Positions 1 to 64,000 of a stretch of DNA of 64,000 nucleotides are shown piece after piece. The notes under the pieces are model-generated. The model saw only the letters and a program-made list of their open reading frames with translations. It had not been told where the DNA came from and made no database searches. A program made the position numbers and the translations under genes. Numbering within the stretch: position 1 is the first letter of the stretch; every line of letters starts with the position of its first letter. The DNA comes from Acidobacteriota bacterium (GTDB lineage: Bacteria > Acidobacteriota > Terriglobia > Bryobacterales > Bryobacteraceae): assembly GCA_016870995.1 (NCBI GenBank), contig VFZU01000015.1, forward strand, positions 1-64,000, read 5' to 3'.

Positions 1-1749
1 GCCCTCCGGGCTCCTTCCGCAGCCCCGGAATCGTGTTTGTTTTCTCTCGACATCGAACATCTCCTTTCGAACATTTTCTCTATGAAATGTCCCAGGGAGC
101 TGTCCATCAAAATCGCGGAGCGGGAGACCGGTGGCAATATTAGCGTGAATGCATCTAGAGCAAACCAGAGCAGCTACACGAGCTTCTACCTGCAGGATGA
201 CTGGAAGTTGACCAAAAGGCTCACGGTGAACCTTGGCATGCGCTACGAATTGGAGAGTCCTTTGACTGAACGGTTCAACCGAACCGTAACCGGGTTCGAC
301 TTTGCCACCACAAATCCTGTCGAGGCGGCGGCGCGAGCCAACTACGCGGCGAACCCGATCCCTGAAATCTCGCCTGCCAACTTCAGGGTGACGGGTGGCC
401 TATTGTTCGCGAGCCCTCAAGCACGAGACACCTGGAGAACAGACCGCAACAACTTCGCTCCACGAATCGGACTAGCCTATCGGCTAACGAACAAAACAGT
501 GATTCGAACCGGATACGGGATTTTCTTTGACGTCACTGGGTCGGATCGGTCGGGAGTTCTGCAAAGCGGGTTTTCCCAATCGACAAATCTGATTCCGACT
601 CAGAATAACGGGGTCTCTTTTGTAGCCACACTTGCCAATCCATTTCCGGGTGGGATCCAGGCCCCACCAGGAGCATCGCAGGGCTTGCGAACATTCCTGG
701 GGAGAGCAGGCAATCATTTCGATCCCGTTCGGCCGAATCCATACATGCAGCGTTGGTCGATGACAATACAGCGGCAATTACCCTGGACGACAGTCGCCGA
801 AATCGGCTATGTTGGCAACCGTGGCACGCTGCTGCCAGTGACGCGGGAGTTGAACCCAATTCCCCGCCAGTATCTTTCAACTTCCCCGGTTCGCGATCAG
901 GCCACCATCAATTTCCTGACCGCGAATGTGCGCAGCCCCTTTTCTGGGATTGCGGATTTCGCAGGCACCGGCCTGGCGAATCAGAATGTGCAGCGCCAGC
1001 AACTGCTGCGACCGTTTCCACAGTTTACCGGCATCGATATTGCAATGCCTGCGGGCTTCTCTCACTACCACTCGTTGCAGGCCCAAATCGAAAAACGATT
1101 CAGCAGCGGCGTCACATTTCAGGCCTCTTACACATACTCGAAATTCATGGAAGCTACAAGCTACCTCAGCGATACCGACAGCTTCTTGCACAAGGTGGTT
1201 TCCGATGTCGATTTCCCACAGCGCTTCGTTTTGAGCGGTGTTTACGAATTGCCGATTGGCAAAGGTCGATGGATTGGTTCCGGGATGGGGCGCTGGATGA
1301 ATATGCTAGCTGGCGGTTGGCAGATCGAAGGGATGTACGAAGGACAGTCCGGCAGCCCGCTCGGTTTCGGCAACGCGATCTTCCGCGGCAATCTCAAAGA
1401 CATTGCTCTGCCCGTCTCAGAGCGGACAACGGATCGCTGGTTTAACACGAACGCCGGGTTTGAACGCATCAACGCCAACGCGCTCGGGCAGAACATCCGC
1501 ACCATGCCGCTTCGATTCTCCGGCGTTCGCGCTGACGGGATCAACAACCTCGATGCGAGCTTCTTCAAGAACTTCCGCATCAACGAGAAGTACAACGTGC
1601 AGTTCCGCATGGAGACGTTCAACATGCTCAACCATGTACAGTTCGCAGCCCCAAATACAGATCCCTTCAACACGAACTTCGGGTTGATTACGGGAGAGCG
1701 AGGCCATGGCCAGCGCCAAGTCACCTTTGCGCTGAAGCTATTGTTCTAG
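1..1749 (+). CDS. Oar-like TonB-dependent receptor, C-terminal part (cut by window edge or truncated)
   Basis: This is the beta-barrel part of an outer-membrane TonB-dependent receptor of the Oar type common in Acidobacteriota, probably for uptake of large polymers or oligosaccharides. Visible signatures are 'DDWKLTKRLTVNLGMRYE', 'NNFAPRIGLAYRLTNKTVIR', 'QRQQLLRPFPQFTGI' and a terminal beta-strand ending in Phe, as expected for Bam-inserted proteins. The frame is open to base 1; the first in-frame start is a TTG at 37. About the first 40 residues (to near base 125) do not resemble the family, and similarity begins abruptly at 'TGGNISVNAS'. The gene may therefore be 5'-truncated or frameshifted rather than just cut by the window. 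Its TAG abuts the TAG of the converging PPK2 gene with no spacer. The function is family-level only. Confidence 0.8.
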   Translation, partial: ALRAPSAAPESCLFSLDIEHLLSNIFSMKCPRELSIKIAERETGGNISVNASRANQSSYTSFYLQDDWKLTKRLTVNLGMRYELESPLTERFNRTVTGFDFATTNPVEAAARANYAANPIPEISPANFRVTGGLLFASPQARDTWRTDRNNFAPRIGLAYRLTNKTVIRTGYGIFFDVTGSDRSGVLQSGFSQSTNLIPTQNNGVSFVATLANPFPGGIQAPPGASQGLRTFLGRAGNHFDPVRPNPYMQRWSMTIQRQLPWTTVAEIGYVGNRGTLLPVTRELNPIPRQYLSTSPVRDQATINFLTANVRSPFSGIADFAGTGLANQNVQRQQLLRPFPQFTGIDIAMPAGFSHYHSLQAQIEKRFSSGVTFQASYTYSKFMEATSYLSDTDSFLHKVVSDVDFPQRFVLSGVYELPIGKGRWIGSGMGRWMNMLAGGWQIEGMYEGQSGSPLGFGNAIFRGNLKDIALPVSERTTDRWFNTNAGFERINANALGQNIRTMPLRFSGVRADGINNLDASFFKNFRINEKYNVQFRMETFNMLNHVQFAAPNTDPFNTNFGLITGERGHGQRQVTFALKLLF

Positions 1750-2562
1750 CTATTCGAAGCGAATGCGGCTCAAGTCCGCATCGATCTTGGGATGCTGCAG
1801 ATTCATATCTTCGAGGGTCTGCAGCATGATCTCCGAGACGGCAAGATTTCTGTACCACTTGCGGTTGGCTGGAATGATGTACCACGGAGCATTCCCTTTC
1901 GAGCACTTCTCGATCGCGAGCTCAAAAGCTTCGACATAATCATCCCAGAGCTTTCGCTCATCGAGGTCCGCGACATTGAACTTCCAATTCTTCTCTGGGT
2001 CGCGAAGGCGTTCCTCGAAGCGTTCCTTCTGCTCGTCCTTGGAGATGTATAGGAAGAACTTGATGATCTGCGTGCCGCTGTCGCTGAGCATCTGCTCGAA
2101 GTGATTGATGTGGTCGTATCTCTTGTTCACCACATCGCGTGGAGCGATGTTGCGAACCCGCACGATCAGCACATCCTCATAGTGGCTGCGATTGTAGATC
2201 CCAATCTGACCAAACCGGGGGACCGCCTTATGCACGCGCCACAGGTAATCATGTTCTTTCTCTTCCCCAGCGGGAGTCTTAAAGCTTGTAACGGAGACAC
2301 CCTGCGGGTTCAAGCCGCTCATGACCTTCCGAATGGTGCCGTCTTTGCCGCCGGCATCAATGCCCTGCAGCACGGCAAGCAACGAGCGCTTACCTTCGGC
2401 ATACAGCATGTATTGCAACACGGCCAGCCGCTGCTGATTTCGCTCCAGCCTGGCCAGGCCTTCTTCCTTGTCGTCGCACCCCGGGGTGCTAGAAGGATCA
2501 ATCTTTGACAGGCTTACTTTCGAGCCCGGTGTCACAATCAGGCGTTCGCGAATACGGTCCAC
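1750..2562 (-). CDS. ppk2: PPK2-family polyphosphate kinase (polyphosphate:nucleotide phosphotransferase)
   Basis: Cytoplasmic enzyme that transfers phosphate between polyphosphate and nucleotides (AMP, ADP or GDP, depending on class). At 270 aa it has the length of a one-domain PPK2. The Walker A loop GIDAGGKDG is at residues 67-75, the strand YNRSHYEDVLIVRV around 123-136 carries the Walker-B-like acidic residues, and the lid region starts near KRYDHINHFE. The start is a GTG placed directly after the TAA of the upstream acyl-CoA synthetase gene, with GAGGA about 9 nt before it, so the two are very likely cotranscribed. Coupling an AMP-producing CoA ligase to a polyphosphate-driven nucleotide kinase would make sense for AMP recycling, but that link is inference. 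Confidence 0.93.
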   Translation of the reverse strand: MDRIRERLIVTPGSKVSLSKIDPSSTPGCDDKEEGLARLERNQQRLAVLQYMLYAEGKRSLLAVLQGIDAGGKDGTIRKVMSGLNPQGVSVTSFKTPAGEEKEHDYLWRVHKAVPRFGQIGIYNRSHYEDVLIVRVRNIAPRDVVNKRYDHINHFEQMLSDSGTQIIKFFLYISKDEQKERFEERLRDPEKNWKFNVADLDERKLWDDYVEAFELAIEKCSKGNAPWYIIPANRKWYRNLAVSEIMLQTLEDMNLQHPKIDADLSRIRFE

Positions 2563-4308
2563 TTAGTTCATTTCCTCTTTGCCAGCGTACATTTCGTTGA
2601 TTTCGGCGGCGAAGTGCTCCATCACAACGGATTTGCGGATCTTCATGGTTGGCGTCACTTCCCCATGGTCAATCGATAACTCCCGAGGAAGGATCTTGAA
2701 TTTGCGGATCTGCTCGTGCGCTTCCACCTTCCGGTTGATCTCCTTCACTGCGCGGCCAATCACCTCTTCGGCAGGAACGGATTGATCTGCAGCCGGATTT
2801 AGAGTGAAAAGGGCGGTAACAAAAGATCGCCTGTCGCCGACGAGCACCACCTGACTGATTTGTGAAACCCCTTTGAAAAGGCCCTCAATTCGATTGGGGT
2901 AAATCTTCTTCCCATTGGACGCTACGAGAACCTCTTTCTTGCGTCCGGTGATATACCAATAGCCCTCGGCATCCACAGTGCCAATGTCGCCGGTCAGCAG
3001 CCAGCCATTGTCAAACACCTTGGCCGTGGCTTCGGAGTCATTGTAATAACCAGAGAAGAGGGTCGGGCCGTTCAGCGCGATCTCTCCATCCGGCATCAGT
3101 TTGCACTCAACAGTGGGCAGCAACTTGCCAATGGAGCCGACGATGGGCTTCTTGATGGGGTTGATGTGGGTCACGCCACCCTCGGTAAGCCCATAGCCTT
3201 CGATGAGGTTGACTCCGAGAGCGTTGAAGAAGTTTGCAAGATCCTTGCCAAGTGGCGCGGAGCCAGACACGGCCAGCGTGATCCTTCCTCCCAGCTTTTC
3301 ACGCACCTTGGAGAAGATAACACTGTCGATGAGGCCAAGAGGAGTTGATACCCAGACCGGAACGGATTTGTCTGCGCGTTTGAGCTCGTTCGAGCGCAGC
3401 GCAAGACCCAGACCAGCTTGAAACAAATTCTGTATCAGCTTGGGCTTCTTCTTCATCTCGGTCACGACATTGGTATAAATCCGTTCCCAAAGCCGCGGCG
3501 GCGCCAGTAGAAACGTGGGTTGAACGCTTTGAATTTCCTTGGGCAAACGCGACAGACTTTCGCTGAAGTAGATCACCATGCCAAAGGCAAGCGGCATGAG
3601 TTGCAGCACCAGCCGTTGCGTGATGTGAGCACTTGGAAGAAACGCGATGCTCTTGTCATTCGGCCCAAGCGGAAGAACGGCAGGGGCTGCCTCGACATTA
3701 GCGACGATGGCGCGGTGGGTGACAAGGCCCATCTTGGGTTCGCCAGTAGATCCCGACGTGAGATAAACGATGGCAGTGTCTTCCGGCTTGGTTTCCACAT
3801 ATCCTCGCGCAAACAGTTGCGGGTCAGCGGCCATGGCCTCACGGCCCTTCTGGCGCAAGTCATCAAGCGTCATCACGCCTTCCGCGCGGCCAGTAATCAG
3901 CACCCACTTGATATCCAGTGGCTCGGCGCTAGAGAGGCTGGCAGCGAGAGTCGCAAGCATCTTTGGGTTCTCGACAAACGCAAGTTTTGCTTTGCAAGCG
4001 TCCAGTTTCTTGATTGCCTCTCCCTGCGGGTAGCTCGTGTACATGGCAGCGGAGATTGAGCCATTCGAAATGATGCCCATATCGACGAAGTAGAACTCTG
4101 CCCGAGTCTCACTCTGGATCGCAACCACGTCCTGATGGCCAATGCCGAGCGAACGAAGGCCAGAGGCGATTTCCTTCACAATCTGCAAATACTGATTCCA
4201 ACTGTAGGTTGCCGTATTGCCATTACCCATCGGCTGTATGAGTGCAGCCGCTACGCCGTACTTCGCAGCAGCTTCCTCTAGCATGGAAAAAACCGTCTTC
4301 GTGCCCAT
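2563..4308 (-). CDS. Long-chain fatty acid--CoA ligase (AMP-binding, FadD-like)
   Basis: Activates fatty acids to acyl-CoA through an acyl-adenylate. The 581-residue form starting MGTKTVF shows the adenylate-forming P-loop TSGSTGEPK, the motif GYGLTEGG, the hinge segment WLLTGDIG, and the C-terminal GRKKEVLVASNGKKI with the lysine region used in adenylation. The frame stays open for 36 more codons upstream, to 4416. I prefer the ATG at 4308 because a longer form would run into the divergent phosphatase gene starting at 4336, and family homology begins here. The 27-bp gap between the two divergent starts leaves little room for separate promoters. The gene is followed without spacing by ppk2. 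Substrate chain length cannot be read from the sequence. Confidence 0.92.
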   Translation of the reverse strand: MGTKTVFSMLEEAAAKYGVAAALIQPMGNGNTATYSWNQYLQIVKEIASGLRSLGIGHQDVVAIQSETRAEFYFVDMGIISNGSISAAMYTSYPQGEAIKKLDACKAKLAFVENPKMLATLAASLSSAEPLDIKWVLITGRAEGVMTLDDLRQKGREAMAADPQLFARGYVETKPEDTAIVYLTSGSTGEPKMGLVTHRAIVANVEAAPAVLPLGPNDKSIAFLPSAHITQRLVLQLMPLAFGMVIYFSESLSRLPKEIQSVQPTFLLAPPRLWERIYTNVVTEMKKKPKLIQNLFQAGLGLALRSNELKRADKSVPVWVSTPLGLIDSVIFSKVREKLGGRITLAVSGSAPLGKDLANFFNALGVNLIEGYGLTEGGVTHINPIKKPIVGSIGKLLPTVECKLMPDGEIALNGPTLFSGYYNDSEATAKVFDNGWLLTGDIGTVDAEGYWYITGRKKEVLVASNGKKIYPNRIEGLFKGVSQISQVVLVGDRRSFVTALFTLNPAADQSVPAEEVIGRAVKEINRKVEAHEQIRKFKILPRELSIDHGEVTPTMKIRKSVVMEHFAAEINEMYAGKEEMN

Positions 4309-4335
4309 CTCGTCGATGTTATCATCCCGGTTTAA

Positions 4336-5100
4336 ATGAGCTACGAAAGTGAATTGTTCTTTGCGCAGTCCGCTGCGCGCAAGGCAGGCGAAGCCTGTAT
4401 CCGGATCTTGAATCAAGGCGTGGTTGCGGAGACCAAGTCGGACGAGTCGCCTGTCACCAAGGCCGATAAGGAGAGCGAGCGGCTCATCGTCAGCATCCTC
4501 TCCCAGGCATTTCCCGACGATGGATTCCTCGGGGAGGAAGGTGCCAGTCGCGAAGGTAAGAGTGGCCGCAGATGGATCATCGATCCGATCGATGGCACGC
4601 GCGACTTCGTTCGAAACAACCGCCTTTGGGCGATCCTGATTGGCCTCGAAGAGAAGGGCGAACCCGTTGTGGGAATTTGCTATCTGCCGATGCTGGGAGA
4701 AATGTACTACGCCGCGAAGGGCATGGGCGCGTTCTGGGATGGTACCCCAATCGAAGCCTCAAAGATCGACTCCGCCAAGCAGGCTGTCATCTGCGTAAAC
4801 AAATTAAACGGAGTCTTGCATCCGCCCTTTGGTCCGCGGCTGCTCGACTGGATGAACAACTTCTGGTGTGTACGAGTCTTCGGCGGAATCTATGACGCGA
4901 TGCTTGTTGCCAGTGGCCGCATGGAAATCTGGATGGAGCCAAGCGTGGCCCCATGGGATCTTTGCGCACCCGCCTGCATCCTGCGCGAGGCCGGAGCGAA
5001 GTTCTTCTCCTTGGATGGCAAGGACTCGATCTACGAGGGCAATGGTGTAGCCTGCGCCCCGGGCATGGAACCCGAGGTGAGGAAATTCCTGGGGCTCTAG
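4336..5100 (+). CDS. Inositol-monophosphatase-family phosphatase, HisN-like
   Basis: Mg-dependent phosphatase of the IMPase/FIG superfamily. Metal-site motifs are visible: GEEG near residue 65, DPIDGTRDF near 82, and the late APWDLCAPA motif containing the WD pair. The 254-aa length fits inositol monophosphatase, HisN-type histidinol-phosphate phosphatase or CysQ. I lean to HisN or a broad sugar phosphatase, because the motif spacing lacks the longer insert of CysQ. The start ATG at 4336 has no clear ribosome site. It is divergent from the acyl-CoA ligase. The his operon 25 kb away carries its own HAD phosphatase, so this gene is not needed to explain histidine synthesis. Substrate unproven. 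Confidence 0.85.
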   Translation: MSYESELFFAQSAARKAGEACIRILNQGVVAETKSDESPVTKADKESERLIVSILSQAFPDDGFLGEEGASREGKSGRRWIIDPIDGTRDFVRNNRLWAILIGLEEKGEPVVGICYLPMLGEMYYAAKGMGAFWDGTPIEASKIDSAKQAVICVNKLNGVLHPPFGPRLLDWMNNFWCVRVFGGIYDAMLVASGRMEIWMEPSVAPWDLCAPACILREAGAKFFSLDGKDSIYEGNGVACAPGMEPEVRKFLGL

Positions 5101-5199
5101 CCCGCTCACAAAAACTCAGAATCAGTTTTCAGCTCATTGCAGCGATCGGCGCCGCGGAATCCACAGCACCATTTCGAAGCGCCAAATATAATCGAGGAT

Positions 5200-8100
5200 A
5201 TGAGGCTACTTGTAGTTGCGGCTTTGGCCATGTGCGCCTATGGACAAAAGCCGGTGAGCTTTAATCGCGAGATTCGGCCAATCATGGCGGACACCTGTTT
5301 TCGCTGTCATGGGCCTGACTCCGGTTCCCGGATGGCCGGGCTCCGCCTCGATGTTCGTGAAGAAGCCATCAAGCCGAACCGGGCCGGCCGCGCGCCAATC
5401 GTGCCCGGAAAACCCGACGAATCGCAGATTGTGATGCGCGTATTCCACGCAAGTCCAGCGCGCGTGATGCCACCGCCTTCCGCCCATAAAGAACTCACCG
5501 CAGCGCAAAAAGAGACCATTCGTCGCTGGGTCGCCGAAGGCGCTCGATACGAGGGCCACTGGGCCTATGAGCCTTTGAAAAAGGCTGATGGTTCCATAGA
5601 CACATTGGTGGCGGCAAAGCTTGGTGAAGTGGGATTGAAGCGTGCAGCGGAAGCAGACCGCCGCACTCTAATCCGCAGAGTGACTCTCGATCTCACAGGC
5701 TTACCTCCAACCTCAGCGGGAGTAGAAGCATTCCTGTCCGATCGATCTCAGGATGCGTACGCGAAGGTTGTGGATCGCCTTCTCGCTTCCAAAGCCCATG
5801 CCGAAAAAATGACCATGCATTGGCTAGACGCCGTTCGATATGGCGATACCTCCGGGTTCCACGGCGACAACCTCTACCCATCTTGGCCCTACCGTGACTA
5901 CGTCCTAAATTCGTTCCTGAAGAACAAATCCTTCGATGTCTTTACCAGGGAGCAATTGGCGGGTGACCTGCTGCCCGGTGCGGGCGTAGAACAAAAAGTT
6001 GGCGCAGCCTTCAATCGACTGAACCGCGTATCGGCCGAAGGCGGATTGCAGCCTAAGGAGTATCTGGCGAAGTATGGCGCGGATCGTGTCAGAACAGTAT
6101 CTGCGGTTTGGCTCGGGGCGACTCTCGGTTGCGCGGAATGCCATGATCATAAGTTTGACCCGCTACTCGCGCGAGACTTCTATTCGATGAAAGCGTTCTT
6201 TGCCGACATCAAAGAGACAGGGCTGGTGCCAGATCGCGGGGCCAAAGCCTGGGGTAGCCTGTTGTCGCTTCCAACTCCGGAGCAAAAGCAAAAGTTGGAC
6301 AGCATCGTCGCGCGTATTGATGCCCTGAAGGCGTCGATGGAGAAAACAGCCCCCAAGGTGGACGAAGCTTGGAAGCAACGTCTGCTTGCCGACTATGAGG
6401 CTGGCAAGTTGGCTTGGAAGATCCAACAGCCCCTGAGCGCAAGCTCAAAAAATGGCGCAACGCTGAAGATCTACAACACTGAAGAGGTTGATATGTCGCC
6501 GTACATTGGCGGGATCTTGCGGCAGTTCCGGGCGCCCGGCAATGGTCTGGTCATTGCAAGTGGATTGAATCCCGACAATGAAACGTACACCGTAACGCTG
6601 AAGCCGTCTGCTGGCACTTGGACTTCGCTTGGCCTGGAAGTCGTGCAGGATGACAACAACCCCGGCAATGGTGTCGCACGCGGTGCGGACCGCTTGTGCG
6701 TCACAGAAGTTGAGGCAATGGTCGGCGGAAAGAAGTTGGCGTTTTCACTGGCCACCTCCAATGTGAGTGATCCCACCTGGGAGCAGCCCGCGCGATCCGC
6801 GCTGGACGGTAATTCATCAACCGGCTGGGGCGTTGTCACTTATGGAGAGAACAAGAATCCATTTCTCGCCCTGCGTCTGAAGTCGCCGCTGGTGACTACC
6901 GGCAAGGAAACAATCACTGTCGTAATTCGGCAAGACGGAGAAGCCCGCAAAGCAACCATCGGACGATTCCGTTTGGCCTTGAGCAGTGGCACATACTCTT
7001 GGCCCGAAGGTACAGAAATCACGGCGCAGCGCAACAAAAATGGCAAGAACCCGGGCGGACTGCCAGACCCGGTCGTGAAGGCGCTTCGTGGAGACAAAGA
7101 GGCCGACGCGAAGTCACTGGAGCAGCACCGTCTCTGGCTTGAAGCCGACTTGAGCGAACTCGCCCGACTGGAGCAGGAGCGCTACTACCTCGAAGCGAGC
7201 ATTCCGAAAGTCCTTGAGACTGAGCGAGTCGAACCCGCCGAGACACGCATCCTGCCGCGCGGAAATTTTCTGGACGAGACAGGCGCCATCGTAGAGCCTG
7301 CGATTCCGGTCAAGTTTGGCAAGCTCGAAACGGCTGGTCGCCGTGCCACACGCTTGGACTTGGCCAACTGGATCGTCTCAAAAGATAATCCGATGACCGC
7401 ACGCGTTCAGGTCAACCGCATCTGGAGATTGTTCTTCGGTGTCGGATTGTCAAAGGTGCTCGATGACCTTGGTTCACAGAGCGAACTCCCTGTGAATCTC
7501 GATTTGCTCGATACTCTCGCCGCAGACTTCCAATCCGACTGGGATGTGCGACGCCTCGTACGCAGCATCGTGATGAGCGATACCTACAGGCAAAGTTCGG
7601 CCCCTTCCAGGCAATCTGTGGAGAAAGACCCTGAGAACCGGCTCCTGGCTCGCCAAAGCCGCATCCGCGTGGATGCCGAAGTAGTCCATGACATCGCGCT
7701 CTCCGCTTCCGGCTTGCTTACGGAACGGTTCGGTGGGCCAAGCGTCAGGCCGTATCAGCCAGAAGGCTACCTCGGCGCATTGAACTTCCCCAAACGTGAC
7801 TACTCTGCAAGCCGCGGCAAAGATCTTTATGCGCGCGGTCTCTACGCACAGTGGCAGCGAACCTTTCTGCATCCAAGCCTGATGACCTTCGACGCGCCTT
7901 CGCGTGAGGAATGCACGGTGAATCGAGTTAATTCCAACACGCCGCTGCAAGCGCTTGTGCTGTTGAATGATCCGATCTATGTCGAAGCCGCACGCGTATT
8001 CGCTCAGAAGATGTTGGCCGAGGGTGGAAAGACAATCGACGCTCAACTCGATTGGGCTTTCTCGCGAGCCCTGGGTCGCTTGGCGAGCCCAGAAGAGAAG

Positions 8101-8286
8101 GTTGTCTTGCGCGAGTTGTACACCAAGAACCTGGAGCGCTTCAAAGGCGATCCGTCTTCAGCCCGGCAGCTATTGACGGTCGGCGATACCCCCCTCAGCG
8201 TCAAAACAAAACCGGAAGAACTGGCGGCCGCGGCCACCATCACCCGCGCCATCCTGAACCTGCACGAAACGATCACAAGGAACTAG
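5200..8286 (+). CDS. Exported PSCyt1-DUF1549-DUF1553 (PSD1) cytochrome-c-type protein
   Basis: Large exported protein (1028 aa from the ATG at 5200) of the planctomycete-cytochrome family. It has a short signal peptide ending near AYGQ and a haem-c motif C33-F-R-C36-H37. The DUF1549 region contains LDLTGLPPT and a second CAECH motif. An F5/8-type-C-like beta-sandwich insert follows, and the C-terminal DUF1553 region contains LANWIVSKDNPMTARVQVNR. The start at 5200 fits a signal peptide; the 21 extra codons back to 5137 do not. The DUF1501 gene follows after 2 nt, the standard partnership of this family. It is found widely in Planctomycetes and Acidobacteriota and usually assumed to act in periplasmic polymer or sulfated-compound metabolism; the biochemical role is not established. 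Confidence 0.93.
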   Translation: MRLLVVAALAMCAYGQKPVSFNREIRPIMADTCFRCHGPDSGSRMAGLRLDVREEAIKPNRAGRAPIVPGKPDESQIVMRVFHASPARVMPPPSAHKELTAAQKETIRRWVAEGARYEGHWAYEPLKKADGSIDTLVAAKLGEVGLKRAAEADRRTLIRRVTLDLTGLPPTSAGVEAFLSDRSQDAYAKVVDRLLASKAHAEKMTMHWLDAVRYGDTSGFHGDNLYPSWPYRDYVLNSFLKNKSFDVFTREQLAGDLLPGAGVEQKVGAAFNRLNRVSAEGGLQPKEYLAKYGADRVRTVSAVWLGATLGCAECHDHKFDPLLARDFYSMKAFFADIKETGLVPDRGAKAWGSLLSLPTPEQKQKLDSIVARIDALKASMEKTAPKVDEAWKQRLLADYEAGKLAWKIQQPLSASSKNGATLKIYNTEEVDMSPYIGGILRQFRAPGNGLVIASGLNPDNETYTVTLKPSAGTWTSLGLEVVQDDNNPGNGVARGADRLCVTEVEAMVGGKKLAFSLATSNVSDPTWEQPARSALDGNSSTGWGVVTYGENKNPFLALRLKSPLVTTGKETITVVIRQDGEARKATIGRFRLALSSGTYSWPEGTEITAQRNKNGKNPGGLPDPVVKALRGDKEADAKSLEQHRLWLEADLSELARLEQERYYLEASIPKVLETERVEPAETRILPRGNFLDETGAIVEPAIPVKFGKLETAGRRATRLDLANWIVSKDNPMTARVQVNRIWRLFFGVGLSKVLDDLGSQSELPVNLDLLDTLAADFQSDWDVRRLVRSIVMSDTYRQSSAPSRQSVEKDPENRLLARQSRIRVDAEVVHDIALSASGLLTERFGGPSVRPYQPEGYLGALNFPKRDYSASRGKDLYARGLYAQWQRTFLHPSLMTFDAPSREECTVNRVNSNTPLQALVLLNDPIYVEAARVFAQKMLAEGGKTIDAQLDWAFSRALGRLASPEEKVVLRELYTKNLERFKGDPSSARQLLTVGDTPLSVKTKPEELAAAATITRAILNLHETITRN

Positions 8287-8288
8287 CC

Positions 8289-9662
8289 ATGCAAGAAGTG
8301 AATTTGAAGCGGCGAGCATTCTTAAGCAAGTCCTGCGCGGGATTTGGCCTGGCGGCATTGGGCAACCTGATGGGGGCGTCAGACTACCGCCACCACGCGG
8401 CCAAAGCCAAGCGCGTGATCTTCCTCTATCAGGCGGGAGGCCCGTCTCATCTCGAGACTTTCGACTCAAAGCCCAAGCTGGCCGCAATGCACGGCAAGCC
8501 CATGCCAGATAGCTTCACCAAAGGCCAGCAGATCGCCCAGCTTCAAGGGAAGCCACTGATTTGCTACGGACCGCAGCAGAATTTCGCGCGCTTCGGCAAG
8601 AGCGGACAAGAGATTTGCGAGCTATTCCCGAAGATCGGTTCGGTGGCTGACGACATTTGCATCGTCAAGTCGATGTGGACCGAACAAATCAACCATGACC
8701 CAGCGCACACCATCATGAATACAGGCTCGATCATCACCGGTCGGCCGAGCATGGGGTCCTGGATCGCCTATGGATTGGGTGCCGAAACGGAAGATTTGCC
8801 CGGTTTCGTGGTGATGATGTCAAGTGGGCGCGGCGGGCAGAACCAACCCATCGCAGCGCGCCAGTGGAGCGCAGGCATGTTGCCCAGCAAGTTTCAGGGT
8901 GTCAAGTTCAACTCCGTCGGCGACCCGGTGCTATACGTCCGCAACCCTCCAGGCGTAACGCGCGACATGCAGAAAGATTCGATCGACGCGGTGAACCGGC
9001 TAAATCAAAAGACCTACGCAGCGATCGAAGACCCCGAGATTCAGACTCGCATCGCGCAGTACGAGATGGCATTCCGGATGCAATCAAGCGTGCCCGATCT
9101 GGTGGATATGTCGAAAGAGCCGACGAATGTCATGGAGATGTACGGGGCCAAGCCCGGCGATGGCAGCTTTGCTTCAAACTGCCTTTTGGCGCGCAGACTG
9201 GCCCAGCGTGGCGTGAGATTCATCCAGCTCTATCATCGCGATTGGGATCATCATGGTGGCGTCAAGGACGGTATCGCAGCCAAGTCCCAGGAAGTGGATC
9301 AAGCAACGGCCGCTCTGATCACGGACTTAAAGCAGCGCGGAATGTTGGACGACACGCTGGTCGTTTGGGGCGGCGAGTTCGGGCGCACACCGATGTCGCA
9401 AGGCGGCGACGGGCGTGACCACCACATCAAAGGCTTCTCGTACTTCATGGCTGGCGGCGGCATCAAGCCGGGGGTCACCTATGGTGCAACCGATGACCTT
9501 GGCTATGCGGCTGTTGAGAATCCGGTTAGCGTCCACGACTTCCACGCAACCATGCTGCACCTGCTCGGCGTGAATCACTTGCGAATGACAGTTAAGTATC
9601 AAGGACTCGACGTAAGGTTGACAGGAGTCTCCGGCGAGGTCGTCAAGGGGATTCTGGCCTAA
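8289..9662 (+). CDS. DUF1501 (sulfatase-fold) Tat-exported protein
   Basis: 457-residue partner of the upstream DUF1549/DUF1553 protein. The N-terminus NLKRRAFLSKSCAGFGLAAL has the twin arginines and hydrophobic stretch of a Tat signal. The body shows family signatures QAGGPSHLETFDSKP, NHDPAHTIMNTG, RDWDHHGGV and VVWGGEFGRTPMSQG, which place it in the alkaline-phosphatase/sulfatase-like fold of DUF1501. A longer frame opens at 8052 inside the upstream gene. The ATG at 8289 is preferred because AAGGA precedes it and the Tat signal starts there. The 2-nt gap to the upstream stop indicates one transcript. The family is well known but its substrate is not. Confidence 0.92.
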   Translation: MQEVNLKRRAFLSKSCAGFGLAALGNLMGASDYRHHAAKAKRVIFLYQAGGPSHLETFDSKPKLAAMHGKPMPDSFTKGQQIAQLQGKPLICYGPQQNFARFGKSGQEICELFPKIGSVADDICIVKSMWTEQINHDPAHTIMNTGSIITGRPSMGSWIAYGLGAETEDLPGFVVMMSSGRGGQNQPIAARQWSAGMLPSKFQGVKFNSVGDPVLYVRNPPGVTRDMQKDSIDAVNRLNQKTYAAIEDPEIQTRIAQYEMAFRMQSSVPDLVDMSKEPTNVMEMYGAKPGDGSFASNCLLARRLAQRGVRFIQLYHRDWDHHGGVKDGIAAKSQEVDQATAALITDLKQRGMLDDTLVVWGGEFGRTPMSQGGDGRDHHIKGFSYFMAGGGIKPGVTYGATDDLGYAAVENPVSVHDFHATMLHLLGVNHLRMTVKYQGLDVRLTGVSGEVVKGILA

Positions 9663-9704
9663 TCGCCGAGTCCTTTCGCCGAGAAGCCGCATCCGACGGA
9701 ATGT

Positions 9705-9824
9705 ATGAGTACATTTCAGTTGGTAGTGGCCGGTACGGTTGCTTTTGTGATCGTCCTGCCCGTCATGATCTTGATGACTCCTCCAACCGCATGGGTTGAC
9801 GCGATTTGGGGCAAGAAGAAGTAA
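9705..9824 (+). CDS. Small hydrophobic protein, 39 aa (possible microprotein)
   Basis: A 39-codon frame starting ATG-AGT-ACA and ending AAG-AAG-AAG-TAA. The product has one clear membrane segment (VVAGTVAFVIVLPVMILM, about residues 7-24), a short polar loop containing PPTAWVDAIW and a basic tail GKKK. This is the layout of a single-pass inner-membrane protein with a cytoplasmic C-terminus. A purine-rich GACGGA lies just upstream. It follows the DUF1501 gene by 42 nt on the same strand and may belong to that transcript. I do not recognise it. A chance ORF of this length is possible, but the coherent membrane segment and basic end are in its favour. Confidence 0.45.
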   Translation: MSTFQLVVAGTVAFVIVLPVMILMTPPTAWVDAIWGKKK

Positions 9825-9888
9825 CTCGACAGGCTCAACAAAGACTGGCTTCGTTGCGCATCTTCGCAAGCGTTGCGTCGATCGCCCT

Positions 9889-12477
9889 TTAGAAGCTCAG
9901 CCGCAGGCTGAACCGGAAGGCCCGCCCGTCGTTGAGCGTATTGGTAATGGCTCCAAAGTTAGGGTCAGTCAGAGACCAGCCTGGCTCAGCGAACTGCGGC
10001 GTGTTCGACAGGTTGATCGACTCGGCCCGGAAGTTCAACTTGAGATCCTTCGGTAGCGGCCAGTCGATAGAAATATTGGCGTTCAGATTGCGAATGTGCC
10101 CGCGGCGAAATACGTTACGACCGAGATTGCCCGTCAATTCGCCAACTGGGATGTAAGCGAAGGCCGATCTGGGCAGCAACTTCCTCGATTGATCCGGATG
10201 GCCAATCGTGCGGCCAAGAATCGTCGGGTCAAGAAGGTTGGGCCGATCGCCGGAAATACCGTCGACATTACCGAAACCAGGTGCATCGGAGCCGGTCGAC
10301 AGATTGAACGGAGTGCCCGTCTTCGCGAGGAATACGCTATTGAAGGTCCATTGGCCGAGCGGCTTCCATCGAGTCGGGATCAGGTAGCTGCCGCGCATCA
10401 GCAAAGCATGAGGTTGATCAAAATCGCTACGAGCCTTCAGATCTTTGTGGGTTTCAAATTCGCTCTGGCTGCGGTTTCTAAATCCATCGTTGTCGTACGC
10501 CGTGTTCGTATAGCTGGAGCCAAGGTCCATGGCTTTCGAAAGCGTGTAGGCAGTTTCAAGATTGATACCTTTGAAGCGCTGAATCGTCAGGGCAGCCTTG
10601 AATGCGTCGTAATAACCCCGGCTGGAAGAAGTCGTGTACCGGATATCCGCATAGCGAGCATCGGGGCGGCGTTCGTCGACATTGCCTGAGGTGGGAACAA
10701 TGCCGGGGATTTGGCGTGAGCGATTGAGATACCAGCGCTGAAGTAACTTCGAGGCGCGCGATCCGATATAGCCAGTCTCAAGGCGCATCAACTTGTTGAT
10801 TGGGATCTCCCACTTGAAGTTGTATTGATGCGAGTACGGTGTCGCGATGTCTTTAGCGAAAGCATAGAGCACTGTGCGTCCAGCCTGTGAGATGTCTGCG
10901 GGAAGCCGGCCGAGCGGGTTCAGCGGGTCGGGGTCGGGTATCACAAGCTTGATGTTGTTTGGCGCATTGAAGCGGATCGATTGAAATGTGACAGGAAAGA
11001 TCTCTCCGTAGTGAAGCCCATAGGCGGCGCGAAACACACCGAGGCCAGTCCGATAGGCGAGGCCAAGAGTGGGCCCGAAGTTGTTGTTGTCCGAGCCATA
11101 GCCAACATCATTCAGATTGTTGACTTCGTTGGGTCGTGAGATCGGCCGATAGTGAACGCCGTAGCTCACGGTCAAGTTCTTGGTGGCTTGCCAGGAATCT
11201 CCCGCGTAGAAGTAGTTGTCCCAGTTCCGGAAGCCTCTTTGCAGAGGTTTGATCGCAATGGACGTGTAGTAAAAGATCGGGATCCCAAAACGCAGGTTGG
11301 TGATCGCGTCATTGCCCTTGTTGTTAGAAAACTGGATCGCACCAAGTTGGGAGTCGCCTTCATAGCCATTCAACTGCCGGCGTAGCAACGTAAAGCCCGC
11401 CGAAAAGTTGTGACGATTCCGAGTATGCCGAATCGCCCCAGAGTAGCGAAATCGATTCTCAGTGCGATCGATCGGAACTGCATTGTGCGGGTTGATCGAG
11501 GACAGCGCGCCAGAAATGAATATCTGAGGCCCGAGGTTATTCCGCTCGGGGACTATCAGGGTTCTGACACGCTCAAAGCCGATGGCAAAAGAAGAAATGG
11601 TGGTCGGCGTCCAGGTCCGATTCCAGGTCAAATTCGCGTTGTGAGATTTCGTGGTCGTGTCTGGGTTTTGGCCCTTCACGAGTTGGAATGCCTTCACTTG
11701 CTGCGTGAGAAAAGAGTGACGCGCCGTCAAAGAGTCTTTGGAGGTGAGTTGAGTATCGAGGCGGCTATTCAGCGAATCGTTGTGGATCGATTGCGGCGAA
11801 TTGGTGTTCAGCATGCGCTGGTCGATGTCAGGCCGGTTGGGAGCATGGTTGGGATACAGGTCGAGGATCTGTTGAACATAGGCGCGAACACCAGGGTCGG
11901 TTGCAAGCGGTAAGCGCTCCGAGGCAAGCGGGACCAGCACGTTCCCGTTAACCTGGCCGCGCAACCGCTTCTGGCTACCCTCGATCGAGAGCGAAGTTTT
12001 CTTCGCGATCGGGCCGCCGATCGAAAACCCGTAGTCGTTATCCCGGGCGGGCTTGACGCCACCAACCTGGAAGAAGGCGCGCGAAGTCAGAATTGAATTC
12101 TGATGGGTGTAATTGAGCGTGCCATGCCACGCATTTCGGATGGCCGTAAGCAAGGGATGCGGTGTAGAAGGCGGCGTCCCGTACTCCGCACCAAAGTAAT
12201 TGCGATTCGGTTCGAAGGTCGAGTTGAAAGTGGCCGTCACCCCAACCCGCACGTTCAGTTCTTTCAGCGCGTTATTGTCGATCAGATTGAACTGGATATT
12301 CTCATTGCGGCGCGATTCGCCCGAGGCGGTGTCTGTCTGTCCAAGCAGGTTCAGTTGCGTACGGGCAGCCGTAGGCGTAGTGGTGGAAGGCTCGGCGGGG
12401 GCTTGCTCTTTCGGTGCGGGAGGAGTGCTTTGTGCAAAGTAGGCCCACGCCATCAGCAACAGAGCAATGAGGCGCAT
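9889..12477 (-). CDS. TonB-dependent receptor, Oar-like, without the N-terminal Ig-like domain
   Basis: Outer-membrane receptor/porin of 862 aa. It has a signal peptide (MRLIALLLMAWAYFAQS), then a low-complexity Pro/Thr/Ala linker to about residue 40, then beta-barrel sequence with 'YAGDSWQATKNLTVSYGVHY', 'SDNNNFGPTLGLAYRTGLG', 'LNFRAESINLSNTPQFAEPG' and a C-terminal strand ending LRLSF. Unlike typical Oar-type receptors of this phylum it lacks the N-terminal carboxypeptidase-regulatory-like (Ig) domain, and no convincing plug domain can be seen. It is shorter than the roughly 1000-1200 aa norm. There are no neighbours on the same strand downstream, so it looks monocistronic. Substrate unknown. 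An ancestral N-terminal deletion is possible, but the intact signal peptide argues that the gene works as it stands. Confidence 0.87.
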   Translation of the reverse strand: MRLIALLLMAWAYFAQSTPPAPKEQAPAEPSTTTPTAARTQLNLLGQTDTASGESRRNENIQFNLIDNNALKELNVRVGVTATFNSTFEPNRNYFGAEYGTPPSTPHPLLTAIRNAWHGTLNYTHQNSILTSRAFFQVGGVKPARDNDYGFSIGGPIAKKTSLSIEGSQKRLRGQVNGNVLVPLASERLPLATDPGVRAYVQQILDLYPNHAPNRPDIDQRMLNTNSPQSIHNDSLNSRLDTQLTSKDSLTARHSFLTQQVKAFQLVKGQNPDTTTKSHNANLTWNRTWTPTTISSFAIGFERVRTLIVPERNNLGPQIFISGALSSINPHNAVPIDRTENRFRYSGAIRHTRNRHNFSAGFTLLRRQLNGYEGDSQLGAIQFSNNKGNDAITNLRFGIPIFYYTSIAIKPLQRGFRNWDNYFYAGDSWQATKNLTVSYGVHYRPISRPNEVNNLNDVGYGSDNNNFGPTLGLAYRTGLGVFRAAYGLHYGEIFPVTFQSIRFNAPNNIKLVIPDPDPLNPLGRLPADISQAGRTVLYAFAKDIATPYSHQYNFKWEIPINKLMRLETGYIGSRASKLLQRWYLNRSRQIPGIVPTSGNVDERRPDARYADIRYTTSSSRGYYDAFKAALTIQRFKGINLETAYTLSKAMDLGSSYTNTAYDNDGFRNRSQSEFETHKDLKARSDFDQPHALLMRGSYLIPTRWKPLGQWTFNSVFLAKTGTPFNLSTGSDAPGFGNVDGISGDRPNLLDPTILGRTIGHPDQSRKLLPRSAFAYIPVGELTGNLGRNVFRRGHIRNLNANISIDWPLPKDLKLNFRAESINLSNTPQFAEPGWSLTDPNFGAITNTLNDGRAFRFSLRLSF

Positions 12478-12486
12478 TAAGAATCT

Positions 12487-12949
12487 TCAGCTTACCAAAG
12501 GGGAGTACTGCAGCAGACGGATCATCGGGTCAACACCTGTAACCTCAAGGGTTGTCCCTCTCCAAAGGAGTTGAGAAAAATCAACAGGCAGTGTTGTCGT
12601 AGCGGGCGTATTGACCCAATCCAAGTAGGCGAGACGGTTGAAGTTATACCGGGCGGCAATCTGACCGGTTGGGCTGATCACAAAGGAGTTTCGAAACGAA
12701 TCGCACGTGGCGGTGAGCGTGGCAACCCCAGTGCCACGATAGAAGCGCGTGTCGAGAACAACTCCGCGGAACTGCGGGGAGGCGCAAGCTCTGCTCTAGC
12801 GAAAAAAACAAGCCAGCAGTAACCAGGCTTTGTTGAGCGTCGAAGGTGATCTGCTTGAGCGGAGAGCCAAACTCGAATTCCCGGGTGTCGATTGGGCCTG
12901 GTCGTCGACGGTGTCTAAACTCGTGTCTCACGGGAGGCGACAGGTCCAA
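12487..12949 (-). pseudogene. Decayed gene, two out-of-frame fragments (possible pseudopilin-like C-terminus)
   Basis: This 491-nt gap between TonB receptor and MBL hydrolase holds no intact gene. On the minus strand one frame reads sensibly in the first half (containing EFGSPLKQITFDAQQSLVTA) and another frame in the second half (VVLDTRFYRGTGVATLTA, then NSFVISPTGQIAARYNF and on to a stop at 12487). Joined by a frameshift near 12790-12800 they would give one continuous beta-rich protein tail. The 'ITFD...' and 'ISPTGQI' strings recall the C-terminal strands of FimT/GspH-like minor pseudopilins, but that assignment is weak. No start codon or ribosome site was found. I read it as a degraded remnant of a gene that ran toward the receptor. 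Confidence 0.4.
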
Positions 12950-12968
12950 TCAGTGGTCGGCCCACCCG

Positions 12969-13598
12969 TTACTTAAGGAATGGGTTGTAGCGCGCCTCGT
13001 CTGCGATTGTGGTCTCGGGGCCATGGCCTGAATAAACCTCAGTTTCCGGGGGCAGGGTCAGCAACTTGGTTTTGATGCTCTTGAGCAGTCGCTCGAGGTT
13101 CCCCCCAGGCAGGTCAGTACGACCAATCGAACGGCGAAACAGCGCGTCTCCAGCGATCACTCGATTGGCTGCCGGGATGTAAAAGCTGATACTCGCAGGA
13201 GAGTGGCCAGGCGTCTCGAGCGCATGGAGCGTGTATTTCCCAAGTTCCAACTTCATACCTTCGGCAAGCTCATGCTCGATGGTGGTCTTCCGTGGTGCGG
13301 GAAGGTAGAACATCGCGGCCTGTCCGTCTATGGTGTCATACAGAAACTGCTCTCCGGGATGCATATAGGCCGGAACATTCAGCGCTTCTTTCGTTTCCGC
13401 CAATGCGCCGACATGGTCGAGGTGAGCATGGGTGATGAGGATCGCTTTTACATTTACCTTTAGCCGATCCACTTCAGCCAGAATGATGCCAGGTTCGTCG
13501 CCTGGATCGATAAGAAACGCTTCGCGAGTATCCTCGTCAGCGAGAATGGTGCAGTTTTGCTGGAATAAAAGCCCCACCGGCAAGACGGAGTGAATCAT
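12969..13598 (-). CDS. MBL-fold metallo-hydrolase, glyoxalase-II-like
   Basis: Cytoplasmic dinuclear metal hydrolase of 209 aa in the hydroxyacylglutathione-hydrolase-like (YcbL/GloB) group. The metal-binding motif THAHLDH gives H57, H59, D61 and H62; further ligands are H132 in ETPGHSP, D151 in IAGDALF and the late His of YSGHGPET. The length matches short, one-domain members that hydrolyse thioesters such as S-lactoylglutathione analogues; bacteria without glutathione use other thiols. It is divergent from the membrane protein at 13604, with only 5 nt between the two start codons, so each promoter must lie inside the other gene or one mRNA must be leaderless. Substrate is not determinable from sequence. 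Confidence 0.9.
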   Translation of the reverse strand: MIHSVLPVGLLFQQNCTILADEDTREAFLIDPGDEPGIILAEVDRLKVNVKAILITHAHLDHVGALAETKEALNVPAYMHPGEQFLYDTIDGQAAMFYLPAPRKTTIEHELAEGMKLELGKYTLHALETPGHSPASISFYIPAANRVIAGDALFRRSIGRTDLPGGNLERLLKSIKTKLLTLPPETEVYSGHGPETTIADEARYNPFLK

Positions 13599-13603
13599 AC
13601 ACT

Positions 13604-13993
13604 ATGATTATGGAAACTTCTGTGGATCTTCTGCTGCGCTGGGCGCATATTTTCCCCGCAATTGTTTTGATCGGTGGAGCCATTGGCGGAAGCCTGCTGG
13701 CTCAGCCGGCTGTGGCACCGATGGCTCGAGGTGCCGTCATTGGTGGGATTGTTGTCATGCTAGGCACAGGCCTCAGCATGATGATGAGTGCGATGGCCAC
13801 GGCCCCCAAGGGCTGGCATATGTGGTTTGGTATCAAGTTTCTATTTGCATTGCATGTCTTCGCAATGCTTTTCTTGCTCACCAAGCCCGGTGTGGCACCG
13901 GAAAAGCGCAAGCGCTGGCAAATCTCCGCAATTGTTGGAACTGCCTTGGTCGTTTTCGCCGCCGAATACTTGCGGCATCTGCGGGGTGCTTAA
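13604..13993 (+). CDS. Small integral membrane protein, four predicted membrane segments
   Basis: A 129-aa hydrophobic protein with about four membrane helices: WAHIFPAIVLIGGAIGG near 13-30, GAVIGGIVVMLGTGLSMMMS around 43-62, FGIKFLFALHVFAMLFLL near 75-92, and a last helix ISAIVGTALVVFAAEYL. A short basic loop PEKRKRW separates the last two. The layout and the conserved-looking His and Trp residues in helices resemble CopD/DUF-type small haem or copper membrane proteins, but no family can be named with confidence. An alternative start is the METSV methionine six nt downstream. The YgfZ gene begins at the base after this gene's TAA, so the two are cotranscribed. Confidence 0.75.
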   Translation: MIMETSVDLLLRWAHIFPAIVLIGGAIGGSLLAQPAVAPMARGAVIGGIVVMLGTGLSMMMSAMATAPKGWHMWFGIKFLFALHVFAMLFLLTKPGVAPEKRKRWQISAIVGTALVVFAAEYLRHLRGA

Positions 13994-14935
13994 GTGACGG
14001 GATACGAAGCCCTGAGGACATCCGCGGCTTGGCGTGATCTAAGCTCCCGCGGCCGCATTCTGGCCCACGGTGAAGACAACGCAAGGTTACTTCACGCGAT
14101 GAGTTCGAATCACGTGAATCAGCTTGAGGACGGCCAGGGCTGCTACGCATTTTTCTTGAGTACCCAGGGCCGCATCCAAAGCGACGCGACCATCCTCAAA
14201 TGCGGTGGAGTTTTTCTGATTGACTCAGAAGCTGCGGCGCACGCCGCACTTTTTGCGCATTTGGACAAGTTCATCATCGCGGATGACGTGACTCTCGAAG
14301 ATCTTGCCGATAGTCATTTTGAAATCGGAATCGAAGGGCCTTCCGCCTTGGATATTGCATCCAGCATATCCATTCCTGTTCCCGCCGCCAGTAATAGTGT
14401 CGTCAGTTTCGATGGCGGCTACGTCGCACGCATCAACGAAACGGGTTTCGAAGGAATCCGATTGATCCTGCCTATCGCCTCAAAGGCCAATTGGATCGCA
14501 AAGCTAGGCGCGGTTCCCGAGGCCGACGAAGCCGCATGGGAAACTGTACGTCTCGAGAATGGTAAGCCGCGATTTGGTGTCGAGATTCTGGACAAGCATC
14601 TCATTCAGGAGACACGGCTCATGCATGGGGTCCACTTCACAAAAGGCTGCTACCTCGGCCAGGAAATCGTCGAGCGCGTACGTGCTCGCGGTGCCGTTCA
14701 CAAAGGCCTCGCTGCTGTCACCATCGGGCTGAATGAAGTTCCCGCGAGAGAAACAGAATTGTGTGGCGGTGGCACAAAGGCGGGAGAACTACTCAATGCC
14801 CGCTACTCCCCGGCAGACAAAGCTTTGGTCGGCATCGCCATGTTGGGCGTAGATTACCTCAACGGAGAAAAGCACATCAGCTTTGGCGGCGGCGAAGTCA
14901 AGTTGAGATCTTCCAGTGCGTTCGCAGCCCGTTGA
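13994..14935 (+). CDS. ygfZ: YgfZ/GcvT-like folate-binding protein
   Basis: 313-aa member of the YgfZ (IBA57/COG0354) family, which uses tetrahydrofolate to help assemble or repair [4Fe-4S] enzymes. The diagnostic motif K217-G-C-Y-L-G-Q-E is present, followed by VERVRARGAVHKGLAA, and the N-terminal half has the aminomethyltransferase fold. The start is a GTG directly after the TAA of the upstream membrane-protein gene. The 3' end overlaps the converging hypothetical gene by 38 nt, so both coding ends constrain each other. Fe-S clients in this window include the IorA-like protein and the radical SAM protein, though any direct dependence is speculative. Confidence 0.9.
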   Translation: MTGYEALRTSAAWRDLSSRGRILAHGEDNARLLHAMSSNHVNQLEDGQGCYAFFLSTQGRIQSDATILKCGGVFLIDSEAAAHAALFAHLDKFIIADDVTLEDLADSHFEIGIEGPSALDIASSISIPVPAASNSVVSFDGGYVARINETGFEGIRLILPIASKANWIAKLGAVPEADEAAWETVRLENGKPRFGVEILDKHLIQETRLMHGVHFTKGCYLGQEIVERVRARGAVHKGLAAVTIGLNEVPARETELCGGGTKAGELLNARYSPADKALVGIAMLGVDYLNGEKHISFGGGEVKLRSSSAFAAR

Positions 14936-15731
14936 GCGGCTCGCGAGGCTCGGACACTTCTAACGTTAGCCCGATTTGCCGGGGCTGCAAAAGATTCGCA
15001 AAAGCTCCTGCATGCAATTCGCGTTGGATCTCAATGCTCTGGATGGAGACATGCAGCAGCTTCAGGTTGTCGAGCAATCCATGTAGGTCGTCCGGCTCCA
15101 GATTGCGATGGCCGGATAGGTTCAATTCGAGATCGTAGCTCCGACGCAAGTTGCTTTTCAGTTGCTGGTCGAAATTGGCGATAAAGCGGACATCCTTAAG
15201 ATCGTCGACGATCAGACTGAATCGCGAAAAAGGCTCTGCCATCTCTGCCGTAGGCGGCTCCCGCAGTTGATCGAGGATGGCGATGAATCCATCACGCCAG
15301 TTCGAGATCAACAAATCCAGGTAAGGCTGCCATGTAACTTCAGTGGCGCGCACTTCCGGCAAAACTTTAGAACGTTTGGGATGTTGGGCGAGCAGTGCCG
15401 CAAATTCGCTACCCGCAACCGCGCTGCACAAGCTGTGAATACTGGTGGGGCGAGCCATCAGATTCGGATGCAATCCTTGCAGAATTGTCTGAATGTGGCT
15501 CAAAGCTGGCACCGCATTCACAACGATCTCGCGTTCCCCCGACGGCCTCACCCGAGCAATCAGAGTCGGACGTGGAAATAGCGGACTGGTGGGCGCCGTG
15601 GCGGGAGCGATATGCAAAAGCCAATGCTCCTGATTCGTTTCCACCAGCAGGTAGTATTTGGATACGTGAGCCGGGTCAGGGGCCAGCGAATGCGCGAATG
15701 GCTTGAGTCGCTCCAGCTTCAGCGTCGGCAA
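14898..15731 (-). CDS. Conserved-looking hypothetical protein, 277 aa
   Basis: I do not recognise this protein. It is soluble, with no signal peptide or membrane helix. Residues about 1-65 are beta-rich ('KYYLLVETNQEHWLLHIAPA') and the C-terminal half is helical, with 'WQPYLDLLISNWRDGFIAIL' and 'LDNLKLLHVSIQSIEIQREL'. The only usable start near the frame's beginning is a TTG at 15731. The frame stays open back to the galU stop codon at 15861 and the upstream residues still look coding-like ('DFSFVSRPWTNNLRSKLE'), but no ATG, GTG or TTG lies there, so the true N-terminus is uncertain and an upstream part may have been lost. It lies downstream of galU in the same direction. Its 3' end overlaps ygfZ by 38 nt. 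Confidence 0.6.
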   Translation of the reverse strand: MPTLKLERLKPFAHSLAPDPAHVSKYYLLVETNQEHWLLHIAPATAPTSPLFPRPTLIARVRPSGEREIVVNAVPALSHIQTILQGLHPNLMARPTSIHSLCSAVAGSEFAALLAQHPKRSKVLPEVRATEVTWQPYLDLLISNWRDGFIAILDQLREPPTAEMAEPFSRFSLIVDDLKDVRFIANFDQQLKSNLRRSYDLELNLSGHRNLEPDDLHGLLDNLKLLHVSIQSIEIQRELHAGAFANLLQPRQIGLTLEVSEPREPLNGLRTHWKIST

Positions 15732-15860
15732 GTTCGATTCGAGTTTTGACCGTAGATTATTGGTCCAGGGCCTTGAGACAAACGAAAAATCAATTCCGCA
15801 ATCGCGACCGCTTCGCTGGGTTTGACGGGCGGGAGCAATTGAGAAGGCGTCATGGATTGC

Positions 15861-16745
15861 TTAGAGGCTTAGCCCCTTCAGATAGTTGCGGAAAGGCGCT
15901 CCCAGATCGCTTCGTTTTAAAGCAAATTCTACGGTTGCCTTCAGGAAGCCCAACTTGTCGCCTGCATCATATCGCTGCCCATCGAAACGGAAGCCGTAAA
16001 TGGGGCGCGTCCGCAGCAGATGCCTCAGTCCATCGGTAAGCTGAATTTCGCCGATCGCACCCGGCCCGGTAGCCTCAATCGAAGAGAAGATCTCAGGCGT
16101 TAGAATGTAGCGCCCAATGATCGCAAGGTTCGAGGGAGCATCTACCGCCTTGGGCTTCTCGACAAGATTGCGAATTCTGTACAGGCGGTCCTGGGTACCG
16201 TTGTGCGGCACGGGCTCGGCATCGACAACCCCGTAGTTGTGGATCTGATCCTTCGGCACTTCCATCAAGGCCACCACACTCGCCCCATAGAACTCGTACA
16301 CATCGATCAGCTGCCGGATGCAGGGAACATCGCTATCGATAACATCGTCGGCAAGCACCACTGCAAACGGTTCGTTGCCAACCAGTTCTTTTGCCCGAAG
16401 CACCGCATGGCCAAGCCCAAGCGCCTCCTTTTGGCGGACATAAGAGACGTCGATCATATCCGAGATCGCTCGGACAGCCGACAACATCTCTTTCTTGCCC
16501 TTCGATTCAAGCGTATGCTCAAGCTCAAAGCTGACGTCGAAGTGGTCCTCAATCGCCGACTTGCCACGACCAGTAACAATGATCATGTTCTGAATGCCCG
16601 AGTGCAGTGCCTCTTCAACACCATATTGGATAATTGGCTTATCCACCAGGGGCAGCATCTCTTTGGGGCTGGATTTAGTGGCTGGCAGGAACCGGGTGCC
16701 CAGTCCAGCGGCGGGGAAGACTGCTTTGCGAACCTTCGGACTCAT
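15861..16745 (-). CDS. galU: UTP--glucose-1-phosphate uridylyltransferase
   Basis: Makes UDP-glucose from UTP and glucose-1-phosphate for envelope polysaccharides and trehalose or galactose metabolism. The 294-aa length is normal. The N-terminal nucleotide-binding signature reads VFPAAGLGTRFLPATKSSPK, followed by EMLPLVDKPIIQYGVEEA. Later motifs are VVLADDVIDSD (metal-binding Asp), GVVDAEPV, NLVEKPKA and GIQLTDGL-like EIQLTDGLRHLL. The start ATG at 16745 is consistent with the family. The hypothetical gene 14898-15731 follows in the same direction, 129 nt further on. Regulation is not evident; an A/T-rich stretch between this gene and the divergent TPR gene holds the promoters. Confidence 0.96.
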   Translation of the reverse strand: MSPKVRKAVFPAAGLGTRFLPATKSSPKEMLPLVDKPIIQYGVEEALHSGIQNMIIVTGRGKSAIEDHFDVSFELEHTLESKGKKEMLSAVRAISDMIDVSYVRQKEALGLGHAVLRAKELVGNEPFAVVLADDVIDSDVPCIRQLIDVYEFYGASVVALMEVPKDQIHNYGVVDAEPVPHNGTQDRLYRIRNLVEKPKAVDAPSNLAIIGRYILTPEIFSSIEATGPGAIGEIQLTDGLRHLLRTRPIYGFRFDGQRYDAGDKLGFLKATVEFALKRSDLGAPFRNYLKGLSL

Positions 16746-16842
16746 GTAGTTTTATCTTACTGAACAAAGCTTTACGATTTATTTCCGTGCTTAAGCCATT
16801 TTCCGATTGCCATATGGTCAAGATTTCGATAGTAATGAAGCC

Positions 16843-17325
16843 ATGACCGATCCGAGGGTCGAACTTGCGATCCGGCTGTTCCAGGATGCATACCAAATGC
16901 AGATGCATGGAGAGCTGGATGTTGCGATGGACCTTTACAAGAAGTCGATCCACTTGCACCCCACCGCGGAAGCGTATACGTTCCTCGGTTGGGCCTATCG
17001 TTTTCAGGGGCGACTGGATGATGCCATCCTCGAATGCAAGCACGCGATCGAAATTGACCCGACGTTCGGCAACCCCTACAACGATATCGGCGCGTACCTG
17101 ATCGAAAAGGGGCAAGTGGATGATGCGATCCCTTGGCTCGAGAAGGCTACCAAGAGTGTACGTTACGACAGCTACCACTATCCTTGGTACAACCTCGGTC
17201 GCGCCTACGTGCAAAAGGATCAATACCGCCGTGCACAGGATTGCTTCCAGCAGGCGGTAGATATCGAACCCGACTACGCAATGGCGAGGCAGGCTCTCGA
17301 AAAAGTAAAACGAATGACGCAGTGA
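16843..17325 (+). CDS. TPR-repeat protein
   Basis: A soluble 160-aa protein built mostly of tetratricopeptide repeats: one around AYTFLGWAYRFQGRLDDAIL, the next around PYNDIGAYLIEKGQVDDAIP, the last around YNLGRAYVQKDQYRRAQDCF. It therefore acts as a protein-protein interaction scaffold; partners are unknown. The frame can be read from a TTG at 16807, but I prefer the ATG at 16843 (MTDPRVELA): the extra 12 residues are not TPR-like, and a TTGCCA...17 nt...TAGTAA promoter-like pair (16807-16835) would lie in them, giving a very short 5' leader. The gene ends inside a strong hairpin shared with the converging molybdopterin gene. Confidence 0.82.
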   Translation: MTDPRVELAIRLFQDAYQMQMHGELDVAMDLYKKSIHLHPTAEAYTFLGWAYRFQGRLDDAILECKHAIEIDPTFGNPYNDIGAYLIEKGQVDDAIPWLEKATKSVRYDSYHYPWYNLGRAYVQKDQYRRAQDCFQQAVDIEPDYAMARQALEKVKRMTQ

Positions 17326-17361
17326 TTCAAGTGGGCCTTAAGCCCACTTGAATCCTTCTTT
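17324..17361. terminator. Perfect 13-bp hairpin spanning both stop codons of converging genes
   Basis: GATTCAAGTGGGC (17324-17336), a 5-nt loop CTTAA, and its exact reverse complement (17342-17354), followed on the + strand by CTTCTTTT. The hairpin includes the TGA of the TPR gene (17323-17325) and the TAA of the molybdopterin-subunit gene (17338-17340), so both genes end inside it. The T-rich tail favours termination of rightward transcripts. In the leftward direction no U-tract follows, so it may only protect that 3' end. Confidence 0.7.
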
Positions 17362-19518
17362 TGCCATCGGCAGTGTCCGTACTCGAATACCCGACGCTGC
17401 AAAGATTGCATTCGCCACCGCAGGCAGCAGCGGCGGCAGTGGCGGTTCGCCCAATCCCGTCGGAGAATTCTTGCTCTTCACGAAATGCACTTCGATCTCC
17501 GGCGGAGCCTGCTTCATGCGAACCATCTGGTGCTGATGATAGTTGCTTTGAACTGTGTGGCCCTTGTCGATCGTGATCTCTTGATTCATCATTTCGCTGA
17601 GACCATCGATGATGGCACCCTCGACCTGATTCTTCGCGGAGCTGGGATGGATGATTTCGCTGCCGACATCGCCCACGGCCCAAACCTTATTCACCTTCAC
17701 GCGCTTCTGCGCATCGACAGAAACTTCCGCAACTTCGGCGAAGTATCCCGAATGGCTGTAGTGGAACCCGACGCCTAGACCCGTGCCTTTGGGCAGCTTC
17801 CGCTTACCCCACCCGCTCACCTCGGCGGCTTTTTCAAGCACGGCCCGCATCCGGGCCGCGTCGTACGATTCCATGCCTTTGCCTACCATACGAGGCTCGC
17901 CAAGCAGGTTGAGTCGGAACTGCACGGGGTCTTTGCCAGCCGCATAGGCCAGTTCATCGATAAAGGAATGGATCACCCAGGCCAGCGAGTTGCTGCGAGG
18001 GGCACGCAGTGGCCCCGTCGGCACGGCCGTCGGAATCAATGTCGCCTCCACAGCGAAATTCTGCAGGAAGTTGGCGGGGAACTCTCCGGGCGAAATATTC
18101 GACGAAGGAACGAACTTCTCGCCTTCGCCAAAGCTCACAAAGTGATCATGCCAGGCAGTGATATTGCCCTTGTCGTCCACAGCTCCGCGCATATGCTGAT
18201 AGCCACCAGGACGGTAGAAGTCATGCCGCATGTCGTCTTCGCGAGTCCAGAGCAACTTGATCGGCGTGTTCGGAATCTGCTTCGCAATCCATGACGCCTC
18301 CACCAGGTAGTCATTGGCCAGACGTCGGCCAAAGCCGCCGCCAGTGCGTAGTTGATGGATTGTAATGTCAGCCGGCTTAAGGCTCAATGCCAGGGCTGCC
18401 ATCTGCAGTCCACGGCCGGGTGTCTGGCTTGGGGCCCAAACTTCAAGCTTGCCATCCACGTAGCGGGCGGCACAGTTCCCTGGCTCAAGCTGCGCATGCG
18501 AGATAAAGGGGAACGTGTACTTCACATCCACCTTCTTCGCTGCACTGGCAATCACCGCCTCCGGGTCACCATCTTTGCGGATTGCAAACGCAGGCTTGGC
18601 GTTAAACAACTCCGCAGCCTTCGCGTTGTAGCCGACGCTGGTATGCGTCACCGTTGGCCCTTCTTCCCAAACGACCCTTAGCTTCTTGCGAGCTTCATTG
18701 GCGTACCACCACTTCTCCGCCACGATCGCAACACCACTCGCCAAGCTCGATACATCCCCGTTGCCTTCCACAATAAACGCGTGAGTTACGCGCGGCATCT
18801 TGCGGATCTCATCGAGGTTCGCGCTCACGGCCTTGCCGCCGAAAACGGGGCACTTCTCGTAAACCGCAAACAACATGCCCGGCAACTTGAAGTCGATACT
18901 GTAGATCGGCTTGCCAGTCACCATCGCGGGAAGGTCAATCGTCGGCATCGACTTGCCGATGATCTTGTAATCCTTCGATTCCTTCGGCTTCACCTGATCT
19001 GGGTTCGGCATCGGCAGTGCGGACGCCTTCGCCGCGATCTCGCCGTAAGCAACGCTCTTACCAGAGGCCTTGTGGTAAACCTTGCCAAGCTCCGTGCTGC
19101 ATTCCGCAACCGGCACATTCCACTCGTTGGCCGCCGCTTGCACCAGCATCAATCGAGCCGTGGCGCCGACGCGCCGCAGTAGATCCCAGTTGTTCGGCGT
19201 GGATCGGCTGCCTCCTGCCGATTGCGAGCCAAACTTCACTTCATCCAGATCTCCTTGAACCACCCGCACCATCTTCCAGTCCAGATCCAGTTCTTCAGCG
19301 AGAATCATCGGCAATGCCGTCTTGATACCCTGGCCCATTTCGGGGTTCTTGCCGGTCAATGTCACCACGCCATCCGGCGCGATCTTCACAAAAGCGTTCG
19401 GGTCGAGCGGCTTCGCCTGGCCTCGTTGCGGGGGTTGCGCAAGAGCCTCATGGCCGCCAATCAACATAGCGCCGCCAGAAAGCAGCGAAACGCGAAGAAA
19501 GAAACGACGGCTATTCAT
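17338..19518 (-). CDS. Molybdopterin-binding subunit of an aldehyde/isoquinoline oxidoreductase (IorB-like)
   Basis: Large catalytic subunit of a periplasmic molybdenum hydroxylase of the xanthine-oxidase family, 726 aa. It starts with a Tat-type signal (NSRRFFLRVSLLSGG ... AQP), so it is exported folded with its cofactor. Signatures of the family are 'KIAPDGVVTLTGKNPEMGQG', 'QSAGGSRSTPNNWDLLRRVG', 'RTGGGFGRRLANDYLVEA' and 'PTGPLRAPRSNSLAWVIHSF'. A late 'GLGEPPLPP' provides the conserved active-site Glu of GxGE. Its first 8 nt overlap the end of the Fe-S subunit gene, showing translational coupling. The Tat signal on this subunit presumably carries the small partner across. Substrate (aldehyde, N-heterocycle) cannot be told. 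No separate FAD subunit is encoded nearby, as in isoquinoline-1-oxidoreductase. Confidence 0.92.
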   Translation of the reverse strand: MNSRRFFLRVSLLSGGAMLIGGHEALAQPPQRGQAKPLDPNAFVKIAPDGVVTLTGKNPEMGQGIKTALPMILAEELDLDWKMVRVVQGDLDEVKFGSQSAGGSRSTPNNWDLLRRVGATARLMLVQAAANEWNVPVAECSTELGKVYHKASGKSVAYGEIAAKASALPMPNPDQVKPKESKDYKIIGKSMPTIDLPAMVTGKPIYSIDFKLPGMLFAVYEKCPVFGGKAVSANLDEIRKMPRVTHAFIVEGNGDVSSLASGVAIVAEKWWYANEARKKLRVVWEEGPTVTHTSVGYNAKAAELFNAKPAFAIRKDGDPEAVIASAAKKVDVKYTFPFISHAQLEPGNCAARYVDGKLEVWAPSQTPGRGLQMAALALSLKPADITIHQLRTGGGFGRRLANDYLVEASWIAKQIPNTPIKLLWTREDDMRHDFYRPGGYQHMRGAVDDKGNITAWHDHFVSFGEGEKFVPSSNISPGEFPANFLQNFAVEATLIPTAVPTGPLRAPRSNSLAWVIHSFIDELAYAAGKDPVQFRLNLLGEPRMVGKGMESYDAARMRAVLEKAAEVSGWGKRKLPKGTGLGVGFHYSHSGYFAEVAEVSVDAQKRVKVNKVWAVGDVGSEIIHPSSAKNQVEGAIIDGLSEMMNQEITIDKGHTVQSNYHQHQMVRMKQAPPEIEVHFVKSKNSPTGLGEPPLPPLLPAVANAIFAASGIRVRTLPMAKEGFKWA

Positions 19519-20002
19519 TGTTGTTGGCCTCCGAAGGGCTGGAGCCGTTCAGCATCCGCACTGCCAGATGGACAGCCTTCTTGATGCGAATGTAAGTGCC
19601 GCAACGGCACAAATTACCGTCCATGGCGTTCTCGATATCAGCGTCCGTTGGGTTCGAATTCTTCGCCAGCAGCGCTGCGGCTGACATCAGTTGGCCTGCC
19701 TGGCAATACCCACATTGCGGCACGTCCAGTTCCATCCATGCCTTTTGCAAAGCGTGCGCACCCTCAGGCGAAAGTCCCTCGATCGTGGTGATTTTCTTGC
19801 CCGCAACAGAAGCAACCGGGGTCAGGCACGAGCGAATGGGTTGGCCGTCCTGGTGCACTGTGCACGCACCGCATTGGCCAATCCCACAGCCAAACTTCGT
19901 GCCACACATCTCCAGTTCGTCGCGTAAAACCCACAAAAGGGGCATGTTTTGAGGGACATCAACGCTAACGGCCTTACCGTTCAGCGTCATTGTAATGGCC
20001 AT
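19511..20002 (-). CDS. (2Fe-2S) subunit of molybdenum hydroxylase (IorA-like)
   Basis: 163-aa electron-transfer subunit with two [2Fe-2S] clusters. The plant-ferredoxin-type cluster is bound by C39, C44, C47 and C59 (FGCGIGQCGAC then SC). The C-terminal helical cluster is bound by C97, C100, C132 and C134 (QCGYC and LCRC). No signal peptide is present; export probably rides on the Tat signal of the large subunit encoded just downstream. A good ribosome site, AAGGAG eight nt before the ATG, supports the start at 20002. This is the first gene of the two-gene operon. The two-subunit layout without a flavin subunit fits isoquinoline-1-oxidoreductase-like or membrane-cytochrome-linked aldehyde dehydrogenases. 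Confidence 0.93.
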   Translation of the reverse strand: MAITMTLNGKAVSVDVPQNMPLLWVLRDELEMCGTKFGCGIGQCGACTVHQDGQPIRSCLTPVASVAGKKITTIEGLSPEGAHALQKAWMELDVPQCGYCQAGQLMSAAALLAKNSNPTDADIENAMDGNLCRCGTYIRIKKAVHLAVRMLNGSSPSEANNNE

Positions 20003-20134
20003 GATTTGAACTCCTTCTTGCTTTCTGCCATTGTGGCACTACTTTTGGATTCGCCGGATACTGATTCTGCTTTGTTTTGCCGTAAATTCTTCGGCCCAGG
20101 TTACCCAAAGGGGAGGATCCGCCCGGCCCTCCTC

Positions 20135-21253
20135 CTAGTATTTCCGCAGGATCTCGAATCGCTCGAGCAACCAATGCCATGCGGTATGAGCAATCAATAC
20201 ATTCAACGTGATTTGAGCGATTCGGCTCAGCGGGACATATCTCAGCGCAACCCACAACCCGCCCACGATCAACAATTGCCCAAACTCAACTCCCAGATTG
20301 AAGGCCAGCAACGATGTCATCAAATGAGATCCAGCGAACTGCAGCGTTTCCTTTAGCGCAAAAGAGAATCCAAAGCCGTGGATCAATCCGAAGCAGAAAG
20401 CGATCGGCGCGCGGCTCTCGATTTGGGAAAGATTCCCCAACGCCGCAATCAGAATCGTCGCCGCGATCGCAACCTCCACCGCAGGAGGAAACCACAAACC
20501 ACCTGGCGCAAACCCAATCGCAGCCGCGATCAACGTGATGGAGTGCCCAACGGTAAACGAGGTGATCATCCACACCAGTCCACGCATGGCTCGCACTGGC
20601 AACACCAGGCAAGCCAGAAACAACAGATGATCCATCCCCTCGAGAATGTGCCAGAAGCCGCTCACCGTAAATCGCTGCGCCGCGCTCCACCAACTCGGGT
20701 CCAACTCCACATAGCCCGGATCGCCATGCAATTCGAAGCTGCGTCCTCGGTAGGTCACAATCGTGAGAACTTGCTTCCCAAGCCCATGCAGGCCAGGTCG
20801 AATCACGAGTGCTCTTTGCTCCTGCCGCTCCGTCTCCATCGACACATCAAACCAGAGCTGCCCCCAAACCACCTTCCCTAACTCTCCTTGCTGCTGGCCT
20901 TGCCAATCCTCGAAGGTCCTGTCCGAATCAATCGCAAGCCGCGTTGCCAGGACGCGCAATGGCCCCACCCCGCGGATTCGAATGGAGTTCCCAATCCACG
21001 TTTCTGCAATTTGTTGCAACTGCGGCGCCAGTTTGGCCACATCAAGATAACCGCCCGGCAACTCGGGAAACTCAACATCTCGCATCGCCTTCAACGGCAC
21101 GCGTGCCACAACATTCACCTTGCCGTTCGTCTCCGCAATGCGTAGTCGCGCCGTTACATCGCTCGGAATTTCATGGCCGTAAGCGAGCGAGCCGAGCAAG
21201 AGGACGAGAAGTGAAAACCGGACGAACACAAGTGCTATCCATCGTAATCCCAC
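20135..21253 (-). CDS. HupE/UreJ-family membrane protein
   Basis: Membrane protein of about 372 aa. An exported N-terminal region begins after the signal RFSLLVLLLGSLAYG with 'HEIPSDVTARLRIAE', the usual opening of the HupE/UreJ_2 group. The C-terminal half has about six or seven helices with the family motifs 'GFWHILEGMDHLLFLACLV', 'SFTVGHSITLI' and 'FGLIHGFGFSFALKE'; the His residues in these helices are typical. HupE/UreJ members transport or sense nickel, but this long acidobacterial type is uncharacterised. The frame is open to 21514, which would overlap the divergent NHL gene. The likely start is one of two GTG codons, at 21253 or 21229. Both lack a strong ribosome site, so the N-terminus is uncertain by a few residues. 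Confidence 0.8.
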   Translation of the reverse strand: MGLRWIALVFVRFSLLVLLLGSLAYGHEIPSDVTARLRIAETNGKVNVVARVPLKAMRDVEFPELPGGYLDVAKLAPQLQQIAETWIGNSIRIRGVGPLRVLATRLAIDSDRTFEDWQGQQQGELGKVVWGQLWFDVSMETERQEQRALVIRPGLHGLGKQVLTIVTYRGRSFELHGDPGYVELDPSWWSAAQRFTVSGFWHILEGMDHLLFLACLVLPVRAMRGLVWMITSFTVGHSITLIAAAIGFAPGGLWFPPAVEVAIAATILIAALGNLSQIESRAPIAFCFGLIHGFGFSFALKETLQFAGSHLMTSLLAFNLGVEFGQLLIVGGLWVALRYVPLSRIAQITLNVLIAHTAWHWLLERFEILRKY

Positions 21254-21365
21254 TCTGCAGCGAAAGACTCTGCTGCATCGTTCGATCTCCGCCGCAGCTG
21301 GATTCCCACCCCTCGGTCGAGCCTCTCCCAATCCACCCGCCCGAATTCGATATGATCGACGCACC

Positions 21366-22583
21366 GTGAAGCGCATCTTATTTGTGTTCGTAATGGCCTC
21401 GCTGGCCATCTTGAGTTGGAAGCAGGCTTCGCCTGTCAGCGCAGCCACCCCCATGGCTCCCCGATTCGAAGTCGACCCCATGTGGCCGAAGCCGCTACCC
21501 AACCATTGGGTCATCGGCGCTGCGATCGGCGTAGCCGTCGATGCTCGCGACCACGTTTGGATCCTTCATCGCCAGAGTTCTCTCGAAGAGAAAGAGAAAT
21601 ACGCCACCTGGTCGCCCAGGGCCTCTCAATGCTGCGCTCCAGCCCCACCGGTTCTTGAATTCAATGCCCAGGGCGATCTCGTCGGCTCCTGGGGCGGCCC
21701 TGGCTCCGGTTACTCCTGGCCCAGCTCCAACCACGGCATCGATATCGACTACAAGGGCAACGTCTGGATCGGCGGCAACGGCCGCGGCAAGCAGGCCGCC
21801 CCCATCGCCCACAACGAAGATCGCATGGCCGACGCTGGCCCCGTTCACGATTCGATGCTTCTCAAATTCACTCAGGCCGGCAAGCTCCTCATGCAGATCG
21901 GACAGCCAAATCAGAGCAAGGGTTCAAACGACATCAAGAACCTGCGCCTCCCCGCCAAGTCGATCGTCGACCCCAAGGCCAATGAACTCTACGTCGCCGA
22001 TGGCTACGGCAATCGCCGCGTCATCGTCTTCGATGCCGACACCGGTGCCTACAAACGGCATTGGGGTGCTTACGGCTCCAAACCCGACGACACCCAACTA
22101 CCCGCCTACAACCCCGCCGAGCCGCCAGCAAAGCAATTCCGCACTCCCGTTCATTGCGTCGCCTTGGCTAACGACGGCCTGCTCTACGTCTGCGACCGCA
22201 CCAACGACCGCATCCAGGTCTTCAAAACCGATGGCACCTTCGTCAAAGAAGTCTTCATCGAAAAAGACACTCTCGGCGACGGCAGCGTATTCGACATTGC
22301 CCTTTCAAAGGATCCCGGCCAAAAGTACCTCTACGTAGCCGACGGTTCCAACATGAAAGTCCACGTCATTGAGCGCTCTTCTCTGGAAGTCCTCACCGCC
22401 TTCGGCGATGGCGGCCGCCAGCCCGGCCAATTCTACGCGGTCCATTCCATCGCCACCGACTCCAAAGGAAACATCTACACCACGGAAACCTACCGCGGCC
22501 AGCGTCTCCAGAAATTCGTCTTTAAAGGCGTGGCCCCCGTTACGAAGAAGGATCAAGGGGTGGTGTGGCCGGGCCGTCCATAG
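21366..22583 (+). CDS. Exported NHL-repeat beta-propeller protein (PAL-like)
   Basis: A 405-aa secreted propeller. The signal peptide (KRILFVFVMASLAILSW) is followed by repeated NHL strands: 'AIGVAVDARDHVWILHR', 'GIDIDYKGNVWIGGNG', 'NELYVADGYGNRRVIVFDAD', 'LLYVCDRTNDRIQVF', 'QKYLYVADGSNMKVHVIE' and 'SIATDSKGNIYTTETY'. Such six-bladed propellers are often named peptidyl-alpha-hydroxyglycine alpha-amidating lyase-like; the real PAL zinc and calcium ligands cannot be confirmed by eye. The GTG start at 21366 suits the signal peptide. The 3' end overlaps the converging acetyltransferase gene by 44 nt. Function is probably ligand binding or an extracytoplasmic lyase; unproven. Confidence 0.85.
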   Translation: MKRILFVFVMASLAILSWKQASPVSAATPMAPRFEVDPMWPKPLPNHWVIGAAIGVAVDARDHVWILHRQSSLEEKEKYATWSPRASQCCAPAPPVLEFNAQGDLVGSWGGPGSGYSWPSSNHGIDIDYKGNVWIGGNGRGKQAAPIAHNEDRMADAGPVHDSMLLKFTQAGKLLMQIGQPNQSKGSNDIKNLRLPAKSIVDPKANELYVADGYGNRRVIVFDADTGAYKRHWGAYGSKPDDTQLPAYNPAEPPAKQFRTPVHCVALANDGLLYVCDRTNDRIQVFKTDGTFVKEVFIEKDTLGDGSVFDIALSKDPGQKYLYVADGSNMKVHVIERSSLEVLTAFGDGGRQPGQFYAVHSIATDSKGNIYTTETYRGQRLQKFVFKGVAPVTKKDQGVVWPGRP

Positions 22584-22974
22584 GCTTGCGCAACACCCAC
22601 GCCGAAGGATGCCCATCGAACCCGATATGCGGGTAATACTCCACGGCCTTCGGCGCTGCCAGCAGGATGATCATAGCCTGCGGCGCTGCCAGCTGCGTCT
22701 GCCGTAGGAGTTCTTTGCCGATCCCTTGCCGCTGATATGTATCGCGCACCGCAAGGCCCGCTAGATAAGTCGCATACACAAAGTCCGTCATACATCTCGA
22801 GATTCCCACCAGCACTTCGCCATCCCACGCCGTGAGGATGAGGTTTGCGTTCGCCAGCATTCCCTCCACGCGCTCGCGGTCATCGATCGGCCGTCGCTCG
22901 CCGAGTGTGGAAGCCCGATAGAGTTCAATCGTCTCGTCCAGATTGAGTGGGTGATTCGTTTTGTAAGTAATCAT
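22540..22974 (-). CDS. GNAT-family N-acetyltransferase
   Basis: Soluble acetyl-CoA-dependent acetyltransferase of 144 aa. The acetyl-CoA pyrophosphate loop is seen in 'LAVRDTYQRQGIGKELL' (R/Q-x-x-G-I/x-G-K form), and the C-terminal strand pattern 'AVEYYPHIGF' is typical of GNATs that modify small molecules or N-termini. The ATG at 22974 is chosen because it overlaps the TGA of the upstream kinase frame as ATGA, which indicates translational coupling, and because the sequence further upstream belongs to the kinase. It is thus the third gene of the leftward sigma-54-activator/kinase/GNAT operon. The 3' end runs 44 nt into the opposite-strand NHL gene. Substrate unknown. Confidence 0.85.
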   Translation of the reverse strand: MITYKTNHPLNLDETIELYRASTLGERRPIDDRERVEGMLANANLILTAWDGEVLVGISRCMTDFVYATYLAGLAVRDTYQRQGIGKELLRQTQLAAPQAMIILLAAPKAVEYYPHIGFDGHPSAWVLRKPMDGPATPPLDPSS

Positions 22975-24509
22975 GCGTAAGAAGGCAAATGAGTCTGCCA
23001 CCAGCGCTCTTGGTTCTCGGCGCCCCATGGCTCAACCGACAACGCCTGCAACTTCGCCAGCAGCACCTGTGCCGACTGCGGCCTCTTGCCTGGGTCTTTT
23101 TCCAGGCACCACAGCACCAGCTCTTCCATTTCAGTAGGGATTCTCAATTCGCATCTTTCGCTCGGCCGCACCACCGGCTCTTATATGTGCTTCAGGATGA
23201 GCGCCATCGGCGTCGGTGCTTCAAACACCGTCTTACCCGTCAATAGAAAGTACACAACGCATCCCAGTGCATACAGATCCGCCCGGCCATCGACCTTCGC
23301 GTGATTCCCTTCGGCCAACTGCGGCGCCATGTACGCAGGCGTTCCCACTGTGGTTGAATCCATCGTCAATTGCGTCTGCTCTTCTTGCGAATGCGCTTTC
23401 GCCAGCCCAAAATCCACCACCTTCACAAAGTCATGCTCAAGCCCCGGTCGCGACAGCAGAATATTCGATGGCTTGATGTCGCGATGTGTCAGGTTCGCGT
23501 TGTGCGCTTCCGCGAGCGACTTCAATACACCTGTCCAGATATGCTTCACACGGCTCGCAGACTGAGGCCCAAAGCGGTGTACCAGTTGATCCAGGTTCAA
23601 CCCGCGGATCAGTTCCATCGCAAAGTACAACTCTCCCGCAGGCGTCGAACCAAAATCGAAGATCGAGACTGTATGCGGGCACTCAAGCTTCGCGATGATC
23701 CGCGCCTCCCGCTCGAATCGTTTCAATTGCGTTGGCGTGTCCGAGTGCTTCTGGTGGATCAACTTCACGGCTGCATCTCTGGCAAGAAAACGATGCCGCG
23801 CCTTCCACACTTCTCCCATGCCCCCTTGCCCAATTGGCTCCAGCAGCTGATAGCTCCCCATCTCTCGCGCCTTCTCTAGTTCCGCTCCCAACTGGTATGC
23901 CCATTGCGCCAACCATGTCACGGTCAATGCCATCAAAAACGGTGCAGTGGACCACATGAACCAAACAGCCAGCGGAGGCGCCGCATAACCCCGAAGCCAA
24001 ACGTTAAATGCAATCCCCAACGGTGCCATCGCCGCAGCGCAAAGCGCCGCAATCAACGATTGGCGATACGGGGCCGGGGCCAACAGCGAGAACACTCCAA
24101 TCCACATCGCGATCGCGGAGTGCCCCCGAATCAGGATCGTCTCCGTAAACGGAACGGTCCCCTCCGCCAATCCGATCTGCATGCTCGTGAGCACCAGAAA
24201 AACCAGCCCAATGCGGATCACCTGTTCCGGCTGATGAACCATCCGCCTGCTGATCCAGAACATCAGCAATCCCGAAGCAATCCCAACGGCCGTCGTGAAA
24301 AGAAAAAAAGTCTCGAACCCCGCCGCCTGGTTGGCTCGCGTGAAGTGGAACAAAATCTCGAAACCCAAATAGCAAACCGAAAAAGTAAGCCCCGCAATTC
24401 CCACGCGACGCGCCGCCATGCTGGCGAATTCGCTGGGCAACTTGCGTTTGCTTGACCCTGCTTTGTCAAAAGCAATTCGGCGCTGTTTCAGTTCCGGAGT
24501 ATCGTCCAT
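22971..24509 (-). pseudogene. Membrane Ser/Thr protein kinase interrupted by one in-frame TAA
   Basis: The reading frame encodes an N-terminal membrane domain (about six helices, residues 35-205) followed by a Pkn-type kinase: glycine loop GQGGMGEV near 227-234, Lys249 in AAVKLI, H342-R-D344, D366-F-G and the activation-loop end APQ. It is broken by TAA at 23181-23183 (codon 443). The same frame continues for 69 codons with the typical C-lobe end 'EELVLWCLEKDPGKRPQSA' and stops at 22971, where its TGA overlaps the acetyltransferase ATG. A CAA-to-TAA change would explain the break. As read, the kinase would lack the last C-lobe helices. The membrane domain in front of the kinase is the reverse of the usual kinase-TM-sensor order. 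It lies 15 nt downstream of the sigma-54 activator gene. A sequencing error is possible. Confidence 0.85.
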
Positions 24510-24524
24510 CGGTCGTGTCCCCTT

Positions 24525-26090
24525 TTATGATCGGATTCCAAAAGCCTTCAGTCGCGAACTGAACGTCGCCGCAGGAATTCCCACCAACTCCGCCGCTCCT
24601 CCTGGCCCTGAAATCTTGCCACCCGCCAAATCCAGCGCGGCCTCAAGATTAGCCCGCTCCATGGCCTTCCACTCCGCCTCTGCAATCACCTTGGCCTGGC
24701 TCCGTGACTTCGGCGTTTCCATAAGAAATTTCCCCTTCGGCAATTCCAGATCGAGCGGTCCGCCTCGAGACAAAATTACTGCACGCTCTGTCGCGCTCTG
24801 CAATTCACGAATGTTCCCGGGCCAATCGTAAGCTTGCGCTCTTGCCACCTCGCGCTCCGTGATCTTCGGCACGGCAACGCGGAATCGTGAGGCAGCCTGC
24901 CGCGCAAAATGCTCGAGCAACATCGGGATGTCCTCGCGCCGCTCTCTCAATGGCGGCAGCTCCAGTGGAAACACGCCCAGCCGGTAAAACAAATCCAGCC
25001 GGAAACGTCCCTCTTCCACTTCCTTCTTCAAGTCACGATTGGTGGCCGCAATCACTCGCACATCCACGCGCCGCGTCCGGTCTTCACCCACCCTTTCAAA
25101 TTCCCCTTCCTGCAGCACACGCAAAAGCTTGGCCTGTAACTCGAGCGGGATCTCCCCCACCTCATCCAGAAACAACGTTCCCCCGTCCGCCAGTTGAAAC
25201 CGCCCGACCCGATCCTTCACCGCCCCCGTGAATGACCCGCGCGCATGGCCAAAGAACTCACTCTCAAACAGCTCTCGCGGAATCGATCCGCAGTTCACCT
25301 TCACCATCGGCTTGTCCGCGCGCCCGCTCTGCTGGTGAATCGCTCTCGCGATCAACTCCTTGCCGCTGCCGCTCTCCCCCAGGACAGGTACATTCGCCCC
25401 CGTAGCCGCCACCAGATCTACCTGCCGCAGCGCCCGTCGCAACGCCTCGCTTTGCCCAAGGATCTCGCCAAACGCGCCAACCTCTTCCACCTCCTCCCTT
25501 AAGTAATCCCGCTCTTGCTCAAGCTCCTTTCTCACCCGCTCCGCCTGTTCAAAAGCCCGCGCATTCGCGACAGCAATCGACGCCGCGTCCGCCAATTGTC
25601 CAATCCACTCGATGAACTTCGCTTCAATCGGCAAGGTCTGGAACACTGCCAGCACTCCCAGCGTCTCTCCCCGAAATCGCAACGGCACACCCACAAACCC
25701 CTTCAACCCATTCTGCTGAGCCCACTCTGGATGTCGAATCCAGGAAGAATCTTTCTCGAGATCTTCAATCGTAATGGCCGTCCCGGTTGCGGCGATTCGG
25801 CCAATCTTCAAATTGGCATCGAGCGGCACCCAGTGAAACGTGCCGGTTGTATTCTCCCATTCCGGCTTCATCCCCGCGCTGGCACGCAGATGAAGCGCTG
25901 GCTCCCGGATCGGGTCGTGCTCTGCGCAATGCGGGCAGCTCTCGCCATCTTCAAGCAACCAGATCCGCGCCAGTGCCACCGTCGGCTCCTGACGAATCGC
26001 TTGCATGATCGACTTCAGCACCAGGTCAAGATCTCGCTCACTCGTGATCTCAAGCAGGATGTCGGCCAGTCTCTGGGTCTGCATCGGCAT
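24525..26090 (-). CDS. Sigma-54-dependent activator: GAF, AAA+ and Fis-type HTH domains
   Basis: Enhancer-binding protein of 521 aa. An N-terminal GAF sensor (about 1-180) carries an unusual C52-P-H-C55 pair. A short coiled coil follows (180-205), then the AAA+ domain with Walker A GESGSGKE (238-245), the sigma-54 contact loop as GSFTGA (285-290, normally GAFTGA), Walker B GTLFLDE (304-310) and the R-finger region '[20 protein letters not shown]'. The Fis-type helix-turn-helix ends at RLKAFGIRS. The GAF sensor implies control by a small molecule, redox state or gas; the CxxC pair could be a redox or metal switch. It probably activates the divergent operon at 26211 from the tandem sites between them, and heads the leftward operon with kinase and acetyltransferase. 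The ATG at 26090 lies 2 nt from one of those sites, suggesting autoregulation. Confidence 0.93.
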
Positions 26091-26092
26091 TC

Positions 26093-26147
26093 GATTCGCG
26101 AAAAATCAAAAACGACTCACGAAATATCGTGATTCGCGAAAAATCAA
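26093..26147. promoter_or_regulatory. Candidate enhancer: 17-bp direct repeats flanking a 16-bp palindrome
   Basis: GATTCGCGAAAAATCAA occurs exactly twice, at 26093-26109 and 26131-26147 (38-bp pitch), and each copy contains the palindrome TTCGCGAA. Between them lies TCACGAAATATCGTGA (26117-26132), an inverted repeat TCACGA-AATA-TCGTGA. The sites sit about 60-115 bp upstream of the start predicted for the -24/-12 promoter at 26184-26199, the usual place for sigma-54 activator sites, and next to the activator's own start codon. Confidence 0.7.
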
Positions 26148-26183
26148 GACGATTGTAGCCTTTGAAAATCAATCAGTTAGCGA

Positions 26184-26199
26184 TGGCATGCGACATGCA
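26184..26199 (+). promoter_or_regulatory. Sigma-54 (-24/-12) promoter of the hydrolase operon
   Basis: TGGCATGCGACATGCA matches the consensus TGGCACG-N4-TTGCA, with GG and GC the required 12 bp apart. Counting from the -12 C at 26198 puts the transcript start near 26210, one base before the ATG of the hydrolase gene. The mRNA would then be essentially leaderless. The divergent sigma-54 activator gene and the tandem sites upstream support the call. Confidence 0.7.
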
Positions 26200-26210
26200 C
26201 TCTTTAGGGC

Positions 26211-27122
26211 ATGCTGAAAAATCTGTTTCTCACCTCGCTCCTGTTCTCGACCCTAGCCGGTGCCACCACCTACCAGACGGTCAAAGTTGACAACGTTAAC
26301 ATCTTCTACCGCGCAGCCGGTTCCCCCGATCATCCGACGATCCTGCTCCTCCACGGCTTCCCCACTTCTTCTCACATGTATCGCGAGCTGATCCCCCGCC
26401 TCGCCACCAAATATCATTTCGTCGCTCCCGATTTCCCGGGCTTCGGTCGCTCCAGCCAGCCCACGCTCCAGGAATTCGATTACACCTTCGCCAACCTCAC
26501 GGACCTGACTGAAAAATTCGTCAACAAAATCGGCCTCAAGAAGTTCAGCCTCGACGTGCAGGACTACGGGTCTCCGGTTGGCTTCCGCCTCTGGATGAAA
26601 GATCCCTCCCGGATTCAGGCCATCATCAGCCAGAACGGCAACGCTTATGAGGAAGGCCTCAGCCCCTTCTGGGCCGATTACCTCCACGGCTATTGGAAGC
26701 AGCGCACTCCTGAAACAGAAGCGAAAGTGCGCAAGCTGCTGACGCTCGACATCACCAAATTCCAATACTCAGCTGGCTTCCGCAACGCGAACTCCGTCGA
26801 CCCCGACGCTTGGACCCACGCTCAGGAGATCCTCGATCGTCCCGGCAACGATGTCATCCAGCTCGCGCTCTTCTACGACTACCAGACCAACGTCAAGCTC
26901 TACCCCAGCTGGCACGCCATGCTCCGCAAACTGCAGCCGCCCATGCTCGCCGTCTGGGGCAAGAATGACCCCATCTTCAGCTTCCCCGGAGCCGAAGCTT
27001 TCAAGCGCGATCTCCCCAAAGCAGAGATCCACGCGCTCGACACCGGCCACTTTGCCCTCGAAGAAGAAGGCGAAAAGATCGTCTCTCTGATTCTCAACCT
27101 TCTCTCCCAAAACGTTCGCTAA
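26211..27122 (+). CDS. Exported alpha/beta-hydrolase (epoxide hydrolase/haloalkane dehalogenase type)
   Basis: 303-aa hydrolase with a signal peptide (MLKNLFLTSLLFSTLAGA). The oxyanion-hole motif LLLHGFPTS (46-54) is followed by the nucleophile elbow V-Q-D118-Y-G. An aspartate nucleophile marks the epoxide-hydrolase/dehalogenase branch rather than serine esterases. The acid is D253 in VWGKNDPIF and the base H280 in LDTGHFALEE. It is the first gene of an operon with an AhpD-like protein 27 nt downstream and an NTF2-like protein, and lies just behind a sigma-54 promoter. Only a close AGGG, and no properly spaced ribosome site, precedes the ATG, consistent with leaderless translation. Similar hydrolases paired with AhpD/CMD proteins occur in detoxification operons; the substrate is unknown. 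Confidence 0.9.
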   Translation: MLKNLFLTSLLFSTLAGATTYQTVKVDNVNIFYRAAGSPDHPTILLLHGFPTSSHMYRELIPRLATKYHFVAPDFPGFGRSSQPTLQEFDYTFANLTDLTEKFVNKIGLKKFSLDVQDYGSPVGFRLWMKDPSRIQAIISQNGNAYEEGLSPFWADYLHGYWKQRTPETEAKVRKLLTLDITKFQYSAGFRNANSVDPDAWTHAQEILDRPGNDVIQLALFYDYQTNVKLYPSWHAMLRKLQPPMLAVWGKNDPIFSFPGAEAFKRDLPKAEIHALDTGHFALEEEGEKIVSLILNLLSQNVR

Positions 27123-27149
27123 TTCAACCAATCAAAGGAACCCAAAAAC

Positions 27150-27689
27150 ATGTCACGCATTCAACCCATCCAGACCGCCGAAGCCAAGGGCAAGGCGAAA
27201 GAACTCCTCGAAGGAGTGCAAGCCAAGATCGGCATGACTCCCAACATGATGAAGACCATGGCGCAGTCGCCAGCCGTGCTTGAAGCCTACCTCGGCTTCT
27301 CCGGCGCACTCTCCAGAGGCGGACTCAGTGCCCAACTTCGCGAGCAGATCGCTATCACCGTCGCGCAGGCCAATTCTTGCGAGTACTGCCTCTCGGCCCA
27401 CACCACCATCGGCAAGATGGTCGGTCTCAAGCCGGAAGAGCTGGCCGCAAGCCGCCAGGCTCAGGCTGCTGAAGCCAAAGCTGACGCGGGTCTCAAGTTC
27501 GCTCAGGCGCTGGTCGTCAATCGGGGCCTGGTCTCGGACAACGCTCTCGCCGCAGTCCGGGCTGCGGGCTTCTCCGAAGCCGAGATCACTGAGGTTGTCG
27601 CCAACGTCGCACTCAACATCTTCACCAACTACTTCAATCACGTCACGCAAACCGAAGTCGACTTCCCGGTCGTCAAGGTGCAACTGTGA
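27150..27689 (+). CDS. AhpD/carboxymuconolactone-decarboxylase-family protein
   Basis: 179-aa all-helical protein of the AhpD-like alkylhydroperoxidase family. The active-site motif is C77-E-Y-C80 followed by H84 ([14 protein letters not shown]), with a preceding helix carrying the conserved Glu ('[11 protein letters not shown]'). In AhpD this CxxC reduces peroxides with electrons from lipoamide; many family members are of unknown substrate. AAAGGAA about 16 nt upstream of the ATG is a loose ribosome site. It lies between the exported hydrolase and the NTF2-like protein, whose GTG overlaps this gene's TGA. Itself it has no signal peptide, so it acts in the cytoplasm. Likely role is oxidative or electrophile stress defence. 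Confidence 0.92.
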
Positions 27690-28096
27690 TTCCGGCCGTC
27701 AAGCCGCCCTTCACGCTCGCCTCGGCGGGCGTGAAGGTGCAACTGGCCGAAGATGCCTGGAACTCGCGTGACCCTGAGCGTGTCTCGCTCGCCTACTCGC
27801 CCGATTCTGAATGGCGCAACCGCACCGAGTTCATCAAAGGCCGCGAGGCCATCCGTGAGTTCCTCAAGAAGAAGTGGGCCAAAGAGCTCGACTACCGCCT
27901 CAAGAAAACTCTCTGGACCTTCGGCGAAGACCGCATCGCCGTCACGTTCGAGTACGAATGGCACGATGCCTCTGGCCAGTGGTTTCGTTCCTACGGTAAC
28001 GAGTTGTGGGAGTTCGACGCGGAAGGGCTGATGAAACGTCGCATCGCCAGCATCAACGATGCCCCTATCGAAGAATCGCAAAGGAGAATCCGCTAA
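27686..28096 (+). CDS. NTF2-like protein of the DUF1348 type
   Basis: 136-aa small alpha+beta cone protein. Signatures '[18 protein letters not shown]' and '[16 protein letters not shown]' followed by '[21 protein letters not shown]' are those of DUF1348/SnoaL-like nuclear-transport-factor-2 folds, which form dimers with a hydrophobic pocket. The function of this branch is unknown; small-molecule binding or hydrolysis is usual for the fold. The start is a GTG overlapping the TGA of the AhpD gene (GTGA), indicating coupling. It is the third gene of the sigma-54-controlled operon, and the broken MOSC gene follows 2 nt after its stop. Confidence 0.88.
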
Positions 28097-28098
28097 TC

Positions 28099-28737
28099 AT
28101 GTACCTGAAGGAGCTTTGGCGCTACCCCGTAAAGTCGATGGCCGGTGAGAAGTTACAACAAGTGGAGTTAACTCCCCTTGGTCTTGCTGGCGACAGAGAG
28201 ATCCTGGTCTAGGCAGCCAACGGAAGAGTCTTGACCGCCCGGTCTCATCCCAAGCTCCTCGGCTTCAAAGCCACTCTCTCAAAAGATGGCGAGGTCTTAG
28301 TCGACGGCGTTCATTGGACTGACGACGAAGTCAGCCAACGCGTCAGCGAAGCTCTGGGCCAGAAGGTAACGCTATTCCGCCATCAAGGTCCGGAGCGCTT
28401 CGACATTTTGCCGTTGCTGGTCGCCACCGATGGCGCGATCGAGCACATGAAGATGGACGGCCGTCGGCTGCGGCCAAATCTCGTGATCGGCGATGTCAAA
28501 GGCTTGGCTGAACGCACCTGGCCTGAGCGAAAGCTCCAGGTTGGTACCACGATCGTGGCTCCCATGCAATTGCGCGGACGTTGCGTGATGACCACCTACG
28601 AGCCCGACACGCTCAAGCAGGACATCAACGTGCTTAGAAAAATCGTCAATCAACTCGACGGAGTCATGGGCCTCGATACCGACGTCGTCCTACCCGGACC
28701 ACTGAAAATCGGCGATCTCGCAACGCTTCTCAAATAA
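28099..28737 (+). pseudogene. MOSC-domain protein interrupted by one in-frame TAG
   Basis: The frame from the ATG at 28099 encodes the MOSC N-terminal beta-barrel signature 'LKELWRYPVKSMAGEKL', then 'LGLAGDREILV', and meets TAG at 28210-28212 (codon 38). The same frame then continues with 'AANGRVLTARSHPKLLGFK' and the MOSC domain to 28737, including 'FDILPLLVATDGAIEHMK' and 'LRPNLVIG'. A CAG-to-TAG change explains the break. 'RGRCVMTTYEP' holds the single cysteine typical of the sulfur/molybdenum-carrier site of YcbX/YiiM-like proteins. A TTG at 28231 could restart translation but would give a protein missing its first barrel strands. It ends the hydrolase/AhpD/DUF1348 operon. Either a pseudogene or a sequence error. 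Confidence 0.83.
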
Positions 28738-28839
28738 GGACTCATCCCGTAATGGGAAGCTCTGCCTTTTCCGATTGCTGATCTCGATTCGCTCCACAAT
28801 CCACCTGGCGAAACAACTGCGCATGATAAACTCGCACCC

Positions 28840-30003
28840 ATGAATCAGGCCCTTTTCCGCCGCCAATTCCTGCAGTTTCTGGCCGCCAGTCCTCTCCTTG
28901 CCCAGAAGGACGACATGAAGGGCATCTTCAGCGTGATGGACTTCGAAGCTCGCGGCAAGGCCGCCATCCCACCAGCTCACTGGGGCTATCTCTCCACCGG
29001 CGTCGATGACGACGCCACGCTCCGCGCTAATCGCGCCGCTTTCGACAAACTCTTCCTCCGCCCCCGTCGCATGATCGATGTCACCTCGATCGACACTTCG
29101 GTCACTCTTTTCGGCGAGAAGTGGGACACGCCCATCATCCTCGCCCCCGCAGGCAGCCAGAAGGCCTACCATCCTGAAGGCGAGGCGGCCTCAGCCCGTG
29201 CCGCCGACCAGGCCGGATATCTGCAAATTCTCTCTACCGTTACTTCCACCCCCATCGAAGAAATCGCCAAGCTCCATCGCCGCAAGATCTGGTACCAGCT
29301 CTATCCCACCAACGTCTGGGCCAATACCGAGCGCATGGTCCGCCGCGCCGAGGCCGTCGGCTGCCCAGTCCTGGTGATTACAGTCGACACTCAGGGTGGC
29401 CGCAATACCGAGACCGAATCCCGCAGCGTCGCCCTCGACTCTCGCCCATGCTCCGCCTGTCATCCGGTCACCAAAGATGGCAAACGTGGTCGCCGGATCA
29501 TGCCCATGTTCGAGGGCTTTCAAACCGAAAACTACCTCATCCACAATCCAGCGCAAACATGGGAGACGATCAAACGCTATCGCTCCCTCACCAAGATGAA
29601 GCTCATCCTCAAGGGCCTCGAAACCTCTGAAGACGCTCGCCTAGCCGTCGAGCACGGCGTCGATGGCATCGTTGTATCAAACCACGGCGCTCGCGCCGTC
29701 GAATCCGGCCGCGGCACCCTCGATTGTCTTCCTGAAGTCATCGATGCGGTGGGTAAGCGCATGCCTGTCCTGATCGACGGTGGCTTCCGTCGCGGCACGG
29801 ATATCTTCAAGGCAATGGCCCTTGGTGCCAGCGCCGTTTTGATCGGCAGGCCCTATCTCTGGGCGCTAGGCGCCTACGGCGAACCTGGTGTCGCTAAAGT
29901 CCTCCAAATTCTCCGCAATGAGTTCGCCCTCGCCATGCGCCAGTCCGGCACTGTGAACATCGCCGCCATCAATCGCACCCATATTGGCTTCCACAAAGGT
30001 TAG
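28840..30003 (+). CDS. FMN-dependent alpha-hydroxy-acid oxidase/dehydrogenase
   Basis: 387-aa TIM-barrel flavoenzyme of the lactate/glycolate-oxidase family. FMN and active-site motifs seen are 'WDTPIILAPAGSQKAYHPEG', 'LQILSTVTSTPIEEI', 'IWYQLYP', 'LILKGLETSEDA' (flavin Lys), 'GIVVSNHGARAVESG' with the catalytic His, and 'VLIDGGFRRGTDIFKAMALG'. The N-terminus FRRQFLQFLAASPLLAQ resembles a Tat or Sec signal, which suggests an exported enzyme; exported members are seen in Acidobacteriota. It stands alone between the MOSC gene and the his leader, in the same direction as both. Substrate, probably a small 2-hydroxy acid, cannot be told. Confidence 0.92.
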   Translation: MNQALFRRQFLQFLAASPLLAQKDDMKGIFSVMDFEARGKAAIPPAHWGYLSTGVDDDATLRANRAAFDKLFLRPRRMIDVTSIDTSVTLFGEKWDTPIILAPAGSQKAYHPEGEAASARAADQAGYLQILSTVTSTPIEEIAKLHRRKIWYQLYPTNVWANTERMVRRAEAVGCPVLVITVDTQGGRNTETESRSVALDSRPCSACHPVTKDGKRGRRIMPMFEGFQTENYLIHNPAQTWETIKRYRSLTKMKLILKGLETSEDARLAVEHGVDGIVVSNHGARAVESGRGTLDCLPEVIDAVGKRMPVLIDGGFRRGTDIFKAMALGASAVLIGRPYLWALGAYGEPGVAKVLQILRNEFALAMRQSGTVNIAAINRTHIGFHKG

Positions 30004-30013
30004 GCCCTATGGT
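29984..30013 (+). promoter_or_regulatory. Possible sigma-70 promoter of the his operon
   Basis: TTGGCT (29984-29989) and TATGGT (30008-30013) are 18 bp apart, each matching 4 of 6 consensus bases. A transcript would start near 30020, six nt before the leader-peptide ATG. The -35 box lies in the end of the oxidase gene. The match is weak and rests mainly on its position. Confidence 0.3.
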
Positions 30014-30025
30014 AGTCTAAGTTTC

Positions 30026-30100
30026 ATGGCTTTTGAGCTGCATCACCACCGTCACCATCACCATCTGCACCCTGTGATGCGGTCGGCCCATATGTTGTGA
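30026..30100 (+). CDS. hisL: Histidine-operon leader peptide (24 aa, 9 His)
   Basis: ATG at 30026 opens 24 codons ending in TGA at 30098-30100. The product reads MAFELHHHRHHHHLHPVMRS followed by AHML: eight of residues 6-15 are histidine, plus one at 22. A run of codons for the end product, just upstream of an intrinsic terminator and of hisI, is the hallmark of ribosome-mediated attenuation as known for enteric hisL. When charged tRNA-His is scarce the ribosome would stall over 30041-30070 and leave 30079-30100 free to pair. There is no strong ribosome site, which fits a near-leaderless start if the promoter above is right. Confidence 0.88.
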   Translation: MAFELHHHRHHHHLHPVMRSAHML

Positions 30101-30166
30101 TCCTAGCGATACACTTCTCCTGATTCGCCCGCCGCGCTGCAATTCAGCCCGGCGGGCTTTCTGTTT
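30079..30166 (+). terminator. his attenuator: intrinsic terminator with candidate antiterminator
   Basis: Terminator stem GCCCGCCG (30127-30134) pairs with CGGCGGGC (30150-30157), extended after one mismatch by GCTG/CAGC (30036+100 to 30148 region: 30136-30139 with 30145-30148), and is followed by TTTCTGTTT (30158-30166). A competing pairing joins GCGG-t-CGG (30079-30086, at the end of the leader ORF) to CCGCCGC (30129-30135), which would break the terminator's left arm. A ribosome that finishes the leader would cover 30079-30086 and allow termination; one stalled at the His codons would not. Confidence 0.85.
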
Positions 30167-30179
30167 AAGGACTTACTTT

Positions 30180-30566
30180 GTGAACGTACCGAAACTCGAT
30201 TACACCAAGCTCGACGGCCTCGTCACCGCCGTCGTTCAGGATTGGAAAACCCAACGTGTCCTCATGGTCGGCTTCATGAACGAAGACGCATTCCGCATGA
30301 CACTGGAAACCGGTAAATGCTGCTTTTACTCCCGCTCCCGCAACAAGCTCTGGCTCAAGGGCGAAACCTCCGGCCACGTCCTCAATGTCAAAGAAATCCG
30401 CACCGACTGCGACTTCGATACCTTGCTCATCTTCGCCGAAGCCCTCGGCCCCGGCGTCTGCCATGAAGGCTACGCGAGCTGCTTTGCCAAGCAACTCACT
30501 CCCGACAACGAGTTCGTTTACGTCGACACCAAAACTTACAATCCCGACGAGGTCTACAAGCACTAA
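30180..30566 (+). CDS. hisI: Phosphoribosyl-AMP cyclohydrolase
   Basis: Third step of histidine synthesis: opens the purine ring of phosphoribosyl-AMP. At 128 aa it is the single-domain HisI, not the HisIE fusion. The Zn/Mg motifs are present: 'TDCDFDTLLIF' (DxDxD-like metal site) and the cysteines in 'CHEGYASCF', with 'GKCCFYSRSRNKLWLKGETSG' split around residues 42-62. The GTG start at 30180 has AAGGA 8 nt upstream, just after the attenuator U-tract. It is the first structural gene of the operon, followed after 3 nt by hisG. No hisE (phosphoribosyl-ATP pyrophosphatase) is encoded anywhere in the window, so that step must be done by a gene elsewhere. Confidence 0.95.
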   Translation: MNVPKLDYTKLDGLVTAVVQDWKTQRVLMVGFMNEDAFRMTLETGKCCFYSRSRNKLWLKGETSGHVLNVKEIRTDCDFDTLLIFAEALGPGVCHEGYASCFAKQLTPDNEFVYVDTKTYNPDEVYKH

Positions 30567-30569
30567 TCC

Positions 30570-31439
30570 ATGAAGCTCAAACTGGGCATTCCCAAAGGTT
30601 CGCTCGAAAGCGCAACCATCGATATCTTCCGCCGCGCTGGCTACACGATCACCACCAGCTCCCGCAGCTACTTCCCTTCGATCGACGATCCGGAGATTGA
30701 ATGCATGCTGATCCGCGCTCAGGAGATGGCTCGCTACGTAGAAGACGGCATCCTCGACGCCGGCCTCACCGGCCGCGATTGGGTGGAAGAAAACAATTCC
30801 GACGTTGTCCCCGTCGCCGACCTCGTCTACAGCCGCGCCAGCTTCTCCAAAGTCCGCTGGGTCCTCGCCGTTCCTGAAAGCTCCAACATTCACTCCGTCA
30901 AGGATCTCGAAGGCAAGATCATCGCCACCGAACTCGTCGGCGCAACCAAGCGTTACCTTGAGCGCAACGGCGTCACCGCCAAAGTCGAGTTCTCCTGGGG
31001 TGCTACCGAAGTCAAGCCGCCTGTGCTTGCCGACGCAATCGTCGAAGTCACCGAAACTGGCAATTCACTGCGCGCCAACAAGCTCCGCATCGTTGAGATA
31101 ATCCTCGAATCTAATACCCAGCTCATCGCGAACAAGAATTCTTACGAAGATTCTTGGAAGCAGAAAAAGCTCAAGGACATGAAGCTCCTCCTCGATGGCG
31201 CAATCGCCGCCCTCGGCAAGGTCGGCCTCATCCTCAATGTTGAGAAGGCCAACCTCGATCACGTGCTCTCTGTGCTCCCGGCTCTCAAGACCCCAACCAT
31301 CAGCCAGCTATCCGACCCCGCCTGGGTCGCCGTGCATACAATCCTCGACGAGACCACGGTTCGCAACATCATCCCGCGCCTCAAAGAAGCAGGCGGTCAG
31401 GGCATCGTCGAGTATCCACTCAACAAGATCATCCTCTAA
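30570..31439 (+). CDS. hisG: ATP phosphoribosyltransferase, long (self-regulated) form
   Basis: First, committed step of histidine synthesis: ATP plus PRPP. 289 aa, the long form with a C-terminal ACT-like regulatory domain, so no HisZ partner is needed and feedback inhibition by histidine is expected. Signatures are the N-terminal '[20 protein letters not shown]', '[16 protein letters not shown]', the PRPP-loop region '[16 protein letters not shown]', and '[19 protein letters not shown]'. The C-terminal domain runs from about '[13 protein letters not shown]' to the end. It starts 3 nt after hisI and its TAA overlaps the hisD ATG by 1 nt. Confidence 0.97.
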
Positions 31440-32686
31440 TGGCAACCCTACGCATCTTCCCCAAAGCCAAGGCCACCACTTTGCTCAAGCGCAAGCAGGT
31501 AGCTCTCGACGCCGCAATCTCCGTCGTCGGTCCGATCCTTGAAGCCGTCCAAACCCGCGGCGACGCAGCTCTCATCGAGTACGCCCGCAAGTTCGACGCT
31601 TTCGATCGTAAGAGCCTCCGCGTCTCCTCAAAAGAGGCCGCAGCCGTTGCCAAGTCGCTATCCCCGCAATTCATTAAGGCAGTCAAAACCGCCGCCGCGA
31701 ACATCCGCGCCTTCGCCAAAGTCCAGATCCCCAAGCCGACGTCGATCGAAGTCTCCCCGGGCCTCAAGCTCGGCACTGTCATCCGTCCTCTCGACACCGT
31801 CGCTGCCTACATCCCTTCCGGCCGCTATCCCCTCCCTTCCACCCTGTTGATGACCACCCAACCCGCTCAGGTTGCCGGCGTTCCCAACATTTGCGTCACC
31901 AGCCCCCGCATGGTCCCCGAAATTTTCGGCACGGCCCACCTCCTCGGCGTCGAGAACACCTTCCTCATCGGCGGCGCTCAAGCCATCGCTGCTTTCGCTT
32001 TCGGCACCAAAACAGTTCCCAAAGCAGACCGCATCGTTGGCCCCGGCAACATCTTCGTCGCTGCCGCCAAGAAGCTCCTCGCCGGCGATGTCGGTATCGA
32101 CTTCGTCGCCGGCCCCACCGAGATCCTCATCCTCGCAAGCAAGGGCAACCCCCGCTGGATCGCCGCCGACATGCTCGCTCAAGCCGAGCACGATACGGAC
32201 GCCGCCGCCATTCTGCTCACCACGAACACCAAACTCGCCGAGCAGGTAGCAACAGAAGTCGACCGCCAACTCGAATCCCTACCCACCGCAGCAGTAGCCC
32301 GCGAAGCGATCCGCAAGAACTCGGCCATCCTCATCGTCGACACCATGGAAGAAGCCTGCGAGCTCTCCAATCGCTTCGCCCCCGAGCACCTCTCGGTCGA
32401 AAGCGACAAATGGCTCAAGCACCTCCGTCACGCCGGCGGCATCTTCATCGGAGGTTACTCGCCTGAAGCCGCGGGCGATTACGCGAGCGGTCCGAACCAC
32501 GTCCTGCCCACCAGCGGCGCGGCCCGTCTCCGCGGCGGCCTCTCCGCAGCTGATTTCGTCAAGGTCATCACCACGCAACATCTCAGCCCCGAGGCCCTGC
32601 AAAAACTCGCGCCTGCCGTCACCACGCTCGCCCGTGCCGAAGGCCTTGAGGCCCACGCACGCTCTGTCGAAGAGAGGTTCCGCTAA
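31439..32686 (+). CDS. hisD: Histidinol dehydrogenase
   Basis: Last two oxidations, histidinol to histidine, NAD- and Zn-dependent. 415 aa, normal length. Conserved stretches are 'YIPSGRYPLPSTLLMTTQPA', 'ENTFLIGGAQAIAAFAFGT', 'KADRIVGPGNIFVAAAKK', 'DFVAGPTEILILA', 'LAQAEHDTDAAAIL' and 'NRFAPEHLSVES', then 'GPNHVLPTSGAARLRGGLS'. The active-site Glu and His pair and the Zn ligands (Q, H, D, H) fall in these blocks. The ATG overlaps the hisG TAA (TAATG), and the TAA overlaps the hisC ATG in the same way, giving tight coupling. Unlike enteric operons it precedes hisC directly, also a common order outside enterics. Confidence 0.97.
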   Translation: MATLRIFPKAKATTLLKRKQVALDAAISVVGPILEAVQTRGDAALIEYARKFDAFDRKSLRVSSKEAAAVAKSLSPQFIKAVKTAAANIRAFAKVQIPKPTSIEVSPGLKLGTVIRPLDTVAAYIPSGRYPLPSTLLMTTQPAQVAGVPNICVTSPRMVPEIFGTAHLLGVENTFLIGGAQAIAAFAFGTKTVPKADRIVGPGNIFVAAAKKLLAGDVGIDFVAGPTEILILASKGNPRWIAADMLAQAEHDTDAAAILLTTNTKLAEQVATEVDRQLESLPTAAVAREAIRKNSAILIVDTMEEACELSNRFAPEHLSVESDKWLKHLRHAGGIFIGGYSPEAAGDYASGPNHVLPTSGAARLRGGLSAADFVKVITTQHLSPEALQKLAPAVTTLARAEGLEAHARSVEERFR

Positions 32687-33759
32687 TGGACTTTCCCGGC
32701 CCTAAACCACGCCCTGCCATCGACCGCATGGCCGCATACCACCCACCGAGCGCTGGCCGCTCCGGCAAACTCCGCCTCGACTTCAACGAGAACACCTCCG
32801 GCGCCAGCCCCAAGGTCCTCGAAAAGATCCAGCAGGTCCTCACCGCCGACGCTCTCACCGTCTACCCCGAATACACCGAAGTCATCCCGGCCCTCGCCAA
32901 ATTCTTCGAAGTCGCCGAAGACGAACTCGTCATGACCAACGGCACCGACGAGGCGATTCAAGTCCTCATCAACGCCTACGTCGACAACGATGACGACGTG
33001 CTCATTCTCACCCCAAGCTACGCCATGTATCGCTTCTACGCGGAAGTCGCTGGCGCCAAGGTCCGCACGCTCCCCTACCGCAAGGACACCCTCAAGTTCC
33101 CTGTCGACGAACTCATCGAGTCGATCCGCCCCGACACCAAAGCGATCCTCATCTCGAACCCCAACAACCCCACCGGCACCGCCATCAAGCGCGAAGGTAT
33201 CGAGCGCATCCTCGATCGCGCCCCCGGCGCCGCCGTCCTCATCGACGAAGCTTACTTCGAGTTCTGCGGCATCACCATGCTGCCTTATCTGAACGAATAC
33301 CCGAACCTCTTCGTCAGCCGCACCTTCTCGAAGGTCTACGGCATGGCCGCTCTCCGCGCCGGCTGCCTGTTTTCCTGCGCGGATAACATGGCAGCCATCC
33401 ATAAGTCGCACTCCCCCTACTCGGTCAACTTCATCGCCGCCATCGCCGCCAAGGCCGCCGTCGAAGACACAGCCTTTCTCAAGTCCTTTGTCATAGAAGT
33501 TCTCGCCGCTCGAGAAGTCCTCACCGCCGGTCTCGAAAAGCTCGGCGTCCCCTACGTCCCCACCCAGGCCAACTTCGTCCTCATGCACGTCGGCCCGCGC
33601 TCCCAAGAAGTCTGCGACCGCCTCAAGGTCGACGGCATTCTCGTTCGCAATCGCAGCTACGAAATCCCCGGCTGCGTCCGCGTCACAGTTGGTACTCAAG
33701 AACAAACCCGCCGCTTCCTCGCCGCATTTGAACTTATCTGGAAGAAAATCCAACGATGA
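32686..33759 (+). CDS. hisC: Histidinol-phosphate aminotransferase
   Basis: PLP enzyme converting imidazole-acetol phosphate to histidinol phosphate. 357 aa. Fold-type-I signatures: 'LRLDFNENTSGASPKVLEK', 'VMTNGTDEAIQVLINAYVD', 'ILISNPNNPTGTAI', 'VLIDEAYFEFCG', and the PLP lysine in 'LFVSRTFSKVYGMAALRAG'. The ATG at 32686 overlaps the hisD stop by 1 nt. The TGA overlaps the ATG of the HAD phosphatase as ATGA. A long antiparallel ORF covers almost the same interval; that is a codon-usage shadow (C-rich third positions), not a gene. Confidence 0.96.
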   Translation: MDFPGPKPRPAIDRMAAYHPPSAGRSGKLRLDFNENTSGASPKVLEKIQQVLTADALTVYPEYTEVIPALAKFFEVAEDELVMTNGTDEAIQVLINAYVDNDDDVLILTPSYAMYRFYAEVAGAKVRTLPYRKDTLKFPVDELIESIRPDTKAILISNPNNPTGTAIKREGIERILDRAPGAAVLIDEAYFEFCGITMLPYLNEYPNLFVSRTFSKVYGMAALRAGCLFSCADNMAAIHKSHSPYSVNFIAAIAAKAAVEDTAFLKSFVIEVLAAREVLTAGLEKLGVPYVPTQANFVLMHVGPRSQEVCDRLKVDGILVRNRSYEIPGCVRVTVGTQEQTRRFLAAFELIWKKIQR

Positions 33760-34403
33760 GCAAACCGATGATCGTCTTCGACATGGACGGCGTCCTCGTC
33801 GAGGTCAAGGAATCCTACCGCGAATCCATCCGCGCCACCGTCCTGCACTTCACCGGCAAGGACGTTCCTCACGACCTCATCCAGCACTACAAAAACCAGG
33901 GCGGCTGGAACAACGACTGGAAGCTCAGCCACGAGCTTTGCAGCGTCTACGGCAAAGAGGTCGCCTACGAAACCGTTGTCGAAACCTTCAATCGCTACTT
34001 CTTCGGCGTCGACGGCACCCCCGGCTTGATCGAGCGTGAGAAGTGGATCGACACCACCGGGGTCCTCAAGCGCCTCAACCAGCGCTACGACTTCGCTATC
34101 TTCACCGGACGCCTCAATGCAGAAGCTCAGATCACCCTCCGCCGCTTCGCCGGAGATCTCAACATCACCGCCGTCATCGGCGACGACAACGTCACTCAAT
34201 CCAAGCCCCACCCCGAGGGCCTGCTCAAGCTCATGGAACAGCACCAGGTCGTTTACTACCTCGGCGACACCGTCGACGACGCCAAGGCCTCCAAGGCCGC
34301 CCACGTCCCCTTCATCGCCATCACTGCCCCCGGCGGCAACTTCGCCGCCTTTAGCCCGGCCCACTTCCTCACGAGCATCAACGAACTGGAGACTGTCCTC
34401 TAA
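33756..34403 (+). CDS. HAD-superfamily phosphatase inside the his operon, candidate histidinol-phosphatase
   Basis: 215-aa HAD hydrolase. Motif I is FDMDGVLVE (D9, D11), motif II the Thr of AIFTGRLN, motif III the Lys in QSKPHPEG, and motif [10 protein letters not shown]; a helical cap lies between I and II (subfamily IA). It sits between hisC and hisB with 4-nt and 1-nt overlaps, so it is made in step with the pathway enzymes. hisB here is dehydratase only, and no PHP-type HisK or HisB-N domain is present, so the histidinol-phosphate phosphatase step is otherwise unfilled in the operon. I infer that this protein does it. Related IA-type HADs occur beside or fused to hisB in other lineages as I recall. 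Direct proof is lacking. Confidence 0.85.
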
Positions 34404-34990
34404 TGCGCACCGCAAAAATCGAACGAATCACCAAAGAAACCCAAATTTGTGGAAACCTCAAGATCGAAGGTAAAGGCAAGTACGAGATCTCGACCGGCGT
34501 TCGCTTTCTCGACCACATGCTCGAGCTCTTCACCAAGCACGGCGGTTTCGATCTCAAGCTCCACGCCACCGGTGATCTCGACGTCGACCAGCACCACACC
34601 GTCGAAGATGCGGGCATCGTTCTCGGCCAGCTCTTCAGCCAGGCCCTCGGTGATCGCAAAGGCATCAACCGCGCTGGCTACTTCGTCCAGACCATGGACG
34701 AAACCCTCGCCGTTACCGCCGTCGATCTCGGCGGCCGTCCCGCACTCGTCTACAAAGACCTCGTTAAAGTCGTTCGCGTCGGCGACCTCCAAACCGAACT
34801 CCTCATCGACTTCTTCGATGGCTTCACCCAGCACGCCAAAGCCAACCTCCACGCCAAGGTCATGTACGGCCGCTCCAACCATCACAAGATCGAAGCCGTC
34901 TTCAAGTGCTTCGCTCGCGCGATGAAGTACGCCTGCTCGAAAGACGCCCGCCTCAAGGGTCAGTTGCCCTCCACCAAGGAGCTCCTGTGA
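34403..34990 (+). CDS. hisB: Imidazoleglycerol-phosphate dehydratase
   Basis: Dehydrates imidazoleglycerol phosphate to imidazole-acetol phosphate; Mn-dependent. 195 aa, the single-function form without the phosphatase domain of enteric HisB. The metal-binding His/Glu clusters are clear: '[20 protein letters not shown]', '[17 protein letters not shown]' and, in the second half of the internal repeat, '[20 protein letters not shown]' and '[16 protein letters not shown]'. The start ATG overlaps the TAA of the HAD gene by 1 nt, and the TGA overlaps the GTG of hisH as GTGA. Confidence 0.97.
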
Positions 34991-35583
34991 TCTCGATCAT
35001 CGACTACGGCGCTGGCAACCTGCGCTCAGTCCAGAACACCCTCGCCGAGCTAGGCGCTGTCTACAAGCTCATCGACACTCCTGACGCCGTCCTCAAGGCC
35101 GACAAACTGATCCTCCCCGGCGTTGGCCACTTCGGCCAGCTCATGATGTCCCTTGACGCTCTAAAGCTCCGAACACCGATCCTCGAAAAGATCGCCTCTG
35201 GCACCCCCTTCTTCGGCATCTGCCTCGGCATGCAGGCCCTGTTTTCTGGCAGCGACGAAGCCCCCGAGCTCGAAGGTCTCAACCTCTATCCCGAACGCAT
35301 CCAGCGCTTCCCCGCCGGTGCCCGCGTCCCACACATGGGCTGGAACTCGCTCCAAGTCAAACCCGATTCAAAACTCATGACCGGCCTCCCTGAGCCCATC
35401 TACGTCTACTTCGCCAACAGCTACTACGCACCTCCCGTCGAGGTCACCTCGGCCACCTGCGACTATCAGCTCCCCTTCACTGCCGCTATCGAACGCGGTA
35501 ATGTTTACGGGGTTCAGTTCCACCCCGAGAAGTCCGGCCCCACCGGCCTCCGCATCGTCCGCAACTTCCTGGAGCTTGCCTGA
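34987..35583 (+). CDS. hisH: Imidazole glycerol phosphate synthase, glutaminase subunit
   Basis: Class-I glutamine amidotransferase that supplies ammonia to HisF. 198 aa from a GTG at 34987 ([20 protein letters not shown]). The catalytic Cys is in the nucleophile elbow [10 protein letters not shown], and the His-Glu pair is in [10 protein letters not shown]. An upstream extension of the frame to 34906 lies inside hisB and carries no HisH sequence; the GTG overlapping the hisB TGA (GTGA) is the right start, matching the pattern of the operon. The hisF ATG overlaps its stop by 1 nt (TGATG). The tunnel partner HisF is encoded next. Confidence 0.96.
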
Positions 35584-36344
35584 TGCTGGCCAAACGAATC
35601 ATCCCCTGCTTGGACGTTACTGCTGGTCGCGTCGTCAAAGGCATTAACTTCGTCAACCTACGCGACGCCGGCGACCCCGTCGAACTCGCCCAACGCTATA
35701 ACCAACAAGGCGCCGACGAAGTCGTCTTCCTCGATATCACCGCCAGCTCCGACGAGCGCAACACGATGGTCGACGTCGTCTTCCGCACAGCACAGCGAGT
35801 CTTCATCCCCCTTACCGTCGGCGGCGGCATCCGCGAAGTCCGCGACGCTCGCAAGATCCTCGTCTCTGGCGCGGACAAAGTCAGCGTCAACACCGCCGCC
35901 GTCCGTCGCCCCGAGCTCATCACCGAGCTCTCCAAAGAATTCGGCGCACAGGCTGTCGTACTTGCCATCGACGCCCGCCGCAAGGGCGATTCCTGGTCGG
36001 TCCACACCAAAGGTGGCCGCGTCGACGAATCCATCGACGTCATCGAATGGGCCAGCCGTGGCGAAGCCCTCGGTGCAGGCGAGATCCTCCTCACCTCGAT
36101 GGATACCGACGGCGTGCAAAAGGGTTTCGATTGCGAGCTCACCCGCGCGGTCAGCCGCGCCACTCGCATTCCCGTCATCGCCAGCGGTGGTGGCGGCACG
36201 CCCGAGCACTTCCTTGAAGTCCTCACAACGGGCGAAGCCGACGCAGCCCTCGCTGCCAGCATCTTCCACTACGGTACCTACACCGTCAATGACCTCAAAG
36301 AATTCCTCGACCGCAACGGCATCCCCGTTAGGAGCAACTCGTGA
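35583..36344 (+). CDS. hisF: Imidazole glycerol phosphate synthase, cyclase subunit
   Basis: (beta/alpha)8-barrel that makes imidazoleglycerol phosphate and AICAR from PRFAR with ammonia from HisH. 253 aa. The catalytic Asp is in '[16 protein letters not shown]'. Further signatures are '[17 protein letters not shown]', '[14 protein letters not shown]', '[12 protein letters not shown]', '[17 protein letters not shown]' with the second Asp, and '[14 protein letters not shown]'. The start overlaps the hisH stop by 1 nt; the TGA overlaps the GTG of hisA. The AICAR product links to purine synthesis. Confidence 0.97.
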
Positions 36345-37051
36345 TCGTACCTTGTATTGACCTGCAAGACCGCAAAGTCGTCCAACTCGTTCAGGGCCGC
36401 GAGAAAGCCCTCGAAGGCGAAGAACCTCTCGTGATGCTCGCGAAGTTCGCCGGCTTCCCCGAAATTCAAGTCATCGACCTCGACGCCGCCATGGGCCGCG
36501 GCGCCAACGACGACATCGTCGAACTCCTCGCCGGCCGAGTCCGCTGCCGCGTTGGTGGCGGCGTCCGCTCTCCAGAGCGCGCACAAACCCTCGTCGATCA
36601 GGGTGCCGCACAAGTCATCGTCGGCACTGCTGCTTTTACCAAGACCGGCATCAACGTCCCGCTCCTCGATTCCATCGCCGCCCAGATCGGCCGCGAGAAA
36701 ATCCTCATCGCCCTCGATTCCAAGTACGGCAAGATCGTCGTCAAGGGCTGGCAGGAATCAACCGACCTCACCGCCGTCGAAGTCCTCCAGCAAGTCGAAC
36801 CCTACTGCGGCGGCTTCCTCTGCACGTACGTCGACAAGGAAGGCATGATGCAGGGTACAGACCTCGACTGGTTCCATAGCCTTAGACAAGGCACGAAGCT
36901 CCCTATCACCGCCGCCGGCGGCATCACCACCATCGACGACGTCAAGGCCCTCATGTCGATGGGCATCCACTCCGCCCTCGGTATGGCCATTTACACCGGC
37001 CGCCTCGACCTCGCCGAGCTCCGCACTCTTCTCGATTCAACCAGGCAATAA
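36341..37051 (+). CDS. hisA: ProFAR isomerase (phosphoribosylformimino-AICAR-P isomerase)
   Basis: Barrel enzyme paralogous to HisF, catalysing the Amadori rearrangement of ProFAR to PRFAR. 236 aa from GTG at 36341. Signatures: '[20 protein letters not shown]' with the catalytic Asp near residue 6, '[20 protein letters not shown]', '[19 protein letters not shown]' and '[20 protein letters not shown]'. The second-half catalytic Asp that in many HisA lies in a 'YTDI...DG' block is replaced here by '[18 protein letters not shown]'. That matches the divergent HisA-like branch also known from eukaryotes; activity is still expected from operon context. It is the last his gene; downstream is a 153-nt gap. 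Confidence 0.92.
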
Positions 37052-37124
37052 ACCTCTCTCACGGTAAACGACACACAAGTGGGCCGCTAAAGCACCGGGC
37101 TGTCCACCTGCGAGGAGTATTACT

Positions 37125-37156
37125 CTCAGGGGTAATGAAAAAATAGCGCCTCTGAG
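37125..37156 (+). other. Hairpin in the 5' region of the coiled-coil/TadZ operon
   Basis: In the 153-nt gap after hisA, CTCAGGGG (37125-37132) can pair with CCTCTGAG (37149-37156) over 8 bp including one G-U pair, with an A-rich 16-nt loop. An 11-bp palindrome GAGTATTACTC (37115-37125) overlaps its left edge. There is no U-tract, so it is unlikely to be a terminator. It could be an operator or 5'-UTR element for the gene at 37205. Nothing else is evident in the gap. Confidence 0.3.
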
Positions 37157-37204
37157 TCTAAACTCTTTACCTCACGCCGATATGCTTCTTGAGCACATCG
37201 AACA

Positions 37205-38188
37205 GTGAGCATTCTCAGCAACCTCTTTCACAAGGGTTCGGAGTCGGATTCAACATCCTTGTCCGAGCAGATCAGCAGCCTCGAGTGGATCGAAGCCACT
37301 CGCGACGCTGCGATCCAACTCTGGCGCGCCAGCATGTTGAGCATGAGCGACGCCATGCCCCCAATGCCCAAGCAGATCGCCGAGCCCCATCGCAAGAGCA
37401 TCAAGCAACTCGTCGACGAGATGCCCGACAAGCCCGCTCCCAACGTTCTCGAACAACGCAAGCAGAAAACCGCCGAGATTCTCAAGAGCTACGGCACCCA
37501 GATGGGCACCTACATTGACTCTCAGGACAAAGAAGCCAAGGCGGTCCTCAATTCTGTCGCCCAGCTCACCGAGACCCTCTCCGGCTTCGATCAGCGCTAC
37601 GCCGTCAAGTTCCAGGGCATCACAAAAAAACTCCGTCTTCTCGCCACCGGCAACGACTTCAGCGAGATCCGCACCAAGCTCTCCGCCGAAGTCACCCAGC
37701 TCGAAAAAGTCCTTGAAGAACAACAGCGCGACACGCGCTCCGCGATGCAGCGTCTCAACGAAGACATCTCTTCTAGCGAATTTCGCAAACAGCGCTCCAT
37801 CCCGGGCCCCGGCTCTCAGCACGCCTCCGAAAGTCTGGTCGTCCTCGAGCGCGCCGTCCAAGTCTGGGACCGCTATTGCATGGTCCGTTTCGAATTCCAA
37901 TCTCGCCCCGGAGTTCCCTTGGACGTCAATATCTGGTGCAGTCGCGAAGCAGCGCTGATTGAGGCACTCCCCGAACGCATCGGCAACACCGTCCGCATCG
38001 TCGTGCCCAAGCCCGCTGTCATGCTCGTCGCCGTCCATTGCCAGTTGCTCGAATACGCCAGCATGGCGGAGTCCATGGAGAAATCAATGAGCCAACTCAG
38101 CGGAGCCATCTGCTCCTCCCGCGTTGTCGAACCCCTCCGCGGCGAATCCATGCGAGAAGCCATGGCCCGTCTCGAGAAAGCAGGTTAA
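37205..38188 (+). CDS. Uncharacterised coiled-coil-rich protein, 327 aa
   Basis: I do not recognise a family. The protein is soluble, without signal or membrane segments. Residues about 60-200 are helical and coiled-coil-like ('KAVLNSVAQLTETLSGFDQR', 'LEKVLEEQQRDTRSAMQRLN'). The C-terminal part (about 210-300) looks globular with strands ('ALPERIGNTVRIVVPKPAVM'). The helical part recalls the N-terminal helical regions that precede GGDEF domains in diguanylate cyclases of the DgcC/VdcA kind, but no GGDEF is present. The GTG start at 37205 is preferred, as it gives the continuous frame. The TadZ-like gene starts 5 nt after its stop, so the two are very likely made together. Confidence 0.65.
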   Translation: MSILSNLFHKGSESDSTSLSEQISSLEWIEATRDAAIQLWRASMLSMSDAMPPMPKQIAEPHRKSIKQLVDEMPDKPAPNVLEQRKQKTAEILKSYGTQMGTYIDSQDKEAKAVLNSVAQLTETLSGFDQRYAVKFQGITKKLRLLATGNDFSEIRTKLSAEVTQLEKVLEEQQRDTRSAMQRLNEDISSSEFRKQRSIPGPGSQHASESLVVLERAVQVWDRYCMVRFEFQSRPGVPLDVNIWCSREAALIEALPERIGNTVRIVVPKPAVMLVAVHCQLLEYASMAESMEKSMSQLSGAICSSRVVEPLRGESMREAMARLEKAG

Positions 38189-38193
38189 TCGCC

Positions 38194-39387
38194 ATGCTGC
38201 GCTACGCCCTCTTTACTGACGACGCAGACTTTCGCGAAACCCTCGCCCTGGCCCTCGAACATCAGCCCGGGCTGCTTCTCCTCAAGGCCTTCGATCACCC
38301 CCTCCCCCTCGAAGCCCCTCTCGATTACATCCGCGCCTACTCCCCGCAGATCCTCTTCTTCGACATCACCAATGGCCGCGATGCCCTCCATCAGGCCGCC
38401 GATCTCCTGCGTGACAATCCTCACACCCAACTCGTCGCCATCGCCCGCGACCTCGATCCAGACGTCCTCATCGAGCTCATGAACCTCGGCGTCCGCGAAT
38501 TCCTCCGCTTCCCCTTCGATCCGGCAAAACTTGCCGCTACCGTTTCCCGCATCGAAGCCTCCATCGCCAACGCACCCAGCGAGCGCGAATCCACCGACCT
38601 CCTATTCAGCTTCCTCCCGGCCAAGCCCGGCGTCGGCAGTTCCACAACCGCCATCCATACCGCCCTGGAGCTGTCCCAGCGCCCTCACAGCCGTGTCCTC
38701 CTTGCTGATTTCGATCTCAATTGCGGCCTCAGCCGCTTCCTTCTCAAAATCAGCAACCCCCTCGGCGTCCGCGACGCCGTTGCCAAGATGCCTGAGATGG
38801 ACGAAGGCCTCTGGACAGAAATCAAGTCCAGCGTCGAAGATCTCGACGTCCTGCCCCCCTGCCTCATCGATACCTATCTTCAACTCGAACCCGCCCGCGT
38901 TCGTTCACTCTTCGACTACGCCCGCAAGCGCTACCGTGTCGTTCTCGCCGACCTCAGCGGCATGATGGAAGAATTCTCCGTCGACATCCTCCAGCAATCC
39001 CGCCGCATCCTTCTTGTCGTCGAGCCCGACCTCGCCAGCGTCCACATGGCCCGCGAGAAAATGCGCTTCCTCGAAGCAAGAGAACTCCAGGATCGCGTCG
39101 CCCTCATCATCAACCGCTGGCGTAAGGACGCCCCGCTCACTCTCTCCGATATTGAAAGTGTCCTCGGCTCCCCGGTCGAGATTACCCTCAGCGAAGCTGC
39201 CGAGCAAGTCTACAAGTCCGTCATGCGCGGCGGCGCACTCGACCCATCAAGCAACTACTATCGCGAGATCGCCGACCTGGCAACGTGGCTCGCCGCTGAG
39301 TCGGGTGTCAAGCGCGGCCCCAAACCGAAAAGGAAAGTCGAGTACTTCTCGCTCATCCCCAGCCGCTACTCGCTCAATCGCGCTTAA
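38194..39387 (+). CDS. TadZ/CpaE-like ATPase with receiver-like N-terminal domain
   Basis: 397 aa from the ATG at 38194. The first about 125 residues form a receiver-like domain (ALFTDDADFRETLALAL, ILFFDITNGRDAL) in which the phosphorylation Asp environment is not canonical. The rest is a MinD/ParA-like P-loop ATPase. Its loop KPGVGSSTTA keeps the first, signature Lys but has Ser in place of the second Lys, as in other CpaE/TadZ proteins. Asp-containing strands follow in VLLADFDLNCGLSRFL and VVLADLSGMM. TadZ/CpaE localises type IVc (Tad/Flp) pilus machines to the pole. None of the other tad genes lie in the window, so this may be an orphan working with the upstream coiled-coil protein. Its 3' end overlaps the converging propeller gene by 14 nt. 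Confidence 0.82.
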   Translation: MLRYALFTDDADFRETLALALEHQPGLLLLKAFDHPLPLEAPLDYIRAYSPQILFFDITNGRDALHQAADLLRDNPHTQLVAIARDLDPDVLIELMNLGVREFLRFPFDPAKLAATVSRIEASIANAPSERESTDLLFSFLPAKPGVGSSTTAIHTALELSQRPHSRVLLADFDLNCGLSRFLLKISNPLGVRDAVAKMPEMDEGLWTEIKSSVEDLDVLPPCLIDTYLQLEPARVRSLFDYARKRYRVVLADLSGMMEEFSVDILQQSRRILLVVEPDLASVHMAREKMRFLEARELQDRVALIINRWRKDAPLTLSDIESVLGSPVEITLSEAAEQVYKSVMRGGALDPSSNYYREIADLATWLAAESGVKRGPKPKRKVEYFSLIPSRYSLNRA

Positions 39388-40336
39388 GCAACTCCGCGTA
39401 TCCGATCTGGCCATTCAGTCGCTCATCCGGCTTCGGCAGATTACCTCCCCCAAACCAGATCCGCGCCCGGTCACCTTCCACCAGCACCGTCGCGTCACAG
39501 ATCACAGCTCGATTCCACGGTTGTTCCCCGCGCAACACAGGCTGCCTCTGCTTAAGCCACATCTTTCCATCCATTGAAGTCGCATAGCCCATGGCCCGCT
39601 TCTCTTGCCGATCCCTGCCCGTGTACAGCATCACCCACTGCCCATTGGCCGCAAACACCGCCGGCTCACCCAAGCCGTTCTCGTCAAAATCTCCGGCCAT
39701 TCCCAACTCCATCACGGGTCCCCGCAACTTCGTCCAATTCAACCCATCCGTCGATCGTGCCATACCCAGCCGTTGCCGCCGTGCTCGGTCCTCACCCAGA
39801 TAAAACAGATACAGCGTATTGCCCACCGCCATCAGATACGGGTCACCGAGACTGATCTCATCCCAGCTCATCCTCGGTCCGATCTTGAGAATCGGTCCAC
39901 CCTGAGCCGACCATTTCAAGCCGTCATTCGAAACCGCAACGCTGATTTCGGTCTTGCCCTTAGGCCCCGTCTGATAAGCATAAAAAAGCTTCCCCGTAAA
40001 CTCCGCAACGCCCCCGTTTGCCGCAATGTAATCCGCCCCTGCATTCAGCGCCTCGCCTCGATCCTGCCACGCGATGCCATCTGCCGAACTCGCCACTCGC
40101 GTATTCCAACGCTTCCCATCGAATACCGAATACAGATTCAGATACTCATTGCGCCACCGCACCACCGAAGGGTTCAATACATCGAGCATCGTTCCCCGTG
40201 TCATCACCGGCGTTTCCCTGACTTTCCAGTTCAGCTCCAGAGCGGCTGATTTCGGCGGCGATGGCAAAGAGAAATCCTCATACTTGCCGCAAGACGCAAG
40301 CACCAGGCACCCAACGGCAAGAACGACCCGCCTCAT
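39374..40336 (-). CDS. Lipoprotein with GH43/GH32-like five-bladed propeller
   Basis: 320-aa lipoprotein: signal LAVGCLVLASC with the lipobox cysteine at about residue 16. The body has the repeated 'SSADGIAW', 'SNDGLKWS', 'STDGLNWTKL' and 'SMDGKMWLK' motifs (about one per blade) of five-bladed propellers related to glycoside hydrolase clans GH-F/GH-J and to sialidase-like folds. Acidic candidates for catalysis lie in 'LNPSVVRW', 'ISLGDPYLM' and 'GLGEPAVF'. It may therefore be an extracellular carbohydrate-active or carbohydrate-binding lipoprotein; catalytic residues cannot be proven by eye. The upstream kinase gene's TGA overlaps this gene's ATG, so they are coupled. Confidence 0.75.
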   Translation of the reverse strand: MRRVVLAVGCLVLASCGKYEDFSLPSPPKSAALELNWKVRETPVMTRGTMLDVLNPSVVRWRNEYLNLYSVFDGKRWNTRVASSADGIAWQDRGEALNAGADYIAANGGVAEFTGKLFYAYQTGPKGKTEISVAVSNDGLKWSAQGGPILKIGPRMSWDEISLGDPYLMAVGNTLYLFYLGEDRARRQRLGMARSTDGLNWTKLRGPVMELGMAGDFDENGLGEPAVFAANGQWVMLYTGRDRQEKRAMGYATSMDGKMWLKQRQPVLRGEQPWNRAVICDATVLVEGDRARIWFGGGNLPKPDERLNGQIGYAELLKRD

Positions 40337-41484
40337 AACGGAATACGAATTCGCAGCGTCGCCCCATGCCCCGGCCTGCTATTGGCAACAAGCTCTCCAC
40401 CCAGCGAACGCACCCTTCTCTTGATACTCCCCGGCCCAATCCGCAACGCTTCCATCTCGCCCAAATCGTAGTTCCCCGAGAACGGGAATCCCGTCCCGTC
40501 ATCCTCGATTTCGATATGCAGCATCTCCCCCTGCATTGTCAGCGCAATTGCAACCCGAGAAGCCTTCGAGTGCTTCTGCACATTGTTCATTGACTCGCGC
40601 ACAATCTGCAGCACCTCAAGAAAGCTCTCCGGCTCACCGGTGACTTCTTGCGACGTATAGCTCGCCGAGATCCCCGTGTCCTTCTTGAAGTTCTCGACCA
40701 ATCTCCGGATCGCCGTCGAAAGGCTCTCGCCCTCAACCTCAAGCGGCCTCATACTCCGCACAAACGCCCGCAACTCAGCCACCTGAGTCCGACAAATCAT
40801 CTGCAAATCCTGCAACTCCTTCAACCCCGTCCCAAGGTCGCGGCCCAACATCTGTTGCACTACATTCAGCCGCATCTGGAAACTGATAAAGCTCTGCAGC
40901 GGTCCATCATGAAAGTCGTCGGCAATCCTTTGCCGTTCGATCTCGCGCAGCTTCTCGGCCTCGGCTCGCAGGATCATAACATCCTGCTGTGCCTCGCTCA
41001 ACCGGTCGGCCAGAACGCGTTTCTCCAGTGCCAGCGTGCAGGCAAGAATCCCAGACAGCATCACCAGCGGCTGCAAGATATCAAAATGCGCCGGTCGGAA
41101 TAACAAGAAGAACCCTTGGCACAACACCAGCACCGTAAACACCTCGCGCCACGTGTGCAGAATCGCCGCCTCGAGCAACAGATAAACAAAGAACAGACTA
41201 TTGAACCAGATCGTCTGTTCCGCCGAAAAGTGCGCCATGATCAAAAACACCAGCACATCCACCGCAAGGCTCAACAGCGGCGGCCAGCGCCTCTCCACAT
41301 CGCGCCACAGCAATGCGAGCAAACTGTAAATCGTAAACGCCGAAGCCAGTGCCATCACGGCCATCGGAATCGGCCTTTGCACCGCACCCCCCACCGCCAA
41401 GAACGCCAGCGCCAGGATCGTGCGGATCACCGCGAGGCTCTGCCACCACAAAGGGGATAGGTATTTGGGCTCTGCGGTACTCAT
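40333..41484 (-). CDS. Membrane sensor histidine kinase, NarX/DesK (HisKA_3) type
   Basis: 383-aa kinase. Five or six membrane helices occupy residues about 15-155, with no periplasmic sensor domain. The dimerisation box is 'RQRIADDFHDGPLQ' with the phosphoacceptor H192 (DFHD instead of the usual DLHD). The ATPase part has 'ESMNNVQKHSKAS' (N box), 'IEDDGTGFPF' (G1) and 'GHGATLRIRIPL' at the end. No response regulator gene adjoins it, so it is an orphan in this window. Its stop overlaps the ATG of the propeller lipoprotein gene, an unusual operon for such a kinase, and suggests that the lipoprotein acts in signal detection or as output. It lies 3 nt after the stop of the methyltransferase gene. 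Confidence 0.9.
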   Translation of the reverse strand: MSTAEPKYLSPLWWQSLAVIRTILALAFLAVGGAVQRPIPMAVMALASAFTIYSLLALLWRDVERRWPPLLSLAVDVLVFLIMAHFSAEQTIWFNSLFFVYLLLEAAILHTWREVFTVLVLCQGFFLLFRPAHFDILQPLVMLSGILACTLALEKRVLADRLSEAQQDVMILRAEAEKLREIERQRIADDFHDGPLQSFISFQMRLNVVQQMLGRDLGTGLKELQDLQMICRTQVAELRAFVRSMRPLEVEGESLSTAIRRLVENFKKDTGISASYTSQEVTGEPESFLEVLQIVRESMNNVQKHSKASRVAIALTMQGEMLHIEIEDDGTGFPFSGNYDLGEMEALRIGPGSIKRRVRSLGGELVANSRPGHGATLRIRIPL

Positions 41485-41487
41485 AAA

Positions 41488-42009
41488 TTAGCGCCGGTAA
41501 AAGAACAGCGTATGGCCGCGTCCTTCCGAGTCTTCAATCACTTCTGTCTTCTCAGGATTCCATTCTGTGAACTCGAAATCATGGCACACCACCCGCGCCC
41601 CGCGCTTCATCTTCTTCTCAAGCACGGGCGACAGCCGGATGTTCGTCACCGGCAGCAAATAAACCGTGATCAAATCGGCATCGGCATAATTCTGCTCGAA
41701 GATATCTCCCTCGATAATGCTCGCCAGATTGCCCAGCTCCAGCTTCCCGATCCTCTGCCGGCTCTGAATCACCAGCCCCTTATCCAGCTCCACGCCAATC
41801 GACTTCGCGCCAAACTTCTGCGCCCCGGTCACCACAATCCTTCCATCGCCCGACCCAAGATCGTAAAGCGTCTCGCCCTTCTTCAATTCGCCCAGCTTCA
41901 GCATCCGATCCACTACTACCTGCGGCGTTGGATAATACGGAGCCGCACGTTCCGGCGGCTTATCTTGATCCTGAAAAAAGGCTGCGAGTAACAGAAATAT
42001 CAAGTGCAT
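41488..42009 (-). CDS. Class I SAM-dependent methyltransferase-like protein with an N-terminal signal
   Basis: 173 aa. The fold is a small Rossmann methyltransferase: motif I 'TLYDLGSGDGRIVV', the acidic end of strand 2 'SIGVELDKG', and 'GDIFEQNYADADLITVYLLP' for motifs around strand 4. The pattern is the DOT1/KMT9-like group ('YPTPQVVVDRMLKLGELKKG'). Residues 1-14 (MHLIFLLLAAFFQDQ) read as a signal peptide, odd for an enzyme that needs cytoplasmic SAM; similar exported-looking forms exist in this phylum as far as I recall. The start could be elsewhere, but no better one is visible. It lies 2 nt downstream of the NIPSNAP gene and 3 nt upstream of the kinase gene, in one operon. Confidence 0.82.
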   Translation of the reverse strand: MHLIFLLLAAFFQDQDKPPERAAPYYPTPQVVVDRMLKLGELKKGETLYDLGSGDGRIVVTGAQKFGAKSIGVELDKGLVIQSRQRIGKLELGNLASIIEGDIFEQNYADADLITVYLLPVTNIRLSPVLEKKMKRGARVVCHDFEFTEWNPEKTEVIEDSEGRGHTLFFYRR

Positions 42010-42011
42010 AG

Positions 42012-42749
42012 TTAGCGAATCGGCGAATACGCCGTCGGAACCAACATCGAGTTCGAAATGTTCGAAACCACTTCGCCGTCACTCAATCCCGGCGTCGCCT
42101 TCAGCTTGTCCCATTCCGGGTGCGTAATGAATTTCTTCCAGTTCGCCTCGCGCGCTGCCAGGCTGTCGTACCACAGCATGTAGGTCAGATTGGGCATGTT
42201 CGCCCCGAAAATCGTCTCCCCAAAGAACAGCGGGTTCAGCCCCGTCTTGCGGAAGATCGCAATCTCCCCATCGTTGAACATCCCAATCTTCTTGCCCAGC
42301 GAATTGAACGTATTCGATTCATACGTACGCAGTTCAAACACACGCGGCGCACGGCCCGCCTCCGCCGCTGGCATTTCGAGCGCGGGAAACCCGTCAAAGC
42401 TCCGAATCAGGCTCGATTCAATCCGCACATAATCGGCCGGCTGGTTCCCCAGTGCATCCCAGGTCGTTTCCATCTGGCCAAGGCTTTGAAACTCGCTCAC
42501 CTGCAACACATAGGGGCTTGCCGCGCCAATTAGATTGCCAAAAAAGCCAACCTTTTTCACCCCCGCTTTCGTCAGCGCGGGCAGTTGCTTCTGCGCCAGA
42601 AAGTCATTCAGCCGCTTCGGCATTCCGTCCAGCGTGTTACGCAACTTGTAGTAGCGCAACTCGATCAGCGAGTTGGCTTTCTTCTGAGTAGGTTCAAATG
42701 CAGGCGCGCTCACAGCGGCCGAGCTAGCAAGAAACAGACGACGGTTCAT
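42012..42749 (-). CDS. NIPSNAP-family protein with Tat-like signal
   Basis: 245 aa. The N-terminus NRRLFLASSAAVSAPAF looks like a Tat signal. Two tandem dimeric ferredoxin-like NIPSNAP domains follow: one from 'LIELRYYKLRNTLDG' to about residue 130, the second from 'VFELRTYESNTFNSLGKKIG' to the end. NIPSNAP proteins are of poorly defined function; in acidobacterial and planctomycetal genomes exported ones are frequent. The start codon lies inside the 3' end of uppS (26-nt overlap), and the methyltransferase follows after 2 nt. Confidence 0.9.
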   Translation of the reverse strand: MNRRLFLASSAAVSAPAFEPTQKKANSLIELRYYKLRNTLDGMPKRLNDFLAQKQLPALTKAGVKKVGFFGNLIGAASPYVLQVSEFQSLGQMETTWDALGNQPADYVRIESSLIRSFDGFPALEMPAAEAGRAPRVFELRTYESNTFNSLGKKIGMFNDGEIAIFRKTGLNPLFFGETIFGANMPNLTYMLWYDSLAAREANWKKFITHPEWDKLKATPGLSDGEVVSNISNSMLVPTAYSPIR

Positions 42750-43395
42750 TCATTTTGATCGTACAACGCCCGAAGCGTCGCTCGCGGCCTTCAAACTCCG
42801 CCACCGCCGCTTCCAGGTCCGATTCCTCAAAATCTGGCCATGCCACATGAGTAAAGTGAAATTCCGCGTATGCACATTCCCAAAGCAGAAAATCGCTCAA
42901 CCGCTTCTCTCCACCCGTCCGAATCAGCAGGTCCACATCAGGTCCAAGGCATCGCGTTAATTCTTCGCGGCTCATGCCCGGGCGCATCTTGGTAAGCAAC
43001 ATATCGCGGGAGGAATAATCGATTGCGATCCGCACATGCAGCCGTTTGCCGCCCAAAGTCTCCAGTTCAGCCCGTTCCATCGCCGGAAGCAGATTCGCCG
43101 GCAACCGATCCCGCCGCCCGATAAATTCAAGCCTCACCCCATTCGCCCGGCACTCCGCCACTTCCTTCTCAATGAAGTGCGCCAGCAGCCGCATCAGCCC
43201 GGACACTTCCTCAGCCGGCCGCTGCCAGTTGTCGCTTGAGAAAGCGTATAGCGTCAGCGCCCTAACCCCAACCTTCGGCGAATGGCGAATCACCCGCCGC
43301 ACCGACTCCGCCCCCTGTTTGTGCCCAGCCAGCCGCGGCCAGCCAAATCGCTTTGCCCAGCGGCCATTCCCGTCCATGATGATTGCCAGATGCAA
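42724..43395 (-). CDS. uppS: Undecaprenyl-diphosphate synthase (cis-prenyltransferase)
   Basis: Makes the C55 lipid carrier precursor for peptidoglycan and O-antigen. 223 aa. Signatures are 'LAIIMDGNGRWA' with the catalytic D8, 'GHKQGAESVRRVI', 'LTLYAFSSDNWQRP' and 'DLLIRTGGEKRLSDFLLWE'. The start is read as TTG at 43395; AAGGAG about 11 nt upstream supports it, and no ATG or GTG is better placed. The protein is slightly short at the N-terminus, as expected for the minimal form. The C-terminus overlaps the NIPSNAP gene by 26 nt. It lies 4 nt after the winged-helix regulator gene, an unexpected place for an essential gene. IspD and IspF, its precursor-pathway enzymes, are encoded 6 kb away. 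Confidence 0.94.
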   Translation of the reverse strand: MHLAIIMDGNGRWAKRFGWPRLAGHKQGAESVRRVIRHSPKVGVRALTLYAFSSDNWQRPAEEVSGLMRLLAHFIEKEVAECRANGVRLEFIGRRDRLPANLLPAMERAELETLGGKRLHVRIAIDYSSRDMLLTKMRPGMSREELTRCLGPDVDLLIRTGGEKRLSDFLLWECAYAEFHFTHVAWPDFEESDLEAAVAEFEGRERRFGRCTIKMNEPSSVSC

Positions 43396-43399
43396 GGTC

Positions 43400-43744
43400 T
43401 TACTTCTCCTTCGGCTTCATCGCCTGTATCAGGGCTTCCATGTGGTTCACGTACTTCTCAAACGCCTTCTTGCCTGTCGCGGTCAATTCATACTCAGACT
43501 GCGGCCGCCTTCCCAAAAAGTACTTGCGGCAAGTCACATATCCGGCGTCTTCTAATTTCCGTGCATGGATGCTCAGGTTTCCATCGGTCAAATTCAGGAT
43601 TTCCTTCAGTTCCCCGAAGCTCAACTTCTTTGTCGCCGCGAGTGCGCTGACAATTCCCAGCCTCACCCGCTCGTGAATCAGTTGGTCCAGATTCACTGCC
43701 TTCTGTGGCAGCGGAACGAGATCGAGATGCGCTTTAGCCGCCAT
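43400..43744 (-). CDS. Winged-helix transcriptional regulator (HTH_34/PadR-like)
   Basis: 114 aa from the ATG at 43744. Winged helix: recognition segment 'LSFGELKEILNLTDGNLSIH' and wing 'LEDAGYVTCRKYFLGRRPQS', then 'YELTATGKKAFEKYV' and a C-terminal dimerisation helix. It belongs to the short ArsR/MarR-like wHTH group that is regularly encoded with a small membrane protein. The longer frame to 43789 is rejected, since the start at 43744 overlaps the membrane-protein stop by 11 nt and fits the family. It probably represses its own operon by binding the palindrome upstream of the membrane-protein gene at 44335-44351. Confidence 0.88.
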   Translation of the reverse strand: MAAKAHLDLVPLPQKAVNLDQLIHERVRLGIVSALAATKKLSFGELKEILNLTDGNLSIHARKLEDAGYVTCRKYFLGRRPQSEYELTATGKKAFEKYVNHMEALIQAMKPKEK

Positions 43745-44318
43745 GGTTCCTCGCAATCCAAATTCCGAAGACAATATGCAAGCCGCCAAACCCCACGGCC
43801 AGACAAATATCGTTGAACTCGCCCGGCGTAAAGAGCGCCACCGCGCCCAGCGCCATAAATGCCATCCCCATCAACAGCACCGGCCTCACGCTTGAGATCC
43901 CGCCCGTGATCACGCCCGAACCATACAGCAGTAGCCACAACCCAGCCACCTCGCCATAGTGATTCGCCCGAGCCGCAGATGCCGTAAAGATCGCCCCAGC
44001 CAGCAACGGCGGCGCGAACCCCAACCCAAACCGCCGTGCCGGGCTCGAGAGTAAGCTCACGCCCGAATGGTTCGCCTTCCAGATCAAAGCGATAAATCCG
44101 AGCAGAATCGCCGCCATCCCCTCGGCCGTCCAGATCGCCAGCCAAGCCTCGCGAGACTTCGCTCCGTTGCCCAGCCACGCCGCCACCAGCGCCGAGCAGC
44201 CCACCAGGATCATCCCGTAGCCCGGCACCGCCGTAAACGCGGTCGTATTCTCCATCGTGGAGCGTATGTACTTCAGGTTGTCGAGCGCATGCTCGTGCAT
44301 ATCGGCGCGTAGGCCCAT
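43734..44318 (-). CDS. Membrane protein paired with the winged-helix regulator
   Basis: 194 aa with about five to six membrane helices: 'YGMILVGCSALVAAWLG', 'WTAEGMAAILLGFIALIW', 'FAPPLLAGAIFTASAA', 'VAGLWLLLYGSGVITGG', 'VLLMGMAFMALGAVALF' and 'ICLAVGFGGLHIVFGIWI'. The first 30 residues are polar ('HALDNLKYIRSTMENTTAFTAVPG'), a pattern I associate with this regulator-linked family. Function unknown; possibly a small-molecule or stress-responsive membrane component. An alternative start is the methionine at residue 7. The gene precedes the regulator, with an 11-nt overlap, and follows a candidate operator by 16 nt. Confidence 0.82.
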   Translation of the reverse strand: MGLRADMHEHALDNLKYIRSTMENTTAFTAVPGYGMILVGCSALVAAWLGNGAKSREAWLAIWTAEGMAAILLGFIALIWKANHSGVSLLSSPARRFGLGFAPPLLAGAIFTASAARANHYGEVAGLWLLLYGSGVITGGISSVRPVLLMGMAFMALGAVALFTPGEFNDICLAVGFGGLHIVFGIWIARNHGG

Positions 44319-44334
44319 GAGGAGATATTAGAGT

Positions 44335-44351
44335 ACTTTGTAAAACAAAGC
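44335..44351. promoter_or_regulatory. Candidate operator ACTTTG-TAAAA-CAAAGC of the winged-helix regulator
   Basis: CTTTG (44336-44340) and CAAAG (44346-44350) are inverted repeats with a 5-nt spacer, in the 56-nt divergent region between the membrane-protein gene and the HD phosphohydrolase gene. Its place just upstream of the membrane-protein/regulator operon fits autorepression. ACTTTG...CAAAGT-like sites are, to my recollection, usual for this regulator class. Confidence 0.5.
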
Positions 44352-44374
44352 AAGCCCCTTGTTACATTCAAGTC

Positions 44375-44959
44375 ATGACCCGGCTTGAGCAACAAATGGC
44401 GTTCCTCCTTGAAATCGACAAACTCAAACAGGTCCATCGCCGCACAAAACTCCTCAGCGGCGAGCGCTACGAGAACTCTGCCGAGCACACCTGGCACATC
44501 GCCCTGGCCACTCTGGTTCTCGCCGAACACAGCAACACCCCCATCGACGCAGTGAAGGTCATGAAGATGCTGCTGGTCCACGATCTCGTCGAAATCGACG
44601 CTGGTGACACCCCTGCCTACGGCGACCAGGGCGACAAGACCGCTCTCGAAGCCGCCGCCGCCGAACGCATCTTCGGCCTCCTCCCGGAAGATCAACGCGA
44701 CGCATTCATCGCTCTCTGGCGCGAATTTGAATCGCGAGAAACCCCCGCATCCCTCTTCGCCAATTCCGTGGATCGCCTCTTCCCTCCCATTCAGAACATC
44801 CACAACCAGGGCGGCTCTTGGCTCGACTTCGCCGTCAACCGCCCTCGTGCCGACGCCCGCCTCAGCCCCATCGGCGACGGCTCGCAACCCCTCTGGCAAC
44901 TGGTCTCAGCCATCCTCGATGATGCTCAGAACAAGGGCTACATTCAACCCGGCAACTGA
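44375..44959 (+). CDS. HD-domain phosphohydrolase, YfbR/HDDC2-like
   Basis: 194-aa cytoplasmic metal-dependent phosphohydrolase. The HD motif is complete: 'ENSAEHTWHIALATLVLAEH' with the first His pair, 'MLLVHDLVEIDAGDTPAY' with the HD dyad and Glu, and a later Asp in 'ANSVDRLFPPI'. This pattern is that of the HDDC2/YfbR 5'-deoxynucleotidase group, which trims dNMPs, so nucleotide-pool housekeeping is likely. There is no strong ribosome site in front of the ATG. It is divergent from the membrane-protein/regulator operon, sharing the short promoter region and possibly the operator there. The TonB receptor gene follows after 26 nt but is probably transcribed separately. Confidence 0.9.
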   Translation: MTRLEQQMAFLLEIDKLKQVHRRTKLLSGERYENSAEHTWHIALATLVLAEHSNTPIDAVKVMKMLLVHDLVEIDAGDTPAYGDQGDKTALEAAAAERIFGLLPEDQRDAFIALWREFESRETPASLFANSVDRLFPPIQNIHNQGGSWLDFAVNRPRADARLSPIGDGSQPLWQLVSAILDDAQNKGYIQPGN

Positions 44960-44985
44960 TTCTCGGCGGTGATAAGCTTACCGCT

Positions 44986-47900
44986 GTGCTTCGCGCCTTT
45001 GCTTTGGCCTTAATGGCCACCTCACTATATGCCCAGACCGCGTCGATCACCGGTCGCGTCACCGATCCTTCCGGCGCAATCGTGCCCGCTGCCACCGTAA
45101 CCGCACGCTCCGTCGCCACAAACCTCTCTACCGCCACAGAGTCCAGCAGCGAAGGCTACTACACGCTCCCTTCGCTCGCGCCCGGCGACTACGAAATCAC
45201 CGTCACCAAGCAGGGCTTTGTCACCGTCAAGCAGACTGGCCTGACGCTGGTAGTGGGTCAGGCTGCTCGGCTCGACATCCAGATGAAAGTTGGCGGCGTG
45301 GCAGAGACCATCGAGGTCCAGGCACAGGCCGCACTGCTCGACAGCGAAAGCGCGACGCTCGGCCAGGTGATCGGCAACCGCCAGGTGAGCGAACTGCCCC
45401 TGCTGGGCCGTAACTCCTACGCGCTCGCCATGCTGGTCCCGGGCGTGCGACCATCAGCTGGCGTCAACAATCTGGTGATCGATCAGATCTCTACCGTCGC
45501 TTACTCCATCAACGGCGGCCGCGCCAACGGCAACGAGTTCCTGCTCGACGGCGCACCCAATTCCGCCGCCTCACAGAACCAACCGGTCATCAACGCAAAT
45601 CCCGACATGGTGCAGGAGTTCAAGGTCGAAACCAACTCCTTCGCAGCCGAATATGGCCGGTCGACCGGCGGCGTTTTCAACGTCGTCACTAAAAGCGGTA
45701 CCAACCAGCTTCACTTCAGCGCCTATGAGTTTTTCCGCAATGACAAACTGAACGCCAACGACTTTTTCGCCAACCGCGGCGGCACGCGGCGAGCGCCGTT
45801 CCGCTTCAATCAATTCGGCGGCACTGTTGGCGGCCCCGTTTACATCCCGAAACTCTATGACGGCCGCAACAAGACCTTCTTCTTTTTCAATACCGAAATC
45901 GTGCGTTTCGTGCAGGGCCAGACGTTCACGGCCGTGTTGCCCGACGCCCGCCAACTCACGGGCGACTTTTCAAACGCCCGCCTCGCCGACGGCCGCCTTG
46001 TGACGGTGTTCGATCCGGCAACGATAGCCCTCAATCCAGCGGGAGGCTTTCTCCGCGCGGCATTCCCCGGCAACATCATTCCTGCCAATCGGCTCGATCC
46101 GGTTGCGCGCAATGTCAGTCGCCTCTTCCCAGGCGCGCAGACCGCAGCGCCTTTGGGTGTCATCAACTACACCCGCACCGCCGGCAACATCGTGCCGAAA
46201 GACTCCTGGTCCCTGCGCGGCGATCATTCTTTCAACGACAAGAATCGGATCTTCGCCCGCTACTCCTACGACAACACGCCTTTCAACCGCGCCCCCGTCT
46301 ATGGCGAAGAACTGCGCAACATCGCTCCCACCGCCGGCCCGCAGGTATTCCGCCGTTGGAACGCAGCCATAGAAGACAGCCACACCTTCTCCCCCACCTT
46401 GCTTGCCACCATTCGTTACTCCGTCACGCGCCTGGTGAACTTCCGCCGCCCTTACTCGGATAACTTCAATATCGAGTCCCTCGGCCTGCCCGCCTACATG
46501 CGAGCCGGCATGGTGGATCCGGTCTCCTTGCCAGCCATCAACATCACGGGCTACTCGGTCACTAGCTCCGTCCCGAACATCGTCGTAGGCGGCCTCATTG
46601 GTGCCACCGACGTCATCAACTTCGGCCATCCTATGCACGCTCTGCAAGGCAACGTCACCAAGACATTTTCGAAACACACCGTCAAGGCGGGCGCCGAATA
46701 TCGCGTCATCCAGTTCAACAATTTCCAGGTCGGCGACCAGGCGACCAACTTCAGCTTCACGCCCGCCTGGACCCAAGGCCCGAATCCGAACGCTTCGAGC
46801 GCCGTCGCCGGCCTCGGCCTGGCGACGTTTCTGCTCGGCATTCCTGGGGGCCAGGTGGCACCGCAGCCAGCCCTCGCGATGACCAACAAATACTACTCGC
46901 TCTTTGTACAGGACTCTTGGAAAGCGACCAACAAGCTCACGATCAACTACGGCCTCCGCTGGGAATATGAAACGCCCCGCACGGATCGCTTTGACCAATT
47001 GACAAACTTCGACTACAACGCCGAATCACCTTTGACTGCACCGGGCATCGCTCCGCGCGGCGGGCTCACCTTCGTCAACAAGGGCGGCCTACCTCGCCTC
47101 AACGCAAACCCAGATCGCAACAACTTCGCCCCACGCTTGGGCATCGCCTACAGGCTCACGCCAAAGACTGTCATCCGCACGGGCGCAGGTCTCTTCTACG
47201 CCGGGCTGACAGGGATCGGTGGTGGCGGCGGGCCCTTCGGCACCAGCGGCTTTCAGGCAGGCACGTCACTGGTCACTAGCCTCGACGGCGTCACGCCGAT
47301 TGTCCGTTGGAGCGACCCCTATCCGAATGGCTTCAATCGTCCGACGGGCAACTCCGCCGGACTCTCCACCCTTCTCGGCCAAGGTATCGGCTTCTTCGAT
47401 CGTGGCAATGTCGCGCCGAAGACGGTCCAGTGGAATTTCACCATCCAGCGAGAGCTGCCCAAGAATATGCTGCTGGAAGTCGGTTACGCCGGCAATCGCG
47501 CCTTTGGCTTGTTCGAGAACCGCCAGTTCAATCAGTTGCCCGACGCGGCGTTAGCCCAGGGCGACGCTCTCCGTCAGTTGGTGCCGAATCCATTCTTCGG
47601 GCGGATCAGTGTCGGCCCGCTTGCACAGCGCACCGTCGCGCGCCCAGTTGTTGCGTCCCTATCCGCAATTTGAGGCTGTGACTTCACAGAACGCCAGCTG
47701 GGCAAATTCCAACTACCATGCGCTCGAAACCAAGTTCGAAAAACGCTACGCGTCAGGCTTGACCCTCATGGCCACCTACACTTGGTCAAAAAATATGGAC
47801 TACGGCATCGGCCCATTCGCCGGCGAGGCTCTCGGCGCCAGCGCCTTCCAGAACTGGAATAACTTGAAGGCCGAGTTCGCCTCTTCGACGCTCGACCAGA

Positions 47901-48424
47901 CGCACCGCTACATCATGAACTCGGTTTACGAGCTGCCGTTCTTCCAGAAACAAAACACGGCAATCAAGAAGGTGCTCGGCGGCTGGCAGTTAGGCGGTAT
48001 CTGGAGCGGCTTTTCAGGCGGTCCATTGGGCGTGACGTCGGCGGTCAACAACACGTTCTCCCAGGGCGGCGGCCAGCGGCCAAATTGGAACGGGCAGAAT
48101 CCCTGCGTAGCGAATCCGACACCGGCCCGCTGGTTGGATGCAAGCGTCTTCTCGAACCCAGCGCCCTATCAGTTTGGCAACGCGCCCCGAACCTTCAACG
48201 GCTGCCGCAGCGACGGTTGGGCTCAGATCGACATGACCTTCACCAAAAACACTCGTTTCCGCGAGCGCCTCAACCTACAGTTCCGCGCAGAGATGTTCAA
48301 CATCACGAACACACCCCGCTTCGCGCCCCCGAACCAAAACTTCGGGAACCCACAGTTCGGCGTAGTAAACACTCAAGGCAATCTACCCCGCATCATTCAA
48401 TTCGGCCTAAAGTTGAGCTATTGA
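44986..48424 (+). pseudogene. Oar-like TonB-dependent receptor broken by a frameshift near 47645
   Basis: Frame 1 (44986-47673, GTG start) encodes signal peptide, an N-terminal carboxypeptidase-regulatory-like Ig domain ('ASITGRVTDPSGAIVPAATV'), a plug-like region ('VSELPLLGRNSYALAMLVPG') and most of the barrel. It then ends in an out-of-frame tail after 'PLAQRTVARP'. The protein resumes one frame over, from 'QLLRPYPQFEAVTSQNASWA' through 'VFEKRY'-type strands to a terminal 'IIQFGLKLSY' at 48424. The first receptor of the window has the matching 'RQQLLRPFPQF', so the break is within a conserved segment. A net +1 or -2 change at 47640-47650, inside a G/C-rich run, explains it. Restored length is about 1145 aa, normal for the family. 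Recent pseudogene or sequence error. Confidence 0.87.
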
Positions 48425-48628
48425 TCACCCGATGAGCTTGGACCGCCGCGCAAGGAGCGTAACGGTTCTTCGCGTCGGTCTTCAAGGATGAATTGAATCG
48501 CCTCACGCAGATTGGCGAGGCATTCTGCGCGCGTCGCACCTTGCCCATTTGCACCGGGCACTTCGGCGCAATGAGCAACGAACCAAGGCCCCTCCCTGTT
48601 CAACAATCGCGGTGAATTCGTTGAGCAT
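48418..48628 (-). pseudogene. HicB-like antitoxin-family gene with a +1 frameshift, no HicA partner
   Basis: A frame from ATG at 48628 begins MLNEFTAIVE, the usual HicB opening. After about ten codons the matching continuation is in another frame: 'REGPWFVAHCAEVPGANGQG', then 'ATRAECLANLREAIQFILED' to the TAG at 48418. The junction is a purine run near 48591-48600, where one extra base would cause the shift. Conserved HicB features (partial RNase-H-like fold: the strand pair, 'CAEVPG', and the helix AECLANLREAI) are present. No HicA toxin gene lies on either side, so this is a solitary HicB, common in this phylum. A shorter in-frame product from an upstream GTG or ATG cannot be excluded. Its end overlaps the TonB gene end by 7 nt. 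Confidence 0.65.
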
Positions 48629-48651
48629 GCCCTCATCCTATCGCGCACACA

Positions 48652-49614
48652 CTACAGCGCCAGCGACAACTGATTCCCCCGCTCCCAATCGGGCGGCAGA
48701 TATGGCGTCGCCTTGCGGCTCAAGCCCACTCCAAGCCGCACTCTCTCAAACAGTGCTTCAATCTTCTGGTGATACTCCCGCGAAGGCCGCGCCCCGGTTT
48801 CATAAGTCGCCTGATACTTGCGGTGCAGTTGTGGATGCTCCCGCTCCAGATAGCTTAAAAACACTTCCTTCGTCGGGCTCTTCAAAAACAGCACGCCCCC
48901 GCCAAACCACTGCGCTCCACTCGCCTTGGCCTGTTGCGCGAGAGCGTGAAGATCGATCTCGTCATCATTGATCCCTGGCAGAATCGGCGAGGCAATCACC
49001 CCACATCGAATCCCCGCTGCGGCCAGCGACGCAACTGCCGCCAGCCGCAGGTCCGGCCGCGGTGCCCGCGGCTCGAGCCCTCGCGCCAGTTGGGCATCGA
49101 GGGTCGTCACCGTAAAATTCACATACAGCACATGCCGTTTCGCCACCTGCTGCAACAGCTCCAGATCCCGCATCGGCAGGTCGCTCTTCGTCGTAATCCA
49201 AAGCTTGCGCCCCGATACCGTCGCGAATACTTCGAGAATCCGCCGCGTGAGCTCATACCTCCGCTCAGCGTGTTGATACGGATCCGTCGCCGTGCCGATC
49301 GCAATCGCCTGCGACATCGGCACCTTCGCGAGTTCCCTCCGAAACTCGCTCGCATTCCAAACCTTCGCGAAGATCCGTGTCTCAAAGTCCTCCGGCTCCC
49401 GCAATTCCATAAACTCGTGCGTGTACCGCGCATAGCAGTACTGGCATGCCATCTCGCAACCCCGATAAGGGTTGATCGACCACTCAAACGAGTGACGGCT
49501 CCCCTCCACCCGGTTGATCCACTTGCCGGTCGCGAGGTGGCTGTAAGATACCTGTCGCTTGGCTTCCAGCAACGGGGCATTGTGAGCCGCCTTCGCGATT
49601 CCGACGAGTTGCAT
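48652..49614 (-). CDS. Radical SAM protein of the PA0069/SplB-like family
   Basis: 320 aa. The [4Fe-4S]/SAM motif has the spacing C53-x3-C57-x2-C60 within 'NPYRGCEMACQYCYAR', followed by 'AIGTATDPYQHAERRYELTR' and 'LWITTKSDLPMRDLELLQ'. This pattern is that of the Rv2578c/PA0069 family, related to spore photoproduct lyase but found in non-sporulating bacteria; the reaction is unknown. 'GIRCGVIASPILPGINDDE' is a further family block. It depends on Fe-S assembly, in which ygfZ of this window may help. Its start codon at 49614 is divergent from ispD, with 80 nt between them. Confidence 0.92.
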   Translation of the reverse strand: MQLVGIAKAAHNAPLLEAKRQVSYSHLATGKWINRVEGSRHSFEWSINPYRGCEMACQYCYARYTHEFMELREPEDFETRIFAKVWNASEFRRELAKVPMSQAIAIGTATDPYQHAERRYELTRRILEVFATVSGRKLWITTKSDLPMRDLELLQQVAKRHVLYVNFTVTTLDAQLARGLEPRAPRPDLRLAAVASLAAAGIRCGVIASPILPGINDDEIDLHALAQQAKASGAQWFGGGVLFLKSPTKEVFLSYLEREHPQLHRKYQATYETGARPSREYHQKIEALFERVRLGVGLSRKATPYLPPDWERGNQLSLAL

Positions 49615-49694
49615 AGGGAGAATAGTTCGATCTTCGTCTTTTATTCGCCCTTTGTCAAGAGGTTTCGTCCATTACAATTAAGGTGGCTAAAACG

Positions 49695-50387
49695 ATGAAA
49701 GTTAGCGTGATCTTACCCGCCGCCGGACTCGGCACAAGAATGGGCAAAACGGCGAAAAAACAGTTCCTCCAACTCGAAGGAGCGCCAATCCTCGTCCATA
49801 CCTTGCGCCGTTTTTCAGGCATCGAATCGATTGGCGAGATCATCATCGCCTGCCGCGCCGAAGACATGGACGATGTCCGCGACATGCTCAGCGGCGTCTC
49901 AATCTCAAAACCGGTCCGCCTCGTCGAAGGCGGCGACTCCCGCCAGGAAAGCGTCGAGCACGCCTTGGCTACCGTCGCTGACGACGTCGACCTCGTTGCT
50001 GTCCACGATGCCGTGCGCCCCTTCGCTGATGAAGCCATGATTGCCAAGGTCATCGCCGAAGCCGCTGAATTCGGTGCCGCCATCGTCGGCATCGTCCCGG
50101 TCGATACCGTCAAGCAAGTCCACCTCACCAAGATTCAAACCACGATCTCGCGCGACCGTCTCGTCCTCGCCCAAACCCCTCAGGTCTTCCGCACTTCCCT
50201 CCTCAAGCAGGCCTTTGAGAAGGCGCATGCCGATGGCTTTATCGGCACCGATGAGTCGAGCCTGGTCGAGCGCCTCGATGCCGTCGAGGTTCACGTCGTC
50301 CCCGGCGGCGATCGCAATATCAAAATCACACGCCCCACCGACCTCGACCTCGCCCGCCACTTCCTCGCCGAGGAGCGCGCAAGCTAG
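49695..50387 (+). CDS. ispD: 2-C-methyl-D-erythritol 4-phosphate cytidylyltransferase
   Basis: MEP-pathway enzyme making CDP-methylerythritol for isoprenoids. 230 aa from the ATG at 49695. The nucleotide-binding motif is 'VILPAAGLGTRMGKTAKKQF', followed by 'EGGDSRQESVEHAL', 'VAVHDAVRPFADEAMI' and 'DRLVLAQTPQVFRTSLLKQA'. A GTG four codons earlier (49683) is possible, but AAGGTGG lies 8 nt before the ATG at 49695 and overlaps that GTG, so I prefer the ATG. A TACAAT -10-like element (49673-49678) with TTGTCA 15 nt before it lies in the divergent gap, though it would leave a very short leader. ispF begins at the next base after the stop. Confidence 0.95.
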   Translation: MKVSVILPAAGLGTRMGKTAKKQFLQLEGAPILVHTLRRFSGIESIGEIIIACRAEDMDDVRDMLSGVSISKPVRLVEGGDSRQESVEHALATVADDVDLVAVHDAVRPFADEAMIAKVIAEAAEFGAAIVGIVPVDTVKQVHLTKIQTTISRDRLVLAQTPQVFRTSLLKQAFEKAHADGFIGTDESSLVERLDAVEVHVVPGGDRNIKITRPTDLDLARHFLAEERAS

Positions 50388-50882
50388 GTGAGCTACGAAT
50401 ACCGTACCGGCCTGGGTTGGGATTCCCATCGCATCGCCGCAGGCCGCCCCATGTTGTTGGGTGGTGTCCTCATCGAAAGTGAGTTCGGCCTCGATGGCCA
50501 CTCTGATGCCGACATCCTTTTGCATGCCATCACAGATTCCCTTCTGGGCGCCCTCGCTCTTGGCGACATCGGCATGCACTTCCCGGATACAGATCCACGC
50601 TGGAAGGGTGCCGAAAGCATGCAGTTCCTCCTCCATGCCCACAGCCTCGTCGCCGAAAAAGGCTATGAGATCGTAAACCTCGACACCACTGTGATTCTGG
50701 AGCGGCCCAAGCTGAAGGATTACCGCGTCAAGATCCGCGAGTACATTGCGACGAATCTGAAGGTGCCCATCGAAGCAGTCTCGGTCAAATTCAAAACTGC
50801 CGAGAAGGTCGGGCCCGTTGGTGAAGGCAAGAGCGCCGAAGCCCAGGCCATGGTTTTGCTTCGCCGGCAAGTGCGAGAATAA
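50388..50882 (+). CDS. ispF: 2-C-methyl-D-erythritol 2,4-cyclodiphosphate synthase
   Basis: Converts CDP-ME-2-phosphate to the cyclodiphosphate in the MEP pathway. 164 aa, start GTG immediately after the ispD TAG. Zn ligands are in 'RTGLGWDSHRIAAGRPMLLG' (DxH) and the later His in 'GLDGHSDADILLHAITDSLLG'. Further signatures are 'DIGMHFPDTDPRWKGAESMQ' and the C-terminal 'FKTAEKVGPVGEGKSAEAQA'. The pair ispD-ispF is a typical arrangement. The haem/copper protein gene starts 5 nt after the stop, so it shares the transcript. Confidence 0.96.
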   Translation: MSYEYRTGLGWDSHRIAAGRPMLLGGVLIESEFGLDGHSDADILLHAITDSLLGALALGDIGMHFPDTDPRWKGAESMQFLLHAHSLVAEKGYEIVNLDTTVILERPKLKDYRVKIREYIATNLKVPIEAVSVKFKTAEKVGPVGEGKSAEAQAMVLLRRQVRE

Positions 50883-50887
50883 TTGCT

Positions 50888-52144
50888 ATGCGCCCAGTAG
50901 TATTCTGCATCGCTCTCGCTTTTGCCCCCGGCTTGGCTTCCGCCGCGGTGACTTACGCCAAAGAAATTTCGCGGATTGTCGAAAGCCGCTGCGCTCAATG
51001 CCACCGTCCCGGCGACATTGGGCCTATGTCGTTTAAGAACTTCGATGATGTCGTCAATTACGCACCTGACATCAAGCGTGTGGTCGAAGAAGGCATTATG
51101 CCTCCCTGGAAGCCATCAGAAGGTCACGGCAAGTTCAAAGGCGCATTTGCTCTGAAGCCGGAAGAGAAGGCAGACCTCCTTTCCTGGATCGCCAACGGCA
51201 TGCCGATGGGCGACGAAGCTGACCTTCCGCCCAAGACTGAAGAAAAGGGCAATTGGGTACTCGGAGAGCCCGACCTGATTTTGAAGATGGAAGCCGGCTA
51301 TGTCCCAGCCCGCGGCAAAGATGTCTATCGCTGTTTCGTTCTTCCCACCGGCATTGATGCCGACAAGTTCGTCAGTGCTGTCGATATATTGCCGGGCAAT
51401 CGCAAGATCGTCCATCACGTCATCGCCTACCTCGACAGCTCCGGAGTGGCCGAGAAGCTCGATGCCAAGGATGAAGAGCCTGGCTACGACTGCTACGGCG
51501 GCCCAGGTTTCGATATTGGTGAGACCAACTTAAGTAGCCTGATTTTGAACGGCTTCATGCTGGGTGGCTGGGCACCGGGCGCCCGCCCTGACTTTCTTCC
51601 CGAGGGCATCGGAATGAAGCTCAACAAGTCAGCGAAAGTGGTGATGCAGGTTCACTATTACACCGGCCTCCGTACTGGCGAAGATCAGACCTCGATTGGC
51701 ATTTACTACAACAAGACCAAGGCTGAGAAGCAGCTCTTCTACATCCCGGTAGTCCAAACCCGGCTCAATATCCCCGCCGGCGACCCCGCTCACGTCGCCA
51801 CTGCGGAATTCCCCGTCATGCCATTTCTAGAAATGCAAGTAGTAAATGTGTTCCCACACATGCACTTGCTTGGTACCAAAATCGAAGTGGAAAAACAGGT
51901 GCGCGGCGAAAAGGGACGCATGATCCTCATCGACAATTGGGACTTCAATTGGCAAGGCACCTATTCCTTCGTTGAGCCCGTCAAGATGCCCGCATTTTCG
52001 CAGCTCAGACTTCGTTGCCAGTTCGACAACTCGGTCAACAATCCCCGCAATCCCAGCAACCCGCTCAAGAATGTAAAGTGGGGCGAAGGCACCGAAGACG
52101 AAATGTGTCTCGCCTTCGTCGGTGTAATCTTCGACCGCTTCTAA
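50888..52144 (+). CDS. Exported cytochrome-c/PHM-like copper type II monooxygenase-domain protein
   Basis: 418 aa with a signal peptide (to about ASAA20). Its haem-c motif C35-A-Q-C38-H39 sits in a short cytochrome domain with 'GIMPPWKP' supplying a possible distal Met. The rest matches the two-jelly-roll fold of peptidylglycine alpha-hydroxylating/dopamine-beta monooxygenases. Candidate CuH ligands are H176-H177 (KIVHHVIAY) and H256 (VMQVHYY), and CuM ligands H324-x-H326 (FPHMHLLG) and M406 (DEMCLAF), i.e. all expected positions. Eukaryotic PHM takes electrons from ascorbate; a fused haem-c domain could take that role here. Substrate unknown. It is the third gene of the ispD-ispF run and precedes the sigma-54 response regulator by 9 nt. 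Confidence 0.88.
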   Translation: MRPVVFCIALAFAPGLASAAVTYAKEISRIVESRCAQCHRPGDIGPMSFKNFDDVVNYAPDIKRVVEEGIMPPWKPSEGHGKFKGAFALKPEEKADLLSWIANGMPMGDEADLPPKTEEKGNWVLGEPDLILKMEAGYVPARGKDVYRCFVLPTGIDADKFVSAVDILPGNRKIVHHVIAYLDSSGVAEKLDAKDEEPGYDCYGGPGFDIGETNLSSLILNGFMLGGWAPGARPDFLPEGIGMKLNKSAKVVMQVHYYTGLRTGEDQTSIGIYYNKTKAEKQLFYIPVVQTRLNIPAGDPAHVATAEFPVMPFLEMQVVNVFPHMHLLGTKIEVEKQVRGEKGRMILIDNWDFNWQGTYSFVEPVKMPAFSQLRLRCQFDNSVNNPRNPSNPLKNVKWGEGTEDEMCLAFVGVIFDRF

Positions 52145-52153
52145 GGTAGGTCT

Positions 52154-53539
52154 ATGGCAGAATCACGCGCCCGTGTACTGGTCGTTGATGACGAAGAAAA
52201 CCAGCGGCGCGGCCTCACCAGCCTCATTGGCGCTTGGGGTTATGAAGTCAAGCAGGCCGAAAACGGAGCTCACGCACTGGAAGTACTCGAAGAGTGGCCT
52301 GCCCAGCTAATCGTCACCGACATGATGATGCCCGTGCTTGATGGCGCGGGCCTGCTCACTCGCCTCAAAGAACAGCCAAACGCTCCGCTTGCCATTGTTG
52401 TGACAGCTTTCGGCAGCCTTGAAATCGCCCTCAACACCATTCACGAACTCGGAGCCTTTTGGTTTCTCGAAAAGCCCATCGACACCCAGGCCTTGAAGCT
52501 GCTGCTCGAGCGTGCTCTGGTTTCGCGCCGCCTTGGCGAAGACAAGCTGATCCTTGAGCGGCAACTTGGTTACGAAGGCCGCCTTGCCGGGCTCGTCGGC
52601 AAGACGCCCGTCATGCGCGAGTTGTTCGGCATCGTCCAACAGGTCGCCCCCACTCGGGCTTCGGTTTTGATCACAGGCGAAAGCGGTACGGGCAAGGAAG
52701 TGCTCGCCCGCGCCATCCATAGTCTGAGTCCGCGAGCCAAAGAACCCTTTGTCGCACTGAACTGCGCCGCTTTGCCGGAAAGTCTGATCGAGAGCGAATT
52801 ATTCGGCCACGAAAAGGGAGCCTTCACGGGTGCGCTCGAACGTCGCGCTGGCTGTTTCGAACTCGCCCACCGCGGCACTCTCCTGCTCGACGAGATTGGC
52901 GAAATGCCCATCTCCACACAGGCTAAACTCCTTCGTGTCCTCGAAGATGGCAAAGTGCGCAGATTGGGCGCGCGCGGTGAAATGGAAGTCGATGTCCGTA
53001 TTGTCGCCGCCACCAACCGCAAACTCGAAGATGCCATTCTCAAGGGCTCTTTCCGCGAAGACCTCTTCTATCGCCTCAATGTCTTTCGCCTCGAACTGGC
53101 CCCTCTCCGGGAGCGCATCGAAGATTTACCGCTTCTGGCTGAAACACTCATCCATCACATGAACTCCAAACATGGAGTGAAAGTGATGGGTGTCGACGAG
53201 GCGGCCATGCTCGCGCTGAAGCGCCGCAGTTGGCCTGGCAATATCCGTGAGCTGCGCAATGTGCTCGAACGCGCGGTGATTCTGGCTGGCGAAGGCCTGA
53301 TCCGAACCTCGCACCTCCCCGCGTCTGTCAATGATCCAGCTCCTGTTTCCACGAGCGACCCCGAAGCGATTCTCGTCAGAGTTGGCATAACCGTCGACGA
53401 CTGCGAGAAGGCACTGATCTTCAAAACCCTCGACCACACCAAACAGAACAAGACCCGTGCCGCCGAACTTCTCGGCATCAGCCTCAAAACCATGCACAAC
53501 AAGCTCAAGCAGTATGGCGCGGAGGGGGCCGACAGCTAA
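52154..53539 (+). CDS. Sigma-54-dependent response regulator (NtrC type)
   Basis: 461 aa. Receiver domain with acidic pair D12-D13, phosphoacceptor D56 and K108 (FLEKP). AAA+ domain with Walker A TGESGTGKE near 174-182, GAFTGA at 222-227, Walker B 'GTLLLDEIGE' and 'DLFYRLNVFRLELAPLRER'. A Fis-type HTH at the C-terminus ('TRAAELLGISLKTMHNKLKQ'). It is the partner of the histidine kinase encoded 6 nt downstream. A candidate sigma-54 promoter lies in front of ompA at 56933-56948 just beyond the operon and is a plausible target. The ATG is preceded by GGTAGGT, a usable ribosome site. Confidence 0.96.
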   Translation: MAESRARVLVVDDEENQRRGLTSLIGAWGYEVKQAENGAHALEVLEEWPAQLIVTDMMMPVLDGAGLLTRLKEQPNAPLAIVVTAFGSLEIALNTIHELGAFWFLEKPIDTQALKLLLERALVSRRLGEDKLILERQLGYEGRLAGLVGKTPVMRELFGIVQQVAPTRASVLITGESGTGKEVLARAIHSLSPRAKEPFVALNCAALPESLIESELFGHEKGAFTGALERRAGCFELAHRGTLLLDEIGEMPISTQAKLLRVLEDGKVRRLGARGEMEVDVRIVAATNRKLEDAILKGSFREDLFYRLNVFRLELAPLRERIEDLPLLAETLIHHMNSKHGVKVMGVDEAAMLALKRRSWPGNIRELRNVLERAVILAGEGLIRTSHLPASVNDPAPVSTSDPEAILVRVGITVDDCEKALIFKTLDHTKQNKTRAAELLGISLKTMHNKLKQYGAEGADS

Positions 53540-53545
53540 CCTCCA

Positions 53546-55351
53546 ATGACGCTGAAGAGCCGGTTGCGGCTGACGATCTTGCTGCCGCTGCTGGCCGTGG
53601 CGGTGGGCTACTCTCTGCTCAGTCTTTCTACCGGTGCGAGCGTGCTGTTCCGTGAGGCGGCCGAGCATGCCATGCTTCTCGCCAGCCAGATGCAAACCCT
53701 TCTTGTTCAGCGTGTCGACGGCTATGGCCGTCTCGAGGATGCCGCGTCAACCGAGCGGAATTGGATCGAGATGGCCGCAAAAGACGAAGCCCTCGCCAGA
53801 ATGCTCGAGCAGACCATGGCCTCCACACGAACTGCCGTCGAGATCGATGTGCGATCCCGCGAGGGCAAGGTGCTTTCCAGCTCGAACCCCAACAGCATCG
53901 GTAAGCCCGGCCGCAAGGCGACGCCGATGGCCGAGTGGGCTGAGATGAGCCGCCCACGTAAGATCTGGCGCGTCTTCACCACCAAAGAAGAATTCGAAAC
54001 CATCATCCCCCTCGGTGTGCCAGGCAGTAAGCAGCCCACCTTCGAGCTGCGTGTGCTCGTCTCTAGCGAACTGCTGCGCAACACACTCGAGCCCGAAGTC
54101 GGCAACCTGCTCCTTGCTCTGGCGATGTCGTTGCTCGTCTCGATCGGTATCGCGGTCCTCACAGCAAACGTCGCCTTCTTTCCGCTCCGCCGCTTGAGCG
54201 AAGCCATCGACAAAGTGTCTCGCGGCGAAGCTCTTGCCGAACCAGTACAGCGCGATGCTCAGGAGGTGCAGGCTGTTGAAAGCAAGCTCAGCCTGCTCGG
54301 CGAGCAAGTCCGCGGCGCGCGCGAAGATTTGAAACAGATGCGGGGCAACGTGCAGCAATTGCTCGAACGCATGGAAGACGCTGTTCTGCTATTTGATGAG
54401 CAGGAGCAGCTTGTTAACGCTGGCCGGGCACTAGAGAAATTCCTCGGCCGTGGCCGCTGGGAGATGACGGGTGCTCATGTCAGCGAGCTATTTGCCGCCG
54501 GCACCGCAGCAGGCGATTTGATTCAGGGTGCGATGGCCTTGAAGCAAAACCTGTCGAATACTGAGATCGCTTTGGGCACCCGCCGCGTCCTTCTCGACCT
54601 TGAAGTGCTCGAAGCTAAGGGCTACCTGCTTACGATTCGCGATGCCGAGGCCAAGCAGAGTATCACCCGGCAGCTTGACGTTTCCCAACGACTGAGCGCG
54701 CTAAACCGGTTAACCGGCGGCGTCGCCCACGAGATCAAGAACCCGCTCAATTCGATCGGCCTGCATCTTGAGATTCTTCGTGAGCGCGTCGCGGCAAGTG
54801 ATGAGATCGCTGCGGAAGAACTGCGGATCCTGCGCGACGAGACCAAGCGTCTGGACCGTGTTGTGAAGACCTTTCTCGACTTCACCAAGCCTGTTGAATT
54901 AAAGCTCGCACCTTTGGACGTACAGGATCTGCTGGCGAGTATGATGCAGTTTCTCGTGCCAGAGGCAACTTCAAAGAAGGTGCAGTTGGATCTCAGTGGT
55001 GACTCAAAGATGATGATCCGGGGCGATGCTGACTTGCTCAAACAAGCTTTCCTGAATCTGCTCCGCAACGGCATGGATGCGATGCCGGAAGGCGGGCAGT
55101 TGCGCGTGGAGCTTCGCAGGGAAGGTGTCGAGGTAGCTGCCAGGATCATCGATAGCGGTGTTGGAATTCCCGAGGAATGCCGTTCCCGGATCTTCCAGTT
55201 GTACTTTACGACCAAGTCTCAGGGCAGCGGAATTGGGTTGGCGGTGACGTACCGTGTGGTGCAGTTGCACAATGGAAGTATTCAATTTGAAAGCGAAGCG
55301 GGGAAGGGCACAGCGTTCGAGTTGCGGTTTCCGATCCTGGAGGAGGCGTAA
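53546..55351 (+). CDS. Membrane histidine kinase, partner of the sigma-54 response regulator
   Basis: 601 aa. An N-terminal membrane helix (LTILLPLLAVAVGYSLLSLS), an extracytoplasmic domain to about residue 185, a second helix 'LLLALAMSLLVSIGIAVL', then a HAMP-like segment and a PAS-like domain ('MEDAVLLFDEQEQLVNAGRA'). HisKA carries H395 in 'GGVAHEIKNPLNSIGLHLEI'; the ATPase domain has 'NLLRNGMDAMPEGG' (N box), 'IDSGVGIPEE' (G1) and 'GSGIGLAVTYRVVQ' (G2). This is the NtrB/AtoS-like layout that feeds NtrC-type regulators. It starts 6 nt after the regulator stop; its TAA overlaps the ATG of the lipoprotein gene. The extracytoplasmic domain could sense envelope state, perhaps through that lipoprotein. 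Confidence 0.94.
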   Translation: MTLKSRLRLTILLPLLAVAVGYSLLSLSTGASVLFREAAEHAMLLASQMQTLLVQRVDGYGRLEDAASTERNWIEMAAKDEALARMLEQTMASTRTAVEIDVRSREGKVLSSSNPNSIGKPGRKATPMAEWAEMSRPRKIWRVFTTKEEFETIIPLGVPGSKQPTFELRVLVSSELLRNTLEPEVGNLLLALAMSLLVSIGIAVLTANVAFFPLRRLSEAIDKVSRGEALAEPVQRDAQEVQAVESKLSLLGEQVRGAREDLKQMRGNVQQLLERMEDAVLLFDEQEQLVNAGRALEKFLGRGRWEMTGAHVSELFAAGTAAGDLIQGAMALKQNLSNTEIALGTRRVLLDLEVLEAKGYLLTIRDAEAKQSITRQLDVSQRLSALNRLTGGVAHEIKNPLNSIGLHLEILRERVAASDEIAAEELRILRDETKRLDRVVKTFLDFTKPVELKLAPLDVQDLLASMMQFLVPEATSKKVQLDLSGDSKMMIRGDADLLKQAFLNLLRNGMDAMPEGGQLRVELRREGVEVAARIIDSGVGIPEECRSRIFQLYFTTKSQGSGIGLAVTYRVVQLHNGSIQFESEAGKGTAFELRFPILEEA

Positions 55352-55944
55352 TGCGGTCAAGGAAGATCAGCGGCGCGGCGATCATGCTGGCGGCGATGTT
55401 GTCAGAGCAGGGTTGTTGGTTTCGTAAACAGCCGCCTAAAGCTTCGATCGTAATTCCGCCTACGCCGCAAGCATCTCCACCACAGCCGATGCCGGCACCG
55501 CCCCAACTGCCTCCAACGGATCCGAAGCCGGCTGAGAAGATCACGCAAGTTCCTACGCTGCCGCCTCCTGTTGCGGCTCCGAAGCCTGGCCGCAAGACAC
55601 CGGTGCGCAAGCCAGCGCCCCCTACGGTAGCCGCCGAGCCACCCCAGGTAGAGCCGCCGCCCACTGTAGCGCCGCCCCTGCTCACCCCCGGCCCCAGTCT
55701 GCAGCCCATCCTTGGGCCCCGCGAGACAGAGCAACGCAATCGCCGGATTCAGGCCTATCTTGAGAAGGCCCGCTTGCAGGTATTGAGAGCGGAACGTTCG
55801 AATCCAGATGCGGCGGCCAAGCAGTTAATTGGTCAGGTCAGAACGTTTTTGCAACAAGCAGAGGATGCGCGTAAGGTAGATTTGGCGAGGGCTGAAAATT
55901 TGGCTGAGCGGGCTGAAGTGCTTTCGAGAGGCTTGCTGAAATAG
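55351..55944 (+). CDS. Proline-rich lipoprotein cotranscribed with the two-component system
   Basis: 197 aa. Signal-like N-terminus (RKISGAAIMLAAMLSEQGC) with a cysteine at about 22 suited to lipidation, although the residues before it are not an ideal lipobox. Residues about 30-125 are a proline-rich spacer ('PPTPQASPPQPMPAPPQLPP'), long enough to cross part of the periplasm. The C-terminal 70 residues form a helical, TPR-like hairpin ('RNRRIQAYLEKARLQVLRAE', 'AKQLIGQVRTFLQQAEDA'). The start ATG overlaps the histidine-kinase TAA (TAATG), tying it to the signalling pair. A role as sensor accessory in the envelope is plausible, not shown. A terminator follows at once. Confidence 0.8.
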   Translation: MRSRKISGAAIMLAAMLSEQGCWFRKQPPKASIVIPPTPQASPPQPMPAPPQLPPTDPKPAEKITQVPTLPPPVAAPKPGRKTPVRKPAPPTVAAEPPQVEPPPTVAPPLLTPGPSLQPILGPRETEQRNRRIQAYLEKARLQVLRAERSNPDAAAKQLIGQVRTFLQQAEDARKVDLARAENLAERAEVLSRGLLK

Positions 55945-55949
55945 GAAAA

Positions 55950-55983
55950 CGCCAGCCGCGGAGGAACACGGCTGGCGCTTTCT
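55950..55983. terminator. Bidirectional intrinsic terminator between lipoprotein gene and ompA-like gene
   Basis: CGCCAGCCG (55950-55958) pairs perfectly with CGGCTGGCG (55969-55977) across a 10-nt loop. Rightward it is followed by CTTTCT; leftward the complement of AAAAC gives GTTTTCC. It closes the ispD-to-lipoprotein run from the left and the converging ompA-like gene from the right. Confidence 0.8.
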
Positions 55984-55999
55984 ATCGGGCAGGAGAGGG

Positions 56000-56782
56000 T
56001 TACTGGCCAGGGGTCGACGGTACGGCTGTGATCTGCGCAGGCGCCTGATCGGCTGAGACGTAGACCTTGGTTTCGACACGGCGATTCTGCTTGCGGCCAT
56101 CGCGGGTCTTGTTCTCCGCCACCTGGTTCTCGTCACCGTAGCCGGCAACGAAGACTCTGTGGAGCGGAATCGAGTGCTTGATCGTCAGGTAACGGACGAC
56201 TGCGTCAGCGCGCTTGCGGCTCAACTCAAGGTTGAGTTGCTTCGGGCCAGTCGAATCAGTGAATCCCTGCACTTCAACCACGAAGTTCCGGAACGACTTG
56301 GACTTGGCCACCATGGAATCGAGCGTAGCGGCACCTTCAGTGCTCAGTTCATGCTTGCCGATCCCGAACAGAACCTGGTCGGTCGAGACGAGCTTGAAGT
56401 TCTGCATGTTCTCAAGACGGGTGTTGATGGTGGATACGTTCTTGTCGAGCTGGTCGGCGCGGGTGAGGCCCTTCTCAGCCATCGACTTGCCGGCTTCGGC
56501 GACGGTGCGGCCTTCGGCTGCTTCCTTGCGAGCCAGTTCAGCGGTCGCGGCCGCGGCGTCGGCCTTGCCCTGAGCGCCCTGGGCGCGTTCATCGGCGCGC
56601 GAAACTCCGCGCTCCAACTCCTCAATGGACTTGGCCTGTGTCTTGGTTACAGCGTCCAGATCACCAACCCGCTGCTCAATGGGAGTGACGGTGGTTCGGA
56701 CGAATTTCTTGGTGGCGCAGCTCGTGATGAAAGGCGCCAAGGCGAGAGCCGCGATGGAAGTGCTATATAGCAGAGAGTTCAT
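56000..56782 (-). CDS. OmpA/Pal-family lipoprotein with coiled-coil linker
   Basis: 260 aa from the ATG at 56782, chosen because AAGGAG lies 8 nt upstream and the signal 'LALAPFITSCATKKF' follows with the lipobox Cys near residue 21. Residues about 30-125 are an alanine- and glutamate-rich heptad coiled coil ('KADAAAATAELARKEAAEGR'). The C-terminal OmpA domain binds peptidoglycan: 'FVVEVQGFTDSTGPKQLNLE', 'LSRKRADAVVRYL' and 'GYGDENQVAENKTRDGRKQN', with the conserved Asp and Arg of the DAP-binding site. It tethers the outer membrane to the wall. It converges on the two-component lipoprotein gene. A candidate sigma-54 promoter and a 5'-UTR hairpin lie upstream. Confidence 0.92.
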   Translation of the reverse strand: MNSLLYSTSIAALALAPFITSCATKKFVRTTVTPIEQRVGDLDAVTKTQAKSIEELERGVSRADERAQGAQGKADAAAATAELARKEAAEGRTVAEAGKSMAEKGLTRADQLDKNVSTINTRLENMQNFKLVSTDQVLFGIGKHELSTEGAATLDSMVAKSKSFRNFVVEVQGFTDSTGPKQLNLELSRKRADAVVRYLTIKHSIPLHRVFVAGYGDENQVAENKTRDGRKQNRRVETKVYVSADQAPAQITAVPSTPGQ

Positions 56783-56833
56783 GGTGATGCTCCTTATTGT
56801 AATGGCGCTTTGAGTTTCGTTGGAGACAAAGAC

Positions 56834-56866
56834 GCTGGCGGGGGCCAGTGGAGAGCCACCGCCAGC
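56834..56866 (-). other. Hairpin in the 5' untranslated region of the ompA-like gene
   Basis: GCTGGCGG (56834-56841) and CCGCCAGC (56859-56866) are exact inverted repeats. On the ompA transcript the hairpin lies about 50-85 nt before the start codon and is followed by GTCTTTGTCTCC. It resembles a weak intrinsic terminator or a stabilising element; either could tune ompA mRNA, whose abundance in bacteria is commonly controlled in the leader. Confidence 0.45.
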
Positions 56867-56932
56867 GGCTCTACTCACATTGTTGCTGCCTCCGAGAGTG
56901 AGTAGAAGCGAAGTCATTGCGCAATTGAATTA

Positions 56933-56948
56933 TGCACGCGCTGTGCCA
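56933..56948 (-). promoter_or_regulatory. Candidate sigma-54 promoter of the ompA-like gene
   Basis: On the minus strand TGGCACAGCGCGTGCA (from 56948 to 56933) has GG and GC at the -24/-12 spacing of sigma-54 promoters, with TGGCAC exact. Transcription would start near 56922, leaving a 140-nt leader containing the hairpin 56834-56866. An NtrC-type regulator is encoded 3.4 kb away in the neighbouring operon. Confidence 0.5.
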
Positions 56949-57076
56949 AATCGTAAGTGATTGTTTCTATTGGGTTGTGCTCGTTTGAGCGAAGAGTAAA
57001 CCTTTCTCGTGGGGAGTAATTTTTACCGTATGTGGCTCGAAAAAGGGTCTTGCGGCGCTATTTCGTCAGAGGTTGT

Positions 57077-57538
57077 ATGCGAATCCTGAACCAGGACCTC
57101 GGATCTGACGAGGTGCGCTATCCGAAGGGCGCGAAGGGCAACTACGACGCCTTGCAGTCCTTTCGCGGCAAGCCAGCGAAGACACTGCTGCCCGCTGGTA
57201 TGAAGCTGTACCGGCTGATCGCGATGGCGACGGGGCAGTACCTCGACGAGCTGTGGTGGATTCCCGAGGCGGTGTTCGAGGAACTGCGACGCGATGTCAA
57301 TCAGTCGCGGCATGGTGGAGGCAGGCTGCTTCGAAACTATGTTGCCGAATCGTTGGCGTTACCATCCGGCAGCTATCAGTTGAGCGTGGTCGAGATTTCG
57401 CTCACACAAAGCGTTTATGCTTGGGTCGGAAAATCCGCACCATTGTTCGAGCGGCCAGGAGGGATGGAGCAGGTGTACTTGCCCAATCTGACGGAGATGT
57501 ATGCGAGGGTCGTGCGGACTGATTGGCTGAAGTTCTGA
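57077..57538 (+). CDS. Uncharacterised protein, about 153 aa
   Basis: I do not recognise a family. The protein is soluble, alpha/beta, with 'LPAGMKLYRLIAMATGQYLD' near the N-terminal third, then 'ELWWIPEAVFEELRRDV', 'SYQLSVVEISLTQSVYAWVG' and 'GGMEQVYLPNLTEMYARVV'. The 'PAG-x-KLYR' opening and the later strand pattern are faintly like RES or ADP-ribosyltransferase-fold domains, but the catalytic residues cannot be placed. A frame start at GTG 57032 is possible; the ATG at 57077 with AGAGG just upstream looks better. The dehydrogenase gene follows 12 nt after its stop, so they are probably cotranscribed. Confidence 0.65.
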   Translation: MRILNQDLGSDEVRYPKGAKGNYDALQSFRGKPAKTLLPAGMKLYRLIAMATGQYLDELWWIPEAVFEELRRDVNQSRHGGGRLLRNYVAESLALPSGSYQLSVVEISLTQSVYAWVGKSAPLFERPGGMEQVYLPNLTEMYARVVRTDWLKF

Positions 57539-57550
57539 TGAAATGGAACG

Positions 57551-58660
57551 ATGCTGAAGTCGAAGGTTGCTGTGTTGACGGCTTACCAGAAGCCGCTTGA
57601 GGTGCGCGAGTACGAGGTGGACGATACGCTCGGGGCCGGGGAAGCACTGGCACGAGTCGAGATGGCTGGAATCTGTGGAACCGATGTACACCTCTGGAAG
57701 GGTGAGTTGCCGATTCCGGTGCCTGTGATTCTGGGCCACGAAAGCGCGGGTCGGATTGAGAGACTCGGGCCTGGCCTTGAGAAAGACTGGAGTGGCCAGC
57801 CACTCGCCGTTGGAGACAGGGTCGTGTGGGCCAGCAGCATCGTTTGTGGGGAATGCTATTACTGCCGCATCAAACGGACCCCGACGCGGTGCCTGAAGCG
57901 GAAGGCTTACGGGATTTCTTATTGCTGTGACGAAGCCCCACATTTGAGGGGCGGGTATTCCGAGTGGATTCTACTGCGCGCAGGATCTTCGATTTTCAAG
58001 CTGCCGGATGTGTTGCCGTTCGAGTCGATCGTGGGTGCTGGCTGCGCGCTGAATACAGCTTTGCAGGGCATCGAAAGGATTGGCGTCGAAATGGGCGACA
58101 CGGTGGTGGTGCAGGGCGCAGGGCCGGTCGGCCTGGCAGCTTTGGCTGTGGCGATTGAGAGCGGCGCCTCGAAGACGGTTGTCGTGGGAGGCCCGGCACA
58201 CCGCTTGAAGATGGCGCTCGAGTTTGGAGCCGATGCGGTTGTCAGCCTTGAAGAATATGGCACTGTGGAGGCGCGGCGGAAGGCGGTGTTCGATGCCGTG
58301 GGCGAGTATGGAGCCGATGTGGTGCTGGAGTGCGTGGGGCATCCGAGTGCAGTGCCTGAAGGGTTTGAGCTCTGCCGGGATGGCGGTAAGTATTTGGTGT
58401 TGGGGCAGTATGCGAATGCTGGGAATGTTGAATTCAACCCGCATATCATCACCAAGAAACAATTGACTGTGATGGGGAGTTGGGCGTTCGAGCCGAGGCA
58501 TGTGCAGGGGGCTGTGGATTTTCTGGCACGCTCAGCAAAGTGGAGAGATTTGTTTGCCCGGCAGGTGACCCACCGGTTCACGCTCGATCAGGCGGACGAA
58601 GCGCTCACGACCGTGCGGCGGCTTGAAGCTGGAAAGGCTGTGATCTTACCCGGTCTTTAA
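57551..58660 (+). CDS. Zinc-dependent alcohol/polyol dehydrogenase (MDR family)
   Basis: 369-aa medium-chain dehydrogenase. Catalytic zinc ligands are Cys and His in 'AGICGTDVHLW' and 'ILGHESAGRI'. The structural zinc is bound by the four cysteines of CGECYYCRIKRTPTRC (spacing 2, 2 and 7). The NAD-binding fold shows 'VVVQGAGPVGLAALAVA' and 'LECVGHPSAVPEGFELCRDG'. The layout resembles threonine or sorbitol dehydrogenases, including phosphonate-linked alcohol dehydrogenases, whose C-terminal 'MGSWAFEPRHVQGAVDFL' block is similar. The substrate is unknown. It starts 12 nt after the uncharacterised gene and is followed by the SNF2 gene after 20 nt. Confidence 0.92.
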   Translation: MLKSKVAVLTAYQKPLEVREYEVDDTLGAGEALARVEMAGICGTDVHLWKGELPIPVPVILGHESAGRIERLGPGLEKDWSGQPLAVGDRVVWASSIVCGECYYCRIKRTPTRCLKRKAYGISYCCDEAPHLRGGYSEWILLRAGSSIFKLPDVLPFESIVGAGCALNTALQGIERIGVEMGDTVVVQGAGPVGLAALAVAIESGASKTVVVGGPAHRLKMALEFGADAVVSLEEYGTVEARRKAVFDAVGEYGADVVLECVGHPSAVPEGFELCRDGGKYLVLGQYANAGNVEFNPHIITKKQLTVMGSWAFEPRHVQGAVDFLARSAKWRDLFARQVTHRFTLDQADEALTTVRRLEAGKAVILPGL

Positions 58661-58680
58661 TAATTCACCGTTCCTGAGGG

Positions 58681-61572
58681 GTGAGGCGGTACCATCGAAG
58701 ATTGGGCTTTGAATGTTCCGCGCTCGATGGGCGCTTGTATCTTTGGGTGAGCGGGGAGGCTGAGGAACTGCGGCGCATGTTGCCGCAGATCGGCCTTGGG
58801 TCGGTGAAGCTGGAAACTGGTTGGGTTTGGCTGCCGGATGGTTCTGGCGGGCTCAAAGAGGTATCCAAAGCCGTGGTTCCATTGGGTGTAGATACGTGGG
58901 CGCGGCTCTGGCCGGAATGGCTGCGGGGTGGCGAAGGCGTGGGGAACAGCGCGGTCTATTGGGCGCACGGGAGCCTGTTTGCCTGGCATCTGATGGAGAC
59001 TTGGGGCTATTTGCCTGTGTTGCAAAAGGCTAAAGATAGCTATGAGGCGCGATGGGCACCGAGATTTGTGGGTGAGGCGCGGCGGTTGTTCGAAGACTAT
59101 GCGGAACGGATGCCGGAATCGGCGCGGGCGCTGACATTTGAAACCGGGGCAGCACCGCGGCATGAGCGGCGCAGATTGATCGAACAGACGCTGGGCTGGA
59201 TGCTGGATACGCAAGCGCGGCGGATCGCGGGGAAGGTGGGGCAGAAGTTCCCGTCGTCCTCGATTTACAGCAAGTGGCAGACAGCGTTGAGCCATCCGAT
59301 CGCGGTGGTGCAGGGCGATAAGGGGACGATCGAGCGTTTTCACGCCGGCATCCTTGGTTGGCAACGTGGGATCGATCTCGAGGGTGTGTGCGGATACCGG
59401 CTGGTTTTTCGAGTGACGCCTCCACCCGAGGGGCAGCGCGAGGGATGGATGCTGGTGCCGCTGATCGAAGACTTGCTCGAGGCGGGGCGCTTCTACTTGC
59501 TGAGAGGGCTAGAGGACCTGGAATTGCGGGGCGGGGAATTGGTGGCGGAAGCGGCCTGGCGGAACTTCGAGTTGGCGTCACAGATTTTTCCGGCATTGCA
59601 GAACTACGAGGAGCAGACCTGGGATGGACTCTATTTGCCTGGGGAGCGGGTGATTGAGTTCCTGACTCGGTTTGCGCCTTTGCTCGAGCAGGCGGGCTTT
59701 GCTGTGGAGAAGCCTGATTGGTGGCGCGAAGGCGATGCTACGCGAGTGGCTGTGGCGGGAAAGCTGAAGTCGGACGCGAAAATCGCCGATGAGCGAGCGG
59801 CGATGGCAAGCAAGGTGAGGCTCGACTGGGCTGCGCTGCTGGGCGATCAGCCGGTGACGATGGCGGAGCTGAACGAGTTGGCGAAGCACGCCGGGGAGAT
59901 GCAGCAGGTGGGCGGCAAGTGGATGCGGATCGACCCAGTGAGCATCCGGGATGCGGTGAAGTTCATAAAGGCCGGGCAGAAGAGGGAGATGACGGCTCGG
60001 GATGCGCTGCGGGAGGTGCTGGGCTTTGGCGGAGTGAGGGGCCTTGATATCCGCGACATCCAGACTGAGGGATGGATCGGGGATCTCTTGAAGCGATTGC
60101 GGGAGCCAGGGGAGATCAAGGAATTGCCTGTGCCCGCAGGGCTGCAAGGTGAAATGCGGCCGTACCAACGGCGCGGTTATTCGTGGCTGCAATTTGTGAC
60201 GGGGTTTGGCCTAGGGGCGTGCCTGGCCGATGATATGGGCCTGGGCAAGTCGCTACAGATGCTGGCGCTGCTGGCCTCAAGGCATGGAGTGGGAAAACCG
60301 ACCTTGCTGGTGTGCCCGACTTCGGTGATCGGGAACTGGGAGAGGGAAGCATTGAAGTTTTTCCCGGGGTTGCGTCTGATGGTGCATCATGGCGCGGCTC
60401 GAACCAAGGGAGAAGAGTTTCATCAGCTGGCATTGAGCCATGATCTGGTGGTGACGAGCTACAGCTTGTTGCACCGGGACGATACGACGTTCGCCAAAGT
60501 GGAATGGGACGGGGTGGTGCTCGACGAGGCGCAGAACATCAAGAACTACGAGACGAAGCAGGCTCGGGCGGCGCGGCAGATCTCGAATGGGTACCGCGTG
60601 GCGTTGACGGGGACGCCGGTCGAGAACCATGTGGGGGATTTGTATTCGTTGATGGACTTCTTGAACCCAGGACTGCTGGGCGGGCAGAGAGATTTTCAGG
60701 TACGGTTCTTCAAGCCGATTCAAAACCAGGCGAATGCGAAGGCGACGCAGCAACTGCGCGGGCTGACCGCACCCTTTATCTTGCGACGGCTGAAGACCGA
60801 TAAGAGCATCATCTCCGACCTGCCGGAGAAGATGGAAATGAAGACGTATTGCAAGCTGACGAGAGAGCAGGCGAAGCTGTACGAGGATGTGGTGAACGGG
60901 TGTTTTGTGGACCTCGAGGGGCGGAGTTCGATGGAGCGGCGGGGATTGATTCTGGCTACGATTTCACGGCTGAAGCAGGTGTGCAATCATCCGGCACAGA
61001 TACTGAAGGAACGCGAAGATCTGGGCGGCCGGAGCGGCAAGTTGAGCCGGTTGACTGAGATGTTGGAGGAGGTGCTCGAAGCCGGGGAGAAGGCTCTTAT
61101 TTTTTCGCAGTTCGCTGAGATGGGAGAGATCCTCGCGCAGCATTGCGGGGATGTGTTTCAAAGGAAGATTGCGTTTTTGCATGGGGGCACGCCACGGACC
61201 GAACGCGAGCGGATGATCGAAGACTTCGAGAAGCCAGATGGCGCGAGCTTGTTTGTGTTGTCGCTTAAGGCTGGCGGGACGGGCTTGAATCTGGTAGCGG
61301 CGAATCACGTGTTTCACTACGACCGTTGGTGGAACCCGGCGGTGGAGAATCAGGCGACGGATCGTGCCTTCCGGATCGGACAGACGAAGTCGGTACAAGT
61401 TCACAAGTTCATCTGCATGGGGACGCTCGAAGAGCGGATCGATCAGATGGTGGAAGAGAAGCGCGAGTTGGCCGAGCGAGTGGTAGAAGCCGGTGAGGTG
61501 TGGCTGACGGAGATGTCGAATCAGGAGCTGCGGGATTTGTTCTCGTTGTCGCGGGAGGCTTGGGAAGACTAA
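58681..61572 (+). CDS. SNF2-family DNA-dependent ATPase (DEAD/DEAH-box, RapA-related)
   Basis: 963-aa translocase. The N-terminal 470 residues contain a bacterial SNF2-associated region. The motor has motif I D517-D-M-G-L-G-K-S524, motif II 'VVLDEAQNIKN', motif III 'VALTGTPVENHVGDLYSLMD', then the helicase C-lobe with 'KALIFSQFAEMGEILAQHCG', 'VLSLKAGGTGLNLVAANHV' and 'QATDRAFRIGQTKSVQVHKF'. Such proteins remodel nucleoprotein complexes, for example in transcription or repair. The GTG start at 58681 gives a sensible N-terminus. The SWIM-domain gene starts within its stop codon (TAATG), a partnership known for bacterial SNF2 proteins. Confidence 0.95.
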   Translation: MRRYHRRLGFECSALDGRLYLWVSGEAEELRRMLPQIGLGSVKLETGWVWLPDGSGGLKEVSKAVVPLGVDTWARLWPEWLRGGEGVGNSAVYWAHGSLFAWHLMETWGYLPVLQKAKDSYEARWAPRFVGEARRLFEDYAERMPESARALTFETGAAPRHERRRLIEQTLGWMLDTQARRIAGKVGQKFPSSSIYSKWQTALSHPIAVVQGDKGTIERFHAGILGWQRGIDLEGVCGYRLVFRVTPPPEGQREGWMLVPLIEDLLEAGRFYLLRGLEDLELRGGELVAEAAWRNFELASQIFPALQNYEEQTWDGLYLPGERVIEFLTRFAPLLEQAGFAVEKPDWWREGDATRVAVAGKLKSDAKIADERAAMASKVRLDWAALLGDQPVTMAELNELAKHAGEMQQVGGKWMRIDPVSIRDAVKFIKAGQKREMTARDALREVLGFGGVRGLDIRDIQTEGWIGDLLKRLREPGEIKELPVPAGLQGEMRPYQRRGYSWLQFVTGFGLGACLADDMGLGKSLQMLALLASRHGVGKPTLLVCPTSVIGNWEREALKFFPGLRLMVHHGAARTKGEEFHQLALSHDLVVTSYSLLHRDDTTFAKVEWDGVVLDEAQNIKNYETKQARAARQISNGYRVALTGTPVENHVGDLYSLMDFLNPGLLGGQRDFQVRFFKPIQNQANAKATQQLRGLTAPFILRRLKTDKSIISDLPEKMEMKTYCKLTREQAKLYEDVVNGCFVDLEGRSSMERRGLILATISRLKQVCNHPAQILKEREDLGGRSGKLSRLTEMLEEVLEAGEKALIFSQFAEMGEILAQHCGDVFQRKIAFLHGGTPRTERERMIEDFEKPDGASLFVLSLKAGGTGLNLVAANHVFHYDRWWNPAVENQATDRAFRIGQTKSVQVHKFICMGTLEERIDQMVEEKRELAERVVEAGEVWLTEMSNQELRDLFSLSREAWED

Positions 61573-62336
61573 TGGCTAAGAACGAGCGTACGCCGGTGAC
61601 GATGCTGGGGCGGGAGTGGGTGGAGTGGTTGAACGAGTATCCGGTCGGCGAGGAGCGGCTCAACTTGAGCTGGCAGTATTTGAACTCCGGGGCAGTGCAA
61701 GGCTTAAAGGTGGATGGGAATACGGTGGAGGCGAGGGTTCAGGGCTCGAAGGATGAGCCCTACCGGGTCGTTTTGCAGTTCTTGCCCGTGGACTCGATGC
61801 AGTGGGATCTGCTGTGGAGCTTGCTGACGCCGGAGGCGCTGCGGGATTTTCGCAGTGGGTCGATGGGGCCGGTGATTCGGAATGCATTTGCTGTGTCGGA
61901 AGTGAACCCTTTGCCGGAGCGCTACAAGGACGTCAAGACGATCTGTACCTGCTCGGAGTGGCTGCGGCCTTGCAAGCATGCGCTAGCGGTGTTGCGGGCC
62001 CTGGGTGAAGAAATCGAGATGGACCCGATGCTGTTGTTGCGGCTGCGGGGAGGTGAGCCGAAGGAGGCCAAAGCGGCGCCTGAAGTGGAAGTGCAGACGG
62101 GCGAGCCATTGCTTGCTGATGATGTAGGTTACTGGGGCGGAGATCAGCGATGGGAAGAGTTCGAAGCGCAGTTGCTGGCAGGTGGGGCTCCGGCGCGGCT
62201 GCTCAAGCGGCTGGGGCCGGTGTCGGTATATGGTGTGAGGATGGAGCCGGATTCGATGTTCAAGCCGGTGTATGAAGGGGTTGCCTCCGAGGCGAAGGTG
62301 ATGCTCGAAGGAATTCGGAAAAAGGTGAAGCGATGA
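61572..62336 (+). CDS. SWIM zinc-finger protein, partner of the SNF2 ATPase
   Basis: 254 aa from the ATG at 61572, which overlaps the SNF2 stop (TAATG); the frame opens earlier at 61500 but that part lies in the SNF2 coding sequence. The SWIM motif is complete: C-x-C then C-x-H in 'ICTCSEWLRPCKHALAVL', about residues 121-138. SWIM domains bind DNA or proteins, and in many bacteria a SWIM protein is encoded with a SNF2 helicase. The N-terminal part resembles the usual region that precedes the finger ('GREWVEWLNEYPVGEERLN'). The GDSL gene overlaps its TGA as ATGA. Confidence 0.92.
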   Translation: MAKNERTPVTMLGREWVEWLNEYPVGEERLNLSWQYLNSGAVQGLKVDGNTVEARVQGSKDEPYRVVLQFLPVDSMQWDLLWSLLTPEALRDFRSGSMGPVIRNAFAVSEVNPLPERYKDVKTICTCSEWLRPCKHALAVLRALGEEIEMDPMLLLRLRGGEPKEAKAAPEVEVQTGEPLLADDVGYWGGDQRWEEFEAQLLAGGAPARLLKRLGPVSVYGVRMEPDSMFKPVYEGVASEAKVMLEGIRKKVKR

Positions 62337-63034
62337 GAGTTCTTGTATTGGGTTTGATTTTGTCGATTGCGGCAATGGCGCAGGAGAGCGTCGAGCTGAC
62401 GAGAGCGCGGAAGACACTGGCCGACTGGGCGAACCTAGCGCGGTATGCCGAGGACAATGCGAAGCTTGCACCGGCGAAGGATCGCGTCGTGTTTATGGGG
62501 GATTCGATCACGGACGCCTGGGGGCGGCGTGGCGGAAAGTTCTGGCCAGACCTGCCTTATGTTAATCGTGGGATCAGCGGGCAGACGACGCCGCAGATGC
62601 TGGTGCGGTTCCGGCCGGATGTACTGGCTCTGAAGCCGAAGGTTGTGGTGATTCTGGCGGGGACGAACGATATCGCCGGTAATACAGGCCCGATGACGCT
62701 TGAGCAGATTGAGGGCAATCTCGAATCGATGGCGGAATTGGCCAAGGCCAACGGGATTCGCGTGGTGATGTCGAGCGTGATGCCGGTGTGCGACTATCAC
62801 CGGCCGCAAACCGAGCGACGCCCGCCTGCGAAAATCATTGCATTGAACGAGTGGATTCAAGCGTATTGCAAGAAGAACAAGCTCGAGTATCTGGACTACT
62901 ATTCGGCGATGCTCGATGAGGCGAAGATGCTGAAGAAAGAGATCACCAACGACGGACTGCATCCGAATGATGCTGGCTATGCGGTGATGGAACCGCTGGC
63001 AGAGAAGGCGATCGCGAAGGCTCTGAAGCGCTGA
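62333..63034 (+). CDS. Exported GDSL/SGNH esterase
   Basis: 233-aa secreted hydrolase with a signal peptide (RVLVLGLILSIAAMAQ). SGNH blocks: I 'VVFMGDSITDAWG' with Ser58; II 'NRGISGQTTPQMLVRF' (Gly); III 'VVILAGTNDIAGNTG' (Asn); V 'ITNDGLHPNDAGYAVM' with the Asp-His pair. The type is that of acyl-hydrolases/acetyl-esterases acting on polysaccharides or lipids. The start overlaps the SWIM-gene stop by 4 nt, so this exported enzyme is translated with two nuclear-acid proteins, an odd combination and perhaps simply an operon tail. Confidence 0.93.
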   Translation: MRVLVLGLILSIAAMAQESVELTRARKTLADWANLARYAEDNAKLAPAKDRVVFMGDSITDAWGRRGGKFWPDLPYVNRGISGQTTPQMLVRFRPDVLALKPKVVVILAGTNDIAGNTGPMTLEQIEGNLESMAELAKANGIRVVMSSVMPVCDYHRPQTERRPPAKIIALNEWIQAYCKKNKLEYLDYYSAMLDEAKMLKKEITNDGLHPNDAGYAVMEPLAEKAIAKALKR

Positions 63035-63109
63035 GGCTGGACGCACCTGTGGCGTCGCCCGGTTGCGAGAGACGGATTCAGTTGTCGAAGAGCTGCGAGG
63101 CGTGGATTG

Positions 63110-63240
63110 CCCTCGTGAGCGATTGGGTTCGTTTTTTTCGTTGATCGATTCAGGCCCTCACGGACGGCTGGGCCAGAGAAGAAGACTTCTTACTGCTTTA
63201 GTTTGCAAGCGCGGAGTTGGGCACAGGGTAGCGACTTCGA
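63110..63240 (-). pseudogene. Decayed copy of the 3' end of the neighbouring NAQKSTGPRT-family gene
   Basis: In the 313-nt gap before the last gene, 63124-63222 can be aligned base by base with 63381-63480 (the 3' end of the gene at 63348-63983). Shared strings include TGGGTTCGTTTTTT, GATTCAG, GACGGC, GAAGA and CTTCTT, followed by a GCGCGGAG-like end, with indels. A third partial copy, GATTGGGTTCGTTT, occurs at 63331-63344. The 5' portion 63035-63110 shows only vague similarity. No open frame is left. This is best read as the remains of a tandem duplicate on the minus strand. Confidence 0.6.
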
Positions 63241-63347
63241 CACGCTGATAGCCCTACTCGCGAAGACTGTGACCTCCAAGGCGTTGAAGCGCCAAGTTTG
63301 TGCGCACCTTTGGATTCTCTCGGCTTCGAAGATTGGGTTCGTTTGAC

Positions 63348-63983
63348 TCAGGCGGCTTCGAGCGACGGAGCGGGGTGGACTGGGTTCGTTTTTTCGCTTT
63401 GCAGATTCAGACCGTGATGGACGGCAAGGCCAAAGAAGAGGGCTTCTTCCTGCTTGAGTTCGTGAGCGCGGAGCTTGGCTGTCGGAAGAGCCGGGGAGAT
63501 GTTCTCATCAAGTTCGACGTCTTGTAGCTCGGCGTGGATTTCGACGGCGGCGAGACGGTCGACCTGGAGCTGCGAGAGTTGCTTGAAGGCCTTCAAGGCG
63601 CGGCGCTCGAAGAGCGCACCCTGTTTGACGAGGCGTTCCATTTGGATGAAGAGGTTTTGGTTCTCGGGGTTTTGTGACCAGCGGTCCTGGGCTTCAGATT
63701 CGAAGCGCTGTGCTCGGAGTGCCTGGAAGGTTGCGTAGGCGTATTGCTCGAAGACGACTTCTTCGGCGGGACCAAATGGGGCGATTTGCTGGAAGAGTTG
63801 TTCGCGGAGGGCCTTGAATTGGGTTTGTTCTTGCGGATTCGCGGCAAACAGGGAGTCGGCTGCGGCGTTGAGGCCGTGGCGGAGTGAGTTCTTTGCAGAT
63901 TGCTGTTTGCCCTCGACGGTGCGGGGACCCGTAGATTTTTGCGCGTTCTGTCTGTTTGCGCGAAGTTGTGACAGTGAAGCCAT
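63348..63983 (-). CDS. NAQKSTGPRT-family protein of unknown function
   Basis: 211 aa, complete, start ATG at 63983. The N-terminus shows the hallmark block 'RQNAQKSTGPRTVEGKQQSA' and 'KNSLRHGLNAA' (about residues 11-40), found in many copies in Acidobacteriota and Planctomycetes. The rest is helical, rich in Gln and Glu ('LREQLFQQIAPFGPAEEVVF', 'ALFERRALKAFKQLSQLQVD'). It may be related to mobile or repeated gene families; no function is known to me. The stop lies at 63348, and a decayed copy of its 3' end is found 100-240 bp beyond. The last 17 nt of the window hold only the upstream region. Confidence 0.85.
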   Translation of the reverse strand: MASLSQLRANRQNAQKSTGPRTVEGKQQSAKNSLRHGLNAAADSLFAANPQEQTQFKALREQLFQQIAPFGPAEEVVFEQYAYATFQALRAQRFESEAQDRWSQNPENQNLFIQMERLVKQGALFERRALKAFKQLSQLQVDRLAAVEIHAELQDVELDENISPALPTAKLRAHELKQEEALFFGLAVHHGLNLQSEKTNPVHPAPSLEAA

Positions 63984-64000
63984 GACGTAGAAATCCTTTC

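Follow-up and report, generated by a model that had tools for sequence, protein, structure and literature searches.

The locus raises the question of what a short open reading frame (ORF) rich in histidine codons does directly upstream of a histidine operon in a member of the Bryobacteraceae (Acidobacteriota). The window, that is the whole stretch of 64,000 nucleotides that was analysed, contains on its plus strand, from 30180 to 37051, an operon of the order hisI-hisG-hisD-hisC-HAD-hisB-hisH-hisF-hisA, as assigned by NCBIfam models. We think it very likely that the ORF belongs to a ribosome-mediated his attenuator, which would sense charged His-tRNA via a His-rich leader peptide encoded by an mRNA that is very probably leaderless. 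The operon genes are the following:

30180 to 30566, plus strand: hisI, phosphoribosyl-AMP cyclohydrolase, the first structural gene (NF000768, over cut-off)
30570 to 31439, plus strand: hisG (TIGR00070)
31439 to 32686, plus strand: hisD (TIGR00069)
32686 to 33759, plus strand: hisC (TIGR01141)
33756 to 34403, plus strand: HAD hydrolase near TIGR01548, between hisC and hisB (NCBIfam)
34403 to 34990, plus strand: hisB (NF002111)
34984 to 35583, plus strand: hisH (TIGR01855)
35583 to 36344, plus strand: hisF (TIGR00735)
36341 to 37051, plus strand: hisA (TIGR00007 as best match, below the curated cut-off)

The first gene, hisI, starts with a GTG codon at 30180 and has AAGGA upstream at 30167-30171. 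As the operon has no other gene for the histidinol-phosphatase step, the HAD hydrolase may be a candidate for it. A hisE above the family cut-off was not found in the whole genome (G000); the best weak match, with 28 bits at C159:1554-1709, belongs to a 264-aa open frame that may encode a MazG-type pyrophosphohydrolase.

Upstream of hisI, the following elements were assigned:

29990 to 29995, plus strand: weak -35-like hexamer TCCACA, 17 nt before the -10 hexamer (tentative, by comparison)
30013 to 30018, plus strand: -10-like hexamer TAGTCT, 7 nt before the leader ATG (by comparison with relatives)
30026 to 30100, plus strand: leader-peptide ORF MAFELHHHRHHHHLHPVMRSAHML, putatively leaderless (from the sequence; conserved in relatives)
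30038 to 30046, plus strand: protector segment 1, predicted to pair with 30074-30082 when the ribosome is absent (folding; codon shuffles, 67 loci)
30041 to 30070, plus strand: putative regulatory His codons, codons 6-15, eight His in ten (sequence, shuffles)
30074 to 30082, plus strand: protector segment 2, overlapping the antiterminator segment (folding)
30078 to 30087, plus strand: predicted antiterminator segment at the ORF end, pairing with 30127-30136 (pairing scores, folding)
30127 to 30157, plus strand: predicted intrinsic terminator hairpin GCCCGCCGCGCTG-CAATT-CAGCCCGGCGGGC (folding)
30158 to 30166, plus strand: U-rich terminator tail TTTCTGTTT (from the sequence)

The ORF runs from the ATG at 30026 to a TGA ending at 30100 and comprises 24 codons, nine of them for His. 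Its His pattern, CAYCAYNNNCAYCAYCAYCAY, is present at a single place in the window and did not arise in any of 100 shuffles. Across 73 leader ORFs of related genomes, 414 of 1704 codons specify His (238 CAT and 176 CAC), and the use of both codons shows that conservation applies to the amino acid and not to the nucleotides. What precedes the operon is a short ORF rich in the codons of the operon's own amino acid, and between this ORF and the first gene the sequence contains a predicted intrinsic terminator, both of them features of attenuators of the leader-peptide class. The arms of the hairpin span 30127-30139 (left, GCCCGCCGCGCTG) and 30145-30157 (right), and folding gives it -24.6 kcal/mol. 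The interruption of the tail TTTCTGTTT counts against the attenuator reading, and a strict terminator-plus-His pattern had no match on the window's own genome because the tail begins with TTTC where the pattern asks for TTTT. In its main lines this architecture had already been recognized in a first-pass annotation of the sequence: the 24 codons with nine His, eight of them in ten consecutive codons, agree with the window sequence, and so does a G/C-rich terminator with a U-tract ahead of hisI. Its spacing of 27 nt between ORF and terminator has to be corrected to 26 nt from stop codon to hairpin, and the pairing it proposed between the ORF end and the left arm of the terminator holds as an element, with 30079-30086 and 30129-30135 replaced by the computed 30078-30087 and 30127-30136.

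Folding recovers three mutually exclusive states, a protector, an antiterminator and the terminator. Without a ribosome, the protector pairing, whose first segment extends into the His codons, conceals the antiterminator segment and the terminator forms. The ribosome was assumed to mask about 12 nt 3' of its A site in these folds; with the A site at codons 6 to 10, the antiterminator results, with about -20 kcal/mol for a transcript reaching to the terminator loop and nine of ten positions paired, and with a ribosome on the stop codon the terminator is the only possible structure. The protector pairing scored 0.81 as compared with 0.63 for codon shuffles (p about 3e-10, 67 loci). Equilibrium folding at full length favours the completed terminator over the antiterminator, and antitermination must therefore rest on the order of folding during transcription. 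Such a dependence on folding order is accepted for other attenuators.

From the ORF, the predicted terminator, the complementarities, their conservation and covariation, and the promoter spacing, we infer stalling, termination and read-through as follows. With ample charged His-tRNA, the ribosome would reach the stop codon and mask the ORF end, so that the terminator at 30127-30157 would form and transcription would halt before hisI. A shortage of His-tRNA would make the ribosome stall within the His codons at 30041-30070 and disrupt the pairing of 30038-30046 with 30074-30082, which would expose 30078-30087. The exposed segment could then capture 30127-30136 once that arm is made, the terminator could not form in time, and the operon would be transcribed. 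If no ribosome is present, the protector would conceal 30078-30087 and the terminator would form.

The pairing between the ORF end and the terminator arm can be followed in related genomes. HisI was located in 96 of 101 of these, and 90 loci could be oriented and their upstream regions scanned. The ORF end is commonly CGRCGGGC, finishing 10 nt before the end of the ORF, and complements the left arm, which is commonly GCCCGCCG. The mean best score of ORF end against left arm was 19.5, as compared with 15.4 (sd 0.3) for codon-shuffled ORFs, and the mean with the locus's own arm was 19.2, as compared with 17.5 after permuting the arms among loci (sd 0.24; maximum of 300 permutations 18.2), although the related genomes are not independent and the pairing statistics are therefore not formal probabilities. 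If the ORF window is fixed by position, with pairing ignored, 0.63 of the cells pair, and sliding this ORF window by 1 to 6 nt reduces the value to 0.36-0.49. Firmer evidence comes from the compensatory changes between groups of loci. Loci with CCCGCT or CCCGG arms have ORF ends altered to match, and swapping arms between the groups lowers the score. In other classes, arms like AACCCCGCCAC are matched by ORF ends like GTGGCGGAGTT, and for 18 loci of other families and classes the ORF-arm score was 21.2, as compared with 15.4 +/- 0.65. A further leader, near hisD in a genome of another class (L157), has an ORF end CCGGAGGG that matches its own terminator arm CCCTCCGG. An antiterminator sharing an arm with the terminator is found in this way both in the predicted structure and in the covariation; its freeing would come about through stalling. 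As two partners have to pair with one and the same terminator arm, the element offers a clear case of three-way covariation.

An ATG ORF with at least three His codons was found upstream of hisI in 73 of the 90 loci. A stricter rule, an ATG ORF with at least four His in seven codons, was satisfied at 65 of the 90, 62 of them with a terminator. As control DNA, both strands around leuA, trpE and ilvB were taken from 30 genomes of the same set; the stricter rule returned nothing in these 776,092 bases, and a single hit in 1800 dinucleotide shuffles of hisI upstream regions. Most of the loci without a leader among the 90 belong to one family of the order (f3), chiefly to its genus g56; here hisD comes after hisI, hisG lies elsewhere and no leader was seen. 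In seven genomes of g56 and g59 that were searched for hisG, the copies were distant, unlinked and without a His leader. The same arrangement, hisI directly followed by hisD, a distant and unlinked hisG and no His leader, was observed at L249-L252 (in G064, G070, G065 and G071). Six genomes of the class, outside the 90 loci, do not have hisI in first place, and the four operon starts that could be reached among them are hisG-first and lack the leader. Its absence in g56 and in hisG-first operons elsewhere in the phylum indicates that the leader is not essential.

From a phylum sample of 197 genomes, 28 new loci (L091-L118) were examined, of which 24 are hisI-first, and one further locus (L150, in G209). 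The leader precedes 23 of these 24, in 20 cases by the automatic scan and in three by eye; as those at L099, L102 and L115 were seen only by eye, the automatic counts are lower bounds. The search of other Bryobacterales that the first-pass annotation had proposed as a check has thereby shown hisI to be preceded by the His-rich ORF and terminator across the whole family as well as in other classes, and its second check, for compensatory changes in the stems, found the shared terminator arm and its partner in the ORF end changing together. In a set of 80 named loci, the leader occurs in 16 of 18 labelled Acidobacteria, Bryobacterales or Terriglobia and in none of 60 from other groups, although this absence carries little weight, as his operons of other phyla often start with a gene other than hisI. 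Named relatives confirm the phylum assignment. Two loci labelled Armatimonadetes and Ferrithrix (L270 and L271) also carry the leader; their HisI is closely related, and they are probably misnamed bins.

The remark of the first-pass annotation that the mRNA leader before the ATG would be very short is borne out by the spacing of the -10-like element, and the short leader is a conserved feature. In relatives this hexamer reads TATACT, TATTCT, TATCCT or TAATCT. Of 68 leaders, 55 have a TANNNT hexamer whose end lies 8 or 9 nt ahead of the ATG, and at other distances such hexamers are rare. The leader ATG is usually preceded by TTC, and several members of the class have TTGACA 17-18 nt before the -10 element. 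A simple sigma-70 promoter scan returned no strong site in the window. The leader's own promoter is weak by consensus, which counts against the attenuator reading, and the evidence for the -10 element is comparative. SD-like 4-mers are present in six of the 68 leaders, as compared with 52 of 90 hisI start regions. In Corynebacterium glutamicum, the distance from the -10 element to the transcription start is 7 +/- 1 nt (PMC3896937), and by this spacing the mRNA probably starts about 0 to 3 nt before the leader AUG. By comparison of the leaders, a -10 box thus ends 8-9 nt ahead of the start codon and a Shine-Dalgarno sequence is mostly absent, so that translation of the leader peptide very probably starts on a leaderless mRNA. 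Such initiation fits the phylum: in three Acidobacteria genomes, the share of leaderless genes has been put at about 13% (PMC3160421).

Other explanations of the locus have to be weighed against the attenuator. The hairpin could be no more than the terminator of the alpha-hydroxy-acid oxidase gene upstream, which lies on the same strand and ends at 30003, and the His codons could be there by chance; immediately upstream, two congener loci (L003 and L004) likewise have sequence that resembles the end of a similar gene. Against this, the His run is kept across genera whose upstream sequences differ, the chance level of such a His-rich ORF is nil by the above controls, the promoter-like hexamer at its fixed distance sets the leader apart from the oxidase gene, and the ORF end covaries with the terminator arm. 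We therefore consider this explanation very improbable. We give equally little credence to the idea that the leader acts on hisI translation or via Rho rather than via an intrinsic terminator: T tracts are indeed weak in some loci (L099 and L102), but in most loci a T tract follows the hairpin directly, and in most of those the hairpin ends before the hisI start.

The ORF might also encode a functional small His-rich protein, for instance a metal-binding one or one that acts in trans like peTrpL. The peptide end MRPAHML is conserved within the genus, as such a function would suggest, but comparison of genera shows variation outside the His run, except in the part that encodes the pairing segment, and the ORF is tied to his operons and absent from the 776 kb of other DNA, which makes a small protein extremely improbable as the explanation of the locus. 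A trans role of the leader peptide besides attenuation may nevertheless exist.

The attenuator proposed here resembles that of enterobacteria (hisL, RF00514) in its His-rich peptide, its terminator, its exclusive antiterminator and protector pairings and its control of a his operon. It differs in that hisI and not hisG is the first gene, that the leader ORF's own end forms the antiterminator, that the ORF is putatively leaderless without a Shine-Dalgarno sequence, and in the phylum. The element matched neither the RF00514 His_leader covariance model nor that of the T-box riboswitch, and Rfam gave no match at the gathering threshold and, for 29900-30250, none with E up to 5. The cysteine uORFs of mycobacteria are leader peptides that lack a ribosome binding site. 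Another one is that of C. glutamicum ilvBNC (Morbach 2000, cited in PMC10272879); these actinobacterial leaders share with the present one the missing ribosome binding site and the attenuation of an amino acid operon, and differ in the amino acids. The hisD leader of C. glutamicum has no His-rich ORF, and a T-box was proposed for it (PMC3896937).

Control of his operons by leader peptides had been described by the first-pass annotation as established mainly for Gammaproteobacteria, which stands as far as establishment is concerned. It is not confined to them, since the pertinent passages of PMC9413887 and PMC2965389 predict it in some Firmicutes as well, namely in the B. cereus group, Peptostreptococcaceae and Erysipelotrichales (PMC9413887) and for hisS/hisZ in bacilli (PMC2965389). 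In those passages, the Firmicutes leaders likewise have several consecutive His codons followed by an alternative terminator and antiterminator; they belong to scattered lineages, with no phylum-wide element, and no leaderless start is reported there. The annotation was also aware of no such control in the present phylum, in line with the literature searched, which gave no description of a his attenuator in Acidobacteriota, though an earlier computational mention may exist. Judged by its sequence, the mechanism is of a known kind, and we regard the element as a separate family, putatively leaderless and with a wide range in the phylum.

An operon of branched-chain amino acid synthesis in the same genome is built to the same design, again with a putatively leaderless ORF. 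Its ilvB (G000:C35, L227; 4611-6296, minus strand) is preceded by the leader MTNLTGATRYQRPAVIPVIRAVVIIIGILLVGVGVVQVPCTPA. A TATTCT lies 7 nt ahead of the leader ATG, TTGCAT occupies the -35 position, and the ORF end CCCGCT pairs with GGCGGG of the terminator arm. An Ile/Leu/Val-rich leader with a terminator and a matching antiterminator precedes ilvB in most of the family genomes examined (L219-L233), and in ten loci of the family the ORF end scored 20.9 against the arm, as compared with 14.9 for codon shuffles (sd 0.96). We consider it probable that the Acidobacteriota possess phylum-wide leaderless-ORF attenuators of an origin independent of the proteobacterial ones, so that amino acid sensing would depend on ribosomes initiating at a 5'-terminal AUG; the span of this proposal is his in several classes and ilv in the window's family and a sister family. 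Acidobacteriota are a major soil phylum in which amino acid regulation is almost undescribed, and in the relevant passage of a survey of predicted terminators almost none of the predicted Acidobacteria attenuators had an associated function (PMC2965389). A compact, conserved His attenuator would define a regulon and offer a route to others, as already with ilv, and the element could serve as a naturally occurring reporter of the coupling between leaderless translation and transcription.

In the same 30 genomes, the same kind of scan gave no leader in the leuA upstream regions and one weak candidate in those of trpE. The latter (L202, in G124, from another class) lies 96-189 nt before the trpE match and combines two adjacent Trp codons with a terminator.
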